64,000 nt of DNA, from NCBI RefSeq assembly GCF_001642955.1, contig NZ_LWSK01000004.1, forward strand, positions 1 through 64,000. The letters are read 5' to 3'. Shown here piece by piece: positions 1-64,000 of this stretch (position 1 is its first letter; each line of letters begins with the position of its first letter). The notes beneath the pieces were generated by a model. The model saw only the letters and a program-made list of their open reading frames with translations. It searched no databases and was not told the DNA's origin. Source of the stretch: Rubripirellula obstinata. GTDB lineage: Bacteria; Planctomycetota; Planctomycetia; Pirellulales; Pirellulaceae. The translations under genes were made by a program, and so were the position numbers.

Positions 1-98
1 CGGCTACGCCGCGAAACCGAGCCAGAGAATTGATGTGGGGCAGCCATCCGGGTGCTCGCGCACCCGGCAGGGAGCTGCCGGCCCTCCGGGCCTAACCC

Positions 99-173
99 GT
101 TTAACCGCGTTGGGCATCGCCCCGCGCGTCCATGCGGGACGAAACGCGTGGGGCATCGCCCACGCGGTTTAAC
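99..173. repeat. Palindromic intergenic repeat, family D copy 1
   Basis: The two arms read GTTTAACCGCGT(T)GGGCATCGCC and its approximate reverse complement ending GGCGATGCCCACGCGGTTTAAC-like sequence, around a short GC-rich loop. A second copy with the same arms is at 61230-61303. It lies just past the 3' end of the first gene, which runs on the minus strand. It could fold as a hairpin in RNA from either strand. The first 98 bases of the window hold no gene that I can support. Confidence 0.8.
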
Positions 174-184
174 GATTGGATTCG

Positions 185-1510
185 TTACCGAACTCGGCAG
201 CGGAAACGGATCGTGGCACTTTCGCCGACGCGAAGCTTGTCGGTCAACTTCCAGATTAGTTGCAACGATTCACCTTCGTTGGGCATCGTTTCAAACTCTG
301 CACCCGCACTGCACGTTTGGCTTTCCGCGACGTATTCCAGCCGCGTCGTCAGGTTGTCCGTCAGCACGACTTGGTTGACGGCTGAATCGCCGACGTTTTC
401 GACGCGGATGGCAAAGTTGACGATGTCGCCTGGCTTGGCGTCGGGGCGATCAGCCAGTTTGCAAATCTGCAATCGTCCCGCTTCGGGGAATTCGTAGATC
501 GTCAGCCCTTCGACGCTCTGGTCGCGAGTCAGCACGGGAGCCTTCAAGTCCTCGATCGCCGCTTCCAGCGATTCGTTAGCTGTCCATGCGACCGCAGCCA
601 ACGCGAGTTCTTCGACCAACGCTTTCTGGTCGTCACGCAGTTCGCTGATTTGGTCGAACGTTAAACCGACAAGTGCCGCCAACACATCGGTGGCTTCTTC
701 GATTTGCAGAATCCCTTCAACTGGCACGCCACGATCACGATGCCGCATCGCATCGAGCGAGCGTGCGACTTCGGCATGCCCGAGTTCGATGGATTCGCCG
801 ATCACGACACCGCCTTCATTGACTTCCAGATTGTTGGCACCAATTTGGCGATCGATTCCGGCCAGTCCAACGGCGTGATCACCTGAAAGAGCACCCGTGA
901 TTTTGCGGACTGATTTGAAACGCGGTGCGTAAACGCAGACACGATTACTGGCTTTGACTTCGATGTCGCCCGCTTCGGTCGTGTAGTGGACGATGGTGTC
1001 TTCGGGTTGCAGTCCGACGATGGTGTCATCGCGGCGAACGCGGGCACCGGGTGAATGGTCGCCACCGTCACACAGGAATTCTTGGCCGTCAATTCCATAA
1101 GCGTTTTGAGGGCCCATCGGCGGCGTGATCACGTGCGGAGTCGTGTTGCAGGGCTGGCCGCAACCACAAGCCGAACCACACGAACTGCCACCACATGAAA
1201 TATCGCCGCATGAATTGTCGCCGCATGCACCGGATTGGCAGGATTCGACTTGAAAACCAACTTGCGTCACGCCTGCGTTGGCTGACATGTTGACGGGTGC
1301 GCTGGCGAGCGGCGCGGATGGTTGAAGTGGAGCCTGCTGACTAGCTTGAGCGGGCGGCCCGGTCCTTGGCGGAATCTCCCTTACCGGCATTCCCCCCGCC
1401 GGCATCCCCGCATTCGATGCAGTTGTTTGGATCGACGGTGACGCGCAGCCGGACGCAACCAACACGATGCCGGATAGCGTCAAGATAAACTGTGTCAATG
1501 AAAGTCGCAT
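185..1510 (-). CDS. Lipoprotein with Cys-rich patch and C-terminal DUF11-type domain
   Basis: Predicted envelope lipoprotein of 441 residues. The N-terminus (MRLSLTQFILTLSGIVLVASGC) is a lipoprotein signal with the acceptor Cys at residue 22. A low-complexity Pro/Ala/Gln stretch follows, then a patch of repeated SCG units (NSCG, ISCG, SSCG, SACGCG). The middle is unrecognised. The last ~90 residues resemble the DUF11 repeat fold of bacterial surface proteins (a KPGD motif, then ENVGDSAVNQVVLTDNL). I chose the ATG at 1510; a GTG seven codons upstream (1531) is in frame. It follows the two upstream minus-strand genes at short distance, so all three are probably one transcription unit of envelope proteins. 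The domain suggests a structural or adhesive role, but the exact function is unknown. The Cys patch might bind metal or form disulfides, which is inference. Confidence 0.72.
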   Translation of the reverse strand: MRLSLTQFILTLSGIVLVASGCASPSIQTTASNAGMPAGGMPVREIPPRTGPPAQASQQAPLQPSAPLASAPVNMSANAGVTQVGFQVESCQSGACGDNSCGDISCGGSSCGSACGCGQPCNTTPHVITPPMGPQNAYGIDGQEFLCDGGDHSPGARVRRDDTIVGLQPEDTIVHYTTEAGDIEVKASNRVCVYAPRFKSVRKITGALSGDHAVGLAGIDRQIGANNLEVNEGGVVIGESIELGHAEVARSLDAMRHRDRGVPVEGILQIEEATDVLAALVGLTFDQISELRDDQKALVEELALAAVAWTANESLEAAIEDLKAPVLTRDQSVEGLTIYEFPEAGRLQICKLADRPDAKPGDIVNFAIRVENVGDSAVNQVVLTDNLTTRLEYVAESQTCSAGAEFETMPNEGESLQLIWKLTDKLRVGESATIRFRCRVR

Positions 1511-1546
1511 TGCGGCCGTCCGTTGGTTCACTAAGAGGTAATTCGT

Positions 1547-2392
1547 CTACTGCTGCGTCGCTGGATACTGAGTCGCCGGATACTGAGTCGCTGGATACTG
1601 CGTCGCCGGATACTGGGTCGCCGCAGAAACCACTTCCGGCTTTACGATCGGTGCCCAGGCGGGGGAACCGAAAAAGAATCGTGGCATCAGTGCTGGTGAT
1701 CTTGGCGGTGCGACGCTGCCGATGCGGACGATCGCAACAGGGCGACCGAAACGGTCGGCGACTTCCAATGCGTCCTGGTAATAAGTCGTTTCGATCGGTC
1801 GCTCGGCCGCTTGAGTCTGCGGAAGCGGCGATGCGGTTTGCGGATCTTCCAGATAGACCACTCGAGTCACCATTTGTCCGTCCAGTGCCGCTTGAATGTC
1901 GTCCTCGTCAAGGTAAACCTCGATGGGATACTTCGTCGCCAAGCCTGGTGGCGGATACGTGCGATCGATCACTTCGATCGTCGGGTACAGTTCCGCACCT
2001 TCGTAGCCTGGGATCGTTGTCATCTTGAATCGATAGACGCTGCCAACCATCAATCCGGCTTCCAGGTCTGGTTCAGTTTCCATGAACGTGTCCGAACTGG
2101 ACAACGCGAATTCGGTTTTTCCGGGGCCATGGAAAGCCACCGGTTGAAAGTAGGTCATCACGGGGCCGCGAACGTTACGCTGCATCGCTCCGATGTAACC
2201 CGGTGGCATGTCGCTGCGTTGCAGGCGATGTTGTCCTGCACCGATCGGGCTGCCTTGGCCCAGGTAGCTGGACGGGTCGGCTGCGTTTGCTGATTCGACC
2301 AGCGCCCCAGTCAGCGAGGCGACCGTCGCGATCAACGTCACGGCGATTGCCGCCGAGGTTGATTTCAAAGTGGATGCGATTGAACGGTTCAT
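1547..2392 (-). CDS. Secreted protein with C-terminal PATQY tandem repeat
   Basis: Predicted exported protein of about 281 residues with a Sec signal (MNRSIASTLKS, a hydrophobic core, then ESANA before ADPSS). The mature part contains a domain also found in the next upstream gene: compare VYRFKMTTIPGYEGAELYPT here with LYRLKVTNIQARPGVELYPT there, followed in both by a TRVVYLEDP/TKVIYLPDP-like strand and a short AIVRIG/AIIRLG strand. The C-terminus is five near-identical PATQY units. I chose the ATG at 2392 because the signal peptide begins there; in-frame ATGs at 2407 and 2431 would extend it. It sits between two other envelope genes on the same strand. Function is unknown; shared ancestry with its neighbour is clear by eye. 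Confidence 0.72.
   Translation of the reverse strand: MNRSIASTLKSTSAAIAVTLIATVASLTGALVESANAADPSSYLGQGSPIGAGQHRLQRSDMPPGYIGAMQRNVRGPVMTYFQPVAFHGPGKTEFALSSSDTFMETEPDLEAGLMVGSVYRFKMTTIPGYEGAELYPTIEVIDRTYPPPGLATKYPIEVYLDEDDIQAALDGQMVTRVVYLEDPQTASPLPQTQAAERPIETTYYQDALEVADRFGRPVAIVRIGSVAPPRSPALMPRFFFGSPAWAPIVKPEVVSAATQYPATQYPATQYPATQYPATQQ
1550..1624 (-). repeat. 15-bp tandem repeat encoding PATQY units
   Basis: Five near-perfect 15-bp units at the 3' end of the secreted-protein gene encode PATQY repeated to the C-terminus. Single-base differences between units (CTGAGTCGC versus CTGCGTCGC type) are mostly silent. An array of this kind is prone to slippage, so copy number may vary between strains without shifting the frame. 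Confidence 0.85.
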
Positions 2393-2443
2393 CGTTCGGG
2401 TTCTCATGCGAGAGGTAAAGCCAGCTTCCAAATCGTTTCAAAC

Positions 2444-2484
2444 AAAAAACGCGGTGCGATGTTTCCATCGACACCGCGTTTTTG
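2444..2484 (-). terminator. Rho-independent terminator or attenuator between two envelope genes
   Basis: A GC-rich hairpin (arms AACGCGGTG(T)CGATG and CATCGCACCGCGTT on the minus strand) is followed by a run of six T. It is flanked by A/T runs on both sides, so it could act in both directions. It lies after the stop of the Met/Gly-rich lipoprotein gene and before the next minus-strand gene, and so may end or attenuate the transcript inside the cluster. Confidence 0.8.
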
Positions 2485-2511
2485 CAATTCATTCAGTCCA
2501 GACGATCAAGC

Positions 2512-3972
2512 TTACTGGTTACAGTTCGGATCGACTCGTTGGCTGGCGTGTTGGTACAGCCCGCGGCCTGCTGGAACACCTGGATTGATGTTCTGCTCGG
2601 TGATCTTCACGCGGCTAACAGGGTTGGGATAACTGTATCCCGGTTGTTGCCGAACGTTGATCTTCATCTTTTCCACTGGACGCGGGATGTGCATCGGAGT
2701 GTGGTTCTTGATGACGTGCTTCTTCAATCCAGCGGGCGACCCCAATGGAATGTGAGGTGGTCCGGGAAGCCCAATCGGTGTGCCGGTGATTGGCATGCCG
2801 TATTGAGGTGCCGTCATGCCAGCGACCATACCGGGCAAGCCCATAGGAGCCGAAGCACATTGTCCACCGCCAGGTCCGCCACCACCAGGTCCGCCGCAAC
2901 CTTCGGTCATTGCTGCTGCGAATGGAGCAGGCAATCCTGCGATCGGTGGCATCATGACGCCGGCCGAAGCGATTCCGCCTGAACCAGCCATTTCGATGTC
3001 CTTGTCGCCCAAGCGAATGATCGCCAGGATCGAACCGCGACGGTCGGCTTCGACGATTGGATCGACGCCTGGATCAAGTCGCGTGCTAACAAGAGTATCG
3101 ATACCGGCCAGAGCTGGACCTTGGAAGTCTGGATCTGGAAGGTAGATGACTTTGGTGACGAAGTTGCCGGTCAGCACTTGGTCAAAGTCTTCTTCGGTGA
3201 ACTGAACGGGCACCGAGTTGTGAGCAAGGTAGGCACCGGTGCGAGGATTGGCGTAGGCCAGTTCAAGCGTTGGGTACAGTTCAACACCGGGACGAGCCTG
3301 AATGTTGGTCACCTTCAAGCGATACAAACCGCCTTGAGGAAAGTTCTGACGAGCCGGCACGACCAACGGTTCGCTGTCGAACATCGATGCGCCGGTTGCG
3401 TCGTACTTGACTTGCATGCCTTCGGGGCTGCCGAAGGTGACTTGAACGGTTGACGGAACACTGGCCAGCATCGGAGCACTGGAAAGAACTCCGCCGCCTT
3501 GTGGGATGTTTGATCCCAGTCCGCCACCGCCGCCCATGCAGGAACCTGATCCGCCGCAGGATCCGCCGCCGCAAGAACAGTTGTAGTTCACTTGATTAAC
3601 GGCAGGCTTACCGGCGGACGCTGAAGTGCCGGACATTGGAAGCGGTGCACTTTGCATGACTCCCATGGGAGCCGCACCGATGGCACCCGGTGGCATTGGA
3701 CCACCGCCCATTATTCCCGGCGGCATCCCGCCACCCATCATTCCACCGCCCATCATTCCCGGGCCGCCCATGGGACCGCCCATCATTCCTGGGCCGCCCA
3801 TCGGGCCGCCCATCATTGGCGAACCCATGACTCCGGGACCGGGACCACCGACACCGGGGCCGGGCTGTGCGAGCCTTTGTTCGGGTGGCAGATTATGGCG
3901 AACCGGTGCACACCCGGTGGCGATCAACGCCGTGGCCGCCAGTAGCGACAATTGAGTGACGATTCGTTTCAT
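2512..3972 (-). CDS. Lipoprotein with Gly/Met/Pro-rich repeats and Cys-rich patch
   Basis: Predicted lipoprotein of 486 residues: the signal MKRIVTQLSLLAATALIATGC has a lipobox Cys at residue 21. Residues ~35-120 are almost entirely Gly, Met and Pro in PMGGPGMMGG-like repeats. A Cys/Gly patch follows (CSCGGGSCGGSGSC). The central part carries the domain shared with the next gene downstream (LYRLKVTNIQARPGVELYPT, TKVIYLPDP, SILAIIRLGD). A second Gly/Pro-rich tract and a basic C-terminal tail follow. I chose the ATG at 3972 because it starts the signal peptide and has GGGGGA just upstream; the frame stays open to 4113. It is first in the three-gene unit. Low-complexity, Cys-containing lipoproteins like this fit planctomycete envelope material, but I know of no assigned function. 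Confidence 0.75.
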   Translation of the reverse strand: MKRIVTQLSLLAATALIATGCAPVRHNLPPEQRLAQPGPGVGGPGPGVMGSPMMGGPMGGPGMMGGPMGGPGMMGGGMMGGGMPPGIMGGGPMPPGAIGAAPMGVMQSAPLPMSGTSASAGKPAVNQVNYNCSCGGGSCGGSGSCMGGGGGLGSNIPQGGGVLSSAPMLASVPSTVQVTFGSPEGMQVKYDATGASMFDSEPLVVPARQNFPQGGLYRLKVTNIQARPGVELYPTLELAYANPRTGAYLAHNSVPVQFTEEDFDQVLTGNFVTKVIYLPDPDFQGPALAGIDTLVSTRLDPGVDPIVEADRRGSILAIIRLGDKDIEMAGSGGIASAGVMMPPIAGLPAPFAAAMTEGCGGPGGGGPGGGQCASAPMGLPGMVAGMTAPQYGMPITGTPIGLPGPPHIPLGSPAGLKKHVIKNHTPMHIPRPVEKMKINVRQQPGYSYPNPVSRVKITEQNINPGVPAGRGLYQHASQRVDPNCNQ

Positions 3973-4219
3973 CGTATCCCCCGTTCCTTGGGTAATTCGT
4001 GAGCGTCGGGTTTCGGGACCGACGCCGGCTGTTGGGAAGGTGCGTTTGCCTTCCAATGGCAGCCGCATGTGTTTTCTGGCTGGACTTGCCAAGCGATCGC
4101 TCTTTAGGATCACTCTGCAACTCCATTTTGCAATCGAACCGGACGCGCCGGAATGACTGCTTAGGGGGTCATCGGCATGTTGACACCTGAATCTTTGAAA
4201 AAACCGTCATAACCATCCC

Positions 4220-5245
4220 ATGAAGTCCGACCGGCATATTCCAATCCTGATGAAACCCTCCGTGAAACTCATCATGAACCGGTTCACCTGCTTTCTGTTC
4301 TGCTTGGCGGTCGCCGTTAACGCAGCAGCCCAATCGGATGCCGTCAACGCAAGCGACGCTGAAGCAGAAACGACGCAGAATCAAATGGAAGTTCGCGGCA
4401 CGGAGCTAACCTCTGACCCGGCTGCGAAAGAATTGTTGGTTCGGGTCATCAAGCACATGGTTGGCGGTCCAGCCTTTGACGCGATGGTTCGTGAAACAGT
4501 TCATGTTTCACAGCACGATGTTGTCGGCGTCGGCAGCTACGAACAAGCGGGCGGTGGCACGGGATGTTATCACCTGCAATTGTCGATGCACGACGGACAC
4601 GGCAAACACTCGCTGCGTCAAATCAGCGACGGCCGTTTGGCGTGGACGCGAAACGAGATTGCCGGCGTCGTTTCACTGCGGCGTGTCGATGTCGCTCGAT
4701 TGGACGAATGGATTCGGCCCGATTCGCGAGCACTGGGCTTGCCACCACGTTTACTGGTCGGCGGTTGGGCCGAACTGTTGCTGACGCTCAACAACGACTA
4801 TCACGTCAAGCTTGGTTCAGCGACATTGTCCGAGCAAAAGGTGCTTGTGATTACTGGAAATCTGAAACCGGAGGTTCGGCAAACCGTTTTGGCGGATTCT
4901 GGACGCGGAGAATGGCCAGAGCTCTACCCAACTGAAATTCGCGTCGCGATCGCCACTCAGCCGGATCCCAAAACTGGCTTTGGAAAGTGGTTGCCCGTCC
5001 GAATGGAGTTCCGCGGTGATCCGATCTTGGTGCCTGAAAAAGATGGTTACACGACCAGCAAAAACGGTCCGCTGATTACGTTGATCGAAATCTATTCGCT
5101 ACGCTCGATCGATCCCCCGCCGCCAGAACGTTTTCGCTTTGAAAACCAAAACGCCGAAGTTGACATCATCAACGAAACCGATCGCTACATGCGAGCCTAC
5201 GGCGTCCGGTTGACTGAAAGCGAACGCCGAAGTCTCAGGCGGTAG
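4220..5245 (+). CDS. Secreted protein of unknown function
   Basis: 341 residues from the first ATG. The real start may be the ATG at 4250 or 4274, since a Sec signal (MNRFTCFLFCLAVAVNAAAQ) begins at 4274. No start has a convincing Shine-Dalgarno site. The mature part is rich in beta-strand-like segments (SYEQAGGGTGCYHLQLSM, SLRQISDGRLAWTRNEI, LPVRMEFRGDPI) and ends in a basic tail. The pattern recalls periplasmic lipoprotein-sorting (LolA-like) or DUF1571-type proteins of planctomycetes, but I cannot name the family. It is divergent from the envelope cluster to its left and is followed by a palindromic repeat. Confidence 0.65.
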   Translation: MKSDRHIPILMKPSVKLIMNRFTCFLFCLAVAVNAAAQSDAVNASDAEAETTQNQMEVRGTELTSDPAAKELLVRVIKHMVGGPAFDAMVRETVHVSQHDVVGVGSYEQAGGGTGCYHLQLSMHDGHGKHSLRQISDGRLAWTRNEIAGVVSLRRVDVARLDEWIRPDSRALGLPPRLLVGGWAELLLTLNNDYHVKLGSATLSEQKVLVITGNLKPEVRQTVLADSGRGEWPELYPTEIRVAIATQPDPKTGFGKWLPVRMEFRGDPILVPEKDGYTTSKNGPLITLIEIYSLRSIDPPPPERFRFENQNAEVDIINETDRYMRAYGVRLTESERRSLRR

Positions 5246-5280
5246 TTGTTTTCCGTTAAACCGCGTTAGCATCGGATAAC

Positions 5281-5368
5281 GTAGGCCGGAACAAGCGCAG
5301 CGCAGTTCCGGCAATTGCATGGTATTGCGCCCGATTGCCGGAACTGCGCTAAGCTTGTTCCGGCCTAC
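5281..5368. repeat. Palindromic intergenic repeat, family A copy 1
   Basis: Arms GTAGGCCGGAACAAGC(G)CAGCGCAGTTCCGGCAAT and ATTGCCGGAACTGCGCTAAGCTTGTTCCGGCCTAC surround a short loop. Copies 2 and 3 are at 10260-10347 and 16717-16834. The element separates the secreted-protein gene from the prenyltransferase gene, and an in-frame ATG for the latter (5319) happens to lie inside it. Confidence 0.9.
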
Positions 5369-5471
5369 ATCAAACGTCTACCAATGCTGCACTCTCAACG
5401 GAAACACGGTTGGTCTACAATCAAGCAAACCAACATGCTTCCTTGTAGAGTCCCGCACAGAGTCATTCGCC

Positions 5472-6443
5472 TTGTCCAAACCCGCTAATCGCCAGCCACC
5501 TTCCGCCTTGTTCGCTTGGGCACAACTTGTCCGACTACCGAACGTCTTTACCGTCCTCGCCGACGTCGGTGCCGCGTTCTTGCTGGTTTCCGGTGGACCG
5601 ACACCGATCGGACGCTTGGCCTGCGTGGCGGTTGCCGGTGTTTTCCTTTATTGGGCCGGCATGATCTTGAACGATGTTTTTGACGTCGATATTGATCGTC
5701 AAAAACGTAGCACGCGACCGTTGGCGTCAGGATTAATCTCAATCGGTGCCGCCAAGACGGCCGGTTGGTTGCTGTTGATTGTCGGTGTCTTGGTTGGCGG
5801 TGCCAGCGGATATATTCCGTCGGCGAATTATGAATCGACCTGGTTGCCAATGGTGATCGCCAGCCTGCTTGGCGTGACGATTGTCGCGTACAACGGCCCG
5901 CTCAAGAAAACTCCGATCGCGCCCGTTGCAATGGGCGGTTGCCGAGTGCTTAGCTTTTTACTTGGTGCATCACCGCTGCTGGGGACAGCCGACGGGTTCA
6001 CGATTCCAAAGTACGTGCTGGGAATCGGCGTCGGGATGGGAGTCTACGTGATGGGGCTGACCCAGTTTGGTCGTCGTGAAGCGGAAGGTGGCCCGTCGTT
6101 GAACTTGCCGACCGGCACGTTGGTGACACTGTTCGGAGCGGTCTTGTTGGCCGTCGCACCGCAATTGCAACGAGCACCGATCGGATGGCATCTGGCAGAT
6201 TTGCGATTCACGTTCCCCATGCTGATCGGACTGATCGCCTTCCCCGTCGTCGTGCGAGCTTTCCGAGCAGTACGCGATCCCACACCGGCCAAGATTCAAG
6301 TCACGATGCAAATTGGAATTCTAACCATCATCCCATTGTCAGCCGCGTTCGCGTTCTTGGGCGCAGGTCAGGTCTGGGGATTGGCGATCTTCGGGTTGGT
6401 GGTCCCCGCCTTGCTGCTGGCGAAAGCGTTTCGCGTAACCTGA
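5472..6443 (+). CDS. UbiA-family prenyltransferase
   Basis: Polytopic membrane protein of the UbiA superfamily, which moves a prenyl group onto an aromatic or other acceptor. The first Asp-rich motif is intact: N67, D68, D71 and D75 in NDVFDVDID, counted from the TTG at 5472. Seven or more hydrophobic segments follow. The second Asp motif of classical UbiA enzymes is not obvious; the equivalent loop reads TQFGRREAEGG, as in EboC-like and other divergent members. Start choice is uncertain: the frame is open from an ATG at 5319, but that lies inside the palindromic repeat and would add a non-hydrophobic, atypical 51 residues, so I prefer the TTG. The acceptor cannot be told. No ebo or quinone genes flank it. 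Confidence 0.8.
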   Translation: MSKPANRQPPSALFAWAQLVRLPNVFTVLADVGAAFLLVSGGPTPIGRLACVAVAGVFLYWAGMILNDVFDVDIDRQKRSTRPLASGLISIGAAKTAGWLLLIVGVLVGGASGYIPSANYESTWLPMVIASLLGVTIVAYNGPLKKTPIAPVAMGGCRVLSFLLGASPLLGTADGFTIPKYVLGIGVGMGVYVMGLTQFGRREAEGGPSLNLPTGTLVTLFGAVLLAVAPQLQRAPIGWHLADLRFTFPMLIGLIAFPVVVRAFRAVRDPTPAKIQVTMQIGILTIIPLSAAFAFLGAGQVWGLAIFGLVVPALLLAKAFRVT

Positions 6444-6459
6444 ATCGATTGCGATGAGA

Positions 6460-7413
6460 TCACTTTTCCGAAAGCGGTGTGTCGCGGAATTGTTGATGGC
6501 AAGACTTGCAATTCGCCGAGATGCGTTGAGAGATTTGATTTAGGTTGCCAGGCCGCATGCCGTTGCGTAACTCGGTCTCTAGCTTTTGAGCATCCGTCTC
6601 TGAGTCTCGCAGTAATTGCAAAATCGGTTTTGGCCAGTTCTGTGTTTCTTCGCTACGAAGCAGTTCTGTGAAATGCTCTCGCAAGATCAGAGCTTCGTGC
6701 GCAGGATCCAAGTCGGGATGTTGCTGAGGCGACTTCCACTGGGCGGCAGCGATCAGCTTCAAATAATGATGCGTGTGTTCGATGTTCACCATCGCCTGGG
6801 CGACCGCAGGCACTTGTTCCACTTCTTGAAACTCAACTGCCAACTGGTCCAGTGTTTCGTCGGGCACCCGCTTGGCCCGATCCGCGGATTGGTACAACCC
6901 GCGATAATTCGGGTCGGTTCCCGCCATTTCCAGCACGGTCCTGGCGTCGGACGGCGGGATCATACCGCCTGCGACGCAGGCGGCGCTGGCCGCGGCTGGA
7001 CTTCGGTGTTTGCCGTGGTGGCAATGAATGTAGATCGGGCCACCAAGATCGCGAAACGCCTTGGCCAGTTCCATCACACGTTGATCAGGGACGCCATCAT
7101 ATCCGTGCGGCAAATGAACGTATCGCAACCCATGTCGTTTGGCGGCTTTGACGTCCGGCCTCGCACCATCGACACTGATGATCGTTTTGATGCCAAGGTT
7201 AGCGAGTTCTTCAAAAGCTTGGTCATCGGCGGGCAGGCTGCCTGAAATCACACCAGCGTGAAGCTGAACTGAATTCGGCAAATGGTCAAAGCTGCATTTC
7301 CGCGGGTAGGCTTTCACTGCCTCACCAGCGTCGTGGCGAGTCTCTTCGGCGACACCAATCAACGAGCAGCAAATTATTGCAAATAAGCAGCATAGAGAGA
7401 TGAGTTTCTTCAT
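6460..7413 (-). CDS. Secreted Cys-phosphatase fused to C-terminal heme-c domain
   Basis: 317 residues with a signal peptide (MKKLISLCCLFAIICCSLIGVAEE). Residues ~45-150 have the dual-specificity/tyrosine phosphatase layout: GVISGSLPADDQAFEELANL, GIKTIISVDG and the active-site loop HCHHGKHRS, a CX5R signature with Cys131. The rest (~195-317) is helical, with an EHTHHYLKL segment and a C-terminal CKSCH heme-binding motif at 302-306, as in cytochrome c-prime-like four-helix proteins where CxxCH lies near the end. I chose the ATG at 7413 because the signal peptide begins there. The frame stays open to 7560. It converges with the prenyltransferase gene (16 bp between stops). Both motifs lie in one uninterrupted frame. 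A periplasmic redox-linked phosphatase is inference; the substrate is unknown. Confidence 0.8.
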   Translation of the reverse strand: MKKLISLCCLFAIICCSLIGVAEETRHDAGEAVKAYPRKCSFDHLPNSVQLHAGVISGSLPADDQAFEELANLGIKTIISVDGARPDVKAAKRHGLRYVHLPHGYDGVPDQRVMELAKAFRDLGGPIYIHCHHGKHRSPAAASAACVAGGMIPPSDARTVLEMAGTDPNYRGLYQSADRAKRVPDETLDQLAVEFQEVEQVPAVAQAMVNIEHTHHYLKLIAAAQWKSPQQHPDLDPAHEALILREHFTELLRSEETQNWPKPILQLLRDSETDAQKLETELRNGMRPGNLNQISQRISANCKSCHQQFRDTPLSEK

Positions 7414-7853
7414 GGACAGATTGTATCGCAATCCGTGCTTCGCAACCGTAACGGGTTGTGAATGGTCCGTGCTGGGTGTCATCTTACGAGAAAAATCCGG
7501 TGTTGGCGGACCACGGGTAAAGAGGGTAAATTTAAGGAATTCGTGAAACGCTGGAACCAACGCAGTGAAACTGGAAAAACCGGGCTAAGTCGGTCAAAAA
7601 TCATGGACTGCACTTACTGGACACTCCTATCATGGAGCTGGGCGGAGGACAACGCTTTTGATCGAAACGATTTGAAGACACTGTCATCCAAAGAGGTTCA
7701 CCGGGGAAGCCCGCAAAAGAAGCTCACCGAGGAAACCGAAGAACGCCTTTCTGCCAATTGCCAATTGTTGATTGAACGAGGATACCATGGTTACTGACAA
7801 GTCTCAGTTGCGTACAACTCTCACAACCGATCGCGGACTGAGCTAGAAGGGTT
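7414..7853. other. 440-bp gap without a supported gene
   Basis: This is the divergent spacer between the phosphatase-heme gene (minus) and the small membrane protein (plus), so it should hold promoters for both. An open frame at 7462-7797 (111 codons) has no recognisable domain and an amino acid make-up rich in Trp, Arg and Lys unlike its neighbours, so I do not call it a gene. I see no clear repeat or RNA structure. Confidence 0.5.
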
Positions 7854-8174
7854 ATGTCGGATCTACTCGCTTCGCCTGTCGTACAATCTGGTGCTGCCGT
7901 AGTGATCCTGTGTGTCCTGATTGCTGCTGGATTTTATATCGTGGCAAGCTGTCGGGACTATGTCGCTGAGGACCAGGAAGTGGCCTCCGACGCCCTCGCA
8001 AACTTGCGAGAAATGCATCGTAACGGTGACATCACGGACGAAGAATTCCGAACTATAAAAGCAAGAACCCAGCATCTTCGCACGGGTGAATCAAAGAACG
8101 CACCAGCCGACGACGTTGCAACCGCGACAACTGACGCTGACCCGCAAAACGAATCGACCGATTCAGATCGTTGA
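7854..8174 (+). CDS. Small membrane protein with SHOCT-like motif
   Basis: 106 residues. One transmembrane helix at about residues 12-34 (GAAVVILCVLIAAGFYIVA) is followed by a short amphipathic segment, DALANLREMHRNGDITDEEF, which matches the pattern of SHOCT domains (L..L...G.IT..EF). The tail is acidic and Asp/Thr-rich. AGAAGGG lies seven bases before the ATG. It is about 240 bp upstream of clpX on the same strand, but the spacing suggests a separate unit. The SHOCT motif is usually thought to mediate oligomerisation; nothing more specific can be said. Confidence 0.75.
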   Translation: MSDLLASPVVQSGAAVVILCVLIAAGFYIVASCRDYVAEDQEVASDALANLREMHRNGDITDEEFRTIKARTQHLRTGESKNAPADDVATATTDADPQNESTDSDR

Positions 8175-8415
8175 ATCGGTAACTCCCAAGTTTAGATTCG
8201 CATCTTTGATCTTCACATCCACCGCGAAGATTGAAGGACAACCCTATCCGACTGTTTGCCCTCCCAAATCCACTTGGGCATGCGAGACGGAAAATATAAC
8301 CGTTTAGAAACCCAACACGTACATCTGTGACTTTCAAAGTCGCCGCTGTTTCGTGATTCAATGAATCCTGATGCAATCGGTACTCAATCCGGTGCGTCAC
8401 TATCAGGAGTAGCGC

Positions 8416-9696
8416 ATGCCTTCGAAGGACACACCCACCAAGAGTCGCGGAACATCAACGAACAAAAAGAACGCGTTCTGTTCTTTCTGTCGTAAAAGTT
8501 ACCGCGATGTTGGACCACTCGTCGAAGGGCCCGGCGACGTCTACATCTGCAACGAATGCATTGAACTGTGCCAATCGATTCTTGATCAAGAAGAGAAACG
8601 CCGCGGCCCCAGCAAGGCCCTGTTCAATGAAATCCCAGCACCTCGCGAAATCGTCGAGCACTTGGACCAATATGTAATCGGACAAGGATCGGCAAAACGA
8701 GTCTTGGCGGTCGCAGTTCACAACCACTACAAGCGACTCAACAGCGAATGGGAAGGCGACGGCGAAGTTGAAATCGAAAAGAGCAACATTCTGCTGGCCG
8801 GGCCAACCGGCAGCGGTAAAACGTTGCTGGCTCGTTCGATGGCTCGCATGCTGAACGTTCCCTTTGCAATCGGCGATGCGACAACGCTGACCGAAGCCGG
8901 GTACGTTGGCGAAGACGTCGAAAACCTGTTGCTGAAATTGCTTCACGCAGCCGACTTCGATGTCGATGCGGCTCAGCGTGGGATCTTGTACATCGACGAA
9001 GTGGACAAGATCGGCAAGACCAGTGCCAATGTTTCGATCACTCGCGATGTTTCGGGCGAAGGCGTCCAGCAAAGCTTGCTGAAGATGCTGGAAGGAACCG
9101 TTGCCAACGTTCCACCGCAAGGCGGACGGAAGCATCCCGAACAGCAGTACATTCAACTGGACACCAGCAACATTCTGTTCATCGTTGGCGGAACGTTCAC
9201 GGGCATCGAAGACATCATCCGTAAACGTCTTGGGCACAAGACGCTTGGTTTCGGCGGCGGCGATAGTGTTCGCAACGAAGAATCCGATTCGGATCTGATG
9301 GCCAAGGTGCAAACCGAAGACATCCTGCAATTCGGTTTGATTCCCGAATTGGTCGGACGTTTGCCAGTGGTCAGCTACCTGCAACCGCTCGACGAAGCCG
9401 GATTGGTCGAAGTGATGACCGAGCCTAAGAACTCGCTGATCAAACAGTACCAAGCTCTGTTTGCGATGGAAGGTTGTGAGCTTAACTTCACCGACGACGC
9501 ACTGCATTGTGTTGCTAGAAAAGCACTGGACAAGGGCGTGGGAGCACGTGGACTTCGCGGCATCCTAGAAGAAACGATGTTGGACATCATGTACGACTTG
9601 CCCGACCAAAAAGACGGCACGTTGTTCACGATCGACGAAAGCATCGTGATGGGAACGAACAAACTGTTCACGATGCCCACGACCAAGAGTGCATAG
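8416..9696 (+). CDS. clpX: ATP-dependent Clp protease ATP-binding subunit ClpX
   Basis: AAA+ unfoldase that recognises tagged proteins and feeds them to ClpP in the cytoplasm. 426 residues, normal for the family. The N-terminal zinc-binding domain has C22, C25, C45 and C48 (CSFC...CNEC). Walker A GPTGSGKT is at 129-136, the pore loop GYVG at 162-165, Walker B IDEVDK at 193-198, and there is a sensor-2-type GARGLRG near the end. The ClpP-contacting IGF loop reads LGF here, a conservative variant. AGGAG lies about nine bases upstream of the ATG. No clpP or tig gene is adjacent, unlike the common tig-clpP-clpX order. A strong terminator follows. Confidence 0.97.
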
Positions 9697-9724
9697 CTCT
9701 CGATCAACGAACCAAAACGAAACG

Positions 9725-9755
9725 ACGCCCAAGCCTAAACCGCTTGGGCGTTTTT
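9725..9755 (+). terminator. Rho-independent terminator after clpX
   Basis: Perfect stem ACGCCCAAGC/GCTTGGGCGT with a six- to seven-base loop, followed by a T-rich tract, 28 bases after the clpX stop codon. Confidence 0.9.
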
Positions 9756-9927
9756 CGTTTGCTCCGGTGGGTTTGCCATGCTCGTAGTCTTCGTAGGCCG
9801 AATGGAGCCAAAGCGACATCCGGAATCTCCTTTTTGACTACCATCAGCCACCAGGGTACGGTGTTAAACAGAATTGGTGCGGCATTCGACGCACCAGCGG
9901 GGCTGGGTTTTGATCAAAGGTGAATCA

Positions 9928-10140
9928 ATGGACCGAGAAGAACTTCTTAAGTTGATCGACACTGGGCCGGTTAAGATCACCATGAACGACGGTTCGCAGT
10001 ACACCGTCAACGATCACAAAGATGTCGCCGTTGGCGACCTGACGGCCTATGTTTTGGTTCGCGATCCCAGGGGCATTCTTCGTGGCACCCATTTGTCTTT
10101 GGTTTGCATGGCGTCGGTTGAAGAATTGCAAGAAGCATAG
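9928..10140 (+). CDS. Small conserved-looking protein of unknown function
   Basis: 70 residues beginning MDREELLKLIDTGPVKITMNDG. AAAGGTGA lies just before the ATG at 9928, which favours it over an upstream in-frame GTG/ATG at 9874. The predicted fold is short and mostly beta (KITMNDGSQYTVNDHKDVAVGD, TAYVLVRDPRGIL). There is no signal peptide or membrane helix. Similar very small proteins occur widely in planctomycete genomes, but I cannot assign a family. It is flanked by the clpX terminator and a repeat-rich gap. Confidence 0.65.
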   Translation: MDREELLKLIDTGPVKITMNDGSQYTVNDHKDVAVGDLTAYVLVRDPRGILRGTHLSLVCMASVEELQEA

Positions 10141-10259
10141 TCGTACAACCGGGTCAGGCTCTTGTTAGTCCCGGATGGGACGGAAGCTCGGTGCCGTGGG
10201 TCTTGACCCACGGAATCAAACGCAACAAAAACCGAAGCCCCGGCTGGGGCGAAAGCAAT

Positions 10260-10347
10260 GTAGGCCGGAACAAGCCTTGCGCAGTTCCGGCAATTGCATG
10301 GTACTACGTTGGATTGCCGGAACTGCGCTAAGCTTGTTCCGGCCTAC
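10260..10347. repeat. Palindromic intergenic repeat, family A copy 2
   Basis: Same arms as copy 1 (GTAGGCCGGAACAAGC... / ...GCTTGTTCCGGCCTAC), differing at a few bases in the left arm (CCTTGCGCAG) and in the loop (TACTACGTTGG). The same total length of 88 bp as copy 1 suggests a fixed element. Confidence 0.9.
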
Positions 10348-10363
10348 TCTTCTGGTGCGGTGG

Positions 10364-10389
10364 GCCCGGCCGCTCACGCGTCGCGGCTC
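10364..10389. repeat. Repeat family I, copy 1
   Basis: GCCCGGCCGCTCACGCGTCG followed by CGGCTC, then a TTTAATCGACAG tail. The reverse complement of the same unit, with the ATTAAATCGACAG tail also nearby, is at 49859-49952 between trxB and thiL. Confidence 0.7.
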
Positions 10390-10518
10390 ACTTTAATCGA
10401 CAGGCCGGTATGCCTTAGGAACTAAGCCGGACGTTCTCTCACGCCCGCGAGGTTGAAAAACCTGATGCCCGATGCCGAACGTCACTTTGGCTCCATTCGG
10501 CCTACTTGGATCACGGTC

Positions 10519-11385
10519 CTACAGATCCAGGTCTGGCATTTGATCTTTGTGCTTTTCGTAGAACTTGGTGATGTCCAAGCCGCCGCGTTTTTCTTCTTCC
10601 ATGATCTTGATTCGCATTTCTAATCGCTCGATGCGTCTTGAAAGCTGAGGGATCATATCGGGGTTTTCGTCGAGAACTTGGATACGGGGAACCGGCGGGT
10701 AACCTAGGTGTCGCTGCATCGCGGCGAACAGGAACAGTGGATCTTGGCGGCGGTTGCCAAAGGCGATCTTGCCTTCGCGGACGCCAAACAGGAACGGGCC
10801 TTTGCCTTCGACCGATTCCCCCGCCTCGATCATTCGGTCGCGGTAATCTTCACTGGCCAAAAACAGCAAATCCGCCGTCTCCACCAATCCAATCTGCGCC
10901 CGCAGCATCAAGATCCATTTCTTCCACGGCATGTCGTACATCGGGTCGGCGGAGATTGCGGTCAGGCCCTTGTCGTAGTTCAACCGGCTTCGGCACAGCA
11001 CCTCGAAGTGATAAAAGAACAAACCTTGCGGCGATGATCCGTCACCCGATCGATACTTGGCCTCGGCTTCCAAGACTTGCAGCGCGGCCGCGATAGTGAA
11101 CTGACCGGTTTCCTCTTCCGCTTGGGCAATCAAGTACGATTGGAACGGCGTGAAGTAATGGTCCAGCTTGTACATCGCTGGCGACATCAATCCTGAATGT
11201 TTCAATTCAGTAAGTAGATAATCGATCGCGATCGGCAACTTGGTTGTCGCCAATAATTCATAGCGAGCTTGCCGCAGCAATTCCTGCATCGGCATTTCGT
11301 CGGCCAACCGTTCACGCAGCAATTGAAACAGGTGTCCCTGTTCGATGTATTCGGCCTGTTCCAGCATGTTGGTCATGCGTGGCAT
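10519..11385 (-). CDS. Conserved-looking cytosolic protein of unknown function
   Basis: 288 residues, largely alpha-helical and without signal peptide or membrane helix. Segments such as YELLATTKLPIAIDYLLTEL and RRIERLEMRIKIMEEEKRGG (a C-terminal coiled coil) suggest a protein-protein interaction role. It lies about 165 bp downstream of fabF on the same strand, with a triple repeat element between them, so it may or may not belong to the fatty acid operon. I do not recognise the family. Confidence 0.65.
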   Translation of the reverse strand: MPRMTNMLEQAEYIEQGHLFQLLRERLADEMPMQELLRQARYELLATTKLPIAIDYLLTELKHSGLMSPAMYKLDHYFTPFQSYLIAQAEEETGQFTIAAALQVLEAEAKYRSGDGSSPQGLFFYHFEVLCRSRLNYDKGLTAISADPMYDMPWKKWILMLRAQIGLVETADLLFLASEDYRDRMIEAGESVEGKGPFLFGVREGKIAFGNRRQDPLFLFAAMQRHLGYPPVPRIQVLDENPDMIPQLSRRIERLEMRIKIMEEEKRGGLDITKFYEKHKDQMPDLDL

Positions 11386-11403
11386 TGTAACGTAGATGCT
11401 GGA

Positions 11404-11543
11404 TGCCGTAACTCGCTGGGGCTTACTGCGGCCTACGCGAGCGGATGCTGATGCCGTAACTCGCTGGGGCTCGCTACGGCCTACATCTACATCAGTAAAT
11501 GCTGGATGCCGTAGGCCGTAGCGAGCCTCAGCGAGTTACGGCA
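11404..11543. repeat. Palindromic repeat family B, three units
   Basis: Two direct units TGCCGTAACTCGCTGGGGCT... ending CGGCCTAC (11404-11436 and 11452-11484) and one inverted unit GTAGGCCGTAGCGAGCCTCA ending GCGAGTTACGGCA (11511-11543). Other family B elements are at 26337-26414, 39658-39734 and 52460-52551, with a half unit at ~58681. This is the only copy here with three units instead of two. Confidence 0.9.
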
Positions 11544-11549
11544 ATTCGC

Positions 11550-12794
11550 TCACTCGTGCTTGCCGAAAACCACACATGCGTTGTGGCCGCCGAAACCAAA
11601 ACTGTTACTCATCGCGATCTTGACGTCGCGTTCTTTGGCGACGTTGGGCGTGTAGTCCAAATCGCAGGCCGGGTCGGGGGTGTCCAGGTTGATGGTGGGT
11701 GAAATCAAACCGGTTTGCAGCGTCTTGCACATGATGATCGCTTCGATTGCACCGCTGGCTCCCAGCGAATGCCCGAGGGCGCTCTTGGTGCTGCTGATCG
11801 AAACCGATTTTGCGTGATCGCCAAAGACGGCTTTGATCGCTGCCGTTTCGGCCTTGTCGCCCAACGGAGTGCTGGTGCCGTGTGCGTTGACGTAATCAAT
11901 CTCGCTGGCGGAGATCCCGGCGTCATCGATCGCGGCTTGCATTGCCGCGGCGGCACCTCGGCCTTCGGGGTCTGGTGCGGTGATATGCCCAGCGTCGCTG
12001 GTGGTGCCGTAACCTAATACCTCGGCGTAGATTTTTGCTCCGCGAGCTTTCGCGTGTTCCAGTTCTTCAAAGATCAACACTCCGCCACCTTCGCCAAGCA
12101 CAAAACCATCACGGTCGGCATCGAACGGGCGGCTGGCGGCGGTTGGATCGTCGTTGCGAGTCGAAAGAGCTTTCATGTTTTGGAACGCAGCCAAACCCAT
12201 GTTGGTAATCGCAGCTTCGGTTCCACCGGTCAGCATGAAATCTGTTTCGCCCAATCGAATGCTTCGCATTGCGTCACCCATCGCGTTGGTCGCACTGGCA
12301 CACGCGGTCGCGACGGCGTAGTTGGGGCCTTTCAAACCGTAGGTGATCGAAAGATTCCCGCCAGCGGCGTTGACCATCATCTTTGGCACGGTGAAGGGAC
12401 TGACGCGGTCGGGCCCCTTGGTCAGCATGCGTTCGATTTGCACTTCGATCTCACCGAGTCCACCGATACCGCTGCCCAAAACGACGCCGCATTTGTGACG
12501 ATCGACTGAATCAAAATCGATGCCGGAATCTTTGATCGCTTGGTATCCAGCGTGGACGGCGAATTGGGTGAAGCGGTCCAATCGCTTTGCTTCGCGAGCG
12601 TCCACGACTTCGGTGACATCAAATTCAGGAATGTCGCCGCCAAAGTGAACTTTGTAGCGTTCGGTGTCCATCGACAAATCATGGATGCCGCTTTCGCCCG
12701 CCGTTAGTCGCTTCCAAAAAGATTCGACTTCGCATCCAAGCGGAGTAACGACACCGACGCCGGTGATGACGATACGACGTTGGGAAGAACTCAT
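11550..12794 (-). CDS. fabF: 3-oxoacyl-ACP synthase II (FabF)
   Basis: Condensing enzyme of fatty acid elongation: malonyl-ACP plus acyl-ACP gives 3-oxoacyl-ACP and CO2, in the cytosol. 414 residues, normal length. The catalytic triad is visible: Cys in TACASATNAMGDA, His in NAHGTSTPLGD, His in SALGHSLGASG. It starts MSSSQRRIVITGVGVVTPLG. I prefer the ATG at 12794 to the GTG three codons upstream (12803). It is the last core gene of rpmF-fabD-fabG-acpP-fabF; the usual acpP-fabF order is kept. Confidence 0.97.
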   Translation of the reverse strand: MSSSQRRIVITGVGVVTPLGCEVESFWKRLTAGESGIHDLSMDTERYKVHFGGDIPEFDVTEVVDAREAKRLDRFTQFAVHAGYQAIKDSGIDFDSVDRHKCGVVLGSGIGGLGEIEVQIERMLTKGPDRVSPFTVPKMMVNAAGGNLSITYGLKGPNYAVATACASATNAMGDAMRSIRLGETDFMLTGGTEAAITNMGLAAFQNMKALSTRNDDPTAASRPFDADRDGFVLGEGGGVLIFEELEHAKARGAKIYAEVLGYGTTSDAGHITAPDPEGRGAAAAMQAAIDDAGISASEIDYVNAHGTSTPLGDKAETAAIKAVFGDHAKSVSISSTKSALGHSLGASGAIEAIIMCKTLQTGLISPTINLDTPDPACDLDYTPNVAKERDVKIAMSNSFGFGGHNACVVFGKHE

Positions 12795-12957
12795 TTGCGT
12801 CACCGTTGGATTCTCGCGATGGTTGGTCCTGGACGATAGCGTGTCCTAGGAAAACGAATGCCGCCCGCGTCAGTGCAAAAATGCCTTGGCGGCAGATTCG
12901 AGCTTGGCGGGCGGCAATGGTGTTTGTCAATTCGATGGGTTCCGTCATCCGACGGAA

Positions 12958-13203
12958 TCAGTCGTCTTCGCCTTTGGCGGATTCGATGAATTCGACTGCT
13001 TCGCCGACCTTTTGAATCTTTTCCGCAGATTCGTCAGGGATGCTGATGTCAAATTCTTCTTCAAGTTCCATGACGAGTTCAACGGTGTCGAGCGAGTCGG
13101 CACCGAGATCGTTCACGAACGAGGTTTCGCGAGTGATTTTGTCTTTGTCGACACCGAGTTGTTCGGAAACAATGTCGATCACGCGTTCTTCGATGGAGGC
13201 CAT
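12958..13203 (-). CDS. acpP: Acyl carrier protein
   Basis: 81 residues, acidic, with the phosphopantetheine site Ser37 in [18 protein letters not shown]. It carries growing acyl chains for the adjacent Fab enzymes. It lies between fabG and fabF on the same strand, with spacers of about 160-180 bp on each side, longer than in many bacteria, so it may have extra promoters to give the high expression typical of ACP. Confidence 0.97.
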
Positions 13204-13383
13204 GGGCAGTCTCTAGTGGTTGCTGAGCGACGCCTTTCAAGGAGAAAGACGATCGAGATAACAGTGAAAAGATAGGTGAAACGGGCGAAACGCGTCAATA
13301 CGCTGTTGAAAAGCCGCTGTTTTCGCTGGAAACAGCCTCAATACGGCTGTAACCAATTTGCTTTTGCTCTTCTAAACCAAGTT

Positions 13384-14142
13384 TTAGCCGATCATGCCGC
13401 CATCGACGACCAGGGTTTGACCGGAAATGTAACCAGCATCTTTGGACGCCAAAAACAGCACGGCGGCGGCAACATCCTCGGCTCGACCAAGCTTCTTAGC
13501 CGGAATTCGCTTCTTGGCTTCTTCCAGGACCACGTCGCCGAGTTCCTTGGTCATTTCGCTTTCGATGAATCCGGGGGCCACCGTGTTGGCGGTCACGCCG
13601 CGGCTGATTAATTCTTTGCTGATCGTGCGAGTGAACCCAATCATGCCCGCCTTGGACGCCGAATAGTTCGCTTGCCCCGGGTTGCCAATCATGCCCGAAA
13701 TCGAAGCCATATTGATGATCCGGCCATACTTCTTACGACGCATGATGCCCGCCGCCGCACGGCAACAAACAAAGCAACTAGTCAGATTCGTCGCGATCAC
13801 GCTGTCCCATTCTTCGTCCGACATGCCTCGCATTAATTTGTCGCGAGTGATGCCGGCGTTGTTGACCAGGATGTGAAGTCCACCGTGCGTCTTATTGGCA
13901 TTTTCGATCGCCGACTTTGCAGCTTCGCGGTCGGTCACGTCACACGACACCGCTTCGGCCTTGCCACCGGCGGCTTCGATTTGGGCAACGGTATCGGCAA
14001 GCTTGTCGGCGTTGCGAGCCATGCAGACCACGGTCGCTTTGTTCATTCCCAGTGCGATCGCGACTGCTTTTCCAAGTCCTTGCGATGCGCCAGTGACGAT
14101 GGCGACTTGACCGGACAGGTCGGTGGAGAGATTCAGTTCCAT
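13384..14142 (-). CDS. fabG: 3-oxoacyl-ACP reductase (FabG)
   Basis: NADPH-dependent reductase of 3-oxoacyl-ACP in fatty acid elongation; short-chain dehydrogenase of 252 residues. Nucleotide loop TGASQGLGKAVA, NNAGIT, catalytic Ser in NMASISGMIG, and YSASKAG with the Tyr-Lys pair. It ends DGGMIG, typical of FabG. It sits in operon order between fabD and acpP; a palindromic repeat (family G) lies in the fabD-fabG spacer. Confidence 0.96.
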   Translation of the reverse strand: MELNLSTDLSGQVAIVTGASQGLGKAVAIALGMNKATVVCMARNADKLADTVAQIEAAGGKAEAVSCDVTDREAAKSAIENANKTHGGLHILVNNAGITRDKLMRGMSDEEWDSVIATNLTSCFVCCRAAAGIMRRKKYGRIINMASISGMIGNPGQANYSASKAGMIGFTRTISKELISRGVTANTVAPGFIESEMTKELGDVVLEEAKKRIPAKKLGRAEDVAAAVLFLASKDAGYISGQTLVVDGGMIG

Positions 14143-14186
14143 GTTGTTCTTGCTTTGTAAAACAGTTTTAGTTTTGTGAGTTAAAT

Positions 14187-14246
14187 CGTAGCTGGGCCCG
14201 CCAGGGTTCAGACCGTGCTGACTGAACCCTGGCGGGATCAGCTACG
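14187..14246. repeat. Inverted repeat, family G
   Basis: Arms CGTAGCTGGGCCCGCCAGGG(TTCAG) and (CTGAA)CCCTGGCGGGATCAGCTACG around a loop of about nine bases, between fabD and fabG. A half element (GACTGAACCCTGGCGGGCCC, then AACTACG) is at ~61364-61391, and GGTGGGCCCAACTAC at ~20490 is a weaker relative. The hairpin lies inside a likely operon and could shape RNA processing. Confidence 0.85.
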
Positions 14247-14257
14247 ACTGAACTTTT

Positions 14258-15172
14258 TTAGCCGTCGCCAAACCCGTCGGTGTTGGCTTTGCGGTTGATT
14301 CGTTTCAGCGTTCCTCGCAGCACGCGTCCCGTGCCAATTTCCTCGAACCGATCAAACCCGTCGTCCATCATTCGCCGAATGGAGGCTTCCCAAAGCACGG
14401 GGCCAACGACTTGGCGTGACAACAGATCGCGAATCTCATCCGCGGAAGTATGAGCAGCCGCATCGACATTGCTGTACACCGGAATCCGAGTGTCGGTGAT
14501 CGTGATGTCGTCCAGTGCTGACTTCAGAGTTTCAACGGCCGATTGCATGATCGGCGTGTGGAACGCACCAGCAACGGAAAGCGGAATCACCTTCATCGCA
14601 CCGGCTTCGGTCGCGACTGGAATCAGTTTTTCGATCGCCGATTTGTGTCCAGAAACCGCAATGTTGCCAGGGCAAAGCAGGTTGGCGGTCTGCAGTACTT
14701 CGTCGCCTTCGCGGCATTGGGCACAAAGCCCTTGCAAGGTTTCTAGGTCCAGTCCCAACACGCTCGCCATGCCCGATTCGGCGGCATCCGATGCGGCTTG
14801 CATCGCTTGGCCGCGTTTTTGCACCAAGCGAACCGCGTCGGCAAATTCCAATCCGCCCGCAAAGCAAACCGCGGTGTATTCACCCAAGCTCAAACCGGCG
14901 GCACCGCCGATGGCATGGATGCGATCAGGTTGTTCCGATTCCAAAACTGTGGCCGCCGCGATGCCAACGACAAACAAAGCAGGCTGACAGAACTCGGTCG
15001 AATTGAGCTTTTCGATCGGGCCATTTTCACAGATCGACCGCAAGTCATAACCCAGGATTTCACCGGCTTGTGCGAATAAATCGGCTGCCGATGAATGGTT
15101 TTCGCAGAGCCAGCCGCCCATGCCGAGTGCTTGTGCGCCCTGACCAGGAAAGAGAATCGCTGAGGTGTTCAT
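14258..15172 (-). CDS. fabD: Malonyl CoA-ACP transacylase (FabD)
   Basis: Moves malonate from CoA to ACP, the entry step of fatty acid elongation. 304 residues, usual size. FPGQGAQALGMGG is at the N-terminus; the nucleophile elbow reads GLSLGEYTAVCFAGGL (GLSLG in place of the more common GHSLG); the catalytic His is in AGAFHTPIM. It lies 69 bp downstream of rpmF and upstream of fabG. Confidence 0.95.
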   Translation of the reverse strand: MNTSAILFPGQGAQALGMGGWLCENHSSAADLFAQAGEILGYDLRSICENGPIEKLNSTEFCQPALFVVGIAAATVLESEQPDRIHAIGGAAGLSLGEYTAVCFAGGLEFADAVRLVQKRGQAMQAASDAAESGMASVLGLDLETLQGLCAQCREGDEVLQTANLLCPGNIAVSGHKSAIEKLIPVATEAGAMKVIPLSVAGAFHTPIMQSAVETLKSALDDITITDTRIPVYSNVDAAAHTSADEIRDLLSRQVVGPVLWEASIRRMMDDGFDRFEEIGTGRVLRGTLKRINRKANTDGFGDG

Positions 15173-15241
15173 AAAAAATAAGGCCCGGCGTTAACCGAGC
15201 CTACTGCATTTGAAATGGTCGAAAACTGGTACTTCTGGGGC

Positions 15242-15424
15242 CTAAGCTTCTTGAGGCTCAACCACCGTGCGGCCTTGGTAATACCCGCATTTTGGGCAAA
15301 CCGTGTGAGTCGGCACAGCACTGCTGCATTGTGGGCAGTACGCGATCTGCTTTTTCTTGACGCGATCGTGGCTACGGCGTTTGCCGGTTCGGCTGTTGGA
15401 GTGTTTGCGTTTTGGGACGGCCAT
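15242..15424 (-). CDS. rpmF: 50S ribosomal protein L32
   Basis: 60 residues starting MAVPKRKHSNSRTGKRRSHD, with the zinc-type pairs CPQC and CPKCGYYQGR. This is the four-Cys form. The frame is open for 29 further codons upstream, but the conserved start MAVPK fixes the ATG at 15424. It heads the fatty acid genes, a linkage seen in many bacteria (there usually with plsX and fabH, both missing here). Confidence 0.96.
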   Translation of the reverse strand: MAVPKRKHSNSRTGKRRSHDRVKKKQIAYCPQCSSAVPTHTVCPKCGYYQGRTVVEPQEA

Positions 15425-15572
15425 CGTCGGAGCTTCCGAAGGAGTCGCTTGAATTGGGAATTGGGTGATTTGTAGCCGCGTATCGTAGGAAACGACTACC
15501 TGATTCGTCAACCACTATCCGGCACTATCCGGCCCAGATTTTGCGGGACTCCGGTATTCGACCAACCTTCGT

Positions 15573-15631
15573 TGGAGTCCAGGCTTTAGCCGCTCCCGCT
15601 GTTTGCGAATCGCCTAAAGGCTAGACTCCAG
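15573..15631. repeat. Palindromic repeat family H, copy 1
   Basis: Arms TGGAGTCCAGGCTTTAGCCG and CGCCTAAAGGCTAGACTCCA around a short loop. It overlaps the 3' end of the methyltransferase gene, and the TAG stop of that gene is part of the right arm (GGAGTCTAG on the minus strand). Copy 2 is at 23061-23120 between the two flagellin genes. Confidence 0.85.
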
Positions 15632-16613
15632 CCGAAACCGCCAATTTTTCGCCCACCGCCATGCCCATATTGACTTTGCTTGCCGCCAAAAAGGCGAATT
15701 GCACGCGTTTTAGGCCCGCATCGGACAACTGCTGCTGAATTTCTTCCAAGCCTGGCATTTGCCCGGCGACCGTGGCCAGGTCCAGCCGCAGTGCTTCAAT
15801 GGCTTCCGCTAAATGCGGTGCCGAAGGGCCTCGAAACAAATCAATCACGACGACTCGACCGCCGGCTGCCGTCGCCTCGACCGCTTTTTTAATCAGATTT
15901 TTGACCTGCTCTGGCCCCAAACAAGCGATCCGCTGAGCGATCAAGACTAGGTCAAACGACTCTGCTGGCACCGGTGCCGACACTGGATCACCCTCGATCG
16001 CCGAAAACCGGTCCGCCATTTCGATCGATTCAGCGGTCGCTTTGGCTGCTTCAATCGACGCCGCATCATCAACCACGGTGACAGTGGACTCAGCGTCACG
16101 GTGTGCCATCGCACAACTCCAAACTGCCGATCCGCCACCCAAATCCAAAATCCGAATCCCCGGTTTTTGGTCTTCGCCGCCGATATCCAAAATCTCAGCC
16201 GCCTGCATCGCTGACGCGGTATGAGCCCACTGGGTCGCGGCCAAGTAATGATGCTGAAATTTGTCATCGTTGCCCGACCGATCGGTTTTCCCCTGAATTC
16301 GGTCAGCCAATTTTTCCCACAACGAATCGCCCAGATCATCGTCGTACTGACACAACAAATGCCCGGCCCGCGACAACGCATGGTCGTTGTCATATTTCTC
16401 CACGATCCCAACGGCCATCAAAGCATCGATCATCAACGGCAACGAAGATTCCTGCAGCTTCAAATTCTGAACCAATTGCTCCATCGTCCGCTGACCACCG
16501 CGAAGCTCATCGATCAGCCCAATTTTTCTAGCCGCGCGAAGCAAGTGTGACGAAGCATTAACCTGCATCAAGCCTTGGTACTGAGCGAGGATGCGTTCTT
16601 GAGCGGTGGACAT
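15621..16613 (-). CDS. SAM-dependent O-methyltransferase-like protein
   Basis: 330 residues with the two-part layout of plant/bacterial O-methyltransferases: an N-terminal winged-helix dimerisation part (~1-100; QVNASSHLLRAARKIGLIDE, LMIDALMAVGIVEKY) and a C-terminal Rossmann fold with SAM loop ILDLGGGSAVWSCAMAHRDA, an acidic VTVVDD and FDLVLIAQRIACLGPEQ. The substrate is not evident. The last codons and stop fall inside a family H repeat, so the C-terminus (AVSAGV) may have been reshaped by the element. It has its own short unit between rpmF and the SMC-like ATPase. Confidence 0.82.
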   Translation of the reverse strand: MSTAQERILAQYQGLMQVNASSHLLRAARKIGLIDELRGGQRTMEQLVQNLKLQESSLPLMIDALMAVGIVEKYDNDHALSRAGHLLCQYDDDLGDSLWEKLADRIQGKTDRSGNDDKFQHHYLAATQWAHTASAMQAAEILDIGGEDQKPGIRILDLGGGSAVWSCAMAHRDAESTVTVVDDAASIEAAKATAESIEMADRFSAIEGDPVSAPVPAESFDLVLIAQRIACLGPEQVKNLIKKAVEATAAGGRVVVIDLFRGPSAPHLAEAIEALRLDLATVAGQMPGLEEIQQQLSDAGLKRVQFAFLAASKVNMGMAVGEKLAVSAGV

Positions 16614-16716
16614 GGTGACGATCGATTCAATGAAGTGACAGGACAGAGCTAACGTGCTTGGACATAGCCTTTATCGTCGTGTCTTCGATTCGTCGTGTCA
16701 ATTTGCCGAACACCAT

Positions 16717-16834
16717 GTAGGCCGGAACAAGCTCCGCGCAGTTCCGGCAATTGCATGGCACGGTGTTGGATTGCACGGTGTTGGATGGCACGGTGTTGGA
16801 TTGCCGGAACTGCGCCGAGCTTGTTCCGGCCTAC
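16717..16834. repeat. Palindromic repeat family A copy 3, expanded loop
   Basis: Same arms as the other A copies, but the loop is enlarged by three tandem units of about 16 bp (GCACGGTGTTGGAT). The right arm ends at the TAG stop codon of the large ATPase gene (the final C of the arm is the first base of the stop on the plus strand). It is 118 bp instead of 88 bp. Confidence 0.9.
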
Positions 16835-19800
16835 TAACCAGCCAATCGATGCACATGCACATCGTTCTTCCCCAGATGCGATTGCGTTAGATCAACCAAG
16901 TGTTCGTGGTGGGTGAACATGATCACTTGTGTTTGCGTGGATAGCTGGGACAGAACTTTCATCGCGGCCACCGCGCGGTCGTTGTCGAGTTGTTGCAGAC
17001 AGTCGTCCACAATCAGTGGCATTGGTTTGCCCTGGTCGCAGCGATGTTTTAGCGAGGCCAATCGCATGGCCAGGTACAACGAATCCGCTGTTCCGTCGCT
17101 CATGCTGGACGCGGGCACGTCGTCGTTACCATCACGCACGCCATGCAACACGGGATGGTCCTTGTCGTCGTAATCGACCTTCAACCCGACGTAATCGCCG
17201 CAGGTCAATTCGCGAAAATAGCCTTCGGCAATTTTCATCACGGGTTCCTGGTTTTCGCCGCGATAGTGTTCGATCGCACGCCGCAAAATTCCGCTCGCCA
17301 AACGCAGACGGACGTACTGTTCCGCATCATGGCCGATTTCGCCCAACTGAGACGCGAGGGTTTGCGAAATTTCGGACGCCTTGGTTCCGCCATCGATCTG
17401 CCGCATCTTTAAATTCAACTCACCCAGTTCCAGCGTGATCGTTTCAATCTCTTTCGCGACTTGCGTGCGTTGTCTTTGCGAATCTTCCAGTTGTTCCTCC
17501 AGCACACCGGGCTGAGCGTCCTTGATCGAATCGATGAAAGATTCAATCGATTGACCGCGAGCCAAACGTTTCAGGTCAACTTCAGCCTGATGCAATCGGT
17601 CGGCAATTTTTTGTCGCAATCGTGATTGCGTCTCAAACTCGGGCAATTGATCAGGCTGTTCGCATCCCGCTTCGCGGCAAAGGTCGGCGACCAACACTTC
17701 CAGACGTTGCATGTCCGCCGATTCATTTTCCAGCTCGGTGCTTTTGGCCTGAATCTGCTTGGACAATCGACTGCGTTCCGCCTCATTTTCGGCTGCCTGG
17801 TCAACACGTCTGCCGAGTGATTCGATCAGCGGCGTGATTCGCTGCAGCAACACGCTGGTGTCTTGGCAGTCCAAATCGAGTTCTGCATTGTTATCAGCCC
17901 CGTCGCCGTCGATTGCCTTGATCAACCGTGCCACCGACATGCCATACGCTGCGGTTTCATTTTCAATCGACGTCATCCGATGCAACAAATCATCACGTTC
18001 CTTCTTGATCGCACCGAGATCCTTGATCGCATCGAGCATTGGAACGATGTCGTCGGGTGTGGGCGACGCGGAACTTAGAGAGGCGGTCGCAGCGTCCCAT
18101 TGCGATTGCCATGTTTTCATCTCGTCGGTTCGCTGTGACAGCATCGATTCCGCTTCCTGCAAATCAGCCTGCATGCCCGCGATGCGTTGACTGACGGAAT
18201 CGTATTCCCGTTGCCGTTTTTGTTCCTGTTCGGCCGTCGTTTTGGCCAAGTCGTACAACGCGAACAATGATTCGGTATCATTCGAATCGTCTGATGAGAG
18301 ATCGATGTTTGCCGAGGAAGATTGCAAGGCGTCGGACAGTTGCTTGATGGCCATTTTGATGGCGTTGCCTGCTTGTGCGACCTCACTCTCTAATTCTGCC
18401 AACACATCGGCTTGCTCAACCAGGTCTTGGTGCAGGCCGATCCAGTCTTTCATCGCAGCGGGCGACTTCGCGGTCACGCCAATCACCGACCAAAGGTCAC
18501 GCCATTCTTGCTTGGTCTGTTCCAGCAACGATGTTTTTTCAGCGACTCGCTGGGCGGCTTGCGCGGCTTTGGTCGTCAGCCGGCGAATGTTGACGACCAT
18601 TGATTCTCGCTGAGTCACCTCTTTTTGATGCAATCGCAATTGGTCCACAATCTCGTCCGATCGCCTGACCCACTGGATTAAGTCGTCCACATCGACGTCA
18701 TCATTGTCATCGGCTAGTTGGCTTGATTCTGCGTCTGCATCGCCAGCCAAAACACCCGAGCGTTTTGACAATCTTTCAAGCTGTTCGTTACGCCGCGAGC
18801 GTGCTTGTTGCAGCGACGCGGCCGATGGCAAATGGTCGCCAGTTTCAATGGCTTCGTATTCGGCCTCGGCATCGGCCAATTGGTTTTTCAGATCGTCGCA
18901 ATCGCGAATCGCAACTTGCAATTCGTCATCACAATCGTCTAGCTGTTTGGTCAACCCATCGATCGAACTCTGGTCGGGCAGAGCGGTACTAATCCACTGC
19001 TGAATTGACGTGTCGGCACCCAATCGCTTGGAGATCGTTTCGCATTTCGATTTCCGCAAATCTCGCCTTGCCACCGCCTCGCTAAGTGTTTTGGCCAGGT
19101 TCGTGGGCGAATCAACTTCGCTTAGAACTCGCGTCAGCTTTGCCGATGGGTCAGCTCGTTCCAATGATTTCAGTTCTTCGTTTGCTTTGGAAATTCGGTC
19201 GCTCAGTTTTGCGACCTGTCGCTGGGTGTCCTCGCTGGTTGCGACTAGTTGTGCATAGCTGGCCGCCAGTCGCCCCACTTTGTTTCGCTGAGTTTCGTTG
19301 AGCCGGAACTGATCGACTTGCGAAGTCAGGTCATCGTTGTCGTCTTGTTTTTTGTCCACTTCATTCTTTGAATCCTGAGCCAAGTCGGCGATCCGTTTAC
19401 GCAGGTCGCGTTCCTGGCTGCTGAGCACTTTGGTCATGTAACCAGTTCGATCGACTTCGCCTTTTTCGCGAACCGGCAACTCTTTTAGCAGCGTCTCGAT
19501 TTCGCTTCGATGCTTCAAGACAACACCGTCTTCGCCAACGCCTGAAAGCTGCTCGTTCAGTTCGGCGAGTATTTGTTGTAGTCGTTTGACGTTGTTGGAT
19601 GCGACGTCAATCGAAACGCTGACGTCACGACGACGATCAGAAAAGCTGTCTTCCAGAATCGCGGCGCTGGCGACCGCACTGAATTCTTCATTGGCCGATT
19701 GCCAAGCGGGGATAATCGGCAAGGCATCGATCTGGGCCGCCAATACCGCACGTTTTTCGGATAGCGATTCGCTTTCCTGTTTCAGCCGATCTAGTTCAGC

Positions 19801-20451
19801 CCTTTTCGCAGCCAAGCTCTTTTCCAGTTCGGCGTACTCGGCGGGCGGCACCTGGGATTGCTTCAGCGTTTCGCGGGTTTCTTTGGACGCCTTCAAAGCA
19901 TCGGTGATTTTTGATTTACCCTGCTTCTTCAGCAACGCCTCTTCTTCGGCACGCAGTTCGTCCTGCACTTTCTTCAAACGCCCCAATCCTGCACCGGCGG
20001 CGAACAGCATTTCGCCCAGTTCACCCTCGCCCTGCAAAATCATTCGCCCTCCGTCAACGAGTTCGTTGTGGTTGATCAAGAACTGAGTGCCGAACGTTGC
20101 CTGGTCGATTCCCGCCAGCATCGATTCCAGATTCGCATCATCGATCGCTGATTTCCCATCCGCTCCATCAAGCACGGTCCCTTTGCGGCCTTTCTTTCGG
20201 ATGCAGTGCAACGAGTTTTCGCCGTCGCGAATCACACCGCCAACCCGCAGTTTCTTCATCGGATGCAGATAGTCGTCCTTTGTCTGAACGGGAAATCCAT
20301 ACAGCCATGCATCAATGGCTCGCATCGAAGTCGATTTCCCCGATTCATTTTTGCCAACGATCATGTGGAAACGGTTCGGCCCGGCGGATAGGTCAACCGT
20401 GACATCCGTTAGGTGTCCAAACGCAATCAAATCCAATCGATCAATGTTCAT
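16834..20451 (-). CDS. SMC/SbcC/YhaN-like AAA ATPase with long coiled coil
   Basis: 1205 residues. The N-terminal half-domain has Walker A GKNESGKS at 33-40 in the SbcC/RecN/YhaN style (FHMIVGKNESGKSTSMRAID). Long heptad-rich coiled coils follow, Gln/Glu/Lys/Arg-rich and broken near the middle. The C-terminal half-domain has a signature SDGTADSLYLAMRLASL and Walker B LIVDDCLQQLDNDRA (D-D at ~1149-1150), then FTHHEHLVD. The SDGT..D.LYLA.RLA form fits YhaN rather than SbcC. YhaN/SbcC proteins work with an Mre11/SbcD/YhaO nuclease on DNA ends. The matching nuclease here is about 9 kb away at 29862-31211, on the same strand but not adjacent. A zinc-hook CxxC is not evident. Confidence 0.85.
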   Translation of the reverse strand: MNIDRLDLIAFGHLTDVTVDLSAGPNRFHMIVGKNESGKSTSMRAIDAWLYGFPVQTKDDYLHPMKKLRVGGVIRDGENSLHCIRKKGRKGTVLDGADGKSAIDDANLESMLAGIDQATFGTQFLINHNELVDGGRMILQGEGELGEMLFAAGAGLGRLKKVQDELRAEEEALLKKQGKSKITDALKASKETRETLKQSQVPPAEYAELEKSLAAKRAELDRLKQESESLSEKRAVLAAQIDALPIIPAWQSANEEFSAVASAAILEDSFSDRRRDVSVSIDVASNNVKRLQQILAELNEQLSGVGEDGVVLKHRSEIETLLKELPVREKGEVDRTGYMTKVLSSQERDLRKRIADLAQDSKNEVDKKQDDNDDLTSQVDQFRLNETQRNKVGRLAASYAQLVATSEDTQRQVAKLSDRISKANEELKSLERADPSAKLTRVLSEVDSPTNLAKTLSEAVARRDLRKSKCETISKRLGADTSIQQWISTALPDQSSIDGLTKQLDDCDDELQVAIRDCDDLKNQLADAEAEYEAIETGDHLPSAASLQQARSRRNEQLERLSKRSGVLAGDADAESSQLADDNDDVDVDDLIQWVRRSDEIVDQLRLHQKEVTQRESMVVNIRRLTTKAAQAAQRVAEKTSLLEQTKQEWRDLWSVIGVTAKSPAAMKDWIGLHQDLVEQADVLAELESEVAQAGNAIKMAIKQLSDALQSSSANIDLSSDDSNDTESLFALYDLAKTTAEQEQKRQREYDSVSQRIAGMQADLQEAESMLSQRTDEMKTWQSQWDAATASLSSASPTPDDIVPMLDAIKDLGAIKKERDDLLHRMTSIENETAAYGMSVARLIKAIDGDGADNNAELDLDCQDTSVLLQRITPLIESLGRRVDQAAENEAERSRLSKQIQAKSTELENESADMQRLEVLVADLCREAGCEQPDQLPEFETQSRLRQKIADRLHQAEVDLKRLARGQSIESFIDSIKDAQPGVLEEQLEDSQRQRTQVAKEIETITLELGELNLKMRQIDGGTKASEISQTLASQLGEIGHDAEQYVRLRLASGILRRAIEHYRGENQEPVMKIAEGYFRELTCGDYVGLKVDYDDKDHPVLHGVRDGNDDVPASSMSDGTADSLYLAMRLASLKHRCDQGKPMPLIVDDCLQQLDNDRAVAAMKVLSQLSTQTQVIMFTHHEHLVDLTQSHLGKNDVHVHRLAG

Positions 20452-20915
20452 AAAGGAGCGCCGGTGGCTAAGCAGTCGTGTTTAGTTTCTGGTGGGCCCA
20501 ACTACTTTACAGCCAATCGGCGAAAGTCGCACGGGCGTGCATCCGGAAGCAGGGCGAGGTGCCATACCGTGGCGAATTGCCAGTCACGGGAGATGGCCGG
20601 GGTCCGACAACGAATGCGTTCTGATCGGGCAAACGCGGCGAAGTCTTCCGGATGGAACGGTTACGACGGTTGTGCATCGATCGCTTGTACGATCCGCAAA
20701 GTTTACGTGATTCGGTCTCGTTCACATTGGCTTTTATGAGCCAACTTTCAATCGGACGCACAGGGCTCCTGGTTTTTGGCAATCGATGTTCGATCGCCCG
20801 ATTGGAGCAACGTCCAGCCGGTCCGCCAAAAGTGGCCGGATCCATTTTCAATATTTGTGATTCGCCGCTCGGCACCGACTGAGCTGTACTAAGCACCGTA
20901 ACTAGGGAAATTAAA
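20452..20915. other. Divergent spacer upstream of first flagellin
   Basis: 464 bp between the ATPase start (minus) and the flagellin start (plus), expected to hold both promoters and the flagellin leader. AGGGA lies about nine bases before the flagellin ATG. I could not find a convincing sigma-28 or sigma-54 consensus. An antisense open frame (20507-20935) has no recognisable domain and covers the flagellin start, so I do not call it. Confidence 0.5.
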
Positions 20916-22955
20916 ATGACTCGAATTAACACCAACGTATCGTCTCTTGTTGCTCAAAACCGACTTGCATCAAGCAACAAAGACTTAAACTCTGCTTTGA
21001 CTCGTCTTAGCACCGGACTTCGCATCAACAACGGTTCGGACGACCCGGCCGGCTTGATCGCTTCCGAAGCTCTTCGATCGGAAATCACCGGTCTGGGCAA
21101 AGCCATCACCAACACACAACGTGCCGGTCAAATCATCAGCACCGCCGACAGCGCCCTGGGCCAAGTCGGTAACCTGTTGAACGACGTTCGCGGTTTGGTT
21201 GCCGAAGCCGCTAACAGTGGTGCACTGAGCGATGAAGAAATCGCTGCAAACCAATTGCAACTTGACAGCTCATTGGAAGCCATCAACCGAATCGCTCAAA
21301 CAACCACCTTCCAAGGTCGAAAGTTGCTTGACGGATCGCTTGATTACAACAGCACTGCCTCCAGCGTTGGATCGCTGGAAGACGTTGACATTTCCAAGGC
21401 AAAGCTTGGTACCGCCAGTAGCATCGACGTCAGCGTTGACATCAAATCGGCTGCCGAAAAGGGTTCGATCAGCGTTGGAGCAGACGCGTTCAACGTCGCT
21501 ACAACCGACGCGGTTGGAACGAGCGAAGTTGCGACCAAGACGCTTAGCTTCGACGTCGGCAGTGAAACGATTACTGTTCGCGGTGGTGCTGACTTGGCAA
21601 GCTTCGCGCTGACTCAAAATGACGGGCTTGATGGTGCCGCTGCTGCATCAGGAACCAGCACTGCGACCGCGATCGAAATTGAATTCGATGGTGACTCCAA
21701 TACATCAACGGTAGCAGATGTTCTGACGGCGTTGAACGGAATTGAAGGAATCGTTGCGACCTCCAGTGGCGATAGCAGCACCAACGTTGCCGCCGCGGTC
21801 ACAACCGTCAACGCAACTGACGGTGAAAACGTCGGAATTGAGGTCACCGCAGCGAATGAAGAAGCGGTCACGATCAATTACACGCAAGGCACCGACGCTG
21901 ATGTTGTTGCAACATTCGATGCGACTGCCAACACGCTGAATGTCGCGTTGGGCACTACATCTAGCAACAACACGCTGTCCAATATCAAGGCTCAAATTGA
22001 TGGCGAAACCGGCGTCAATTCAAGACTCCTCGATGCAGCCGGTGAGGCACTGACAGGCTTTGATGACCTGACCGTATCGGGCACGGCTCTTCCTGCTGAC
22101 GTTACTGCCGAAAACGTCAAGGCTGGCCTGAAAGATTCGCTTGTCTTCCAATTGAACGGAACCAACGGAGCTGAAACATTCAACTTTGGTGCCGGAACCA
22201 CGCAAGCACAAATCAAGGCTGCTGTTAACTTGGTCAGCGACGCCACCGGCGTTGTCGCCGATGACGCAGACGGATTGTCCTTCACCAGCGATTCCTACGG
22301 CAGCGATGCATTGGTCAACGTCGAAGTGATCAGCGAAGGCGATGACGGAACGTTTGGTGCAGCTCTTTCCAGCACTCGCGCCAAGGGAACTGATATCAAG
22401 GCCAGCATCAATGGCGTCGAAGCAAGTGGTTCGGGAAACAGCTTCTCGATCAACACTTCGTCACTTGCACTTAACATGACGGTCAGCGACGGAAGCACGA
22501 CTGACTTCAGCTTCCAAATCAGCGGTGGCGGTGCAACGTTCCAATTGGGACCAGGCGTTTCAAGCCAACAACAAGCTAGCTTGGGCATTGGCAGCGTCAG
22601 CACCGGCAAGCTTGGTGGTGCATCAGGACGTCTTTACGAATTGGGCACCGGACAAGCCAAGAGCCTGACCAATGACGTCAGCGGTGCTGCGAAGATCATT
22701 GACGAAGTCATCGGCAAGGTCACCGCACTTCGCGGTCGTTTGGGTGCATTCCAATCGACGACTTTGGAAAGCAACTTGGCTAGCTTGGGCGAATCCCGCA
22801 CCAACCTGCAAGAAGCTGAAAGCTCGATCCGTGACGCCGACTTCGCTCAAGAATCAGCCAACCTGACCCGAGCACAAATCCTGGTTCAATCGGGCACGAA
22901 CGTGCTTTCACTGGCCAACCAGAACCCACAAAACGCATTGGCACTGTTGGGTTAA
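20916..22955 (+). CDS. fliC: Flagellin (679 residues)
   Basis: Filament subunit. The N-terminal D0/D1 block is canonical (TRINTNVSSLVAQNRL, LTRLSTGLRINNGSDDPAGL, IISTADSALGQVGNLLNDVR), as is the C-terminal block (SSIRDADFAQESANLTRAQI, then QSGTNVLSLANQNPQNALAL). Residues ~145-590 form a large variable insert, rich in Thr, Ser, Ala and Asp, which would be exposed on the filament. One segment (ATFDATANTLNVALGTTSSN) resembles the module repeated in the second flagellin. At 679 residues it is much longer than enteric flagellins of ~500. It has its own RBS and a strong terminator. No other flagellar genes lie in the window. Confidence 0.96.
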   Translation: MTRINTNVSSLVAQNRLASSNKDLNSALTRLSTGLRINNGSDDPAGLIASEALRSEITGLGKAITNTQRAGQIISTADSALGQVGNLLNDVRGLVAEAANSGALSDEEIAANQLQLDSSLEAINRIAQTTTFQGRKLLDGSLDYNSTASSVGSLEDVDISKAKLGTASSIDVSVDIKSAAEKGSISVGADAFNVATTDAVGTSEVATKTLSFDVGSETITVRGGADLASFALTQNDGLDGAAAASGTSTATAIEIEFDGDSNTSTVADVLTALNGIEGIVATSSGDSSTNVAAAVTTVNATDGENVGIEVTAANEEAVTINYTQGTDADVVATFDATANTLNVALGTTSSNNTLSNIKAQIDGETGVNSRLLDAAGEALTGFDDLTVSGTALPADVTAENVKAGLKDSLVFQLNGTNGAETFNFGAGTTQAQIKAAVNLVSDATGVVADDADGLSFTSDSYGSDALVNVEVISEGDDGTFGAALSSTRAKGTDIKASINGVEASGSGNSFSINTSSLALNMTVSDGSTTDFSFQISGGGATFQLGPGVSSQQQASLGIGSVSTGKLGGASGRLYELGTGQAKSLTNDVSGAAKIIDEVIGKVTALRGRLGAFQSTTLESNLASLGESRTNLQEAESSIRDADFAQESANLTRAQILVQSGTNVLSLANQNPQNALALLG

Positions 22956-22991
22956 TCCCCAGCCAGTTCCTAACGCGATTTTCATAGCGAA

Positions 22992-23026
22992 AAGCCGGTT
23001 TGAGACTCTGTCTCAAGCCGGCTTTT
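22992..23026 (+). terminator. Rho-independent terminator after first flagellin
   Basis: Fifteen-base stem AAGCCGGTTTGAGAC/GTCTCAAGCCGGCTT (one G-T wobble) with a three-base loop and a T6 tract, 37 bases after the stop. This separates the two flagellins into independent transcripts. Confidence 0.95.
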
Positions 23027-23060
23027 TTGCGTTTCGAACCGCCGCTTTCGCAGCAAATGT

Positions 23061-23120
23061 TGGAGTTTAGCTTTTAGGCGATTTAAAACGGGCCTGAATC
23101 GGCCAAAGCCTAGACTCCAG
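23061..23120. repeat. Palindromic repeat family H, copy 2
   Basis: Arms TGGAGTTTAGCTTTTAGGCG and GGCCAAAGCCTAGACTCCAG, more diverged than copy 1 at 15573-15631. It lies in the 395-bp spacer between the flagellins, after the terminator. The rest of that spacer has no gene; the second flagellin start is preceded by CGGAAGG about eight bases upstream of its ATG. Confidence 0.75.
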
Positions 23121-23350
23121 GACAGAAACTTTGCCGGTTGTAAAGATTGCCCACCGCTGGTGGATTCACTTTGATCCTTCTTGGCGTGTTGCCGGGGAAA
23201 ACCTCGCTCGGAACGCCGATCTCGAATAACGGATGACCTTGCTCTCAACACAGGGGCTCGGCAAGACGCCGAATTCGTACGTCATCACCGGTCCGTCGCG
23301 GCCGGGCACACCGGTTCGATCGCGATTCAAACAACGGAAGGTTTCAAACT

Positions 23351-26191
23351 ATGACACGAATCAATACTAACGTCCCCTCACTGATTGCACAAAACCGTCT
23401 TCAGTCGAGTAACCAGGATCTCAATACAGCACTCACCCGTCTTAGCACCGGTCTTCGGATCAACAGTGGTGCCGACGACCCCGCAGGTTTGATCGCCAGC
23501 GAAGCTCTGCGATCAGAAATCACCAGCCTGGGCAAGGCGGTCAGTAACACCAACCGAGCCAGCCAAATCATCAGCACCGCCGACAGTGCTTTGGGCGAAG
23601 TCAGCAACTTGCTGAACGACATTCGTGGGTTGGTCGTCGAAGCGGCGAACTCGGGCGCACTTTCTGACGAAGAAATCGCTGCTAACCAGTTGCAGATCGA
23701 CAGCTCGCTTGAAGCGATCAACCGAATCGCTCAAACGACAACCTTTCAAGGCCGGAAATTGCTGGACGGTTCATTGGACTTTACCAGCACCGCCAACGGT
23801 GTCGATTCGATCAGTGACATCAACATCGACCAAGCCAACCTAGGGGCAACCGGATCGATCAACGTTGACGTCGAAGTCAATGCTGCAGCAACACGTGCAT
23901 CGATCAGTTCAACCGGAGTTCCGCCGTCAACGACGTCAGCGAGTTCCACCGGCACAATCACCTTTGGATCGCCAGTTGCTGCTGATGAAGCCTCCGGCAC
24001 GGCGACGTTCGCTAGCTCTAGCACCGTTGGCGTTGAAGCGGCTAATCCAATCACGTTTGCGAACGCAACCACGCCTGACGGCGAAGCGGTTGCTACCCTA
24101 ACCTTAAGCAGCGGCGTTGACTTGACCGTCACCGCAGTTGACGACGGACCAGCCGACGGAACCGTCGGCAATGACACGACGGTCAACGTGATCACCCAAA
24201 CCACGGGAACCTCATCAGCAAGCTTCGACGCGGCCACCAACGTGTTAACGTTGACAGTCACCGAAGGCCAGACGACCGCCCAATTGGCGACCGACCTCGG
24301 AACCGACGCCAACTTCGCCTTCACCGCCGGTGCCTCCGGCCCCGCGATCACTGATGCTGGCGATACCGGTAACTACACCGACCCAGTCGGTCCTGGTGCC
24401 CCCGGATACGATGTCACAACTCTTGGTACCGACGCTACTGATGCAACAACCGGGTTTACATTGTCCGCCGTTGATGGTGGTGCAGCCGATGGGGCCGTTG
24501 GTAATGACACGACATTAACTTTCGCATCTGGCACAAGCAACAGTGCGGTTTATGACGCCGCCGCAAACGAGCTAATCGTTTCATTGGTCGATGGTGCAAC
24601 CATCCAAGACGCCTACGACACCATCAACAGCGATGTTGGTGCTGACTTCGTCGCATCGAACTTGAACAACGGTGACTACACCTATTCAATCACAGACAGC
24701 GGTTCCACCACGAACGCCCTGACCGGCGGGACCAGCCCAACTCTTGCGGGCACCTTCGATCTCGAAGCGGTCAACACCGGCGCGGCTGACGGAACGACTG
24801 GTAACGACACCACGCTGAACCTAATCGCCGGAACCGGTGTTGGCACAACGGCCCTGTTCAATGCAGACACCAACCAAGTTGACATCACCGTTGGTGAAGG
24901 CGCGACGATCGAGGACATTGCTAACGCCATTAATGACGATGGAACGCTTTTGACTCGAAATTTGCAAAACGGCAACGCGTTGTTCAACGCCGCTGATTTG
25001 GGAACCAACGACCCTGCCTTCACAGGCGGTACCGACGACAGTGTTGATGATGTGATCACCGTCCGTGCCGATGACCCATCAGCAACCTTCGACGGAACCA
25101 CGATCAGTTTGGCTGCGGACAATTCGCTGGCCGCAGGCACAGCATCGGCATCGCTGGACACCGATGGAAACATCGTCGTCAATGTCAGCAGCCTCGGCGA
25201 GGTCGCCGTTGGAACGATTTCCCAGGCCATCAGTGACTTGGATGGTTTCACGGCGGAAGTCAGTGCGGCCGCGGGCGACGGATCCGTAGACATCGTCAGT
25301 GAACTCGCTGCCGGTTCCATCGCAACAGCCGATCTAGCTGGCGGAGTGTTTGGTGGTGGACTGAACGCCGACCTGGTCGTTCAAGTTCGCGGTGCTGAAG
25401 GCTCCGAAGTGTTCCAGTTTGAAAAGGGTGCATCGCTGGAAAGCATCGTGCAATCCATCAACTTGGTATCAGACGCGACGGGCGTCTTGGCTGAAGACGA
25501 CGGTGGAAGCTTAAAGCTTAGCAGCCAGTTGTACGGTTCCGATGGCACAATCGACATCGAAGTGATCAGCGAAGGCGCTGGCGGAACGTTCAAGAGTGGA
25601 TTGACTTCCTCGACCGCTGCGGGTACCGACATCAGTGCTACCGTTAACGGAATCACCGCCGATGGCGACGGAAACAGCTTCTCGATTAACACATCAACAC
25701 TGGACATCAACTTGACTGTCAACGATGGTAGTTCAGATAACTTTACCTTCGCCATCTCCGGTGGCGGTGCCAAGTTCCAACTCGGCCCCGATGTCACCAC
25801 GACCCAGCAAGCACGTCTCGGTATCGGCAGTTTATCGACCGGACAATTGGGCGGCCCTGCTGGTCGTCTTTACGAACTGGGCAGCGGTCAAGCGAAGAGC
25901 CTGACCAACGATGTCGGCGGAGCAGCCAAGGTGATCGATGATGTGATCAGCAAGGTAACCGGCCTTCGTGGTCGATTGGGTGCGTTCCAAGCAACGACTT
26001 TGAACAGTAACTTGGTCAGCTTGAAAGAAACACAAGCGAACCTGCTAGAAGCAGAAAGCTCGATCCGTGACGCTGACTTCGCACAAGAATCAGCGAACCT
26101 GACACGAGCTCAGATTCTGACCCAGTCCGGCACCAACGTGCTGTCGCTGGCTAACCAGAACCCGCAAAACGTGTTGGCGTTGCTCGGGTAA
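23351..26191 (+). CDS. fliC: Flagellin (946 residues) with triplicated insert module
   Basis: Paralogue of the upstream flagellin: near-identical N-terminal (TRINTNVPSLIAQNRLQSSN, LTRLSTGLRINSGADDPAGL) and C-terminal blocks (SSIRDADFAQESANLTRAQI, NVLSLANQNPQNVLALLG). The surface-exposed insert (~145-855) is longer by about 270 residues and contains three copies of a ~100-residue module starting near residues 256, 369 and 470, each with a GxADGxxGNDTT signature followed by a YDAAANEL/FNADTNQV-type strand and a VxxGxTxxD helix start. The insert is Thr/Ser/Ala/Asp/Gly-rich with no Cys. At 946 residues it is among the large flagellins. It has a separate terminator. The two copies may make a mixed or phase-specific filament, which is inference. 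Confidence 0.96.
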   Translation: MTRINTNVPSLIAQNRLQSSNQDLNTALTRLSTGLRINSGADDPAGLIASEALRSEITSLGKAVSNTNRASQIISTADSALGEVSNLLNDIRGLVVEAANSGALSDEEIAANQLQIDSSLEAINRIAQTTTFQGRKLLDGSLDFTSTANGVDSISDINIDQANLGATGSINVDVEVNAAATRASISSTGVPPSTTSASSTGTITFGSPVAADEASGTATFASSSTVGVEAANPITFANATTPDGEAVATLTLSSGVDLTVTAVDDGPADGTVGNDTTVNVITQTTGTSSASFDAATNVLTLTVTEGQTTAQLATDLGTDANFAFTAGASGPAITDAGDTGNYTDPVGPGAPGYDVTTLGTDATDATTGFTLSAVDGGAADGAVGNDTTLTFASGTSNSAVYDAAANELIVSLVDGATIQDAYDTINSDVGADFVASNLNNGDYTYSITDSGSTTNALTGGTSPTLAGTFDLEAVNTGAADGTTGNDTTLNLIAGTGVGTTALFNADTNQVDITVGEGATIEDIANAINDDGTLLTRNLQNGNALFNAADLGTNDPAFTGGTDDSVDDVITVRADDPSATFDGTTISLAADNSLAAGTASASLDTDGNIVVNVSSLGEVAVGTISQAISDLDGFTAEVSAAAGDGSVDIVSELAAGSIATADLAGGVFGGGLNADLVVQVRGAEGSEVFQFEKGASLESIVQSINLVSDATGVLAEDDGGSLKLSSQLYGSDGTIDIEVISEGAGGTFKSGLTSSTAAGTDISATVNGITADGDGNSFSINTSTLDINLTVNDGSSDNFTFAISGGGAKFQLGPDVTTTQQARLGIGSLSTGQLGGPAGRLYELGSGQAKSLTNDVGGAAKVIDDVISKVTGLRGRLGAFQATTLNSNLVSLKETQANLLEAESSIRDADFAQESANLTRAQILTQSGTNVLSLANQNPQNVLALLG
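24115..24960 (+). repeat. Three tandem modules within the 946-residue flagellin
   Basis: At DNA level the modules begin near 24115, 24455 and 24758. Each encodes an LxAVDDGPADGTVGNDTT-like stretch (variants VDGGAADGAVGNDTT and VNTGAADGTTGNDTT), then ~45 residues with an (A/F)(D/N)A(A/D)TN core. Spacing is about 340 bp and 303 bp. The modules have diverged, so they are old duplications rather than a recent slippage array. Confidence 0.85.
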
Positions 26192-26228
26192 TCGATCGCA
26201 AGATCAACCTGATCGAAAGTTCATCAAA

Positions 26229-26263
26229 GAAGGCTGGCGAAGTAAATTCGTCAGCCTTCTTTT
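26229..26263 (+). terminator. Rho-independent terminator after second flagellin
   Basis: Stem GAAGGCTGGCGAA/TTCGTCAGCCTTC (one mismatch or wobble) with a short loop and a T-rich tail, 38 bases after the stop codon. Confidence 0.9.
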
Positions 26264-26336
26264 CGTACAGTCGCCAAGGAGTGTTGTGATCGCGCGTGCT
26301 CGTTCCCAGACAGAGCCTGGGAACAAGAAGGAAAAA

Positions 26337-26414
26337 GTAGGCCGTAGCGAGTGAAGCGAGTTACGGCAGCGTTGCAGGAAAATGCCGTAACTCGCTTTAC
26401 TCGCTACGGCCTAC
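26337..26414. repeat. Palindromic repeat family B, two units
   Basis: GTAGGCCGTAGCGAGTGAAG... and the inverted ...CTTTACTCGCTACGGCCTAC arms around a GCGTTGCAGGAAAA-like loop. Just upstream (26297-26323) is a further small palindrome GTTCCCAGACAGAGCCTGGG(AAC). The B unit here has GTGAAG in place of the CCTCAG seen elsewhere, with a compensating change in the other arm. Confidence 0.85.
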
Positions 26415-26461
26415 AAAATACTGCCGATTTAGATGCCTGCACCCGCCTGGGAACAAGGCCT

Positions 26462-28729
26462 TCATTCATTCGCAATGTCACGAGCCTTCTTAAGATCCAG
26501 CTTTCCGGTACCCAGCAGCGGGATTGCGTCGACCTGCTTGTAACTATCCTGCGAAGGGATAAACAAGTTTGGCAAACCCGCTTCCTGCAACTTTACTCGC
26601 ATTTCACAGATGTCTTTTTGCGTCGGCACATGCAGCACGACCAGTCGCTCGCCCTTCTTTTCATCAGGAACCGCGGTCACGCAGACTCGAACCGTTTCGT
26701 CTTCATCACCTTCGACAAATAGCTTTGACAGTTCCTCTTCGACGCGAACATGCGGGACCATTTCACCGCCAATTTTCGAGAATCGACTTTGCCGACCGGT
26801 GATGTGAATGAAACCTTGGTCGTCGATATTGGCAATGTCACCGGTGGTGTACCAACCGTCAACAATCGCCTTGGCGGTCAAGTCATCTTGCCCCGCATAG
26901 CCCTTCATCAAATTTGGCCCCGAAACCATCAACATGCCGTCCTGGCCGGCCGGCATTTCTTCACCGTTGTCGGTTGAGATCACCCGCGCGCTGATACCGG
27001 GCAATGGCCGGCCAACCGAACCCTCGATCCGGTCAGGTTGGTACTTCGCCGCCGAACGAGTGGGCGGAATGTTGACCGACACCAACGGACTCAGTTCGGT
27101 GGTTCCGTAACCTTCGACCGGCCGGACCCCGAATTTCTTCTCGAACGCATCAAACAAATCAGCCGGCATTTTCTCAGCGCCAACGACCGCAACATCCAAT
27201 TTAGAAAACTGCTCCGGCGTCACGCGGCGCAAATACCCACGCAGGAAAGTCGGCGTCGCCAACAACACCGTAACGCCGTATTTCTCAGCCAACTTCCCAA
27301 CCTGCTTTGCATCAAGCGGGTTGAAGTGATAGACGCCTCGCGGACCTAGCGTCATCACGGACCACAATGTGACCGTATAACCAAACGAATGGAAAAACGG
27401 CAGGATACCCAACACCGTGTCAGAAGTGTCAAGATGAACCGCTCGCTCGATCGCTTCGACATTGTGACTAATGTTTGCACCGGATAGCTGAACACCTTTG
27501 GGCATCCCGGTCGAACCGCTGGTGAAAATAACCGTCATCAAGTCATCGGGATCAATCTTGTGAGTGCCCAAGATGCGATCCAACAAGAACGCGGGGACCA
27601 AAACTGCTTGAAACGCAGCAATCGCTTTATCCAGCTTGCTAACCTTGTCCTTCAAACTTTCCAGGACCACGAGTTCACTATCGAGTTCTATGTCAACTTT
27701 GCTCAGAAACCGTTCGCTGGTCAGGACGTGCTTCACACCCACGCTTCGGTTGCAGTGGTTCAACACATCGCTGCCGGCGGTGTAGTTCAAGTTCGCCGAA
27801 ATGCGTCGATCGATTGCGAGCGCCACGTTCACGATCACCCCAGCCACACTGGGCGGCAACAGAACCGCCACGTGCTGCTCGTCTTTGCCAAACACTTCTC
27901 GCCGCAGCACTCGGCGAAGCGCTAGCGTGCGGATCAGCATCTCACGACCGCTGACCTCGTTGCCCATCGAATCGGCCGCCTGCATCTGCCCGCCACGTTT
28001 GCGCCAAACCCTGACAATCCGCCTCGCCAAAACAGGAAATTCACTTCGCGCGTCAACCGTTGCCTGGGCACCCAACGCGTGAACCTTGCTACGAACATGT
28101 TCCAAAGGCGTCGTTCGCGGCAACGGTTCGCCGATGTAAAGTGTCAGCGTGCGACGAAACTTGGTGGGCCATTTGAAGAAAAACTTTCCACCCGAGAAAC
28201 TAAAAATGCTCCCCCACATCCCGTGCATCCACACCGGCACGATCACCGAATCCGTCTTCTGGACAAACTTACGAAGCCCCGGCTTGAAGGCCTGCAGTTG
28301 GCCGGTGCGAGTCAACGTGCCCTCGGGAAACAGCCCGACGACATCGCCCTTGTTCAATCCGTCGCGAGCATCCAAGATCGCTCGCATAATCGACTTTGGG
28401 CCTGACAACATGTAGATCGTGTCGAAGGCGTCACCGAGGTATTTCCCCAACCCTGACGTAAAATTTTCGCCGTCAACGACAAACCGAACGTTCCGCGGCA
28501 GCATCCACAGAATCAAAATTCCGTCAATCCACGAAACATGGTTCGCGGCCACGACGCAGCCGCCTTCTTTGGGCAGATTCTCTAACCCAACGATTCGTTT
28601 TCGATACAGCAGCCCCAAGACGATTTTGAACGGTAACCGAACAAAACGACGAGGGTGAAAAACGGCCATCCAGGCTAAGCCGACGATCACGATTACCAAA
28701 ATCGCAAAGATCCATTGCCATAGGGTCAC
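26462..28729 (-). CDS. Fused acyltransferase / AMP-dependent acyl-activating enzyme (Aas-like)
   Basis: 755 residues in two domains, as in E. coli Aas (719). The N-terminus has a membrane helix (WIFAILVIVIVGLAWMAVF), then a PlsC-type acyltransferase: HX4D in NHVSWID (H64, D69), then FPEGTLTR. The C-terminal half is an AMP-forming ligase: P-loop VIFTSGSTGMPKGVQLSG (~398-415), VEGYGTTELSPLVS, WYTTGDIANIDDQGFIHITG, and the Lys-bearing C-terminal DAIPLLGTGKLDLKKARDI. Aas re-acylates lysophosphatidylethanolamine using fatty acid activated on bound ACP. The same reaction is likely here, but another acyl acceptor is possible. It converges with the second flagellin and is divergent from the PPK2 gene. 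Confidence 0.88.
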   Translation of the reverse strand: MTLWQWIFAILVIVIVGLAWMAVFHPRRFVRLPFKIVLGLLYRKRIVGLENLPKEGGCVVAANHVSWIDGILILWMLPRNVRFVVDGENFTSGLGKYLGDAFDTIYMLSGPKSIMRAILDARDGLNKGDVVGLFPEGTLTRTGQLQAFKPGLRKFVQKTDSVIVPVWMHGMWGSIFSFSGGKFFFKWPTKFRRTLTLYIGEPLPRTTPLEHVRSKVHALGAQATVDARSEFPVLARRIVRVWRKRGGQMQAADSMGNEVSGREMLIRTLALRRVLRREVFGKDEQHVAVLLPPSVAGVIVNVALAIDRRISANLNYTAGSDVLNHCNRSVGVKHVLTSERFLSKVDIELDSELVVLESLKDKVSKLDKAIAAFQAVLVPAFLLDRILGTHKIDPDDLMTVIFTSGSTGMPKGVQLSGANISHNVEAIERAVHLDTSDTVLGILPFFHSFGYTVTLWSVMTLGPRGVYHFNPLDAKQVGKLAEKYGVTVLLATPTFLRGYLRRVTPEQFSKLDVAVVGAEKMPADLFDAFEKKFGVRPVEGYGTTELSPLVSVNIPPTRSAAKYQPDRIEGSVGRPLPGISARVISTDNGEEMPAGQDGMLMVSGPNLMKGYAGQDDLTAKAIVDGWYTTGDIANIDDQGFIHITGRQSRFSKIGGEMVPHVRVEEELSKLFVEGDEDETVRVCVTAVPDEKKGERLVVLHVPTQKDICEMRVKLQEAGLPNLFIPSQDSYKQVDAIPLLGTGKLDLKKARDIANE

Positions 28730-28851
28730 GGGTGAGTTTCCAAAACAGAGAGGTGGTTCAATTGGGAAGCCAATAAGTTATCCGATTTGCCGCTCGGTCG
28801 CGTGGTCAACTTGTGCCGCAATAGTCGTTATGTTGTAGCTATCCGCAGCCG

Positions 28852-29748
28852 ATGACACGACCGACCACCCAGCACACCACACAGCCCGCTATCAGCAGGG
28901 CATCCATGGAGCAATCGATGGACTACATCAGCACGCACCAGATCAAGCCAGGCGATAAAGTCGATTTGAAGTCGATTGAAACCAAAAGTCGTGGCTCGTT
29001 TGACGACAAGGATGACGCCAAGGCATTCACCGCCAAAACCAACGACGCAATCCGGGATCTGCAATACCGTATGTTCGTCGAAGGCAAACAATCACTTTTG
29101 GTCGTGCTGCAGGCTCCCGACGCAGCCGGAAAAGATGGGTTGATTCGTAAAGTTCTCGGACAAATGAATCCGCAAGGATGCCGTACCTACCCTTTCAAAG
29201 TGCCCAGTAAAGAAGAAGCAGCTCACGATTTCTTGTGGCGAATTCACAAAGCCGCCCCGGCGAAAGGCAAAGTGTCAGTCTTCAACCGATCGCACTACGA
29301 AGACGTGCTGGTTGTCCGCGTCGAAGATCTGGTGCCCAAAAAGGTTTGGAGCAAACGCTACGAGATCATCAATCACTTCGAGGCCAATCTGGCTGCGGCA
29401 GGCACTCGCATCCTGAAATTCTATCTTCACATCAGCCCCGAAGAGCAACTAGAACGGTTCGGAAAACGACTGGAGAATCCAGAGAAACATTGGAAATTGA
29501 ACACGGGCGATTATGCCGCTCGAAAAAAATGGGGCGACTATCGACAAGCCTACGAGCAGGCGATCGAAGAGTGCAGCACCGACCACGCCCCCTGGTTCGT
29601 GATCCCCGCCGACCACAAGTGGTATCGCGACGCATCCGTTGCCGGGATTGTCCACCAAACCTTAAAAGACATGAATCCACAAATGCCGCCCGTGGATGTC
29701 GATCTGGACGAAGTGCGTGCGTTGTACGAAAGAGAATTGGCTAAGTAA
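28852..29748 (+). CDS. Polyphosphate kinase 2 (PPK2) family protein
   Basis: Cytosolic enzyme transferring phosphate between polyphosphate and nucleotides. 298 residues. The Walker A-like loop is LQAPDAAGKDG (88-96), followed by GQMNPQGCRTYPFKVPS, then FNRSHYEDVLVVRVEDLVP (Walker B-type region), LHISPEEQLERFGKRLENPE (lid) and the substrate/C-terminal WYRDASVAGIVHQTLKDMNP. The PPK2 class (AMP or ADP as acceptor) cannot be assigned with confidence by eye. I kept the first ATG; MEQSMDYISTHQI (19 codons later) is an alternative. It stands alone, divergent from the Aas-like gene. Confidence 0.9.
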   Translation: MTRPTTQHTTQPAISRASMEQSMDYISTHQIKPGDKVDLKSIETKSRGSFDDKDDAKAFTAKTNDAIRDLQYRMFVEGKQSLLVVLQAPDAAGKDGLIRKVLGQMNPQGCRTYPFKVPSKEEAAHDFLWRIHKAAPAKGKVSVFNRSHYEDVLVVRVEDLVPKKVWSKRYEIINHFEANLAAAGTRILKFYLHISPEEQLERFGKRLENPEKHWKLNTGDYAARKKWGDYRQAYEQAIEECSTDHAPWFVIPADHKWYRDASVAGIVHQTLKDMNPQMPPVDVDLDEVRALYERELAK

Positions 29749-29764
29749 CGAGCGGGCAATGAGT

Positions 29765-29822
29765 GTCGCCTTTCGCTCCGCGAAAGTAGCGAATTCGCTG
29801 CTTTCGCGGAGCGAAAGGCGAC
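29765..29822. repeat. Near-perfect 58-bp palindrome, family F
   Basis: Arms GTCGCCTTTCGCTCCGCGAA... and ...TTCGCGGAGCGAAAGGCGAC meet at GAATTC with one mismatch (GTAGC versus GCAGC). It lies between the converging PPK2 and SbcD-like genes and, lacking a T tract, looks like a repeat element rather than a classical terminator. I see no second copy here. Confidence 0.85.
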
Positions 29823-29861
29823 TATGAAAAGTCGTAAGTTCCGAAGCAGAAGAAACAAAAC

Positions 29862-31211
29862 CTACTCGCCCGGTTGCAGGCGTCCCATCAATTCGCCGGT
29901 CGCTTGTTCGATCCATTCTTGCAGCTCGACTTCATTGTCTAAGTTGACGACTGCATTTTCGCCGGACAACTCCTTGGGCATTTTGGTCATTAACAACGAT
30001 AACTCTTCTTTGACCCAATCACTTGCGACTGATTGATCGTCTTCGGGGAACAACTCGCCTGCCGAAACGCCACTGGACTTGGATCCGTTTTTGAGTTCAT
30101 TCACGACGGCGGTCACGCTGGCAATCGCTCCTTGATCAACTTGGCCCGTGGAATCGGTCGCGGCAGATTGCTGGGGTTGGTTGGTTCGCAGCTTAAACTT
30201 TTCTAGCCAAACCTGACCACCGCCGGTGTTGATCGAAACGCTTCGCAGCGACGCTTCGATCGATTCATATTGACGACCCAGTTTCCGATGCAACTGCGTG
30301 GTTCCGGTGATTTCGACTCGCGGAACCAACAATCGATCATCCACTTCTTCCAATTTGGTTTCCAACCACTGTTCGTATTGATCAGCGATATCGTCGATTC
30401 GCTTTGCTTCGCTAGCGTCGATACGGCACCACTCGAAACGCACTACATCGAGCGGATGAAATGTGCGAGTCGTCTCGCCGCGTGAATCGATGTCGACGAT
30501 CACGCATCCTTTTGCGCCAGGCTCATTGATTTTTCGACCTTGGACATTGCCGCTAAAGACGACCGGGGCGGATCCCTCAATTTGATGTTCGCCACGTTGG
30601 TGGATGTGGCCGAGTGCCCAGTAGTCGTAACCAAAGTCGGCTAATTGCTGCGGGCTGCACGGTGCGTAGGCGGTGTGTCCCTCGAAACCGGTCAACGATG
30701 TGTGCAACAGTCCGAGGTTAAACTGCCCGCTGATCGGTTGCGGGTAATCCTTGACCAAGTCGCCTCGCTCGTGCTGTTTTCGATAGGACCGTCCGTGTAC
30801 AGCTACTGCTAAACCATCAAAGTCAAACTCGCGAGTGTCCACCGTCTTTTCACTCAGCATGACCTCGCTGCCGTCGGGGTTTTTAGGCAGCCGCAGGTTC
30901 AGCGTCATTTTATTAAACGCGTCGTGGTTGCCGCGAATCACTGCGATTGGAATTCCGGCGTCAATCAAACGACGTGCCTGGGCAACAAAGAATAGCCCCG
31001 TGTTTTGATCGGGCCAATCACCGTCATACAAGTCGCCCGCGATCACGACTAAATCGACTTGCTGGTCCATTGCCAGTTGAACCATATTCTCCAGCGCACG
31101 TCTGGACGCACCGCGAATTTGGTCCGCCGGCGCGTCTTCGTACTTTGTCAGATTGCGGAGCGGCGAATCCAAATGGATGTCGGCCGCGTGCAGAATTTTG
31201 TGGCTTGCCAT
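29862..31211 (-). CDS. Mre11/SbcD/YhaO-like DNA repair exonuclease
   Basis: 449 residues. Metallophosphatase motifs in order: DIHLD (11-15), GDLYDG (59-64), RGNHDAFN (93-100) and GHIHQRGEH later, the metal-binding layout of Mre11/SbcD nucleases. The C-terminal ~200 residues include a long Gln/Ser-rich stretch and end in a helical part, as in YhaO. Seven base pairs separate it from the helicase gene upstream, so it is probably translated from the same mRNA. Its normal partner is an SbcC/YhaN ATPase; the only such gene in the window is 9 kb downstream (16834-20451). The role is likely DNA end processing in double-strand break repair. Confidence 0.88.
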   Translation of the reverse strand: MASHKILHAADIHLDSPLRNLTKYEDAPADQIRGASRRALENMVQLAMDQQVDLVVIAGDLYDGDWPDQNTGLFFVAQARRLIDAGIPIAVIRGNHDAFNKMTLNLRLPKNPDGSEVMLSEKTVDTREFDFDGLAVAVHGRSYRKQHERGDLVKDYPQPISGQFNLGLLHTSLTGFEGHTAYAPCSPQQLADFGYDYWALGHIHQRGEHQIEGSAPVVFSGNVQGRKINEPGAKGCVIVDIDSRGETTRTFHPLDVVRFEWCRIDASEAKRIDDIADQYEQWLETKLEEVDDRLLVPRVEITGTTQLHRKLGRQYESIEASLRSVSINTGGGQVWLEKFKLRTNQPQQSAATDSTGQVDQGAIASVTAVVNELKNGSKSSGVSAGELFPEDDQSVASDWVKEELSLLMTKMPKELSGENAVVNLDNEVELQEWIEQATGELMGRLQPGE

Positions 31212-31217
31212 CGTCGA

Positions 31218-33785
31218 TTACATCTCCATCCAATTAGCATCCCCGATTTCCCACAGCACCGTTTCGGGCTGCGTCGGATCTTCGTCGCAATCCAAAGCGT
31301 GGAAGATAAGCGATGCGGCGGTTTTGGTGTTGTACTGGGCTTTGCGAGCGGGCGGAATCACCAGGTGTAACGACTGACGTGCTCGAGTCATCGCGACGTA
31401 CATCAAACACATCGCTTCGGTCATCGATGATGACGTTGCTGCGCCGAATACTTGCTGCCAATCTTGGCTTAGAAAATGCCAATGGCTGCTGCCGACATAA
31501 CGAGTCAGCCCGGTGGGTGGTTGATCGGGTGAATCCGCCATCGCGACCGGCTTGGTGCTTGGGCGAACCAAGTCGCTTTCCAACTGCGGCAAAATCACGC
31601 TGTCAAATTCCAAACCTTTGGACTGGTGAACCGTCATCACGCGAACCGGAGCCGCCTGAGGTCGTTCGACTCGTTTTTCGCGAACCATTCGCACAAAATC
31701 TCGCAGCCGTGGTGCTGGATTGGTTTCGTACTGAATCGCCAAGCGGGTCAATTGCTTCAATCGCATCGTGTCGCGGTCATCGCAAATGCCCGCCAGACGC
31801 GACGCCAAGAATTCGACCGTTTCAGCGATCCCATTTTCGTCCGTCATCCGGCGAACCCAATCGGGACCAAAGTCATCGATCTCGGCCAGCGGTGTGCTGT
31901 TTGCGTGCAGCGACCAACGTTTGTCGCCCGGATGTTCGGCCATCATCAAACTGGACAGAACAATTTCGACGGCCGCCGAATCGGTCAACGGATTGCCACC
32001 TTCCTGTGAGACTTCGACCTTCATCTGTTCGAGCAAATAAATCATCTCGGCGACACCTTTGTTGGTGCGAGTCAGAATGCCGACGTTTTTCTCAGGAGCC
32101 GAATCGACGAGATCTTTGGCGATGATCGCCGCGTCCTCAAAACAGGTTTGTCGCTTCTCGTCCGCACCGCCATCGGAAGCTCGCGACGTCACCAAGCGAG
32201 CGTGTCCGGGCAATGATTTCCTGGCTGTTTCATGCTCAGGGAATTGATTGGAAAACTGCAGAATCGCGTCCGCTTCGTAGGCCGATTTGTCCGCTCGGTT
32301 CGATGGATCAGAATCAGTCACGATTGGATGCCTGGACAATCGAGGGAAGATCGCGTTAACGGCTTCCATGATCACCGGGCTGCTGCGGAAACTCTGGTTC
32401 TGACTAACCTCTTCCACCTCCGGAACTTCTTTGGCCACGGCGTCAAAGATCTCCGCCACACCGCCACGCCAACCGTAGATCGCTTGCTTGGTATCGCCCA
32501 CGCAGAAAAAGGATCTTGGAATCGGGCGGTCGGTATCACCAACGGTCGCGCCACCTGAACTAGAAGCACAGGCCACCGCCAACGGACGCAGCACTTGCCA
32601 CTGGATTGGCGACGTGTCTTGGAATTCGTCCAGCAATAAATGATCAACCGCACCGTCCATGCGCATCGAAAGCGATTGCTCGTCCAGGCTGGCAAACTGA
32701 TTGGCTAGTCGGATTGAAACGTCATCAAACCCGAGTGCTCGTTTGGCTTGTTTCAGCGAATTGATTTGAAAGTCATACGTCTGCAACACGCTGCCAGTCG
32801 CTTCGTTTTGAGCCTTTAGCAATCGCAACATTTCGCTTCGCGCGATCGCGTACAGAACCTTGAACGCTTCTCCGAGTCCATCAGGAAAAATCGATCGACC
32901 GAACTTGATCGGATCACCGCTTAGTTTTGATTTGGCAATGTTTGTGATCAGCGTTTCACCATCCAGGCAAGCAAATTCTCGCGACTCCATCGCCGAACCC
33001 ATCTTTTCCAACTTCGCCTTTAACGTTTTTTGCTTGGGCGTCGCGGTCAGCATCTCACCGGCCGCTTTGGTGATCGCGGCCGATTCGGGCAACTTGGGGG
33101 CTGCCATCTTGGTCCACGCTTTCTTGTCGGCTTGGCGTTGGATCGCGTAGGCGGTTTCGACAACGTTCATCAATTCGCGAGTCACGCTGCGTTTGACTTC
33201 GCCCTTGCCCAGCATCGCTAGCAGCGAAATGATCTCGCCGCGATCAAGACTAGAAATCGTCTGATCGATCGCACGTTCTCGCATCCAAACTTCTTCGATC
33301 TCGTCAGTCAATCGCCAGGCGGGCGGCAGGTTCAATTCAAACGGGAACGAACGTGCGATTTGTGCGAACAATGAATCGAGCGTACAGATACGCAATCGGT
33401 GCATGTTCCGCAGCAGCGTGTCCAACAAGTTCAGGCACGCGCTGCGAGGCAGCGTCGGCAATCCCACCTGGCTGCGAAGACTTTCCAGCGACCCGTCGTC
33501 ATCGTTTTCATCGGCCGCCTTGGCCAGCGAAACAAGAACCCGCGACAAAATCTCGCCCGCCGCCTTGCGAGTAAACGTGGTCGCCAAAATCGTTTCCGGC
33601 GCGGCACCTTGCAGCAAAATCCGCAGCAACCGAGCGGTCAGTTGATAAGTTTTCCCGCTGCCAGCGGACGCACGAACAAGCGTCGGTCGCAATTCGCCAA
33701 GCGAGCTGGTGTCCACTTCGGTTTCAGTCGGATCGCCCGTATGCTCCTCCGCCCATTGCAGCAGCGATTGGTTAATGTCGCTCAT
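31218..33785 (-). CDS. UvrD/AddA-like superfamily 1 helicase
   Basis: 855 residues. ATPase motifs: RASAGSGKTYQLTARLL (39-46 Walker A), TFTRKAAGEIL (Ia), LLLDEFQDTSPIQWQVL (II), FFCVGDTKQAIYGWRGG (III), VRVMTVHQSKGLEFDSVI (V) and MYVAMTRARQSLHLVI (VI). The order and the ASAGSGKT start match AddA/RecB. It is about 370 residues shorter than AddA of Bacillus and ends soon after motif VI, so it lacks the C-terminal nuclease domain; nuclease function would come from the upstream AddB-like gene. It lies between that gene (235-bp spacer holding a repeat) and the SbcD-like gene. Confidence 0.9.
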   Translation of the reverse strand: MSDINQSLLQWAEEHTGDPTETEVDTSSLGELRPTLVRASAGSGKTYQLTARLLRILLQGAAPETILATTFTRKAAGEILSRVLVSLAKAADENDDDGSLESLRSQVGLPTLPRSACLNLLDTLLRNMHRLRICTLDSLFAQIARSFPFELNLPPAWRLTDEIEEVWMRERAIDQTISSLDRGEIISLLAMLGKGEVKRSVTRELMNVVETAYAIQRQADKKAWTKMAAPKLPESAAITKAAGEMLTATPKQKTLKAKLEKMGSAMESREFACLDGETLITNIAKSKLSGDPIKFGRSIFPDGLGEAFKVLYAIARSEMLRLLKAQNEATGSVLQTYDFQINSLKQAKRALGFDDVSIRLANQFASLDEQSLSMRMDGAVDHLLLDEFQDTSPIQWQVLRPLAVACASSSGGATVGDTDRPIPRSFFCVGDTKQAIYGWRGGVAEIFDAVAKEVPEVEEVSQNQSFRSSPVIMEAVNAIFPRLSRHPIVTDSDPSNRADKSAYEADAILQFSNQFPEHETARKSLPGHARLVTSRASDGGADEKRQTCFEDAAIIAKDLVDSAPEKNVGILTRTNKGVAEMIYLLEQMKVEVSQEGGNPLTDSAAVEIVLSSLMMAEHPGDKRWSLHANSTPLAEIDDFGPDWVRRMTDENGIAETVEFLASRLAGICDDRDTMRLKQLTRLAIQYETNPAPRLRDFVRMVREKRVERPQAAPVRVMTVHQSKGLEFDSVILPQLESDLVRPSTKPVAMADSPDQPPTGLTRYVGSSHWHFLSQDWQQVFGAATSSSMTEAMCLMYVAMTRARQSLHLVIPPARKAQYNTKTAASLIFHALDCDEDPTQPETVLWEIGDANWMEM

Positions 33786-33820
33786 CGTTGGCCTCCATGC
33801 TTGATCGAAAGTCTTCTAGC

Positions 33821-34006
33821 CACAAAGTGGCGGCAGCACCGTGCCGTGGGCGTCAGCCCACGGTTCTGGTCCGAATCGTAACCGCAGCCCCGGAGGGGCG
33901 ACAGCGATACGTACGCTCCTTTGCTGTCACCCCTTCGGGGTTCTGAATAAAACCGCGTTCTGTCCGTGGGCTGACGCCCACGGCAAGGTGCTGTCGTCAC
34001 TTCGTG
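33821..34006. repeat. Long inverted repeat, family E, inside repair operon
   Basis: 186 bp. Outer arms CACAAAGTGGCGGCAGCACC and GGTGCTGTCGTCACTTCGTG are imperfectly complementary. The inner arms are CCGTGGGCGTCAGCCCACGG and CCGTGGGCTGACGCCCACGG, each a small palindrome itself. The loop contains a further GC hairpin (CCCCGGAGGGGCGACAGC / GCTGTCACCCCTTCGGGG). It fills almost the whole spacer between the AddB-like and AddA-like genes. A related small palindrome is at ~10192-10212. Confidence 0.85.
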
Positions 34007-34020
34007 ACTATTAAAACCAA

Positions 34021-36846
34021 TCATTCGCTTGCTCCCACGGCATCCAAAATTCGGCCCGCAATTCCTTCTTGTAGAATCATTGCATAATCATCGAACTCGA
34101 CTCGCTTGTCCGTCGGCTCGAACTCTTCACGAAGGACTCGGCTAACGCAGTCGCGAATTTTTTCCTCCGCTTCGATCATCTGTTCTTCGCTAAAGGTGGC
34201 TAAGTTGATTTTTGTCTCGTCATCCTTGTCGCTAACGTTGAAATACCCCAATTCAACTTCGTGCGGCGGTGCGTCGATGCCCAAATAGGGCACCATCATG
34301 CGATACAACGGCAATTGCAGGTCAACCCAAGTCGGAACGCCGTCCACTTTCTTGAGATGCTTTTTCTCGGGTGGGTGACCATGAGTTTTGTAGTCCAAAA
34401 TCGCCCAGCGATTGGTTTCGGCGTGGAAGTCGATCCGATCAAACCGCCCGCGAAGTCCCACCGATCCTTCATCGACCGTAACAGCCGCACCAGATTTCTC
34501 ATCGACGGATGCTTCGGTAGCGTGAATCGTCCAGCCTTCGGCAATACGCTCGGCTTGCCGCAACGCCACCGTCGCTAACCGCCGTTCGGCCTGAGTGACT
34601 TGCAACAAGACAGCCGCCGAAACGTCGCCGCCAAAATGGTTGTCCGCGTAGTCGTGCAAGTGCTCGATCAATGCAGCTTCGATTTTACTGGCGCTGGTTT
34701 CGTCTTTGTCACCCGATTGTCCAAACGTTTCCAATGCCCCGTGAACCAGATCGCCAAACTGGTTGGCCGCCAACTCGCGTCCCTCGTCGTCGATCGGTTT
34801 GATACGCAAGACATGCCGCAAGTAAAACCGATACGGACACGTCAAATAATCCTTGAACGCCGTGACGCTCATCCGTTTGACGATCTGCTCGCCATCCGAA
34901 GCTGGGAATTGCGGAATCGCGATGCTCGTTTTCTTGGGACCAGCATCCCAGGCATGCGACACCGGCGGCAACGAGCGGCTCCCTTCCAGCAGAAAGCGAA
35001 CTCGCCGTGCGGAATCCGGCTTAGGCGATGCCGCGATCAAACGACTTGGCGGTGTCGGTGATCCATCGGCACCGATTTTCCCGACAATGAAGTGAACTTT
35101 TTCGCGAACCGATAGCATCAGATGCATCGCGTAGACATCGCGAGCGTAACGACGCTGGTTGTCCGCCATGCGAAGCGAACTGCGAATCGATCCTGGCAAA
35201 AATGGATCACTGGTGGTCGCTGATGGGACAAAGGGATGATTCAAACCGATCACCGAAAGCGAATCCGCATCATCGAGTGACAAGTCCAACCAGCCAACGA
35301 TTTCGATCGCGTCGGTTTCGGGAGTTCCGACGACACGCAGGTCCGCCAATCGGCCTGCCATCATTTCAATCGCCAATCCGCCTGAGACCGAGAAATCGAG
35401 CCCGTCGTTGAGCGATGCGAACCGCGTCAGGATTTTGTTTGCGGCATTGATCGCCATCGACGTTCGCGGATTGGCAGACGCATCGGTTTGGTCTACCGCT
35501 GCACCGAGCCATTCGCTGATGACTTTGCACCAACGGCTGAGCGGTTGGTCTTTGGAATCGAACACTGAAAGCCAGTCTTGCACCCACTGGCCGACCTGGA
35601 TCGCCAGAGGGTAATTCTTGATCGCTTGGGGCGGCAAAGTCCCAGAGATTTTTCGCGGGTAATGATTGGCCAGCAATTGATCCACTTCGCGAAGCCATGT
35701 GGAAGATTCGTCCACCTGCAAACTTTCACCAGCTTGCAAACTTGCAGTGATCGCACGACTGACATGCGAATGACGCACCAATGCCGCCAGCGATTGCCAA
35801 GTGTCGGATTGCACATGAGTCGCGGTTAAATCGAACAGTCGCCCAATGGAAGTCGATGCGACGGTCCATCCGATCGCACGGAACGTTGAACGCCCTGCAC
35901 CACGCAGTTCCATTTCCACCGGGCCGACATGAGTTTGATCGGTGACGCCAACAACCGCCCGCTTACCATCAAGTTGAGTGACCGATTCGACTGCCGCGAT
36001 CGCTTGGTCGGAAACATCACCGGCCGGCAACAGGTTTTCATCGCGAAGCGGGAGTTCATGGTCGATCCAGGCAGATGTTTTGACACATCCAAACTGATCA
36101 AACCGGGCCGCTTCCGATTTGGGTGCAGCGACCATCGCAACAATATCGCCGTTCAAACCACCCAGCATTTTCAGCAGCATGTCGCTGATGTCGCTGGTTC
36201 CGATCAGCACCACGGTCTGATCGCACTTGCATCGGTTTTGCTCGATCGCTTCGGCGCGGGCGAAGTCAGGATCGATCAATCCGACGCGAGCGAGTTCGCC
36301 TGCGTATCGGTTGGATAGTTCAGCCAGCATGCGCCAGCGACGTGTTTCGGATTCTGTTTCGGTTTTCTGAGCGACTTCTTCAAACGTCAAATTGCTGGAC
36401 GCCAGATCTTCGTGCAGTCTGCGAACCGTGCCCGCCAATTCCAACCAGGGTGCCATCGGTTCACGTGGTGGCAAGTTCGGCAGCAGTGCCGCCATTCCTT
36501 CTGGATCGGCATCTCGCATGACCGCGGCCCAGGCGAGAGTTTGCTCAAATTCAATCGCGGCCGGTTGGTCGGAACCGTAAAGCTGTTCAGGTAATTCGCC
36601 AACCGTGATGAACGTTGGCGGTTGGTAACCGGCCTTGGACGACGCGGCCAGATCGGAAAGCAGCGTGCCGAGCCGATTGGAACTGCGTGCGGTTGGCAGG
36701 ACACACAGCAAGCTTGAAAGATCCCATTGCTGGTCAACCGAGTATTTCTTGATCAGCGAATCGGCGGCCAACGGCAGGATCGGCTTGTCCCAGCCAAGGA
36801 AAATCGTTTCACGAAGATTTTGTTTCACGAGTTGCTTTCTGGGCAC
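34021..36846 (-). CDS. AddB-like PD-(D/E)XK nuclease
   Basis: 941 residues. The C-terminal third is a RecB-type nuclease: MSVTAFKDYLTCPYRFYLRH, GRFDRIDFHAETNRWAILDYK (GxxDRID...D-Y-K), then DLQLPLYRMM. The N-terminal part is an inactivated helicase-like fold as in AddB of alphaproteobacteria (LLCVLPTARSSNRLGTLL), without a Walker A. The four iron-sulfur Cys of Bacillus AddB are not all present; I see only the Cys in CPYRFYL and one in IRDCVSRVL near the end. It is first in the operon with the AddA-like helicase and the SbcD-like nuclease, so it probably resects double-strand breaks. The frame upstream of 36846 is a short intergenic gap. Confidence 0.85.
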   Translation of the reverse strand: MPRKQLVKQNLRETIFLGWDKPILPLAADSLIKKYSVDQQWDLSSLLCVLPTARSSNRLGTLLSDLAASSKAGYQPPTFITVGELPEQLYGSDQPAAIEFEQTLAWAAVMRDADPEGMAALLPNLPPREPMAPWLELAGTVRRLHEDLASSNLTFEEVAQKTETESETRRWRMLAELSNRYAGELARVGLIDPDFARAEAIEQNRCKCDQTVVLIGTSDISDMLLKMLGGLNGDIVAMVAAPKSEAARFDQFGCVKTSAWIDHELPLRDENLLPAGDVSDQAIAAVESVTQLDGKRAVVGVTDQTHVGPVEMELRGAGRSTFRAIGWTVASTSIGRLFDLTATHVQSDTWQSLAALVRHSHVSRAITASLQAGESLQVDESSTWLREVDQLLANHYPRKISGTLPPQAIKNYPLAIQVGQWVQDWLSVFDSKDQPLSRWCKVISEWLGAAVDQTDASANPRTSMAINAANKILTRFASLNDGLDFSVSGGLAIEMMAGRLADLRVVGTPETDAIEIVGWLDLSLDDADSLSVIGLNHPFVPSATTSDPFLPGSIRSSLRMADNQRRYARDVYAMHLMLSVREKVHFIVGKIGADGSPTPPSRLIAASPKPDSARRVRFLLEGSRSLPPVSHAWDAGPKKTSIAIPQFPASDGEQIVKRMSVTAFKDYLTCPYRFYLRHVLRIKPIDDEGRELAANQFGDLVHGALETFGQSGDKDETSASKIEAALIEHLHDYADNHFGGDVSAAVLLQVTQAERRLATVALRQAERIAEGWTIHATEASVDEKSGAAVTVDEGSVGLRGRFDRIDFHAETNRWAILDYKTHGHPPEKKHLKKVDGVPTWVDLQLPLYRMMVPYLGIDAPPHEVELGYFNVSDKDDETKINLATFSEEQMIEAEEKIRDCVSRVLREEFEPTDKRVEFDDYAMILQEGIAGRILDAVGASE

Positions 36847-37054
36847 GCGGTTTAACGTTTTTTAAGGATCAGCATTATCGCCAACGGCTTTGACACGTTT
36901 GGTCAAACGGCTGAACGAAATTGTCCGGTGGCAGTTTCACAACAACAACCCGTGAGAAAATTTGCGGGTTGTCTTGAATCTTATGGCAAACTTTGCCGAT
37001 AACCCGGGTTAGGTGTCTGCTTGGAACGACCCGTGCGCATGGAGGCGCACCACC

Positions 37055-37888
37055 ATGATCCTCTGGACTGTAAAACTAATTGGCATGATTCGGCGAGCGA
37101 TCGCCGGTCGTAAATATCCATACCAACTGGCGTGGGCCGTTGCATTCGGCTTGCTGCTGGGCATCGTCCCGCACGGAAACCTGCTGGCAATCTGCCTGCT
37201 GGTTGTCGTGTTGTCGCTGCGATTGAACCACGCCATGGCGGCTTTGACCGCGATCGGTGCGTCGTTCCTGGCCACCAAGTTGGATCCGGTTTCGCACACC
37301 GTTGGTGAGTATTTGCTGACGCAGCCGAAATTCGCAAGCGTCGCCGAAACCGCTTGGTCATTGCCCATGATGCCGTGGACCGACTTGAACAACACGGTTG
37401 TCCTGGGCAGCCTGACCATTGGATTGGTCGCACTGTTGCCAGTCTTCCTGGTCACGTATCCCGTGTTTCGTTTTCTCGCACCCGCTAAAGCTGCGGACGA
37501 TCAAGTTCAAGAGAGCGAGTACGAAACGCACCGATCATCGACTTCCAGCAAGACAATGATTGTTGATCGTGGCAACCAGCGTGTGCCACCGCCCAAACGA
37601 GACGCGTCCCGAGAAGAATCGACCAGCCAAGTATCGACTAGCCAAGCAAGCGAACCGATTCAGTTTGTCGAAGTGCAGCCCGCTCACACGGCACCGCCGC
37701 AGAATCATGCGGCGGTGGAAACCCGTATCGACGTCATTCGCATCAAAGAACAAGCGTCAACGCAAACCGCTGCGACTGAGTCTGACGTCAACGAAGCCGA
37801 CCAATCTAATCCTAACCAACCGATGGACGAAGCGCTCAATTACCTGCTTCGTCAATTGCGCGACTCGCAATCAAGGAACGCAGCATGA
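37055..37888 (+). CDS. TIGR03546-like membrane protein
   Basis: 277 residues. The N-terminal half has three or four hydrophobic segments (AFGLLLGIVPHGNLLAICLL, AALTAIGASFLATKL, VLGSLTIGLVALLPVFLVTY) resembling TIGR03546, a DUF2062-like membrane family. The C-terminal half is hydrophilic and disordered (Ser/Gln/Glu). I chose the ATG at 37055 because GGAGG precedes it by ~10 bases; an upstream in-frame ATG at 37013 is less likely. Its stop overlaps the start of the next gene in ATGA. TIGR03546 genes are known to sit beside TIGR03545 genes, both uncharacterised, and the next gene fits that. The function is unknown. Confidence 0.8.
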   Translation: MILWTVKLIGMIRRAIAGRKYPYQLAWAVAFGLLLGIVPHGNLLAICLLVVVLSLRLNHAMAALTAIGASFLATKLDPVSHTVGEYLLTQPKFASVAETAWSLPMMPWTDLNNTVVLGSLTIGLVALLPVFLVTYPVFRFLAPAKAADDQVQESEYETHRSSTSSKTMIVDRGNQRVPPPKRDASREESTSQVSTSQASEPIQFVEVQPAHTAPPQNHAAVETRIDVIRIKEQASTQTAATESDVNEADQSNPNQPMDEALNYLLRQLRDSQSRNAA

Positions 37889-39639
37889 TTCGCTGGACAT
37901 TCGTAATGACGCGGTTGATCGTGGTAGTCGCGATCATCGCTCTGTTGTGCTTGGGGCTTGGGCCCGTTGCCAAATACGTGACCGTTCGCAGCATCGAACA
38001 AGCCACCGGCGCGAAGGTGGAAATCGAAAAGGCGACCGTGGGTCTGTTCCCACCAAGCGTTCACTATTCAGGCGTTCAAGTCGCAGATCCTCGCGACGAC
38101 AAAGCCATGCGAGACGCCGTCGCTGCCGATTCAGTAGAGTTCGTGATCGATGGTGCGGCGCTGATGCAACGTCGTTGGGTCGCACGTACCGGATCGATCA
38201 CTGGCCTGAAAATCGGTAGCGATCGCGACACGTCAGGCCATCTGGATCCTGAATTTGAAGTCGAAACCGAACAGTCCGGTCCATCGATGTTAGATCGACT
38301 TGTCGGTGGCGCGAGCGACCAGATTTCGGACACCGCCGACGCGGTCGTTGACGATCTGGAAACAATCCGGCGCAGCAAGGAAATCCGCACGCGATGGGAA
38401 AACGAATACGCCAACCTGACGACGCGTGCGAGAGAACTGGAACAAAAAATTCGACTCATTCGTGACCGGGCACGCGGGATCGATAATCCGCTGCGTGATT
38501 GGCAAAAACTGGAACGAACCCTGACGGAAGCCCGCGAGGCTCGTGATGAATTGGTGTCGGTTCGTCAAACACTCGACGCTTTACCAGGACAACTGCAAAC
38601 CGACTTGGCTTCGCTTGAAGAAGCAAAACAGATCGACATGGCCAAGGTTGACCAGTACGTTCCCGGCGACTTGACCGGTGCTGGTGAATTTGGCGTGGAC
38701 ATCATCGCCGAATCGGTGCGTGACCAAATCGCTCAAGTCAAATCCTACTTGGACGGCGGAAAGACGCTGGCCAATTACACAGTCGTGGCACCCGATGCCG
38801 AGCGAACACGCGGTGTCGATCATGACCTGATACCGCTGGATCGTCCGCAATTGATGATTCGTCGCTGCGAAATCGGCGGGATGATGCGAGCCGGTGGTGA
38901 CATCTACGCGATGACCGGTGTCGTGGAAAACATGACGCCCACACCGGAAATTTTGGCCGAACCAACCCGAGCTCGTTTGAGCTTGGAAGGCAAAGAATCG
39001 ATGCGAGTGGAATACGTTCGCGATCGACGCAGCGGTGCCGACGTGGACTTGATGACGTTGCATTGGCCAGAAATGAAGGCCGAGAAAATGCGACTTGGCG
39101 GCAGCAGTTCATCTGCACTTGCCGTCAACGGTGGCCGACGTGAATTGTGGATCCAAGTGCGAACCGAAGGCGACCAGGTCGATGGCCGGATGGTCAGTAA
39201 GCAAACTGGTGTGCAAATGGATCTGAACGTTGAATCCAAGTATGCCGGTTCCGCTGGCGTTCAATCGTTGCGAGACAGCTTGGCGTCGGTCGATCGAATT
39301 GAAATCGATGCCAACTTCACCGGAACGTGGAAAAAACTGGACCTGGATCTCAACACGAATCTCGGTCAAGTGCTTCGTCGTGCTGGCGAAGACGCCGTTG
39401 CGAATCAAATGCGAGAATCGAAAGCCAAGCTAGCTGCGAAGGTCAACAAGGTTCACGCTGAGCAAACGATGGAACTTCGCAAATGGTTGGGCGAACAAGC
39501 CGGTGAAGCACGCACGTTGCTTGCCAGTGCCGATAAATCGATCGCAGAAATGAGCAGCAAGGTGTTGACCGAAGTCGGCGACGCAGAAGAGTTGCTCGGC
39601 AGTCGATTAAGAAGCGCCGTGATGGGCAAGCTGCGCTAG
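37885..39639 (+). CDS. TIGR03545-like protein
   Basis: 584 residues. An N-terminal signal-anchor (LIVVVAIIALLCLGLGPVAK) is followed by an exported body with an AsmA-like flavour (SIEQATGAKVEIEKATVGLF, PSVHYSGVQVADPRDDKAMR) and a long coiled-coil middle and end (RARELEQKIRLIRDRARGID, LTEAREARDELVSVRQTLD). It begins at the ATG that overlaps the previous stop (ATGA), with AAGGA upstream, so the pair is translationally coupled. The match to TIGR03545 rests on the genomic pairing and overall layout. A role in the envelope is likely, but I cannot say which. Confidence 0.8.
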   Translation: MIRWTFVMTRLIVVVAIIALLCLGLGPVAKYVTVRSIEQATGAKVEIEKATVGLFPPSVHYSGVQVADPRDDKAMRDAVAADSVEFVIDGAALMQRRWVARTGSITGLKIGSDRDTSGHLDPEFEVETEQSGPSMLDRLVGGASDQISDTADAVVDDLETIRRSKEIRTRWENEYANLTTRARELEQKIRLIRDRARGIDNPLRDWQKLERTLTEAREARDELVSVRQTLDALPGQLQTDLASLEEAKQIDMAKVDQYVPGDLTGAGEFGVDIIAESVRDQIAQVKSYLDGGKTLANYTVVAPDAERTRGVDHDLIPLDRPQLMIRRCEIGGMMRAGGDIYAMTGVVENMTPTPEILAEPTRARLSLEGKESMRVEYVRDRRSGADVDLMTLHWPEMKAEKMRLGGSSSSALAVNGGRRELWIQVRTEGDQVDGRMVSKQTGVQMDLNVESKYAGSAGVQSLRDSLASVDRIEIDANFTGTWKKLDLDLNTNLGQVLRRAGEDAVANQMRESKAKLAAKVNKVHAEQTMELRKWLGEQAGEARTLLASADKSIAEMSSKVLTEVGDAEELLGSRLRSAVMGKLR

Positions 39640-39657
39640 ATCTTTTGCGAATGACCT

Positions 39658-39734
39658 GTAGGCCGTAGCGAGCCTCAGCGAGTTACGGCAACGCGTGTGA
39701 ATGCCGTAACTCGCTAAGGCTCGCTACGGCCTAC
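39658..39734. repeat. Palindromic repeat family B, two units
   Basis: GTAGGCCGTAGCGAGCCTCA...TTACGGCA and inverted TGCCGTAACTCGCTAAGGCT...GGCCTAC around a CGCGTGTGAA-type loop, between the converging TIGR03545-like and DUF1569 genes. It lies only seven bases from the DUF1569 stop codon. Confidence 0.9.
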
Positions 39735-39740
39735 AATTAG

Positions 39741-40211
39741 CTACGCCACTGGCTTTACAAAACCTAGATGCAGCTCACAGTGGCGGCATTGCAGGTCGTC
39801 GTGCTGCTGGCGTGTCATGTTTCCAAAGAACACATGCTTGGGGATTGGGCCGATCGTCTGGTATCGGCCGACCGCTTGCCGGAAGTGATCCAGGGCCTGC
39901 GAGACGTCAACGTCTTCCGTTGGCCAAAACAGATCCTGAGCTTTGGGTGGCAGCTTGAATCCCGGTTTCGGTTTCCCATTGAGAACAATCGGCCGAATGA
40001 TCCTGGCAAAAATCTTCATGGGAAGTGACGGTTTGAAGGGCAGGTCGGTGTGCCCGCTGACCACATCAAAGGTTCTCGCAAGATGTTCCAAAATCTGACC
40101 GAAACTGTATTGACCAACGGTCGTGACTTCCATGCTTGCCAACCGGTCGACTTCGGCGATCGCTTCTTCGAGTCGATCAAAATGCAGCGGGCGTAGTTCT
40201 GGTTTTGACAT
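39741..40211 (-). CDS. DUF1569 (DinB-like) protein
   Basis: 156 residues, helical, with YSFGQILEHLARTFDVVSGH near the N-terminus and GNMTRQQHDDLQCRHCELHL near the C-terminus, the pattern of DUF1569 proteins, a DinB/YfiT-like four-helix metal-binding family common in planctomycetes. The three conserved His/Cys-containing segments (EHLAR, QQHDDLQCRHCELHLG) could bind a metal. The substrate is unknown. It lies 11 bases downstream of the FAH-family gene on the same strand, so the two are likely co-transcribed. Confidence 0.82.
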   Translation of the reverse strand: MSKPELRPLHFDRLEEAIAEVDRLASMEVTTVGQYSFGQILEHLARTFDVVSGHTDLPFKPSLPMKIFARIIRPIVLNGKPKPGFKLPPKAQDLFWPTEDVDVSQALDHFRQAVGRYQTIGPIPKHVFFGNMTRQQHDDLQCRHCELHLGFVKPVA

Positions 40212-40222
40212 GCTTCGGACGA

Positions 40223-41044
40223 TCAGTTTTTAGGTTGCGAGACACAGACGTTAGACAACTTTCCAATGCCATCGATTTCGACGACGCAGTGGTCATCATG
40301 CTTCAAAAATACCGGCGGTGTTTTTGCGGCTCCGACACCCGGCGGTGTTCCGGTGTAAATCAAGTCACCCGGCTTCAGGGTCGTAAATAATGAAAGATGA
40401 CTGATCAGGCTTGGGATGTCAAAGATTAATTGTGCCGTCGTACTGTCTTGCACGGTTTGATCATTCAAGTGCATGCGTACCCGCAGGTTGCCTGGGTCGC
40501 TGATTTCATCTTTCGTGACAACGCATGGCCCAACGGGCGCGAACGTGTCAAAGGTTTTGCCCAGCAACCATTGACCGCCGGGCCGACCTTTTTGCCAATC
40601 ACGCGCAGACACGTCATGGCCGCAGGTGAAACCAAAGACATAATCCATCGCTCTGTCCGCGGAAACGTTGCGAGCCGGTTTGCCAATCACGACAACCAGT
40701 TCAGCTTCGTAGTCCACCTTCTCTGAGATGTCTGGCAACTCAATCGATCCTCCATGACCAAGCAGCGCCGAATTGAACTTGCTAAACACCACCGGCAACG
40801 TCGGGATTTCGGATCCCGTTTCAATTGCATGGTCACGATAATTCAGTCCGATGCAAATGATCTTTTCAGGTGTGGGCACCGGCGGAAGCAATTGCTCCGG
40901 GACCGGTTGCCAGGATCCGTCTTTGACCACAGTTGGATCGCTAAAGAAATCTTCGTCGGTCAATGTGATGGGCTGCACACCCTTGGACGGATCGTACAAG
41001 GCGATCACGGGCGAGTCATCTCGCAGGAAACGGCATAACTTCAC
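40223..41044 (-). CDS. Fumarylacetoacetate hydrolase family protein
   Basis: 273 residues of the FAH superfamily (hydrolases and isomerases of ketone diacids). Conserved core: IICIGLNYRDHAIE, VDYEAELVVVIGKP with the metal ligands E113 and E115, then DYVFGFTCGHDVSARDWQ, FDTFAPVGPCVVTKDEI and DLIYTGTPPGVGA. The start is GTG at 41044, whose GTGA overlaps the stop of the small membrane gene upstream, so the two are translationally coupled. The exact substrate cannot be told; the sequence fits general FAHD/2-hydroxyhepta-2,4-diene-dioate-type enzymes. Confidence 0.88.
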   Translation of the reverse strand: MKLCRFLRDDSPVIALYDPSKGVQPITLTDEDFFSDPTVVKDGSWQPVPEQLLPPVPTPEKIICIGLNYRDHAIETGSEIPTLPVVFSKFNSALLGHGGSIELPDISEKVDYEAELVVVIGKPARNVSADRAMDYVFGFTCGHDVSARDWQKGRPGGQWLLGKTFDTFAPVGPCVVTKDEISDPGNLRVRMHLNDQTVQDSTTAQLIFDIPSLISHLSLFTTLKPGDLIYTGTPPGVGAAKTPPVFLKHDDHCVVEIDGIGKLSNVCVSQPKN

Positions 41045-41319
41045 TGGGGTGGATCCAATTGATTGGTAGGCGGGGGCATTGGTTCAGCATTCACTATTTC
41101 AGCATTCACTGTTTCTGATTCGATGGCCGCGGGTTCTTGTTTGACTTGTTGGATGTTCAGGTACACCAAAACCCCGATCACTGGAATTCCCAAGATCATC
41201 AAGACGATCAAGGCAGCTCGGAAAATGCTGGAATTCAAATGATCGTTGGACACGGTTGAGCGTTCGTTATTCGGGAACGATGGATGTGAAACGTTCGGTT
41301 TGCGGCGAACCGCTTGCAC
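41041..41319 (-). CDS. Small single-pass membrane protein coupled to FAH gene
   Basis: 92 residues from a GTG start; a second GTG at 41253 would trim 22 residues. One membrane helix (ALIVLMILGIPVIGVLVYL) is followed by a Pro/Glu-rich tail, EIVNAEPMPPPTNQ. Its stop shares GTGA with the FAH-family start. No family is recognised. An odd tandem in the tail (VNAEIVNAE) reflects a short DNA duplication. Confidence 0.6.
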   Translation of the reverse strand: MQAVRRKPNVSHPSFPNNERSTVSNDHLNSSIFRAALIVLMILGIPVIGVLVYLNIQQVKQEPAAIESETVNAEIVNAEPMPPPTNQLDPPQ

Positions 41320-41516
41320 GGTCGCGAGTGTACCAAAGTCTAGCCGAGCTTGTCTGAAGCTCGATCGGGCGTATTTCGCGGAGACACGAAAACGAGAGGT
41401 TGGGACAACCTCACCTACAAATCTGAGCCGCGTTTTCGACGGCGGCTTCTTTCTGTAAACTGATTCCAGTCACCTACGACGGCAGCATCCTCCATTCCCC
41501 AGCGAACTTTGCCACC

Positions 41517-43136
41517 ATGACCAGCCTGACTCAATCCGACGCTTGGCAAAACCTGTTATCTCACTTCGCCACGATCAAGGACCAGCATCTTCGGGATCTG
41601 TTCGCATCGGATCCGGCGAGGGGCAAGACCTTCACGCTGCAGGCGGCAGGCATGTTTTTGGATTACTCCAAAAACCGCATCAACGCTGAAACGATGAAGC
41701 TGTTGATCGCGTTGGCCGAAGACGCTGGACTGAAAAGTCGTATCGAGGCGATGTTCACCGGCGAAAAAATAAACACGACCGAAGATCGTGCTGTTTTGCA
41801 CACCGCGCTGCGGGCTCCTCGCGATGCAACGATCATGTTCGAGGGCAAAAACGTTGTCCCCGACGTCCACGAAGTCCTGGACCGCATGGCAGACTTCACC
41901 GTCCGCATCACCAGCGGCGATTGGAAGGGGCACACCGGTAAACCGATTCGCAACATCGTCAACATCGGGATCGGCGGGTCAGACTTGGGGCCAGTGATGG
42001 CTTACGAAGCACTTCGCTATTACAGCAACCGTGATCTGACGTTCCGGTTTGTGTCGAACGTGGACGCGACCGATTTTTCCGAAGCAACGATCGACCTGGA
42101 TCCGGCCGAAACGTTGTTCATCGTTGCGTCAAAGACCTTCACGACGCAAGAAACAATGACCAACGCCGAATCAGCGAAGCAATGGTTGTTGGAAGGTTTG
42201 AAAACTGATGAATCGGCGGTTGCGAAACACTTTGTGGCGCTATCGACGAATGCTGAATCCGTTCAAGCGTTTGGAATCGACACCGACAATATGTTCGGTT
42301 TTTGGGATTGGGTTGGTGGCCGCTATTCGATGGATTCCGCGATTGGACTCTCGACGATGTTGGCGATCGGGCCAAGCGGGTTTGGCGAACTGTTGGATGG
42401 TTTTAACGAAATGGATAACCATTATCGGACCGCACCGCTGGATCAGAACCTGCCCGTAATCATGGGCCTGTTGAATCTTTACTACACCGATTTCTTCGGT
42501 TCACAAACAACGGCCGTCTTGCCGTATGACCAGTATTTGTCGCGTTTTCCAGCTTATTTGCAGCAGTTGACGATGGAAAGCAACGGCAAGCATGTGACGC
42601 TCGATGGCGATCAGGTTGATTACGACACCTCACCCATTTTCTGGGGCGAACCCGGCACCAATGGCCAGCATTCGTTCTATCAATTGATCCACCAGGGAAC
42701 GCATTTGATCCCTTGCGACTTTATCGCCTTCACCAAATCGCTGAACAGTATCGGTGACCATCACGACAAGTTGATGGCGAACGTGTTTGCGCAGGGCGAA
42801 GCGTTAGCCATGGGAAAAACTGCTGACGAAGTTCGTGCTGAGGGTACCGACGAAAGCCTAGTCCCTCACCGAGTCTTTGAAGGCAACCGTCCGTCGAACA
42901 CGATTCTGATCGAGAAACTAACGCCGAGTGTGCTAGGTAAGTTGGTCGCGTTGTACGAGCATAGCGTGTTCACGCAGGGTGTCATCTGGCAAATCAACCC
43001 GTTCGACCAATGGGGCGTTGAACTTGGCAAACAATTGGCCAAAGCGATCATCCCAGAGTTGTCACCAAACGACGCGGATCTGTCGCATGACAGTTCAACG
43101 AACGAGCTGATCCGTCGTTATCGGTCGATGAAGTAA
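41517..43136 (+). CDS. pgi: Glucose-6-phosphate isomerase
   Basis: Interconverts glucose-6-phosphate and fructose-6-phosphate in glycolysis and gluconeogenesis. 539 residues, the long E. coli-type form. Signatures: [51 protein letters not shown], and sugar-phosphate loop residues around [15 protein letters not shown] in GCCACCATGACC; the spacer carries a small GAGGTTGGGACAACCTC palindrome ~41394-41410. Its last 89 bases overlap, on the other strand, the 3' end of the kinase gene. Confidence 0.97.
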
Positions 43137-44109
43137 CCTCGGGGCGATCAACCTCAAAAGCCGTTTCAAGATCGTCGCGAACAAGTAGTTCACAGAGCGA
43201 ATCGCGAAGGGCGATCGAAAGCGATTGAGCGTCTTGAAAACGCTCGGCAGGATCCCGTGCAACTGCCTTCATGCAGATTGCTTCCAGATCTCGCGGAACC
43301 TGATGACGCAGCGAGCACTGGCTTGGTGGAATGTGTTCACCACGCAGCGAATCTGCGATTGCGGCTTTGCGGCTGTTTGCTTTGATCAGCGTATCCAGTG
43401 CCAGGCAATCGTACAGAACGGCACCGACACCATAGACATCACTGCGTGCATCGGTTTTTCCACCACTGACTTGCTCAGGCGAAGCGTAGGCGGGCGATCC
43501 ATGGAAAGACTTCGCACAGGCTTCCCTATCCGAATCGTTTTCGTCCTCAATAAGTTCAGCATTTCCCCAATCAATCAGCCAAGTGGTGTTTTGTTGATCG
43601 ATCAGGATGTTTTCGCCCTTGATGTCCGAATGACTGACACCAAGTTCATGCGCCGATGCCAGCACGTCGACGACATCACACAGGATGCTGAGCAACCTTT
43701 CGAGCGGGAATTGTCGCTGCGTCATGGAGACGCCAGCCCTGATTTCGTGAAGGATGTGACGAAGATCCTGACCCTCCACCAACGTCATCGCAAAGAATGG
43801 GCAGCCAATGACACTTCGGTCAATGTCGTGAACCTCTGGAACATTGCTGGAACGAAGCCTTGCCATGACCCGCGCCTCTCGGACGATACGATTTTCTGCG
43901 TCGCGATTACCCATTAAGTCACGACGAAGGAACTTGATGGCAACATCGCGGTCAAGCATCAGGTCATGGCAGCGATAGACGTCGCTCTGCCCACCGCGTC
44001 CGATCTGATCACCTTTTTCGTAGCGTCGCCCGGAGTCAGGTGCCCCCAATGGAAGTCGCCTGTCGAGCCGTTCTTGATTCAATTGTGTCGTAGTTTTTTT
44101 CTCATACAT
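43048..44109 (-). CDS. Ser/Thr protein kinase with non-canonical HSD/DWG motifs
   Basis: 353 residues of Hanks-type kinase fold. P-loop GRGGQSDV (37-44), VAIKF with the ATP-orienting Lys59, E79 in the C-helix, catalytic loop HSDIKGEN (160-167; Asp162 and Asn167 kept, but Ser in place of the Arg of HRD, and Gly for the usual Pro), DWG (180-182) in place of DFG, and SPAYASPEQ in the P+1 region. No membrane helix or sensor domain follows, so it is likely cytosolic. Most residues needed for catalysis are present, so it may be active without the usual RD-type control. The last ~30 codons overlap pgi in antisense. Confidence 0.88.
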
Positions 44110-44433
44110 TTCAACGCAGACTCCCTAATGCTTTGTCACTCAGATAAAGCACGATTTGCTTTAAGCTTGAACTATTCTCAGTTTTTATGTTGTCCAAGAA
44201 ATCTACGTTGTTCAGGTCTTAGTACAGCGAAAGACGCGTGAAGCGGAAGAAAGAACCAGGGTTCGGTATGGCTTGTAGCGTTTATAACGCATCAGCGGTT
44301 GCGATTCTAAAAAAACAAAGTTGCCATGATGGGCGGTAACGGAAGTTCCAGTTCATATCAATCATTCAGCCAAGCCGAGATCCAAAAAAGGCGGTCTTGA
44401 AGACACTTCTCGTCTTTAGTCGGCAAACTTTTG
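44110..44433. other. 324-bp gap without a recognised gene
   Basis: Lower GC than neighbours, with T- and A-rich tracts (CAGTTTTTATGTTG, CTAAAAAAACAAAG). It lies upstream of the kinase start and downstream of gluQ. I see no supported gene, palindromic repeat or RNA fold. It probably holds the kinase promoter. Confidence 0.45.
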
Positions 44434-45321
44434 CTAGAAATCTAATGTGACGTCGTCGCGATTGAGATCTTGCCAATCAAAATTGGCTGGGTCGATTTGG
44501 GTGGACTCGATTGCCCACTGCACAATTCGCTCCGGTGCGATGCCTTGTTCTCGATACGTTGATAATCTTGTGTCGCCATGGCGTTTTGCGAGTCGCCGAC
44601 CGTCGGGGCCGAGCACCAGCGGGACGTGGGCGAACGTGGGCGGTGAGTAGCCAAGGGCGTTGAAAAGCTCGATTTGTCGAAACGCGCTGGCGATTAAATC
44701 ATTGCCACGAACCACTTCGGTGATTCCCATCAAAGCATCGTCAACGACCACGGCAAGCTGGTACGACGGGCTGCCGTTTTTTTGCGTGATCGGAAAGTCA
44801 CCCAGGTCTTTGGCTGGGTTGCAGGACTGTGTGCCTAGCACCAAATCGTTGAAGCTGACCATGTGATCGGCTGCACGAAACCGCCAACTGAACGATCCTG
44901 TTTCCGGAATGGGGTCGCCTGTTTGCCAGCAGGAACAGGTACCGGGATAGATTTTTGGCTCGTGGTCAAAATGCGGTGCGCTGCCAGCTTCTTCGATATC
45001 TTTGCGTGTGCAAGTGCAGGGAAAGACTTGGTTGGCTTGGATCAATCGGTCGAGTGCTTTTTGGTACAGATCCAAACGCTCGGTTTGAATGAACGGGCCT
45101 TCATCCCAATCGATGCCGATCCATCGCAAGTCTTCGATCGCTTGTGCCATCGCCCAGGGTTTGACTCGAGGTGAATCGACATCTTCGATTCGTAGGATCA
45201 GCTTTTTACCGGTCTCCTTTATACCGGTCGACCGCGCGGACCAGTACGCCAGCAGATAGGTCCGTGCGTTCCCAAGATGCTGAGCCCCGGTGGGCGATGG
45301 TGCGAGACGTCCTGCATTCAT
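44434..45321 (-). CDS. gluQ: Glutamyl-Q tRNA(Asp) synthetase
   Basis: 295 residues. It charges glutamate onto queuosine 34 of tRNA(Asp), not onto tRNA(Glu). The family is a short GluRS without the anticodon-binding domain. Signature RLAPSPTGAQHLGNARTYLL at the start (HIGH equivalent HLGN), LRIEDVDSPR, zinc-type Cys at 102, 104, 129 and 131 (CTC...CSC), and KRHGDTRLS as the KMSKS equivalent. The ATG at 45321 is chosen because the conserved N-terminus starts there; the frame is open to 45549. It is 77 bp downstream of asnS on the same strand. Confidence 0.93.
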   Translation of the reverse strand: MNAGRLAPSPTGAQHLGNARTYLLAYWSARSTGIKETGKKLILRIEDVDSPRVKPWAMAQAIEDLRWIGIDWDEGPFIQTERLDLYQKALDRLIQANQVFPCTCTRKDIEEAGSAPHFDHEPKIYPGTCSCWQTGDPIPETGSFSWRFRAADHMVSFNDLVLGTQSCNPAKDLGDFPITQKNGSPSYQLAVVVDDALMGITEVVRGNDLIASAFRQIELFNALGYSPPTFAHVPLVLGPDGRRLAKRHGDTRLSTYREQGIAPERIVQWAIESTQIDPANFDWQDLNRDDVTLDF

Positions 45322-45398
45322 AGCTTTAGTTTCGGTAGCACGTAGCGCAAGCGGACGATTGAATTGATCGACATTCCAACGGCACCTGGCGTTACCCG

Positions 45399-46805
45399 CT
45401 AAAAATCGGCGTTGCCCGGCGTGCGTGGGAATGGGATCACATCTCGAATGTTGGCCATGCCGGTGGCGTATTGGACAGCTCGTTCCAGCCCCAAGCCGAA
45501 ACCCGCATGCGGCACGCTGCCGTATTTGCGTGTGTCGATGTACCACCAATAATCGTCTTCGTTGAGCCCCGCTTCGGCCATGCGAGACTGCAAGACGTCA
45601 AGCCGTTCTTCACGTTGGCTGCCACCGATAATTTCACCCACACCAGGAACCAAAACATCCATCGCAGCGACGGTTTTCTTGTCGTCGGACACGCGCATGT
45701 AAAACGGCTTAATCGTTGACGGATAGTCAGTCAAAATGACGGGACCACCCACGTGTTTTTCAGTCAAGAAACGTTCGTGTTCTGCTTGCAGGTCGGTGCC
45801 CCAACTAACCGGATACTCGAATTTCTCGGACGTGTTTTCCAGAATCGAGACCGCTTCGGTGTAGGGCATGTGGGTGAAGGGTTTTTCGATTACGGATTTC
45901 AGTTGATCAATTTTTCCCTTCTCGATCATCTTGTCAAAGAACTCCATGTCTTCGCCGCAGTGATTCAGGCAGTCGCTGAAAATGCGTTTCAGAAAATCCT
46001 CGGCCAATCGCATGTTGTCCGTCAGATCGAAGAAAGCGGCTTCGGGTTCCACCATCCAGAATTCAGCAAGGTGACGCGATGTGTTGCTGTTTTCGGCTCG
46101 GAACGTGGGGCCGAAAGTGTAGATGCGTCCCAGCGCGGTGGCGTAGGTTTCACCGTTTAGCTGTCCGCTGACCGTCAAGTAAGCCGGCTTTTCAAAGAAA
46201 TCGTATTCATACTTTACCGGTCCGCCTTTCTTGGCCAGCATTTCCAGATCCAGCGAGGTGACGCGGAACATTTCGCCGGCACCTTCGCAATCGCTGGCCG
46301 TGATGATCGGCGTGTTGACGTACAGAAATCCACGTTCGTGATAGAAGTCATGGATCGATTGGCAGATCTGATTTCGCACGCGAGCGACCGCGCCAAACGT
46401 GTTGGTCCGCGGACGAAGGTGCGCCCATTCACGAAGCTTCTCGAACGAGTGACGTTTCTTCTGCAGCGGATACGATTCGGGATCGGCCCAGCCCAAGACT
46501 CGCACTTCGGTCGCGTGCAGTTCGGTCGCTTGACCCTTCGCCGGCGATTCTAGCAATTCGCCGACGACGACAACGCTGCAACCCGCGGTCAGCTTCTGAA
46601 CCTCGGATTCATAATTGGAAAGCTCAGCCGGGGCCACGATTTGCAGATTGCCGAAACAACTGCCATCGTTGACTTCGATAAAGCTAAAACCGCCTTTGGA
46701 ATCGCGCCGAGTTCGCACCCAACCGCGAACTTCAACATCGGGGCTAATCGATTCCTGCTTGCGTGCGTCAGCGACGGAAGTCCAGTTCATCTTGCAATCA
46801 TCCAT
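45399..46805 (-). CDS. asnS: Asparaginyl-tRNA synthetase
   Basis: Class II aminoacyl-tRNA synthetase attaching Asn to tRNA(Asn). 468 residues, normal length. The N-terminal OB fold ([20 protein letters not shown]) is followed by the catalytic domain: motif 1 [20 protein letters not shown], motif 2 [20 protein letters not shown], motif 3 [16 protein letters not shown]. The ATG at 46805 is first; MNWTSV five codons in is an alternative. It lies 36 bp downstream of the Nramp-like gene, and gluQ follows. Confidence 0.96.
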
Positions 46806-46841
46806 GGGGTCTGTGAAACGTTGACGTCAGTTCCGATGGTC

Positions 46842-48452
46842 TTACGAAGCATCGTCATCATTGCTGTCGGTAAGCACGGCAGCAGCGGCGGGGGCTTCGT
46901 TGGCTGGCAAGATCTTCTTGATCACGTTGCCGTAGATCTTGATGCCTGATCCGATGGTTGCAACTGCCAAAGCGATCACCAAGATCACGTTGAAAAGCAA
47001 ACGCGAAAAACCACTGCCTACCGCATCACCGATGTAACTGCGTTTATTGTTCATGATCAGAAACGTCAGGTAGGCGATCGGCAACATCGTAAAGCACACC
47101 GCCGACGCAGCGACTGGGAACCAGATCGGCAGCGAAGAAACGACGCCCAGGATGCCGATCGCTGGAGTCAGGGCGAACAATCGAAAACGCTTCTTGGTTT
47201 GTTCCAGTCCTAACATTTCGCAGAACGTGAATCCGCAAACCACCATGTGAGTACTGATCGCTCCGCATGTCATACCGATCAACCCGAGGTCAAAAATGAT
47301 ACGACCAGCGTTTTCACCTAGCACACCACCCAGCGCCTTCGCGGCACCGAGCGGACGGATGGTTGTATTGACCACATCAGCACCGTCGTAAACGCCGCCG
47401 ACTTTCATCGCGATGATCACCAGCGATGTTACCAACACGAAAGGCAGAAACATGGTCATGCCTAAATCCCAGCGAGCCAGCTTTTTGTGATCTGCACCCC
47501 AGCCCTTCTTTAGCAGCGAATAGGGATACAGAAACGTCATGTTGATTCCAACGGCCGCGCCCAGCATGCCTAGCACTTGAGTCACCGTGCTGTTGTTCAG
47601 CGAGCCATCGACGTTCCAAAGGTTCGGAATCCCGTACCAACCGATGAAGCCTTTCAGAATATCGACGATGTCTGAGGCAACCACGTCGATTTTAGCGACC
47701 ACCACGATGCCAAACATGATCACCACCAACGCGATACAACCTCGCAAGAACCATTCGTACAGTCGCACGCCCTTGGAATCGCCGCCGTAGTTAAACGTGG
47801 TGATGATATTGATCAACAAGATGATGATGCCAATGCCAAAGCTAAGCATCAAGCCTTCGCTGGTGAAACCCAGTCCCATCGGCGTGCTTTCGGAAGTCAC
47901 CTGCGCCAAATTGGCTTTGGCCTGGTCAATGATCACTGGATCCATTGTCTTCATCGCTTCGTCGACCGCATCGCTGGCCGCAGTCAGTTCCGGTGGCACG
48001 CTGACAATGTTTTGCATCGCACCGAGGTCGCGTGCGGCGCTGGCCGCCAATCCGTATTGCGGAAAGTGCCAGATAATTGACGACATGATCGTGCCAAGCG
48101 CCCATAGGACGACCAACCACTTACCAATTTCGCGTCCAAACGATTTGTAAGGCCGTTCGCCGGTCGTCAGCACCACGTTGGACAATGCACCCAGCATCAT
48201 CACACCCAAGAACATCGCGACGGGTTGAACCCAAAGCAATTTGTAGCCAAACGACGCTCCCGCGATCACCGACGCCGCGGCACTGCCCGCGCCCAACGTC
48301 ATCGCACTCTGCAGCAACCCGGGCCCGGTGCGTTTGATGTAACCCATCGCCGATGCACCAAACGGCATTTGGTTCAGCCGTTGCAATTCAGCGACTTCAC
48401 GCTGCTGGGCTTCGGTTAAGGGAGGATTAGACGCAGGAGCCGAGTCTGACAT
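46842..48452 (-). CDS. Nramp-related membrane transporter lacking DPGN motif
   Basis: 536 residues with about 11 hydrophobic segments. The first membrane helix, RTGPGLLQSAMTLGAGSAAASVIAGASFGYKLLWV, aligns with the TM1 of Nramp divalent-metal transporters (GPGFIGAMAYIDPGNFATNI...AGAQYGYKLLWV), but the metal-binding DPGN reads GAGS. The TM6 MPH motif is also not visible (MTCGAISTHMVVCGFTFCE). These two sites bind Mn/Fe in Nramp, so the substrate may not be a typical Nramp metal, or the protein may have another role. An extra ~60-residue loop after TM3 (VSVPPELTAASDAVDEAMKT) is unusual. It is not fused to a regulator. Confidence 0.8.
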   Translation of the reverse strand: MSDSAPASNPPLTEAQQREVAELQRLNQMPFGASAMGYIKRTGPGLLQSAMTLGAGSAAASVIAGASFGYKLLWVQPVAMFLGVMMLGALSNVVLTTGERPYKSFGREIGKWLVVLWALGTIMSSIIWHFPQYGLAASAARDLGAMQNIVSVPPELTAASDAVDEAMKTMDPVIIDQAKANLAQVTSESTPMGLGFTSEGLMLSFGIGIIILLINIITTFNYGGDSKGVRLYEWFLRGCIALVVIMFGIVVVAKIDVVASDIVDILKGFIGWYGIPNLWNVDGSLNNSTVTQVLGMLGAAVGINMTFLYPYSLLKKGWGADHKKLARWDLGMTMFLPFVLVTSLVIIAMKVGGVYDGADVVNTTIRPLGAAKALGGVLGENAGRIIFDLGLIGMTCGAISTHMVVCGFTFCEMLGLEQTKKRFRLFALTPAIGILGVVSSLPIWFPVAASAVCFTMLPIAYLTFLIMNNKRSYIGDAVGSGFSRLLFNVILVIALAVATIGSGIKIYGNVIKKILPANEAPAAAAVLTDSNDDDAS

Positions 48453-48526
48453 CGCGGATTCCTAAGGTTCGAAAACAGAGGCATTGAACGGAAACGACGC
48501 AGGATAGCATAAGTCGCAGCCCCCGT

Positions 48527-48624
48527 CAGAGTTCCTGCGTCAGCAATCTAGCGCCAGAGTTCCAGCGCCAGAGTTCCAGCATCAGAGTTCCAGCATCAGA
48601 GTTCCAGCATCAGCAATCAAACGT
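48527..48624. repeat. Tandem 14-bp repeat array (7 units)
   Basis: Seven consecutive 14-bp units: four perfect or near-perfect CAGAGTTCCAGC(AT/GC) units at 48555-48610, preceded by CAGAGTTCCTGCGT and CAGCAATCTAGCGC and followed by CAGCAATCAAACGT. The array ends three bases before the trxB stop codon and lies between trxB and the Nramp-like gene. Such arrays are often polymorphic between strains. Confidence 0.9.
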
Positions 48625-48626
48625 GC

Positions 48627-49736
48627 CTAGGTATAACGAGACGTCTCCTGCATCTCCTCGGCAACCGATTCTTTTTCGGCCAGCAAGCGTTCTGCGTCGA
48701 GTGCTGCCATGCAACCTGTTCCAGCCGACGTGATCGCTTGGCGATAATAGTCGTCTGCCACGTCGCCGGCGGCAAAGACGCCGGGCACACTGGTATTGGT
48801 TCGGAACGGCTTGGTCCACTGGATGTAGCCTTCTGAATTCATTTCCACCGCACCATCCAAGAACGAAGTATTGGGTGTGTGGCCGATCGCGACAAACATT
48901 CCACCAACGGTTAGGTCACGTTTGGAATCGTCCACCGTGCTAGCTAGTTTCAAGCCGGTCACCAGTTTTCCATCGCCGACGACTTCTTCGACGACGTGAT
49001 TCCAAAGGACTTCGATTTTCGGATGGTTCAATGCACGTTCTTGCATCACCTTGCTGGCCCGCATTTGATCGCGGCGGACCACCATGTAGATCGTCGCAGC
49101 GTTTTTTAGATTGGCCAGGTACGTCGCTTCTTCAACCGCCGAGTCACCCGCACCGATCACGGCAAGTGGTTTGCCGCGGTAGGTGGGAAGAGCTCCGTCG
49201 CAAACCGCACAAGCGCTGACGCCCTTGTTCTTGTATTCTTCTTCGGAGGGCAGCCCCAGGTAGTTCGCCCGAGCACCGGTGGCGATGATCACGGTGTGCG
49301 TCTTCACCGCATCGCCGCTGGCGGGTTTCAGCGTATGCACGCCGCTCATCGAAAAATCGACGCTTTCGATGTCATCGCTGATCACCTTGGTGCCAAAATT
49401 GAGAGCTTGCTGTTTCATCAGCTCCATCAATTCGGTGCCTTGGACCGCATAGTGAGCCTTGTCGTCTTTGACGTGCCCTTCGGGTGCCGGCGGAAGGTTA
49501 TAGTGCCGAGATTTATCGACGGCAGTTTCAACGAACTCGCGGATATTCCCGGCAGGGAACCCGGCATAGTTTTCGACTTCGGTGGTGTACGCCAATTGGC
49601 CCAGCGGAATCATTTCTGGTTTGAACGTGCCTTCATAAAGCACGGGATCCAGGTTGGCTCGTGCTGCGTAAATGGCGGCTGACCAGCCAGCGGGACCGCT
49701 GCCAATGATGATCGTCTTTTCTACTTTTTCCGACAC
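48627..49736 (-). CDS. trxB: Thioredoxin reductase
   Basis: FAD enzyme reducing thioredoxin with NADPH. 369 residues, about 45 longer than usual; the extra length is in an extended middle and a C-terminal tail ending [23 protein letters not shown] loop [20 protein letters not shown], redox pair CAVC (176-179), NADP loop [20 protein letters not shown], then the FAD-contact [17 protein letters not shown]. The start is GTG at 49736, with GGAGAG eight bases upstream; the frame is open to 49808, but that reading has no RBS and would add 24 non-homologous residues. Confidence 0.95.
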
Positions 49737-49858
49737 GTTAAAATCTCTCCAGAGAAAAAACTGCGAGTTCGAGGTTTTGCTTCGGGGAAGTATATGCCCG
49801 CAGGCCACTTTCGGGCGAGAGGGCGGTAAAGTGTCGCAGAACTGCCCATAGATCTAAT

Positions 49859-49952
49859 GAGCCGCGACGCGTAAGCGGCCGGGCCTCCACCTTGCCCCAG
49901 GCCTTACGGCCAGCCGCTCACCATTGCCGTCGTAATGTCGATTAAATCGACA
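49859..49952. repeat. Repeat family I, copy 2
   Basis: GAGCCGCGACGCGTAAGCGG then CCGGGCC, a loop, GGCCTTACGGCCAGCCGCTC, and the tail GATTAAATCGACAG. The same unit in reverse is at 10364-10389. It fills part of the trxB-thiL spacer. Confidence 0.75.
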
Positions 49953-49997
49953 GCCCAGATAGCGTGTCGCAGAACGAGCGTCCAAACCCGAAACGTC

Positions 49998-50927
49998 CTA
50001 GCCTGATTCGTGAACGAACCCCTGCGGGGCCAATCGTTCGTGCCGGCCGTTATCGACCTTCCATAATCCCGTCCGGCTGGTCAGATTTCCGATCTGTGTC
50101 AGCGGTGTCCCAAGATCAATCGAAGCGATTTTGTCGGCATCCGATTGGCTCATCGTGACCAGTAATTCAAAATCCTCGCCATCGCTCCAGGCATGTTCAA
50201 ACGGCGTTCGGCCAGAGGTTTGTGACAGGGTGACTGCGTCGTCATGGATCGGGATCGAATCGATATTCAATTCCACGCCCACCCCGCTCTTGGCCAGCAG
50301 TCGGTCCATGTCAATCGACAATCCGTCGCTGACGTCGATCGCGGCCGTCACGCTGACGTGCTGTCGCAATTGATTCGCCAAATCAATCCGAGCGGTCGGA
50401 CGAAGATGGCGTCCGTGCAAGCTGCCGCCAACGGAACCGCTGACCAAAATTGCATCACCGACCTGTGCACCGCTTCGCAACCATGCCGCACCGGCCGCGA
50501 CCTCACCCAACAGCGTGACACTGATCGCAAGCGGTCCGTCGTAGGTTGAAATGTCACCACCAGCAATCGCCACGTCAAACTCGGCGGCGGATTCCAGAAT
50601 GCCTTCGTAAACGTCGCCGGCAATCCGAGTCGCATTCTTGTTTGGCAGCGTTAACGTGACCAGCGCCGATCGGGGCGTCGCCCCCATCGCGGCAATGTCA
50701 CTGAGGTTGATCGCCATCGCTTTGTAGCCGATGTCGGCCAGCGAATGCTGATCGCTCAGGAAATCCACGCCGTCGATAATCTGGTCGGTGCAGGCAATGG
50801 TCTGCAGGCCCGCAGGAGAATCAGTAACAGTGAGGTCGATCACGGCAGCGTCATCGCCGATGCCAACGGCGACCTGGGGCAGCGACCGACATCGACCACG
50901 CAAATAAGCAAGAAATGATTGTTCCAT
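49998..50927 (-). CDS. thiL: Thiamine-monophosphate kinase
   Basis: Phosphorylates thiamine monophosphate to thiamine diphosphate. 309 residues. N-terminal QVAVGIGDDAAVIDL, then QIIDGVDFLSDQHSLADIGY, DIAAMGATPRSALVTLTLP, IAGGDISTYDGPLAISVTLL and DVSDGLSIDMDRLL, all in the order of the ThiL/PurM-like fold. No thi genes are adjacent and no TPP riboswitch was seen upstream. It is divergent from the DUF58 gene, whose start region overlaps or abuts its start. Confidence 0.93.
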   Translation of the reverse strand: MEQSFLAYLRGRCRSLPQVAVGIGDDAAVIDLTVTDSPAGLQTIACTDQIIDGVDFLSDQHSLADIGYKAMAINLSDIAAMGATPRSALVTLTLPNKNATRIAGDVYEGILESAAEFDVAIAGGDISTYDGPLAISVTLLGEVAAGAAWLRSGAQVGDAILVSGSVGGSLHGRHLRPTARIDLANQLRQHVSVTAAIDVSDGLSIDMDRLLAKSGVGVELNIDSIPIHDDAVTLSQTSGRTPFEHAWSDGEDFELLVTMSQSDADKIASIDLGTPLTQIGNLTSRTGLWKVDNGRHERLAPQGFVHESG

Positions 50928-50951
50928 CGCAACAAAGTAGCCGCTATCCCA

Positions 50952-52454
50952 ATGAAGCTAAAGACGGCAGATGCGAGGCCCAGTCAAAACGATACAATCG
51001 ACGACATGAATGATTCCCTTCGCGACGGTTTGCAGACAACGTTTCAGTGGCAGAGCCAATTGCCCTGGCTGTTCCTACTACTGCTTGCCCTGCCGCTGCT
51101 GATTTCGGTTTGGCGATTCAAAATTTATCCGTCGATTGTCTGGACCATCTTGCTGGTGGTTTCCGTTGCCTGCTGCATCGTGACGATCTTCGCTGCGAAC
51201 TTTTTGGTCGTGACCGCCGCGATCGATGTGGCATTGATCTTGATTGCCAGCGCCGATTGGTTGCTGCTGTGGTTTCGCTCGGAAAGCGGCATCCGCGTCA
51301 GCCGCTCGCTGCCGCGTACGATATCGTTGGGTGTGCCAGTTGAAAGTGAATTAACCGTCGAGAATCGAACCGGCATGACGCTGATCGGTGAAGTGCGCGA
51401 CGACTTGCCCGAGGATTTCAGCGCTACGCCGAATGAACACTCACTGCGTTTGCCACCGCTGGCTCGGATGACGAGCAAACGAAAGCTGACCGCAAATCGC
51501 CGAGGCGCGTTCGAGCTCCAACATGTCTATTTGAAGTTCGCAAGCCTGTGTCGTTTGTGGGTTCGCCATCAAAGGATCGATCTATCGCATTCGTTGAAGG
51601 TCTATCCTGACATGAAACAGCTTGCCGATTACGCACTGCTGGCTCGCACGAATCGGTTGAGTTTGATTGGTGTTCGGAAGACGCGGCGGATCGGACAGGA
51701 CAGCGATTTTGAACGACTGCGAGACTACAGCCGCGACGACAATTATCGGCACATCGATTGGCGTAGCACCGCGCGGCGAAGCAAGTTAACGGTTCGCCAA
51801 TTTCAAAGCGACCAAAGTCAACGAGTGATTTTCTTGCTCGATTGTGGTCGCATGATGACCAACAGTCGCGACGGTTACAGTTTGCTTGACCACGCACTCA
51901 ATTCGATGCTGATGATGGCCTACGTCGCATTGCATCAAGGCGATTCAGTCGGCTTGCTGTGTTTTTCGGACAAGATTCATTCTTACATTCCACCGCGTGG
52001 TGGTAGCAGCCAAATGAATCGCTTGCTGCAAGCCGGTTTTGATCAGTTTCCCCGGATGGTCGAATCGCGTTACGACCAAGCATTTTTGTATCTATCAACG
52101 CACTGCAAGCGACGCAGTTTGGTGGTCTTGGCAACGAACGTGATCGATGAAGTCAACGCGGGCGCGGTCGTCGATTACCTGGGCAACATCACCGGCCAAC
52201 ACTTGCCGTTGGGGGTTTTGCTGAGAGATCGTCAAATGTTCGACGCGGCCGACACACCCGACGGGCCAATGGGCGAAGGCGACGAGTTTTCCATGTACCG
52301 GTCCGCAGCGGCCGCCGATATTTTACTGTGGCGAGACCAAGTGATCCGTGATTTGAGCCATCGCGGAGTGTTAACCGTGGACGCATTCCCCGATGAGTTG
52401 ACCGCGCCGTTAGTCAATGAATACCTGAAGGTAAAAGCAAAGCATCTGCTTTAG
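50952..52454 (+). CDS. DUF58 domain-containing membrane protein
   Basis: About 500 residues from the ATG at 50952; the ATG at 51006 (MNDSLRDGL) is a good alternative and one at 50919 overlaps thiL. Two or three membrane helices (LPWLFLLLLALPLLISVW, IVWTILLVVSVACCIVTIFA, AAIDVALILIASADWLLLWF) precede a soluble DUF58 part: DSDFERLRDYSRDDNYRHID, then TARRSKLTVRQFQSDQSQRV and a vWA-like IFLLDCGRMM. DUF58 genes are usually next to MoxR ATPase genes; there is none here, which is unusual. The role is unknown, possibly in envelope protein assembly. Confidence 0.85.
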   Translation: MKLKTADARPSQNDTIDDMNDSLRDGLQTTFQWQSQLPWLFLLLLALPLLISVWRFKIYPSIVWTILLVVSVACCIVTIFAANFLVVTAAIDVALILIASADWLLLWFRSESGIRVSRSLPRTISLGVPVESELTVENRTGMTLIGEVRDDLPEDFSATPNEHSLRLPPLARMTSKRKLTANRRGAFELQHVYLKFASLCRLWVRHQRIDLSHSLKVYPDMKQLADYALLARTNRLSLIGVRKTRRIGQDSDFERLRDYSRDDNYRHIDWRSTARRSKLTVRQFQSDQSQRVIFLLDCGRMMTNSRDGYSLLDHALNSMLMMAYVALHQGDSVGLLCFSDKIHSYIPPRGGSSQMNRLLQAGFDQFPRMVESRYDQAFLYLSTHCKRRSLVVLATNVIDEVNAGAVVDYLGNITGQHLPLGVLLRDRQMFDAADTPDGPMGEGDEFSMYRSAAAADILLWRDQVIRDLSHRGVLTVDAFPDELTAPLVNEYLKVKAKHLL

Positions 52455-52459
52455 CGGAC

Positions 52460-52551
52460 GCCGTAACTCGCCGAGGCTCGCTACGGCCTACTTGTTAGAC
52501 CGTTTTCCCGAACAGATTGTAGGCCGTAGCGAGCCCCAGCGAGTTACGGCA
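52460..52551. repeat. Palindromic repeat family B, two units
   Basis: GCCGTAACTCGCCGAGGCTCG... to ...CTAC (52460-52491) and, 27 bases on, GTAGGCCGTAGCGAGCCCCA... to ...ACGGCA (52519-52551). It sits between the converging DUF58 and MqnA-MqnC genes, with less than six bases to each stop codon. Confidence 0.9.
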
Positions 52552-52553
52552 AT

Positions 52554-54518
52554 CTAATTCAATTGAACTAACTCTTTCGGCGTTTGCTTTCGGTTCGCAT
52601 CAATCGCTTTTTGTTCCTGTTCTTTGCTGACCAAATCATAGAACACGGTTCGCTGACGTGGCTCGAAACCTAGTTCTTCGATGGCCTCGCGAATCTGATC
52701 CAGGGTCAAAAAGTGAACCGTTCCGGCTTCGGCGACGACGTTCTCTTCGATCATCAAACTTCCCATGTCGTTGGCACCAAAAGTCATCGCCAACTGGCCA
52801 ACCTTCAAACCCTGCGTCACCCAACTGCTTTGAATGTTGGAAACGTTATCCAAAAATAATCGCGACACCGCCAACATCTTCAGGTACTCAAACGAACCCT
52901 TCGGTGCGTAATGATCCATTTGAGTATTATCGGGTTGGAATGTCCAACAAATGAAAGCGGTGAAACCGCCGGTTTCATCTTGCAGGTCTCGCACTCGCTG
53001 CAAGTGTTCGGCACGCTCTTCTAACGTTTCAGCGTGACCGAACATCATCGTCGCGGTGCTGATACCGCCAAGCTTGTGCCAAACCCGCATCACGTTCAAC
53101 CAATCGTCGGTCATCACTTTGCCGCGAGTGATCTCATCGCGAACGCGGTCAACCAGAATCTCTGCACCGCCGCCGGGAATGCTGCCCAGTCCCGCGGCCT
53201 TCAATCGCGTCAGCACTTCCTCGATCGACAGATTGTTGACCTTTGTAAAATGGTGCAATTCCGGCGGGCTAAAACCGTGGATGTTCAGATCGGGAAACGC
53301 TGTCTTGATGTCTCGCAATAGCTCTTCGTACCAATCGAGTTTGAACTTGGGGTGAAGACCACCCTGCATCAAAATCTGGTTGCCGCCGAGTTCGATCGTT
53401 TCAGCGACCTTCTTCAGGATTTCGGCACGAGGCAGGACATAGCCTTCGTCACTTTTGGGGCCGCGATAGAACGCACAGAAATCGCAGACCGCTGTGCAAA
53501 TGTTGGTGTAGTTGATGTTCCGATCGATGTTGTACGTCCGAACATTCTCGGGATGCATTCGACGCGAAACCTGATCGGCGGCGGCACCAACCGCGGCCAG
53601 ATCGTTGCTTTGCAGCAGCGTCAGAGCGTCAGCGGCCGTCAACCGTTCGCCGTCGATGGCTTTGTCGAGAATTGAGTCGATGGAAACTTTGGCGGGAGCG
53701 ATCATGTCGGTCGTCGTTTGAGAGTCAGTGGTGGTTTTGGAGTCGGAAGCATTCGGAGCTAGCCCGATTGCCGACGCTCTTTCTTGAAAAGCGGTCAGCC
53801 CCAACCGTTCGCCGGGACCGAGATGGAAGTGCAAGTTCTCTGCAAAATAACGGTGAACGTCTTCTTTGGTCAGCCCATGCTTGGCGGCTTCAGCGTCAGC
53901 GATCTCTTCAAACGCTTCGCGGCCAGCGTCGCGACTGGCTTCCAAAATATCCGCCAAACCGGTCGTATCGACGCCGGCTCTGGCAACCCAGGTCGCAAAC
54001 ACAAAGGGTAATTCGGTGTGACGACACCATCGATCCCCCAAATCCCAAATCGTTCGGTAAACACCCCTCGCCGGATGCATCGCACGGTCGCCGATCATCA
54101 AAATCGCGTCTGCATCGACCGATTCAGGGTTCTCGTCCATGCCCATCGGAATCGTCTCGGGACGCAGGCCATACATCTCCCAAAGCAGCACGCGGACCAT
54201 CGCGGCGCTCGTCCGGCTGCCCTCGTCCAATGCCAATCGGCGGATTCGCTTCGTCGGCACGCGGCTGAGTAATCGAACGCTCCAGACCGGTCCGCGACAA
54301 GCGATCGCAGCGTTGGAAATGATCTGGTACCCGCGATCCAACCCACGGAAGTATTCAACGCTCGGGATCAGAGCCACATCCAGGTCGCCGCTGGCCAGAT
54401 CGTCGGCCAACCGACTGGGCAAGTCCAAAGACAGCGACGCCGAACTGCCCAACAGTTGCGGCAACTGGTGGATCAGAGGCTTGGTGTTCAGGTAGGAAAC
54501 GGCACCGATGCGGAGCAT
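52554..54518 (-). CDS. MqnA-MqnC fusion (futalosine menaquinone pathway)
   Basis: 654 residues in two enzymes. N-terminal ~1-255 is an MqnA-like chorismate dehydratase (MLRIGAVSYLNTKPLIHQLP, LASGDLDVALIPSVEYFRG, MGMDENPESVDADAILMIGD). A linker rich in Asp, Ser and Thr follows, with a duplicated DSKTTTDSQTTTD. Residues ~272-654 are a radical SAM enzyme of MqnC type: CTAVCDFCAFYR holds the CX3CX2C iron-sulfur site, then QILMQGGLHPKFKLDWYEEL and TMMFGHAETLEERAEHL. MqnC normally starts as in MIAPAKVSIDSILDKAID. MqnA makes 3-enolpyruvyl-benzoate and MqnC cyclises dehypoxanthine futalosine, two non-consecutive steps. I chose ATG at 54518; the TTG five codons upstream is an alternative. The next gene upstream is an RluA-type enzyme 39 bp away. 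Confidence 0.9.
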   Translation of the reverse strand: MLRIGAVSYLNTKPLIHQLPQLLGSSASLSLDLPSRLADDLASGDLDVALIPSVEYFRGLDRGYQIISNAAIACRGPVWSVRLLSRVPTKRIRRLALDEGSRTSAAMVRVLLWEMYGLRPETIPMGMDENPESVDADAILMIGDRAMHPARGVYRTIWDLGDRWCRHTELPFVFATWVARAGVDTTGLADILEASRDAGREAFEEIADAEAAKHGLTKEDVHRYFAENLHFHLGPGERLGLTAFQERASAIGLAPNASDSKTTTDSQTTTDMIAPAKVSIDSILDKAIDGERLTAADALTLLQSNDLAAVGAAADQVSRRMHPENVRTYNIDRNINYTNICTAVCDFCAFYRGPKSDEGYVLPRAEILKKVAETIELGGNQILMQGGLHPKFKLDWYEELLRDIKTAFPDLNIHGFSPPELHHFTKVNNLSIEEVLTRLKAAGLGSIPGGGAEILVDRVRDEITRGKVMTDDWLNVMRVWHKLGGISTATMMFGHAETLEERAEHLQRVRDLQDETGGFTAFICWTFQPDNTQMDHYAPKGSFEYLKMLAVSRLFLDNVSNIQSSWVTQGLKVGQLAMTFGANDMGSLMIEENVVAEAGTVHFLTLDQIREAIEELGFEPRQRTVFYDLVSKEQEQKAIDANRKQTPKELVQLN

Positions 54519-54557
54519 TTTTGACGACTGCAATAAGTGGAAGTGTCTCGTTGACTG

Positions 54558-55205
54558 CTACTTGCTTAAACCGCTGCTTGGGCACCAGGACAACTCAGAC
54601 GCATCGACTCGGGTTCGTTTTCCATTGGACGGGTCGTGAAACTCGATCGAAACGGCTCGCAGTTGAATTTCACCTGCTGAATCGCCATACAATGAATCGC
54701 CCAGAATCGGAAATCCGCGTGATGCCGAACCGATCCTCAACTGATGCATCCGCCCGGTTTCCGGCTTCAGGATCAACCGCGTCCGATCGCCCGCGGCATC
54801 ATAATCGACGTTTTCGACGCGCGTCACAGCAGATTTTGCGTCCGAAGCAGTTTCGTCGGCGATTTCGACTTTGGGATGGTCCGCAATCTTGCGAATTCTG
54901 TCTTTCCAGCATCGTTCGATCCCGCTGGCGTCACCGGCAACGACAGCGTGGTAAGTCTTGTCGATTTTGCGAGCCGCGAACTGCTCGCTCAGCAGCCTGG
55001 CTGCCTTTTTGGTCGTCGCCACCAAGATCACGCCGCCAACGGGCACGTCCAGCCGGTGCGGCATCGCCAGGTACTCAACCGAATCGGCCAACTGAGCCCG
55101 CAACTGAATTTCCAGCGAATCGACACCTTGGGCTGCTTGAGTCGGCAAACCCGCCGGTTTTTCAGCAGCCAGCCACGTCGGTTCTCGCTGAAGGATCTTG
55201 ATCAA
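54558..55205 (-). CDS. RluA-family pseudouridine synthase
   Basis: 215 residues without an N-terminal S4 domain. The catalytic motif is HRLDVPVGGVILVATTKKAA (HRLD with the catalytic Asp), then LKPETGRMHQLRIG and PILGDSLYGD, the RluA/RluD layout. The second position of the loop (VPVGG rather than the usual TSG) is unusual. It modifies uridines in RNA, but the target (rRNA or tRNA) cannot be told. It is 39 bp upstream of the MqnA-MqnC fusion on the same strand, so the two are probably transcribed together. Confidence 0.88.
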   Translation of the reverse strand: MIKILQREPTWLAAEKPAGLPTQAAQGVDSLEIQLRAQLADSVEYLAMPHRLDVPVGGVILVATTKKAARLLSEQFAARKIDKTYHAVVAGDASGIERCWKDRIRKIADHPKVEIADETASDAKSAVTRVENVDYDAAGDRTRLILKPETGRMHQLRIGSASRGFPILGDSLYGDSAGEIQLRAVSIEFHDPSNGKRTRVDASELSWCPSSGLSK

Positions 55206-55312
55206 AACTTACTTTCGCTGGGCGTGTCTGGTCGGCGAGGCTAGCCGCCTATTGTAAACTCCACTGACATCATCCCAACCCGTCTTCATTCCAACGAATC
55301 CAAACGAACTCG

Positions 55313-56746
55313 ATGCCCAAAGACTTTTTAAAAGGTGCCGCCGACCAATACGACGTCGTTGTGATCGGCAGCGGACTCGCCGGCATGACTTCGGCCAACA
55401 TCTTGGGACGTGCCGGTCACCGAGTGCTGCTGCTGGAACAGCATTACAAGCTGGGCGGATTGGCGACCTGGTTTCTGCGACCCGGCGGACATATTTTTGA
55501 TGTTTCGCTGCACGGATTTCCGCACGGCATGATCAAGTCCTGCCGCCGTTATTGGAACCGAGACATTTCCGATCGAATCGTTCAGCTTACCAACATCCGA
55601 TTCGATAACCCGCAATTCTCGCTGACCACGACTTTCAATCGCGAAGACTTCACGCGTTTGCTGACGACCGACTTTGGGATCGAACCGCAAACGGTCAACG
55701 ATTTTTTCGACACCGCACGAGGAATGAATTTCTACGACGACCAAGCGACGACCACGCGTCAATTGTTCGACCGTTTTTTCCCAGGACGCGACGATGTGGT
55801 TCGTTTGTTGATGGAGCCAATCACCTACGCCAACGGATCGACGCTGGAAGACCCAGCGATCACTTACGGCATCGTGTTCAGCAATTTTATGAACAAGGGC
55901 GTTTTCATTTACGAAGGTGGCACCGAAGACTTGGTCGCTCGGATGAAGAAGGAACTGCAATCCAACAATGTTGATATTCGCATCAATTGTCCGGTGGAAA
56001 AGATCGTCGTCAAAAATGGCCACGTCGCCGGGGTCGAAGTCGGTGGTCGCACGATCGGTTGCCGTGCCGTCGTCAGCAACGCAAACCTGCGAACGACGGT
56101 GCTGAAATTCCTGGGCGACGAAGTGCTCGACAATTCCTTCGTTGAAAAAGCACAAGAAGTGCGACTGAACAACAGCAGCACGCAGGTCTACATGGCACTG
56201 AAAGAGGGCGAAACGATCGAGGAATCCTCGGGCGATTTGTTCTTTACCAGCACGTCCAAGGAATTCCGCACCGACTTGCTGCTGTCGCGAGACATCACCA
56301 GCCGAACGTTCAGTTTCTATTACCCACGAACCAGACCTCAAAAGAAGAAGGAACGCTTCGCGGTCGTCAGCAGTACCAACGCGAACTGGTCCGACTGGGC
56401 GGATCTAAACGAAGAAGACTACGCCGCATCCAAGGCCGATCTAGTCGAAACCACGATCGAAGCCCTTGAAAAATATCTTCCCGGCGTGCGAAACAAAATT
56501 GAACGAGCCGAAGCAGCCACGCCACGAACCTTCCACCATTACACCCAACATGAAATGGGTGCCAGTTTCGGAACCAAGTTCGAGGGCCTCGGCGTCAGCC
56601 GCGACCTCCCCAACCAAATCGGCGGCATGTACCACGCCGGCAGCGTCGGCATCATCATGAGCGGCTGGCTGGGCGCGATCAACTACGGCGTCATCGTCAG
56701 CAACGAAGTCGACGCCCAATTGCACAACGAAAGTGCTCACGTTTAG
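55313..56746 (+). CDS. FAD-dependent carotenoid isomerase/desaturase-like oxidoreductase
   Basis: 477 residues of the CrtI/CrtISO/RetSat superfamily. The N-terminal dinucleotide fold [20 protein letters not shown] is followed by [20 protein letters not shown], then [20 protein letters not shown] and [20 protein letters not shown]. It ends [20 protein letters not shown] (the FAD-contact segment of the family). It may act on carotenoids (desaturation or cis-trans isomerisation) or on retinol-like lipids. No crt genes are adjacent. It stands alone on the plus strand after the RluA/Mqn unit. Confidence 0.8.
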
Positions 56747-56757
56747 AACGCAGATTC

Positions 56758-56838
56758 TTAACCACGGATGGCTTTCGCAGACCCACGGATAAATTCACCC
56801 GGCAAATCCGTGGTCCCGCGAAAGCCATCCGTGGTTAA
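56758..56838. repeat. Palindromic repeat family C, copy 1
   Basis: Arms TTAACCACGGATGGCTTTCG(CAGACCCACGGAT) and (ATCCGTGGTCCCG)CGAAAGCCATCCGTGGTTAA with a ~20-bp loop. Copies 2 and 3 are at 57182-57260 and 62458-62558. The first stop-proximal arm starts 12 bases after the flavoprotein stop. Confidence 0.9.
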
Positions 56839-57181
56839 TTTTTCTACCGCCACGAACGTGCAACTAAGACTGCGTTTCTAATTGGCAAGGTTTGCCGTTG
56901 ATGCGGATGGCAACTTGCGCACGAATCACCTGTTGGCGATCGAGTGCTGTTTATTCTTGACTATTGCTGGCCGTGCTGCATGGTTGTCATAGCAAGCGAT
57001 GACTGGAGCCGACAGTCAAGTGCCTAATGCCGAGAGTGGATGCCAGGAGCGAGCCGAAAGGTGAACCGAGAGCTGAAGCCAGTGGCCAAACGCCGACGGC
57101 CTAGGCCGGTCATCTAGTTTGCCTGTTCGCGTGATGATGCGCACATCACGCGTTCTTTTTCCTACATTGTTCGCTTAATCT
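56839..57181. other. Spacer between two family C repeats
   Basis: 343 bp, no gene. It carries GCCGACGGCCTAGGCCGGTC and other GC-rich stretches, and GCGTGATGATGCGCACATCACGC (~57129-57151), an imperfect hairpin. No clear function. The two flanking repeats are in the same orientation, so the spacer is a candidate for recombination between them. Confidence 0.5.
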
Positions 57182-57260
57182 TTAACCACGGATGGCTTTC
57201 GCGAGACCACGGATGTATCGGGCGAGTTTATCCGTGGTCCCGCGAAAGCCATCCGTGGTT
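57182..57260. repeat. Palindromic repeat family C, copy 2
   Basis: TTAACCACGGATGGCTTTCG(CGAGACCACGGAT) and (ATCCGTGGTCCCGCG)AAAGCCATCCGTGGTT with a TGTATCGGGCGAGTTT-type loop. It ends four bases before the stop codon of the prepilin peptidase gene. Confidence 0.9.
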
Positions 57261-57264
57261 ATTC

Positions 57265-58605
57265 TCACTCGCGATAAATCAGTCGGTACTTGATTTGTCG
57301 CCAAACGAACAGCATCACTCCCATCAACCCGAGCATCGAAACGCTGATCCACAACAGCATTGGGCCAAGCGTGATGATGTTGTAGGCGAACCAGCCGTTG
57401 TAGACGCTGTCCCATTTTAGGATCGTCAGCAGCGTGCCGGCGCATAGGTACGGGCCGAAGGGCACCTGAGCATCGCGCGTGATAATGTACTGAATGATGA
57501 CGATAAAGATCGCTGTAAACGGTGCCAAGAAGAAGGCTGCCAGGGATCCTTGCCAGCCAATGAACGCTCCGATCATCGCCATCAGCGTCACGTCGCCGAA
57601 TCCCATCGCTTCCATATTCATCGCCCAAGATGCGATGATCCGAATCGCCCAAACGATTCCGCCGCCGACCGCCAAGCCGACCAGCGATGTAAAAAGGCCA
57701 TGCCATGGCGTCCCGCCAATCTTGAACACGGTCAACAGCAAAAGAAAACCAACGGCCCACATGCTGAGCAGGATTTTCCAGGAACCGTAATGGAACAGCC
57801 CGTTGGTGAAGTGACGGATCGCTCGCCCCAGGCCTCGCCTTCTCGCAACGATGCCGCTCCATCGGCGATCGGCCAATGCAAAGCACCACACTGACCAGAT
57901 CAAGACGGCGACTAGGAATCCTGCACCGCTAAACCAGATACCTGGTGGGCCGAACCATGGGGAATCAAAGGTGGTTTCTTTGATGGACGTTACATCACCA
58001 CCGACTGGTAAAGACGTGGGCATAAAGATGGAAGTGCTGATCGTTCCAACGATTAAACCCATCCACGTTCCAGGAATGGTGATGATGTCCGGGATCGTTT
58101 TTTCGTCCAAGTCAATAAACGTCGCTGCGACCATCAACGTGACCAGGATCGCGTGAGCGAAAAAGATTGTTGTGCCAACTGGTTCAAATGTTTTCAGGAA
58201 ACCTGGATTCGCGGCCGCAGCGGCTGGCAACAATCCGCCGGCCAGGGCTTCGTAGTGATAGAGCGCCGGCAATCCGATCGCCATCGTCAATTCAATCAGC
58301 AGCGGTCGCACCCAAAACCCTCGCCCGTGAACACTGGCTTCGCGAGTCAGCCGAAACCAACCAATCACGGGGATGCAATCAAGCCAGTTTCTGGCCTTCC
58401 ACCAATCACCAGTCCAAGACGAGGGTCGATGTTTTTCGGGAACCGCTAGCCAGCGACTTTGGCGAGTCCATGGCGAGATTGGACGCGGAGTGATGTACGC
58501 GTAAGTCGAGATGACATGGTTTGCGAGGGCACCCGCGAACAGGCCAAGGATTGTTAGCAAGAGGCAACGAAGGCCGAGTGGCAGATTCATCCAAAATTCG
58601 ATCAA
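57265..58605 (-). CDS. Type IV prepilin peptidase family protein (A24)
   Basis: 446 residues with about eight membrane helices. Two Asp motifs of the A24 family: FIDLDEKTIPDIITIPGTWM and MGFGDVTLMAMIGAFIGWQG (GFGD). The cytoplasmic N-terminal domain lacks the Cys pairs of PilD-type enzymes and holds HRPSSWTGDWWKARNWLDCI, so N-methylation cannot be assumed. The start is TTG at 58605, preceded by AGGACG; an ATG five codons in (58590) is possible. A long extra loop before the last helices is unusual. It would process prepilin-like leaders for a type IV pilus or type II secretion system; no such genes are near. Confidence 0.87.
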   Translation of the reverse strand: MIEFWMNLPLGLRCLLLTILGLFAGALANHVISTYAYITPRPISPWTRQSRWLAVPEKHRPSSWTGDWWKARNWLDCIPVIGWFRLTREASVHGRGFWVRPLLIELTMAIGLPALYHYEALAGGLLPAAAAANPGFLKTFEPVGTTIFFAHAILVTLMVAATFIDLDEKTIPDIITIPGTWMGLIVGTISTSIFMPTSLPVGGDVTSIKETTFDSPWFGPPGIWFSGAGFLVAVLIWSVWCFALADRRWSGIVARRRGLGRAIRHFTNGLFHYGSWKILLSMWAVGFLLLLTVFKIGGTPWHGLFTSLVGLAVGGGIVWAIRIIASWAMNMEAMGFGDVTLMAMIGAFIGWQGSLAAFFLAPFTAIFIVIIQYIITRDAQVPFGPYLCAGTLLTILKWDSVYNGWFAYNIITLGPMLLWISVSMLGLMGVMLFVWRQIKYRLIYRE

Positions 58606-58666
58606 GATTTCGTCCTATCGGCATCACGCGCGGATCAGTTGGTCCAGGATTGCGAAGTTTAGCAAT

Positions 58667-61099
58667 TCAGGTCGATGAATGTAGGCCGTAGCGACCGATC
58701 AAGCCAACAGTCAGCATGCCGAACACGAACGCGCCGCCTACTTGCGCCCATGCGCTGCTGAGCACGATCTTGTTGACTAATGAATCATGTTGATCGGTGG
58801 TTTTGGGCAATTGTCCGGTATACTCGGCAACGTGATGCAGCAAGCTGACGGCCAGCGATTCCTTGGGGATATTTTGGTGGCATGCACTGCAGGTTCCCTG
58901 ACGAGAAATGTGCTGCATTTCTTCTTTGTTGAAAGCTCGCGATAACTTGAAGTGGTGGCCGACGGTCGCCAATTGGTTGCCTTCCTCGTCTACGACAACC
59001 GACCAATCGTGATCCAGGTTTTCAACTTTCGTGACCTGCACTTGCGTCTTTTTGGGGAGGATTTTTCCATCGACCGTTTCAAGATCAACCGTATGGTCTT
59101 CGTTCCAAGGTCGAGTCGATCCGATGCCAAGTCCGAGAGCTTTGTCGGAAGCGTGACAGGATTCGCAGGTCCGCGCCGCCTTCGTCGTTGTGTGCGGCTG
59201 CGTTGGCGACATGTCGATCGCCAATTGCCCATCGTCGCCACCGCGTTCCAATCCCGGTGCCGTTTTGTAGACGTGATTGACTTGGATCGGTTCGCCATCT
59301 TCGCCGATGATCGTTACCGATGGCTGGCAACCGGGCGTGATCGGCGTCACGCGGCCTTCGCCATTGATCCCCATCATCGGTTCTTCCCAGCGAAGGTAGG
59401 AACGTTGTTCGGATATCTTGCCAGGGATGATCGTGTCGTAGCCCGTTTCGCCGGGATCGGCTGCGTATTTGGGATCGGCATGACGGCGACCGGCGGCGAC
59501 CCAGTCAAAGTTCTCCTGCGACTCGCTGCATTCGGGGCACTTGTCTTTTTGGCTGTAGTCAATTTTGACGTGGCATCCATAACACTGCGGCGTCCACGTT
59601 GAATGGCACGTGTAACATTCCAGTCGTTCCATGTGTTTGGAAACATTCTTCATCGCGACGACACCGCGCGGTGACACTTCATCTTCTTCAATCAGCGTCT
59701 TCAGCGGCTTCATGCGGATGTCTTTGCCAGCCGCGGTGTGGACGATGATTTCGTTGCCGTCGCGGACAACATTTTCGTACGGATTACCGCGAGCCGAAAT
59801 CAAGAATCCGTCTTTCGAGTCGTAGTTGGTGCCCTGGCGAGTGTGCGGCAGTGTTTCATTCAGCGTTCCACGTGGGCTTCCGACCGCCTGCGTCATTTCA
59901 AATTCGTCCATGAACCCCAGCGGCAAGTCCCACGGATAGGATTCCGGAGTTCCGTGGCAATCCGAGCACTCGATCGCAACAGCAGCCAAGTTTGCCGCCG
60001 CCAAGAATCCGTCGCCATGGATCCCGGTCGATGTGTGGCAATCTTGGCAGGTCATGCCTTTCTGGTAATGGATGTCTTGTTCCATTGCCAGATAGTGTTT
60101 GGTGTGCAGCGCCGGTTGGTCGGTGCCATCGGATTGGAACGGCGAGTGATAAGGCGTTTCCATCAAGCCTTGAAAAGAAACACCGATTCGCTTGCCGCGA
60201 TCATGGCAAGTCGTGCAGGTTTCAACTGGAATGCCCGAATAGGTTTCACCATGAACGGTCACCTTGGCCTCGCGGGTTCCCTGAATCGAGTGAACCAGCA
60301 TGTGCCCCGGTTCATCCTTGGGCACGCTGGGGTCGTCCCCTTCGTAGAACCCTTCGTTGCTGTACGGTGCGTGGCACGACGAACAACCCATGCCGCGATA
60401 ATCGCCTCGTTCTTGTCGTCCTTTGACCGCGTGGTGACAGCGCTGGCATTCTTCTCGCAGGTAGGTGAACGCGGCGAGCGTCGGATCTTCCTTCAAACGT
60501 CCAAGTTCGTCGGCTTTGAGTGCCTCGGGAAGTGGTTCGTGTTTTTGCACAAACACATCCGGTTCCATTTCCGTCAAACGTTCCATGTAGGCTCGGTAGG
60601 CATCGGTGCCGAGTCGCTCCGACGGATCGTCTGGGTTTTCGACAGCGTAGTTGCCGTATTTGTGGTTGTATCCGGTCAGCGATCCGAACGCCCAGCAAAC
60701 ACCTTGGATCTTTCCGGCCTCGGTCATCATTAGACTTTGCCATTGCACACGCACTTGATCTTCGTGGCATTTGCCGCAGGTGTTTTCGTTGACCCAGGGG
60801 CTGCCGGGATCGGCGTAGAAATCGTCGCCCCCATGAGCCTTGTCCTTGTCTTTGGTTTCGGTCGGATCGCCGTTGTGGCAAACGACGCAGCCGGCCGGGT
60901 CGCCCATCGATGGCCCCATTTCCATGATCTGTTGCATCATACCTGAATCAGCTTCGCGGATCAGTTCAATCTCCGCGTGGCAGGCCATGCATCCGCTGCT
61001 GGCGGCTTCGGGAAAATGATCCAGCAGCTTATCGGCGGCTGAAAGGTGATTGGCCAGAAAGAGAACCAAGCAACTGATCAGCAATCGATAATGGAGCAT
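58667..61099 (-). CDS. Dodecaheme membrane-anchored cytochrome c
   Basis: 810 residues. A signal peptide (MLHYRLLISCLVLFLANHLS) is followed by an exported body with 12 CxxCH motifs: CMACH, CVVCH, CGKCH, CQRCH, CSSCH, CTTCH, CQDCH, CSDCH, CYTCH, CYGCH, CESCH and CSACH, plus one CPEC without His. A C-terminal membrane helix (VGGAFVFGMLTVGLIGRYGL) anchors it. It is likely a periplasmic electron carrier or a multiheme reductase; no known substrate motif is visible. The last codons (YGLHSST and stop) fall in a half unit of family B repeat. It has no cytochrome maturation or partner genes beside it. Confidence 0.88.
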   Translation of the reverse strand: MLHYRLLISCLVLFLANHLSAADKLLDHFPEAASSGCMACHAEIELIREADSGMMQQIMEMGPSMGDPAGCVVCHNGDPTETKDKDKAHGGDDFYADPGSPWVNENTCGKCHEDQVRVQWQSLMMTEAGKIQGVCWAFGSLTGYNHKYGNYAVENPDDPSERLGTDAYRAYMERLTEMEPDVFVQKHEPLPEALKADELGRLKEDPTLAAFTYLREECQRCHHAVKGRQERGDYRGMGCSSCHAPYSNEGFYEGDDPSVPKDEPGHMLVHSIQGTREAKVTVHGETYSGIPVETCTTCHDRGKRIGVSFQGLMETPYHSPFQSDGTDQPALHTKHYLAMEQDIHYQKGMTCQDCHTSTGIHGDGFLAAANLAAVAIECSDCHGTPESYPWDLPLGFMDEFEMTQAVGSPRGTLNETLPHTRQGTNYDSKDGFLISARGNPYENVVRDGNEIIVHTAAGKDIRMKPLKTLIEEDEVSPRGVVAMKNVSKHMERLECYTCHSTWTPQCYGCHVKIDYSQKDKCPECSESQENFDWVAAGRRHADPKYAADPGETGYDTIIPGKISEQRSYLRWEEPMMGINGEGRVTPITPGCQPSVTIIGEDGEPIQVNHVYKTAPGLERGGDDGQLAIDMSPTQPHTTTKAARTCESCHASDKALGLGIGSTRPWNEDHTVDLETVDGKILPKKTQVQVTKVENLDHDWSVVVDEEGNQLATVGHHFKLSRAFNKEEMQHISRQGTCSACHQNIPKESLAVSLLHHVAEYTGQLPKTTDQHDSLVNKIVLSSAWAQVGGAFVFGMLTVGLIGRYGLHSST

Positions 61100-61229
61100 A
61101 AAGCAAAATGGCTGATGAGAATCGAATGAAATGTGAACGTTGAACGTAACGCACAGCGACGTGTACGAACAGCATTAAATCCGGTCAGTCACCAAGCTGA
61201 TGAAGAACGCCGTGAAGGGTTTCTAAATT

Positions 61230-61303
61230 GTTTAACCGCGTGGGCATCGCCCCGCGCGCTGTGGTGCCGCACGACGCGCAGGGCGATGCCCACGCGGCTA
61301 AAC
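61230..61303. repeat. Palindromic repeat family D, copy 2
   Basis: GTTTAACCGCGTGGGCATCG(CCCCGCGCG) and (CGCGCAGGGCGATG)CCCACGCGGCTAAAC with a GTGGTGCCGCACGA loop. It matches the family D element at 99-173. It lies in the 323-bp spacer (61100-61422) between the dodecaheme gene and the ThuA gene, which otherwise holds a half family G element at ~61364-61391 and no gene. Confidence 0.88.
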
Positions 61304-61422
61304 GACCTAACACGTGTTTTCCCGGACCAAATCTCTTCACGGCGTCGGGTACAGTCAATGATAGACTGAACCCTGGCGGGCCCAACTACGAGAAAACCGG
61401 GAAGTTATTTCGGGACCGTTCC

Positions 61423-62397
61423 TTACTGGGAAACGGACATCTCGAACGGCCGGGATTTCGATTCGGTGCTGGTGGGGAAATCATCAGGCACCTCGTTTAG
61501 CGTGACTTTGCCATCGGCTGCCCACTCGGTGCCTCGGACCAGCAGAGTCGCATAGCCGACGCATGCCATCGCCTGATCATCGTGCCCCATCACCGTATGA
61601 AAAACACGGCCACCTTTGTAGTCGATGGTCATGACGATCGGCTCGTGCCGTCCCGTGCCTTTGTATTTTGGATCCGCATAGGCAGTGGCCAGGATCGTCA
61701 TGTTGTTGGCGGGACCGCGAAGTTTTTGATAAAGCTCGTCCTTGGTATGCATCCAAGCTCGGGGCAATCCAGCAACAATCGGGTGATCAGGTTCGCGAAT
61801 GACGACTTGGTATTCATGGCGAGGTCCGTGGTCACCACCATTGCCCTTCGATTCATCGCGAACGATTTCTTCGTCTTCGTTTAAGTAAACATAGGGCCCC
61901 GATTTTTCATTGCGTCCGCCCCAACCGCCCAGTCCAATCATCTGATTGAATTCTTCCCAGTCGCCGAATGAATTGTCTGCGGCGTGAACGACCACCATGC
62001 CGCCGCCACCTCCGACAAATGCCTCGAGTGCCGCCTTGGTTTCGTCGGGCCAAGCCGCAGCGTTGTAACCAAAGTTGCTAAGTACGACGTCGTAGTTTGC
62101 AAAGTTCGGCTTGAAGTCCGGGTCCGTTTTTGGCTTGGGCAGATCCTCGTATTGCTTTCCATCATCCAGTGGGAACTCCTCCAGTAATTCGCCACCTTTC
62201 CATGTGAATTGAGTTCTTTCAATATCGACAGTGAAACGATCGGTTTCCTCCAGAAAGGACTTCATCATCATCGTCGTTTTCGGCCATGTGTCGTGGTTGT
62301 TCTGCCCATCGATGATCAGCACACGGATCTTGTCTTCGGCGGAAGCGACCGAAGTGAAGCCGAATATGATCAGGAAGAGGTAGCTAAAAGCTTTCAT
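61423..62397 (-). CDS. Secreted ThuA-domain protein
   Basis: 324 residues with a signal peptide (MKAFSYLFLIIFGFTSVASAED). The mature part matches the ThuA family, a class I glutamine amidotransferase-like fold without the usual catalytic Cys (IRVLIIDGQNNHDTWPKTTM, NYDVVLSNFGYNAAAWPDET, FVGGGGGMVVVHAADNSFGD, GGRVFHTVMGHDDQA). ThuA proteins are abundant in planctomycetes and often linked to sugar or sulfated polysaccharide use. No enzyme active site is evident. It lies between two repeat elements and upstream of no obvious operon. Confidence 0.85.
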   Translation of the reverse strand: MKAFSYLFLIIFGFTSVASAEDKIRVLIIDGQNNHDTWPKTTMMMKSFLEETDRFTVDIERTQFTWKGGELLEEFPLDDGKQYEDLPKPKTDPDFKPNFANYDVVLSNFGYNAAAWPDETKAALEAFVGGGGGMVVVHAADNSFGDWEEFNQMIGLGGWGGRNEKSGPYVYLNEDEEIVRDESKGNGGDHGPRHEYQVVIREPDHPIVAGLPRAWMHTKDELYQKLRGPANNMTILATAYADPKYKGTGRHEPIVMTIDYKGGRVFHTVMGHDDQAMACVGYATLLVRGTEWAADGKVTLNEVPDDFPTSTESKSRPFEMSVSQ

Positions 62398-62457
62398 AGG
62401 AATGACGACGCCGATAAGGAGGTGGGGCAGGATGCTTCTGAATTATAACAAGAAGTT

Positions 62458-62558
62458 TTAACCACGGATGGCTTTCGCGGGACCACGGATTTTTTGGGTG
62501 AATACTGGCTCGATAGACATCGCAATTATCCGTGGGTCTGCGAAAGCCATCCGTGGTT
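62458..62558. repeat. Palindromic repeat family C, copy 3
   Basis: TTAACCACGGATGGCTTTCG(CGGGACCACGGAT) and (ATCCGTGGGTCTG)CGAAAGCCATCCGTGGTTA with a longer loop (TTTTTTGGGTGAATACTGGC...). It is 101 bp, against about 80 bp for the other two. It ends six bases before the xylulokinase stop. Confidence 0.9.
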
Positions 62559-62564
62559 ATTCTT

Positions 62565-64000
62565 TTACCCAGCCTGAATGTCAGCCAATTGGTTCATCGA
62601 CTGTTTCAGGTTGCCGTACAAGTCGCGATAGATCGGAAACAGTCGGTCGTAAGCTTTCACCGCCGATCGATCGGGTTTGGTTTCGTCGGCGACTTTGATT
62701 GTGGCTTTGCAGGCTGATTCGATGTTTTTGTAGGCCCCATCGCCCACCGCTGCCAGCAACGCGACACCGAACGCTGGTCCCTGTTCGACTTCCAGTGTCG
62801 TGATCTTTTTACCAAATACATCAGCCTGCATTTGTCGCCACATCGGGTTCTTGCTGCCACCGCCCGACGCGCGAATTTGCTTAATCGGGACACCCATCGA
62901 ACCGATGATTTCTAAGCTGTCACGCAGTGCCATCGTGATTCCTTCCATCACACTGCGAGTTAAATGGCCGCGACCGTGAGTAGTGTTTAGGCCCACAAAA
63001 CTACCGCGAGCATCGGGATCGGCGTGAGGCGTTCTCTCACCATTGAGATACGGCAAGAACACTAATCCATCGCTTCCAGCAACAATGCTTTCCGCTTCTT
63101 TGGTCGCCGCGTCGTAGCGTTTGTTTTCGGGAATGCCTTCGAGTCCCTGCAAGATATTGTCGACCCACCATTGCAATGCGCCGCCACTGGTCAAGTTAAC
63201 GCCCATCATGTGCCACTTACCGTTGACCGCGTGACAGAACGTATGAAGTCGGCCTGTCGCGTCGTATTCGGGTTGATCACTATGAACGAACATCACACCG
63301 CTGGTTCCAATCGATGTGCTCAGCACTCCGCTTTTGACGACGCCGTTACCGACCGCGCCGGCGGCACAGTCGCCCGCACCACCAACGACTTTGCAATCGG
63401 TTGTTAGGCCTAATGCTTCTGCTGCGGCGGCCGTCAACGTTCCCGTCACTTCGTCACTTTCAACGACCGACGGCAACAGATCCGCATCAAGATCTAATTT
63501 GGTAAGCAGCTTCTTTGACCACTTTCGTTTCACCACATCTAGCAACAACGTTCCGCTGGCGTCGCTCACTTCGGTCACATAGTCGCCGGTCAAACGCCGG
63601 CGGATATCGTCTTTCGGAAGCAGGACTTTTGCGAGCTTGTCGAAGTTACGTTTCTCTTTGTCACGCATCCAGAGAATCTTGGGTGCCTGGAACCCGGTCA
63701 GTGCCGGATTGGCCACCATTTTGATCAGGGCTTTGCGTCCGCCCGCTTTGGAGGTGATTTCGTCGCATTGGGCGGCAGTCCGCTGATCATTCCAGAGGAT
63801 CGCGGGACGAATCACGTTGTCTTTCTTGTCCAAAAACACCGAGCCGTGCATTTGTCCGCTCAACCCGATCGCTTTGACATCGGAAGGTTTCAGTTCGCTC
63901 TTGTTCATCACGGTGCGAACCGTCTTGACCGTCGCCGCCCACCAATCATCGGGATCTTGCTGCGTCCAGCCCGGCTTGGGCTGCTCGATCGGGTACTCCG
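62565..64000 (-). CDS. xylB: Xylulokinase, 5' end outside the window
   Basis: FGGY-family kinase phosphorylating xylulose in the pentose route. The gene is read on the minus strand and continues past base 64000, so the N-terminus is missing (the last visible codons before the edge read EYPIEQPKPGWTQQDPDDWW). Visible family features: IGLSGQMHGSVFLDKKDNVI, ILWNDQRT, STSIGTSGVMFVHSDQP, IRASGGGSKNPMWRQMQADV and GPAFGVALLAAVGDGAY. A pentose sugar role is likely by family; other FGGY substrates are less likely because QMHG and the SIGTSG loop match XylB. Confidence 0.88.
   Translation of the reverse strand, partial: EYPIEQPKPGWTQQDPDDWWAATVKTVRTVMNKSELKPSDVKAIGLSGQMHGSVFLDKKDNVIRPAILWNDQRTAAQCDEITSKAGGRKALIKMVANPALTGFQAPKILWMRDKEKRNFDKLAKVLLPKDDIRRRLTGDYVTEVSDASGTLLLDVVKRKWSKKLLTKLDLDADLLPSVVESDEVTGTLTAAAAEALGLTTDCKVVGGAGDCAAGAVGNGVVKSGVLSTSIGTSGVMFVHSDQPEYDATGRLHTFCHAVNGKWHMMGVNLTSGGALQWWVDNILQGLEGIPENKRYDAATKEAESIVAGSDGLVFLPYLNGERTPHADPDARGSFVGLNTTHGRGHLTRSVMEGITMALRDSLEIIGSMGVPIKQIRASGGGSKNPMWRQMQADVFGKKITTLEVEQGPAFGVALLAAVGDGAYKNIESACKATIKVADETKPDRSAVKAYDRLFPIYRDLYGNLKQSMNQLADIQAG

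Follow-up and report, generated by a model that had tools for sequence, protein, structure and literature searches.

A gene of Rubripirellula obstinata encodes a protein, predicted to be exported, in which a DSP/PTP-fold domain with a CX5R loop is joined to a class II c-type cytochrome domain. Both halves are of known kinds; joined, in an architecture conserved across a phylum, they are new. The fusion was undescribed in the open-access papers we searched, and subscription journals may hold a description. In our judgement the chances are about even that the protein is an exported Cys-phosphatase whose catalytic thiolate is redox-coupled to the His/Met heme of the fused domain.

Architecture of the fusion protein

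On the minus strand of the window, i.e. the whole stretch of 64,000 nucleotides that was analyzed, the frame reads from an ATG at 7413 to a stop codon that ends at 6460 (Table 1). The first-pass annotation had seen a signal peptide, the HCHHGKHRS loop and a C-terminal CKSCH motif in one frame, and the 317-aa ORF indeed contains all three. A simple heuristic with guessed start codons found a strongly hydrophobic N-terminus in 107 of 124 homologues and a lipobox-like motif in 67 of them. Judged by its sequence, the fusion protein is exported, either to the periplasm or to the surface. No paralogue was found in the R. obstinata genome, where the fusion gene is single copy. A UbiA-family prenyltransferase is encoded on the other strand at window 5319-6443, facing the 3' end of the fusion gene, which is hence probably a single-gene unit.

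Table 1. Positions of the fusion gene and of its features in the window
Feature	Residues	Window positions	Strand	Basis or remark
Whole CDS, secreted PTP-fold/heme-c fusion protein	317 aa + stop	6460..7413	(-)	homologues
Signal peptide, MKKLISLCCLFAIICCSLIGVA	1-22	7348..7413	(-)	signal-peptide-like on inspection
DSP/PTP-fold domain	44-192	6838..7284	(-)	PTP-SAK; TpbA profile; Foldseek
Asp aligned with TpbA general acid D105	D106	7096..7098	(-)	alignment with TpbA
P-loop HCHHGKHRS	130-138	7000..7026	(-)	putative nucleophile C131, phosphate-binding R137, H136
Class II c-type cytochrome domain, four-helix bundle	203-312	6478..6807	(-)	Cytochrom_C_2; profile; models
Proposed distal ligand, helix 1 of heme domain	M208	6790..6792	(-)	191/191; cf. 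1s05 M12
CKSCH heme-attachment motif	302-306	6496..6510	(-)	class II signature Arg R310 next

The proposed joining of a CX5R phosphatase fold to a class II c-type cytochrome domain held up in profile matches, AlphaFold and Foldseek alike. With an alignment of 61 relatives, AlphaFold gave a heme-free two-domain model (mean pLDDT 91.9, pTM 0.85), in which an alpha/beta domain is followed by four long helices (residues 203-223, 237-253, 262-283 and 288-310). The part that carries CxxCH is thus predicted to fold as a heme domain should, namely as a four-helix bundle. One confident model with a pTM of this size suggests that the two domains may be held in a fixed mutual relation. In Foldseek searches with the whole chain, TpbA ranked first (4r0s, TMt 0.74), and DUSP23, SsoPTP, PRL and others also matched. 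The search profile was built from the 61 relatives; profile search of the PDB returned TpbA, the top relative, at E 2.2e-12 and cytochrome c' at E 5e-7. A further profile search matched cytochrome c' at E about 2e-7. The Pfam search that had been advised, for DSPc/PTP and Cytochrom_C_2, matched the window protein to PTP-SAK (E 1.5e-4) and Cytochrom_C_2 (E 0.0037; 18.7 bits, under the curated 26.5), single-sequence matches that fall under the curated cut-offs for both domains. When the same 61 relatives were scanned one by one, 53 matched PTP-SAK and 52 matched Cytochrom_C_2 at E <= 0.01, the best at 1e-8.

Conservation and distribution

Joint conservation of CX5R and CxxCH had been named as the test of the pairing, and the two motifs did prove to travel together. 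Among 124 full-length homologues, the Cys and Arg of CX5R, CxxCH and M208 were each present in 124. A larger set of 191 sequences, comprising these homologues and 85 more, thinned to <85% identity, has D82, Y105, C131, R137 and M208 in all 191 members, and H100 and H136 in 190. The CxxCH residues occur in 190 of 190, one sequence being gapped there. Since the motifs are co-conserved across the homologues, a chance origin of their pairing is excluded.

Counting strong matches together with weak, phosphatase-only ones, 190 of 392 sampled Planctomycetota genomes contain a relative. A scan of genome contigs turned up related stretches numbering at least 468, of which 80 were kept. Nearly all of these 80 are planctomycete, with Rhodopirellula, Stieleria, Thalassoglobus, Botrimarina and Aeoliella among them, and a few are labelled Verrucomicrobia. 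In the phylum of one Verrucomicrobia-labelled carrier, full-length matches (E <= 1e-20) were found in 2 of 241 genomes, the carrier included, and a third genome matched with the phosphatase part only. The fusion architecture is an old family centered on Planctomycetota and sporadic in Verrucomicrobia-labelled genomes. A plasmid collection contributed two planctomycete plasmids only, on which the products are named 'dual specificity protein phosphatase' or 'hypothetical protein'. Viral contigs contained no relative, so a viral or phage origin is unsupported.

Several loci that looked like exceptions to the co-conservation were rejected as such. L120 keeps CX5R, with TC replacing HC (TCETGRDR), and also the Met and CxxCH; it is a divergent member of the fusion family, perhaps with altered catalysis. 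The L130 sequence stops at a contig end, and close to such an end L174 has lost its heme domain, probably by a frameshift. L127 is a fusion of another kind. Two loci in other planctomycetes, L126 and L128, encode separate, secreted phosphatase-only relatives; with the loops HCKNGKHR and HCHAGRHR, fewer than 200 aa and no CxxCH, they are natural heme-free comparators.

CX5R loop and putative heme site

The residue that follows the P-loop Arg is Ser or Thr in canonical enzymes. In the family it is mostly Gly (109 of 191) or Ser, as S138 in the window protein. Likewise, the position of D106 holds Asp in 135 of 191 homologues; in the other 56 Asp is absent, the replacements being S, K, N, R or A. 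With a non-universal Asp and mostly Gly after the Arg, catalysis may be weak or altered. TpbA (PA3885), a periplasmic dual-specificity phosphatase of Pseudomonas aeruginosa, is likewise exported and has the same fold, with the P-loop HCKHGNNR compared with HCHHGKHR in the window protein, and its general acid D105 (PMC4409338) aligns with D106. In contrast to the fusion protein, it has no heme domain and carries Thr after the P-loop Arg; the two share 19% identity.

The near-invariant H136 occupies the position of His155 in AtPFA-DSP1, which replaces the missing Asp acid/base and whose mutation removes 95-98% of activity; the canonical Asp acid is dispensable in that enzyme (PMC9038691). Because of this placement, and because the Asp is not universal, a P-loop-His-assisted mechanism is plausible across the family, with D106 helping in the clade of the window protein. 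The PFA-DSP/Siw14 inositol-pyrophosphate phosphatases, to which AtPFA-DSP1 belongs, share the Cys-x-x-Gly-Lys-His-Arg loop positions with the catalytic His in the same place; however, they are eukaryotic and without heme, and the sequence match is weak (1xri, E 0.0087). We infer phosphatase activity on an extracytoplasmic phosphate ester.

In the heme domain, M208, the two Cys and the His of CxxCH, and R310 are the only invariant columns and the remainder is poorly conserved, which is the pattern that would be expected of a heme-binding site. Alignment and models also contain the four-helix bundle and the C-terminal CxxCHxx[YF]R that mark Cytochrom_C_2, i.e. the cytochrome c556/c' family, and the helix-1 Met is found as in c556. 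To our knowledge, the known members of that family stand alone as heme proteins, with no enzyme domain attached. From the CxxCH motif, the fold and the cytochrome c assembly proteins encoded in the genome (PF01578), we infer that heme is attached.

M12 of Rhodopseudomonas palustris cytochrome c556 (1s05) is a heme ligand, whereas 1a7v, a cytochrome c' relative, is five-coordinate and in our alignment has a non-ligating aliphatic residue at the M12 position. M7 of b562 falls in the same region of helix 1. In the AlphaFold model, M208 sits six residues into the first bundle helix, near its N-terminal end. Alignment by hhalign to single cytochrome sequences covered the C-terminal half only, and M208 was equated with c556 M12 from helix position and invariance. 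M208 is probably the sixth ligand of a low-spin His/Met heme. As an invariant Met in helix 1, it makes the heme domain probably closer to the His/Met electron-transfer cytochrome c556 than to the five-coordinate, NO-binding cytochrome c'.

With the isolated heme domain, Foldseek ranked NaxLS (Kusta0087/Kusta0088) of Kuenenia stuttgartiensis first (E 0.11, probability 1.00), followed by Rhodobacter capsulatus cytochrome c', at weak E-values and probabilities of 0.99-1.00. NaxLS is also a class II-type planctomycete heme bundle, but it pairs two small cytochromes in an anammox heterodimer that lacks a phosphatase. Its distal heme ligand is a Cys. The heme-domain profile had a second match in the R. 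obstinata genome, an exported 322-aa protein (L222, 775-1743) that has a long N-terminal part and ends in CDACHAEYR. By its appearance it is a further heme protein of the class II type.

Proposed coupling of heme and thiolate

Oxidation of the nucleophile switches Cys-phosphatases off. Apart from the two Cys of CxxCH, the fusion family has no invariant Cys but C131, and there is hence no conserved resolving Cys to protect it. This lack, together with the strict co-conservation of both sites, suggests that the heme may be redox-coupled to C131. In the mechanism we propose, the CX5R loop would hydrolyse an extracytoplasmic phosphate ester, with C131 as the nucleophile, R137 binding the phosphate and H136 assisting proton transfer like His155 of AtPFA-DSP1. 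The heme would trade electrons with the respiratory chain or with the surroundings and would so couple the redox state to the C131 thiolate. Such coupling could gate the enzyme, with oxidised heme/Cys being off and reduced being on. Alternatively, the heme could hold C131 reduced in an oxidising compartment.

Tentatively, and at slightly less than an even chance, we regard the family as a widespread exported class in which a His/Met heme is electronically coupled to a PTP-fold Cys, be it as a redox-switched phosphatase or as a new heme-thiol redox enzyme. No phosphatase with its own covalent redox cofactor was found in the literature searched. The pairing, intact in almost 200 distinct relatives, suggests that a redox cofactor is connected to an extracellular phosphatase. 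Should the coupling be real, the protein would offer a self-contained model, open to direct testing, of how redox state controls dephosphorylation beyond the cytoplasm. A type of function would also be given to a conserved Planctomycetota family that is annotated publicly, if at all, only as phosphatase. The sCache_heme (DUF3365/Tll0287) sensors are likewise of an extracytoplasmic signalling type with a conserved covalent c-type heme (PMC12889525), but they have a Cache fold and kinase, MCP or GGDEF outputs and are unrelated to phosphatases or class II cytochromes.

Fusions can be passive, and the heme domain of an active phosphatase might be a mere docking or electron-shuttling module that exerts no control over the active site. 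Its poorly conserved surface would agree with this, and M208 and CxxCH could be explained by heme retention alone. However, tethers without function are usually lost somewhere, and the 191 sequences include no full-length member with an intact phosphatase and a lost heme, so that we consider a passive module unlikely.

If the PTP scaffold served a thiol or sulfur oxidoreductase, with C131 binding a sulfur or other small anionic substrate and the heme removing electrons, the protein would perform dehydrogenation instead of hydrolysis. This reading could account for the invariant electron-transfer-type heme site and for canonical catalytic aids, D106 and S138, that are not universal, and the TIGR01244 sulfur transferase and BLH_phosphatase families are matched weakly. 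These matches miss both DUF442/Blh cut-offs (TIGR01244, 21.1 bits vs 85.85; NF040641, 19 vs 625). Moreover, CX5R with its phosphate-binding Arg is invariant, whereas the loop of the DUF442 structure 3gxg aligns as one residue shorter (CX4R), a difference in length that would favor phosphate over sulfur chemistry. No recurrent neighbor gene family points to sulfur oxidation either, and we rate such an oxidoreductase as quite improbable.

The heme domain had also been likened to cytochrome c-prime, with redox state or NO as what its heme could sense. The class II bundle stands, but M208, being invariant, speaks for a six-coordinate heme of the c556 kind and puts gas or NO sensing behind electron transfer and redox sensing in likelihood. 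A gas sensor that switches the phosphatase through NO or CO on the heme is very unlikely: cytochromes c' are similar in sequence and fold, NaxLS is described as NO-binding (PMC11897245) and the Cache superfamily includes periplasmic NO sensors that carry heme c (PMC12889525), but M208 should fill the distal site, at a position where the cytochrome c' relative of c556 has its non-ligating aliphatic residue.

For the redox-coupled phosphatase, gene neighborhoods named neither substrate nor redox partner through a recurrent neighbor in the clustered loci. Flanking ORFs were clustered at up to 110 loci, at 91 of which the fusion gene was clustered too; with its own antisense frames set aside, no neighbor family extended beyond about 8 loci. 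The families seen by eye (DUF1559-like, sulfatase-like and PSD1/DUF1501-like) are all common in planctomycetes, and PADLOC gave no match that would indicate a defence link. On plasmid pPL62-1 of Planctomyces sp. SH-PL62 (L224, 7008-7583), a gene for DUF3365, which is the sCache_heme family (PMC12889525), and cytochrome c oxidase genes lie ~1-3 kb from a homologue, possibly by coincidence. In the window itself, three adjacent minus-strand ORFs at 185-4113 encode exported proteins. Stretches rich in Cys and Gly, such as CSCGGGSCGG, occur in two of the three; one contains a DUF11 domain, and the other two had no Pfam match.
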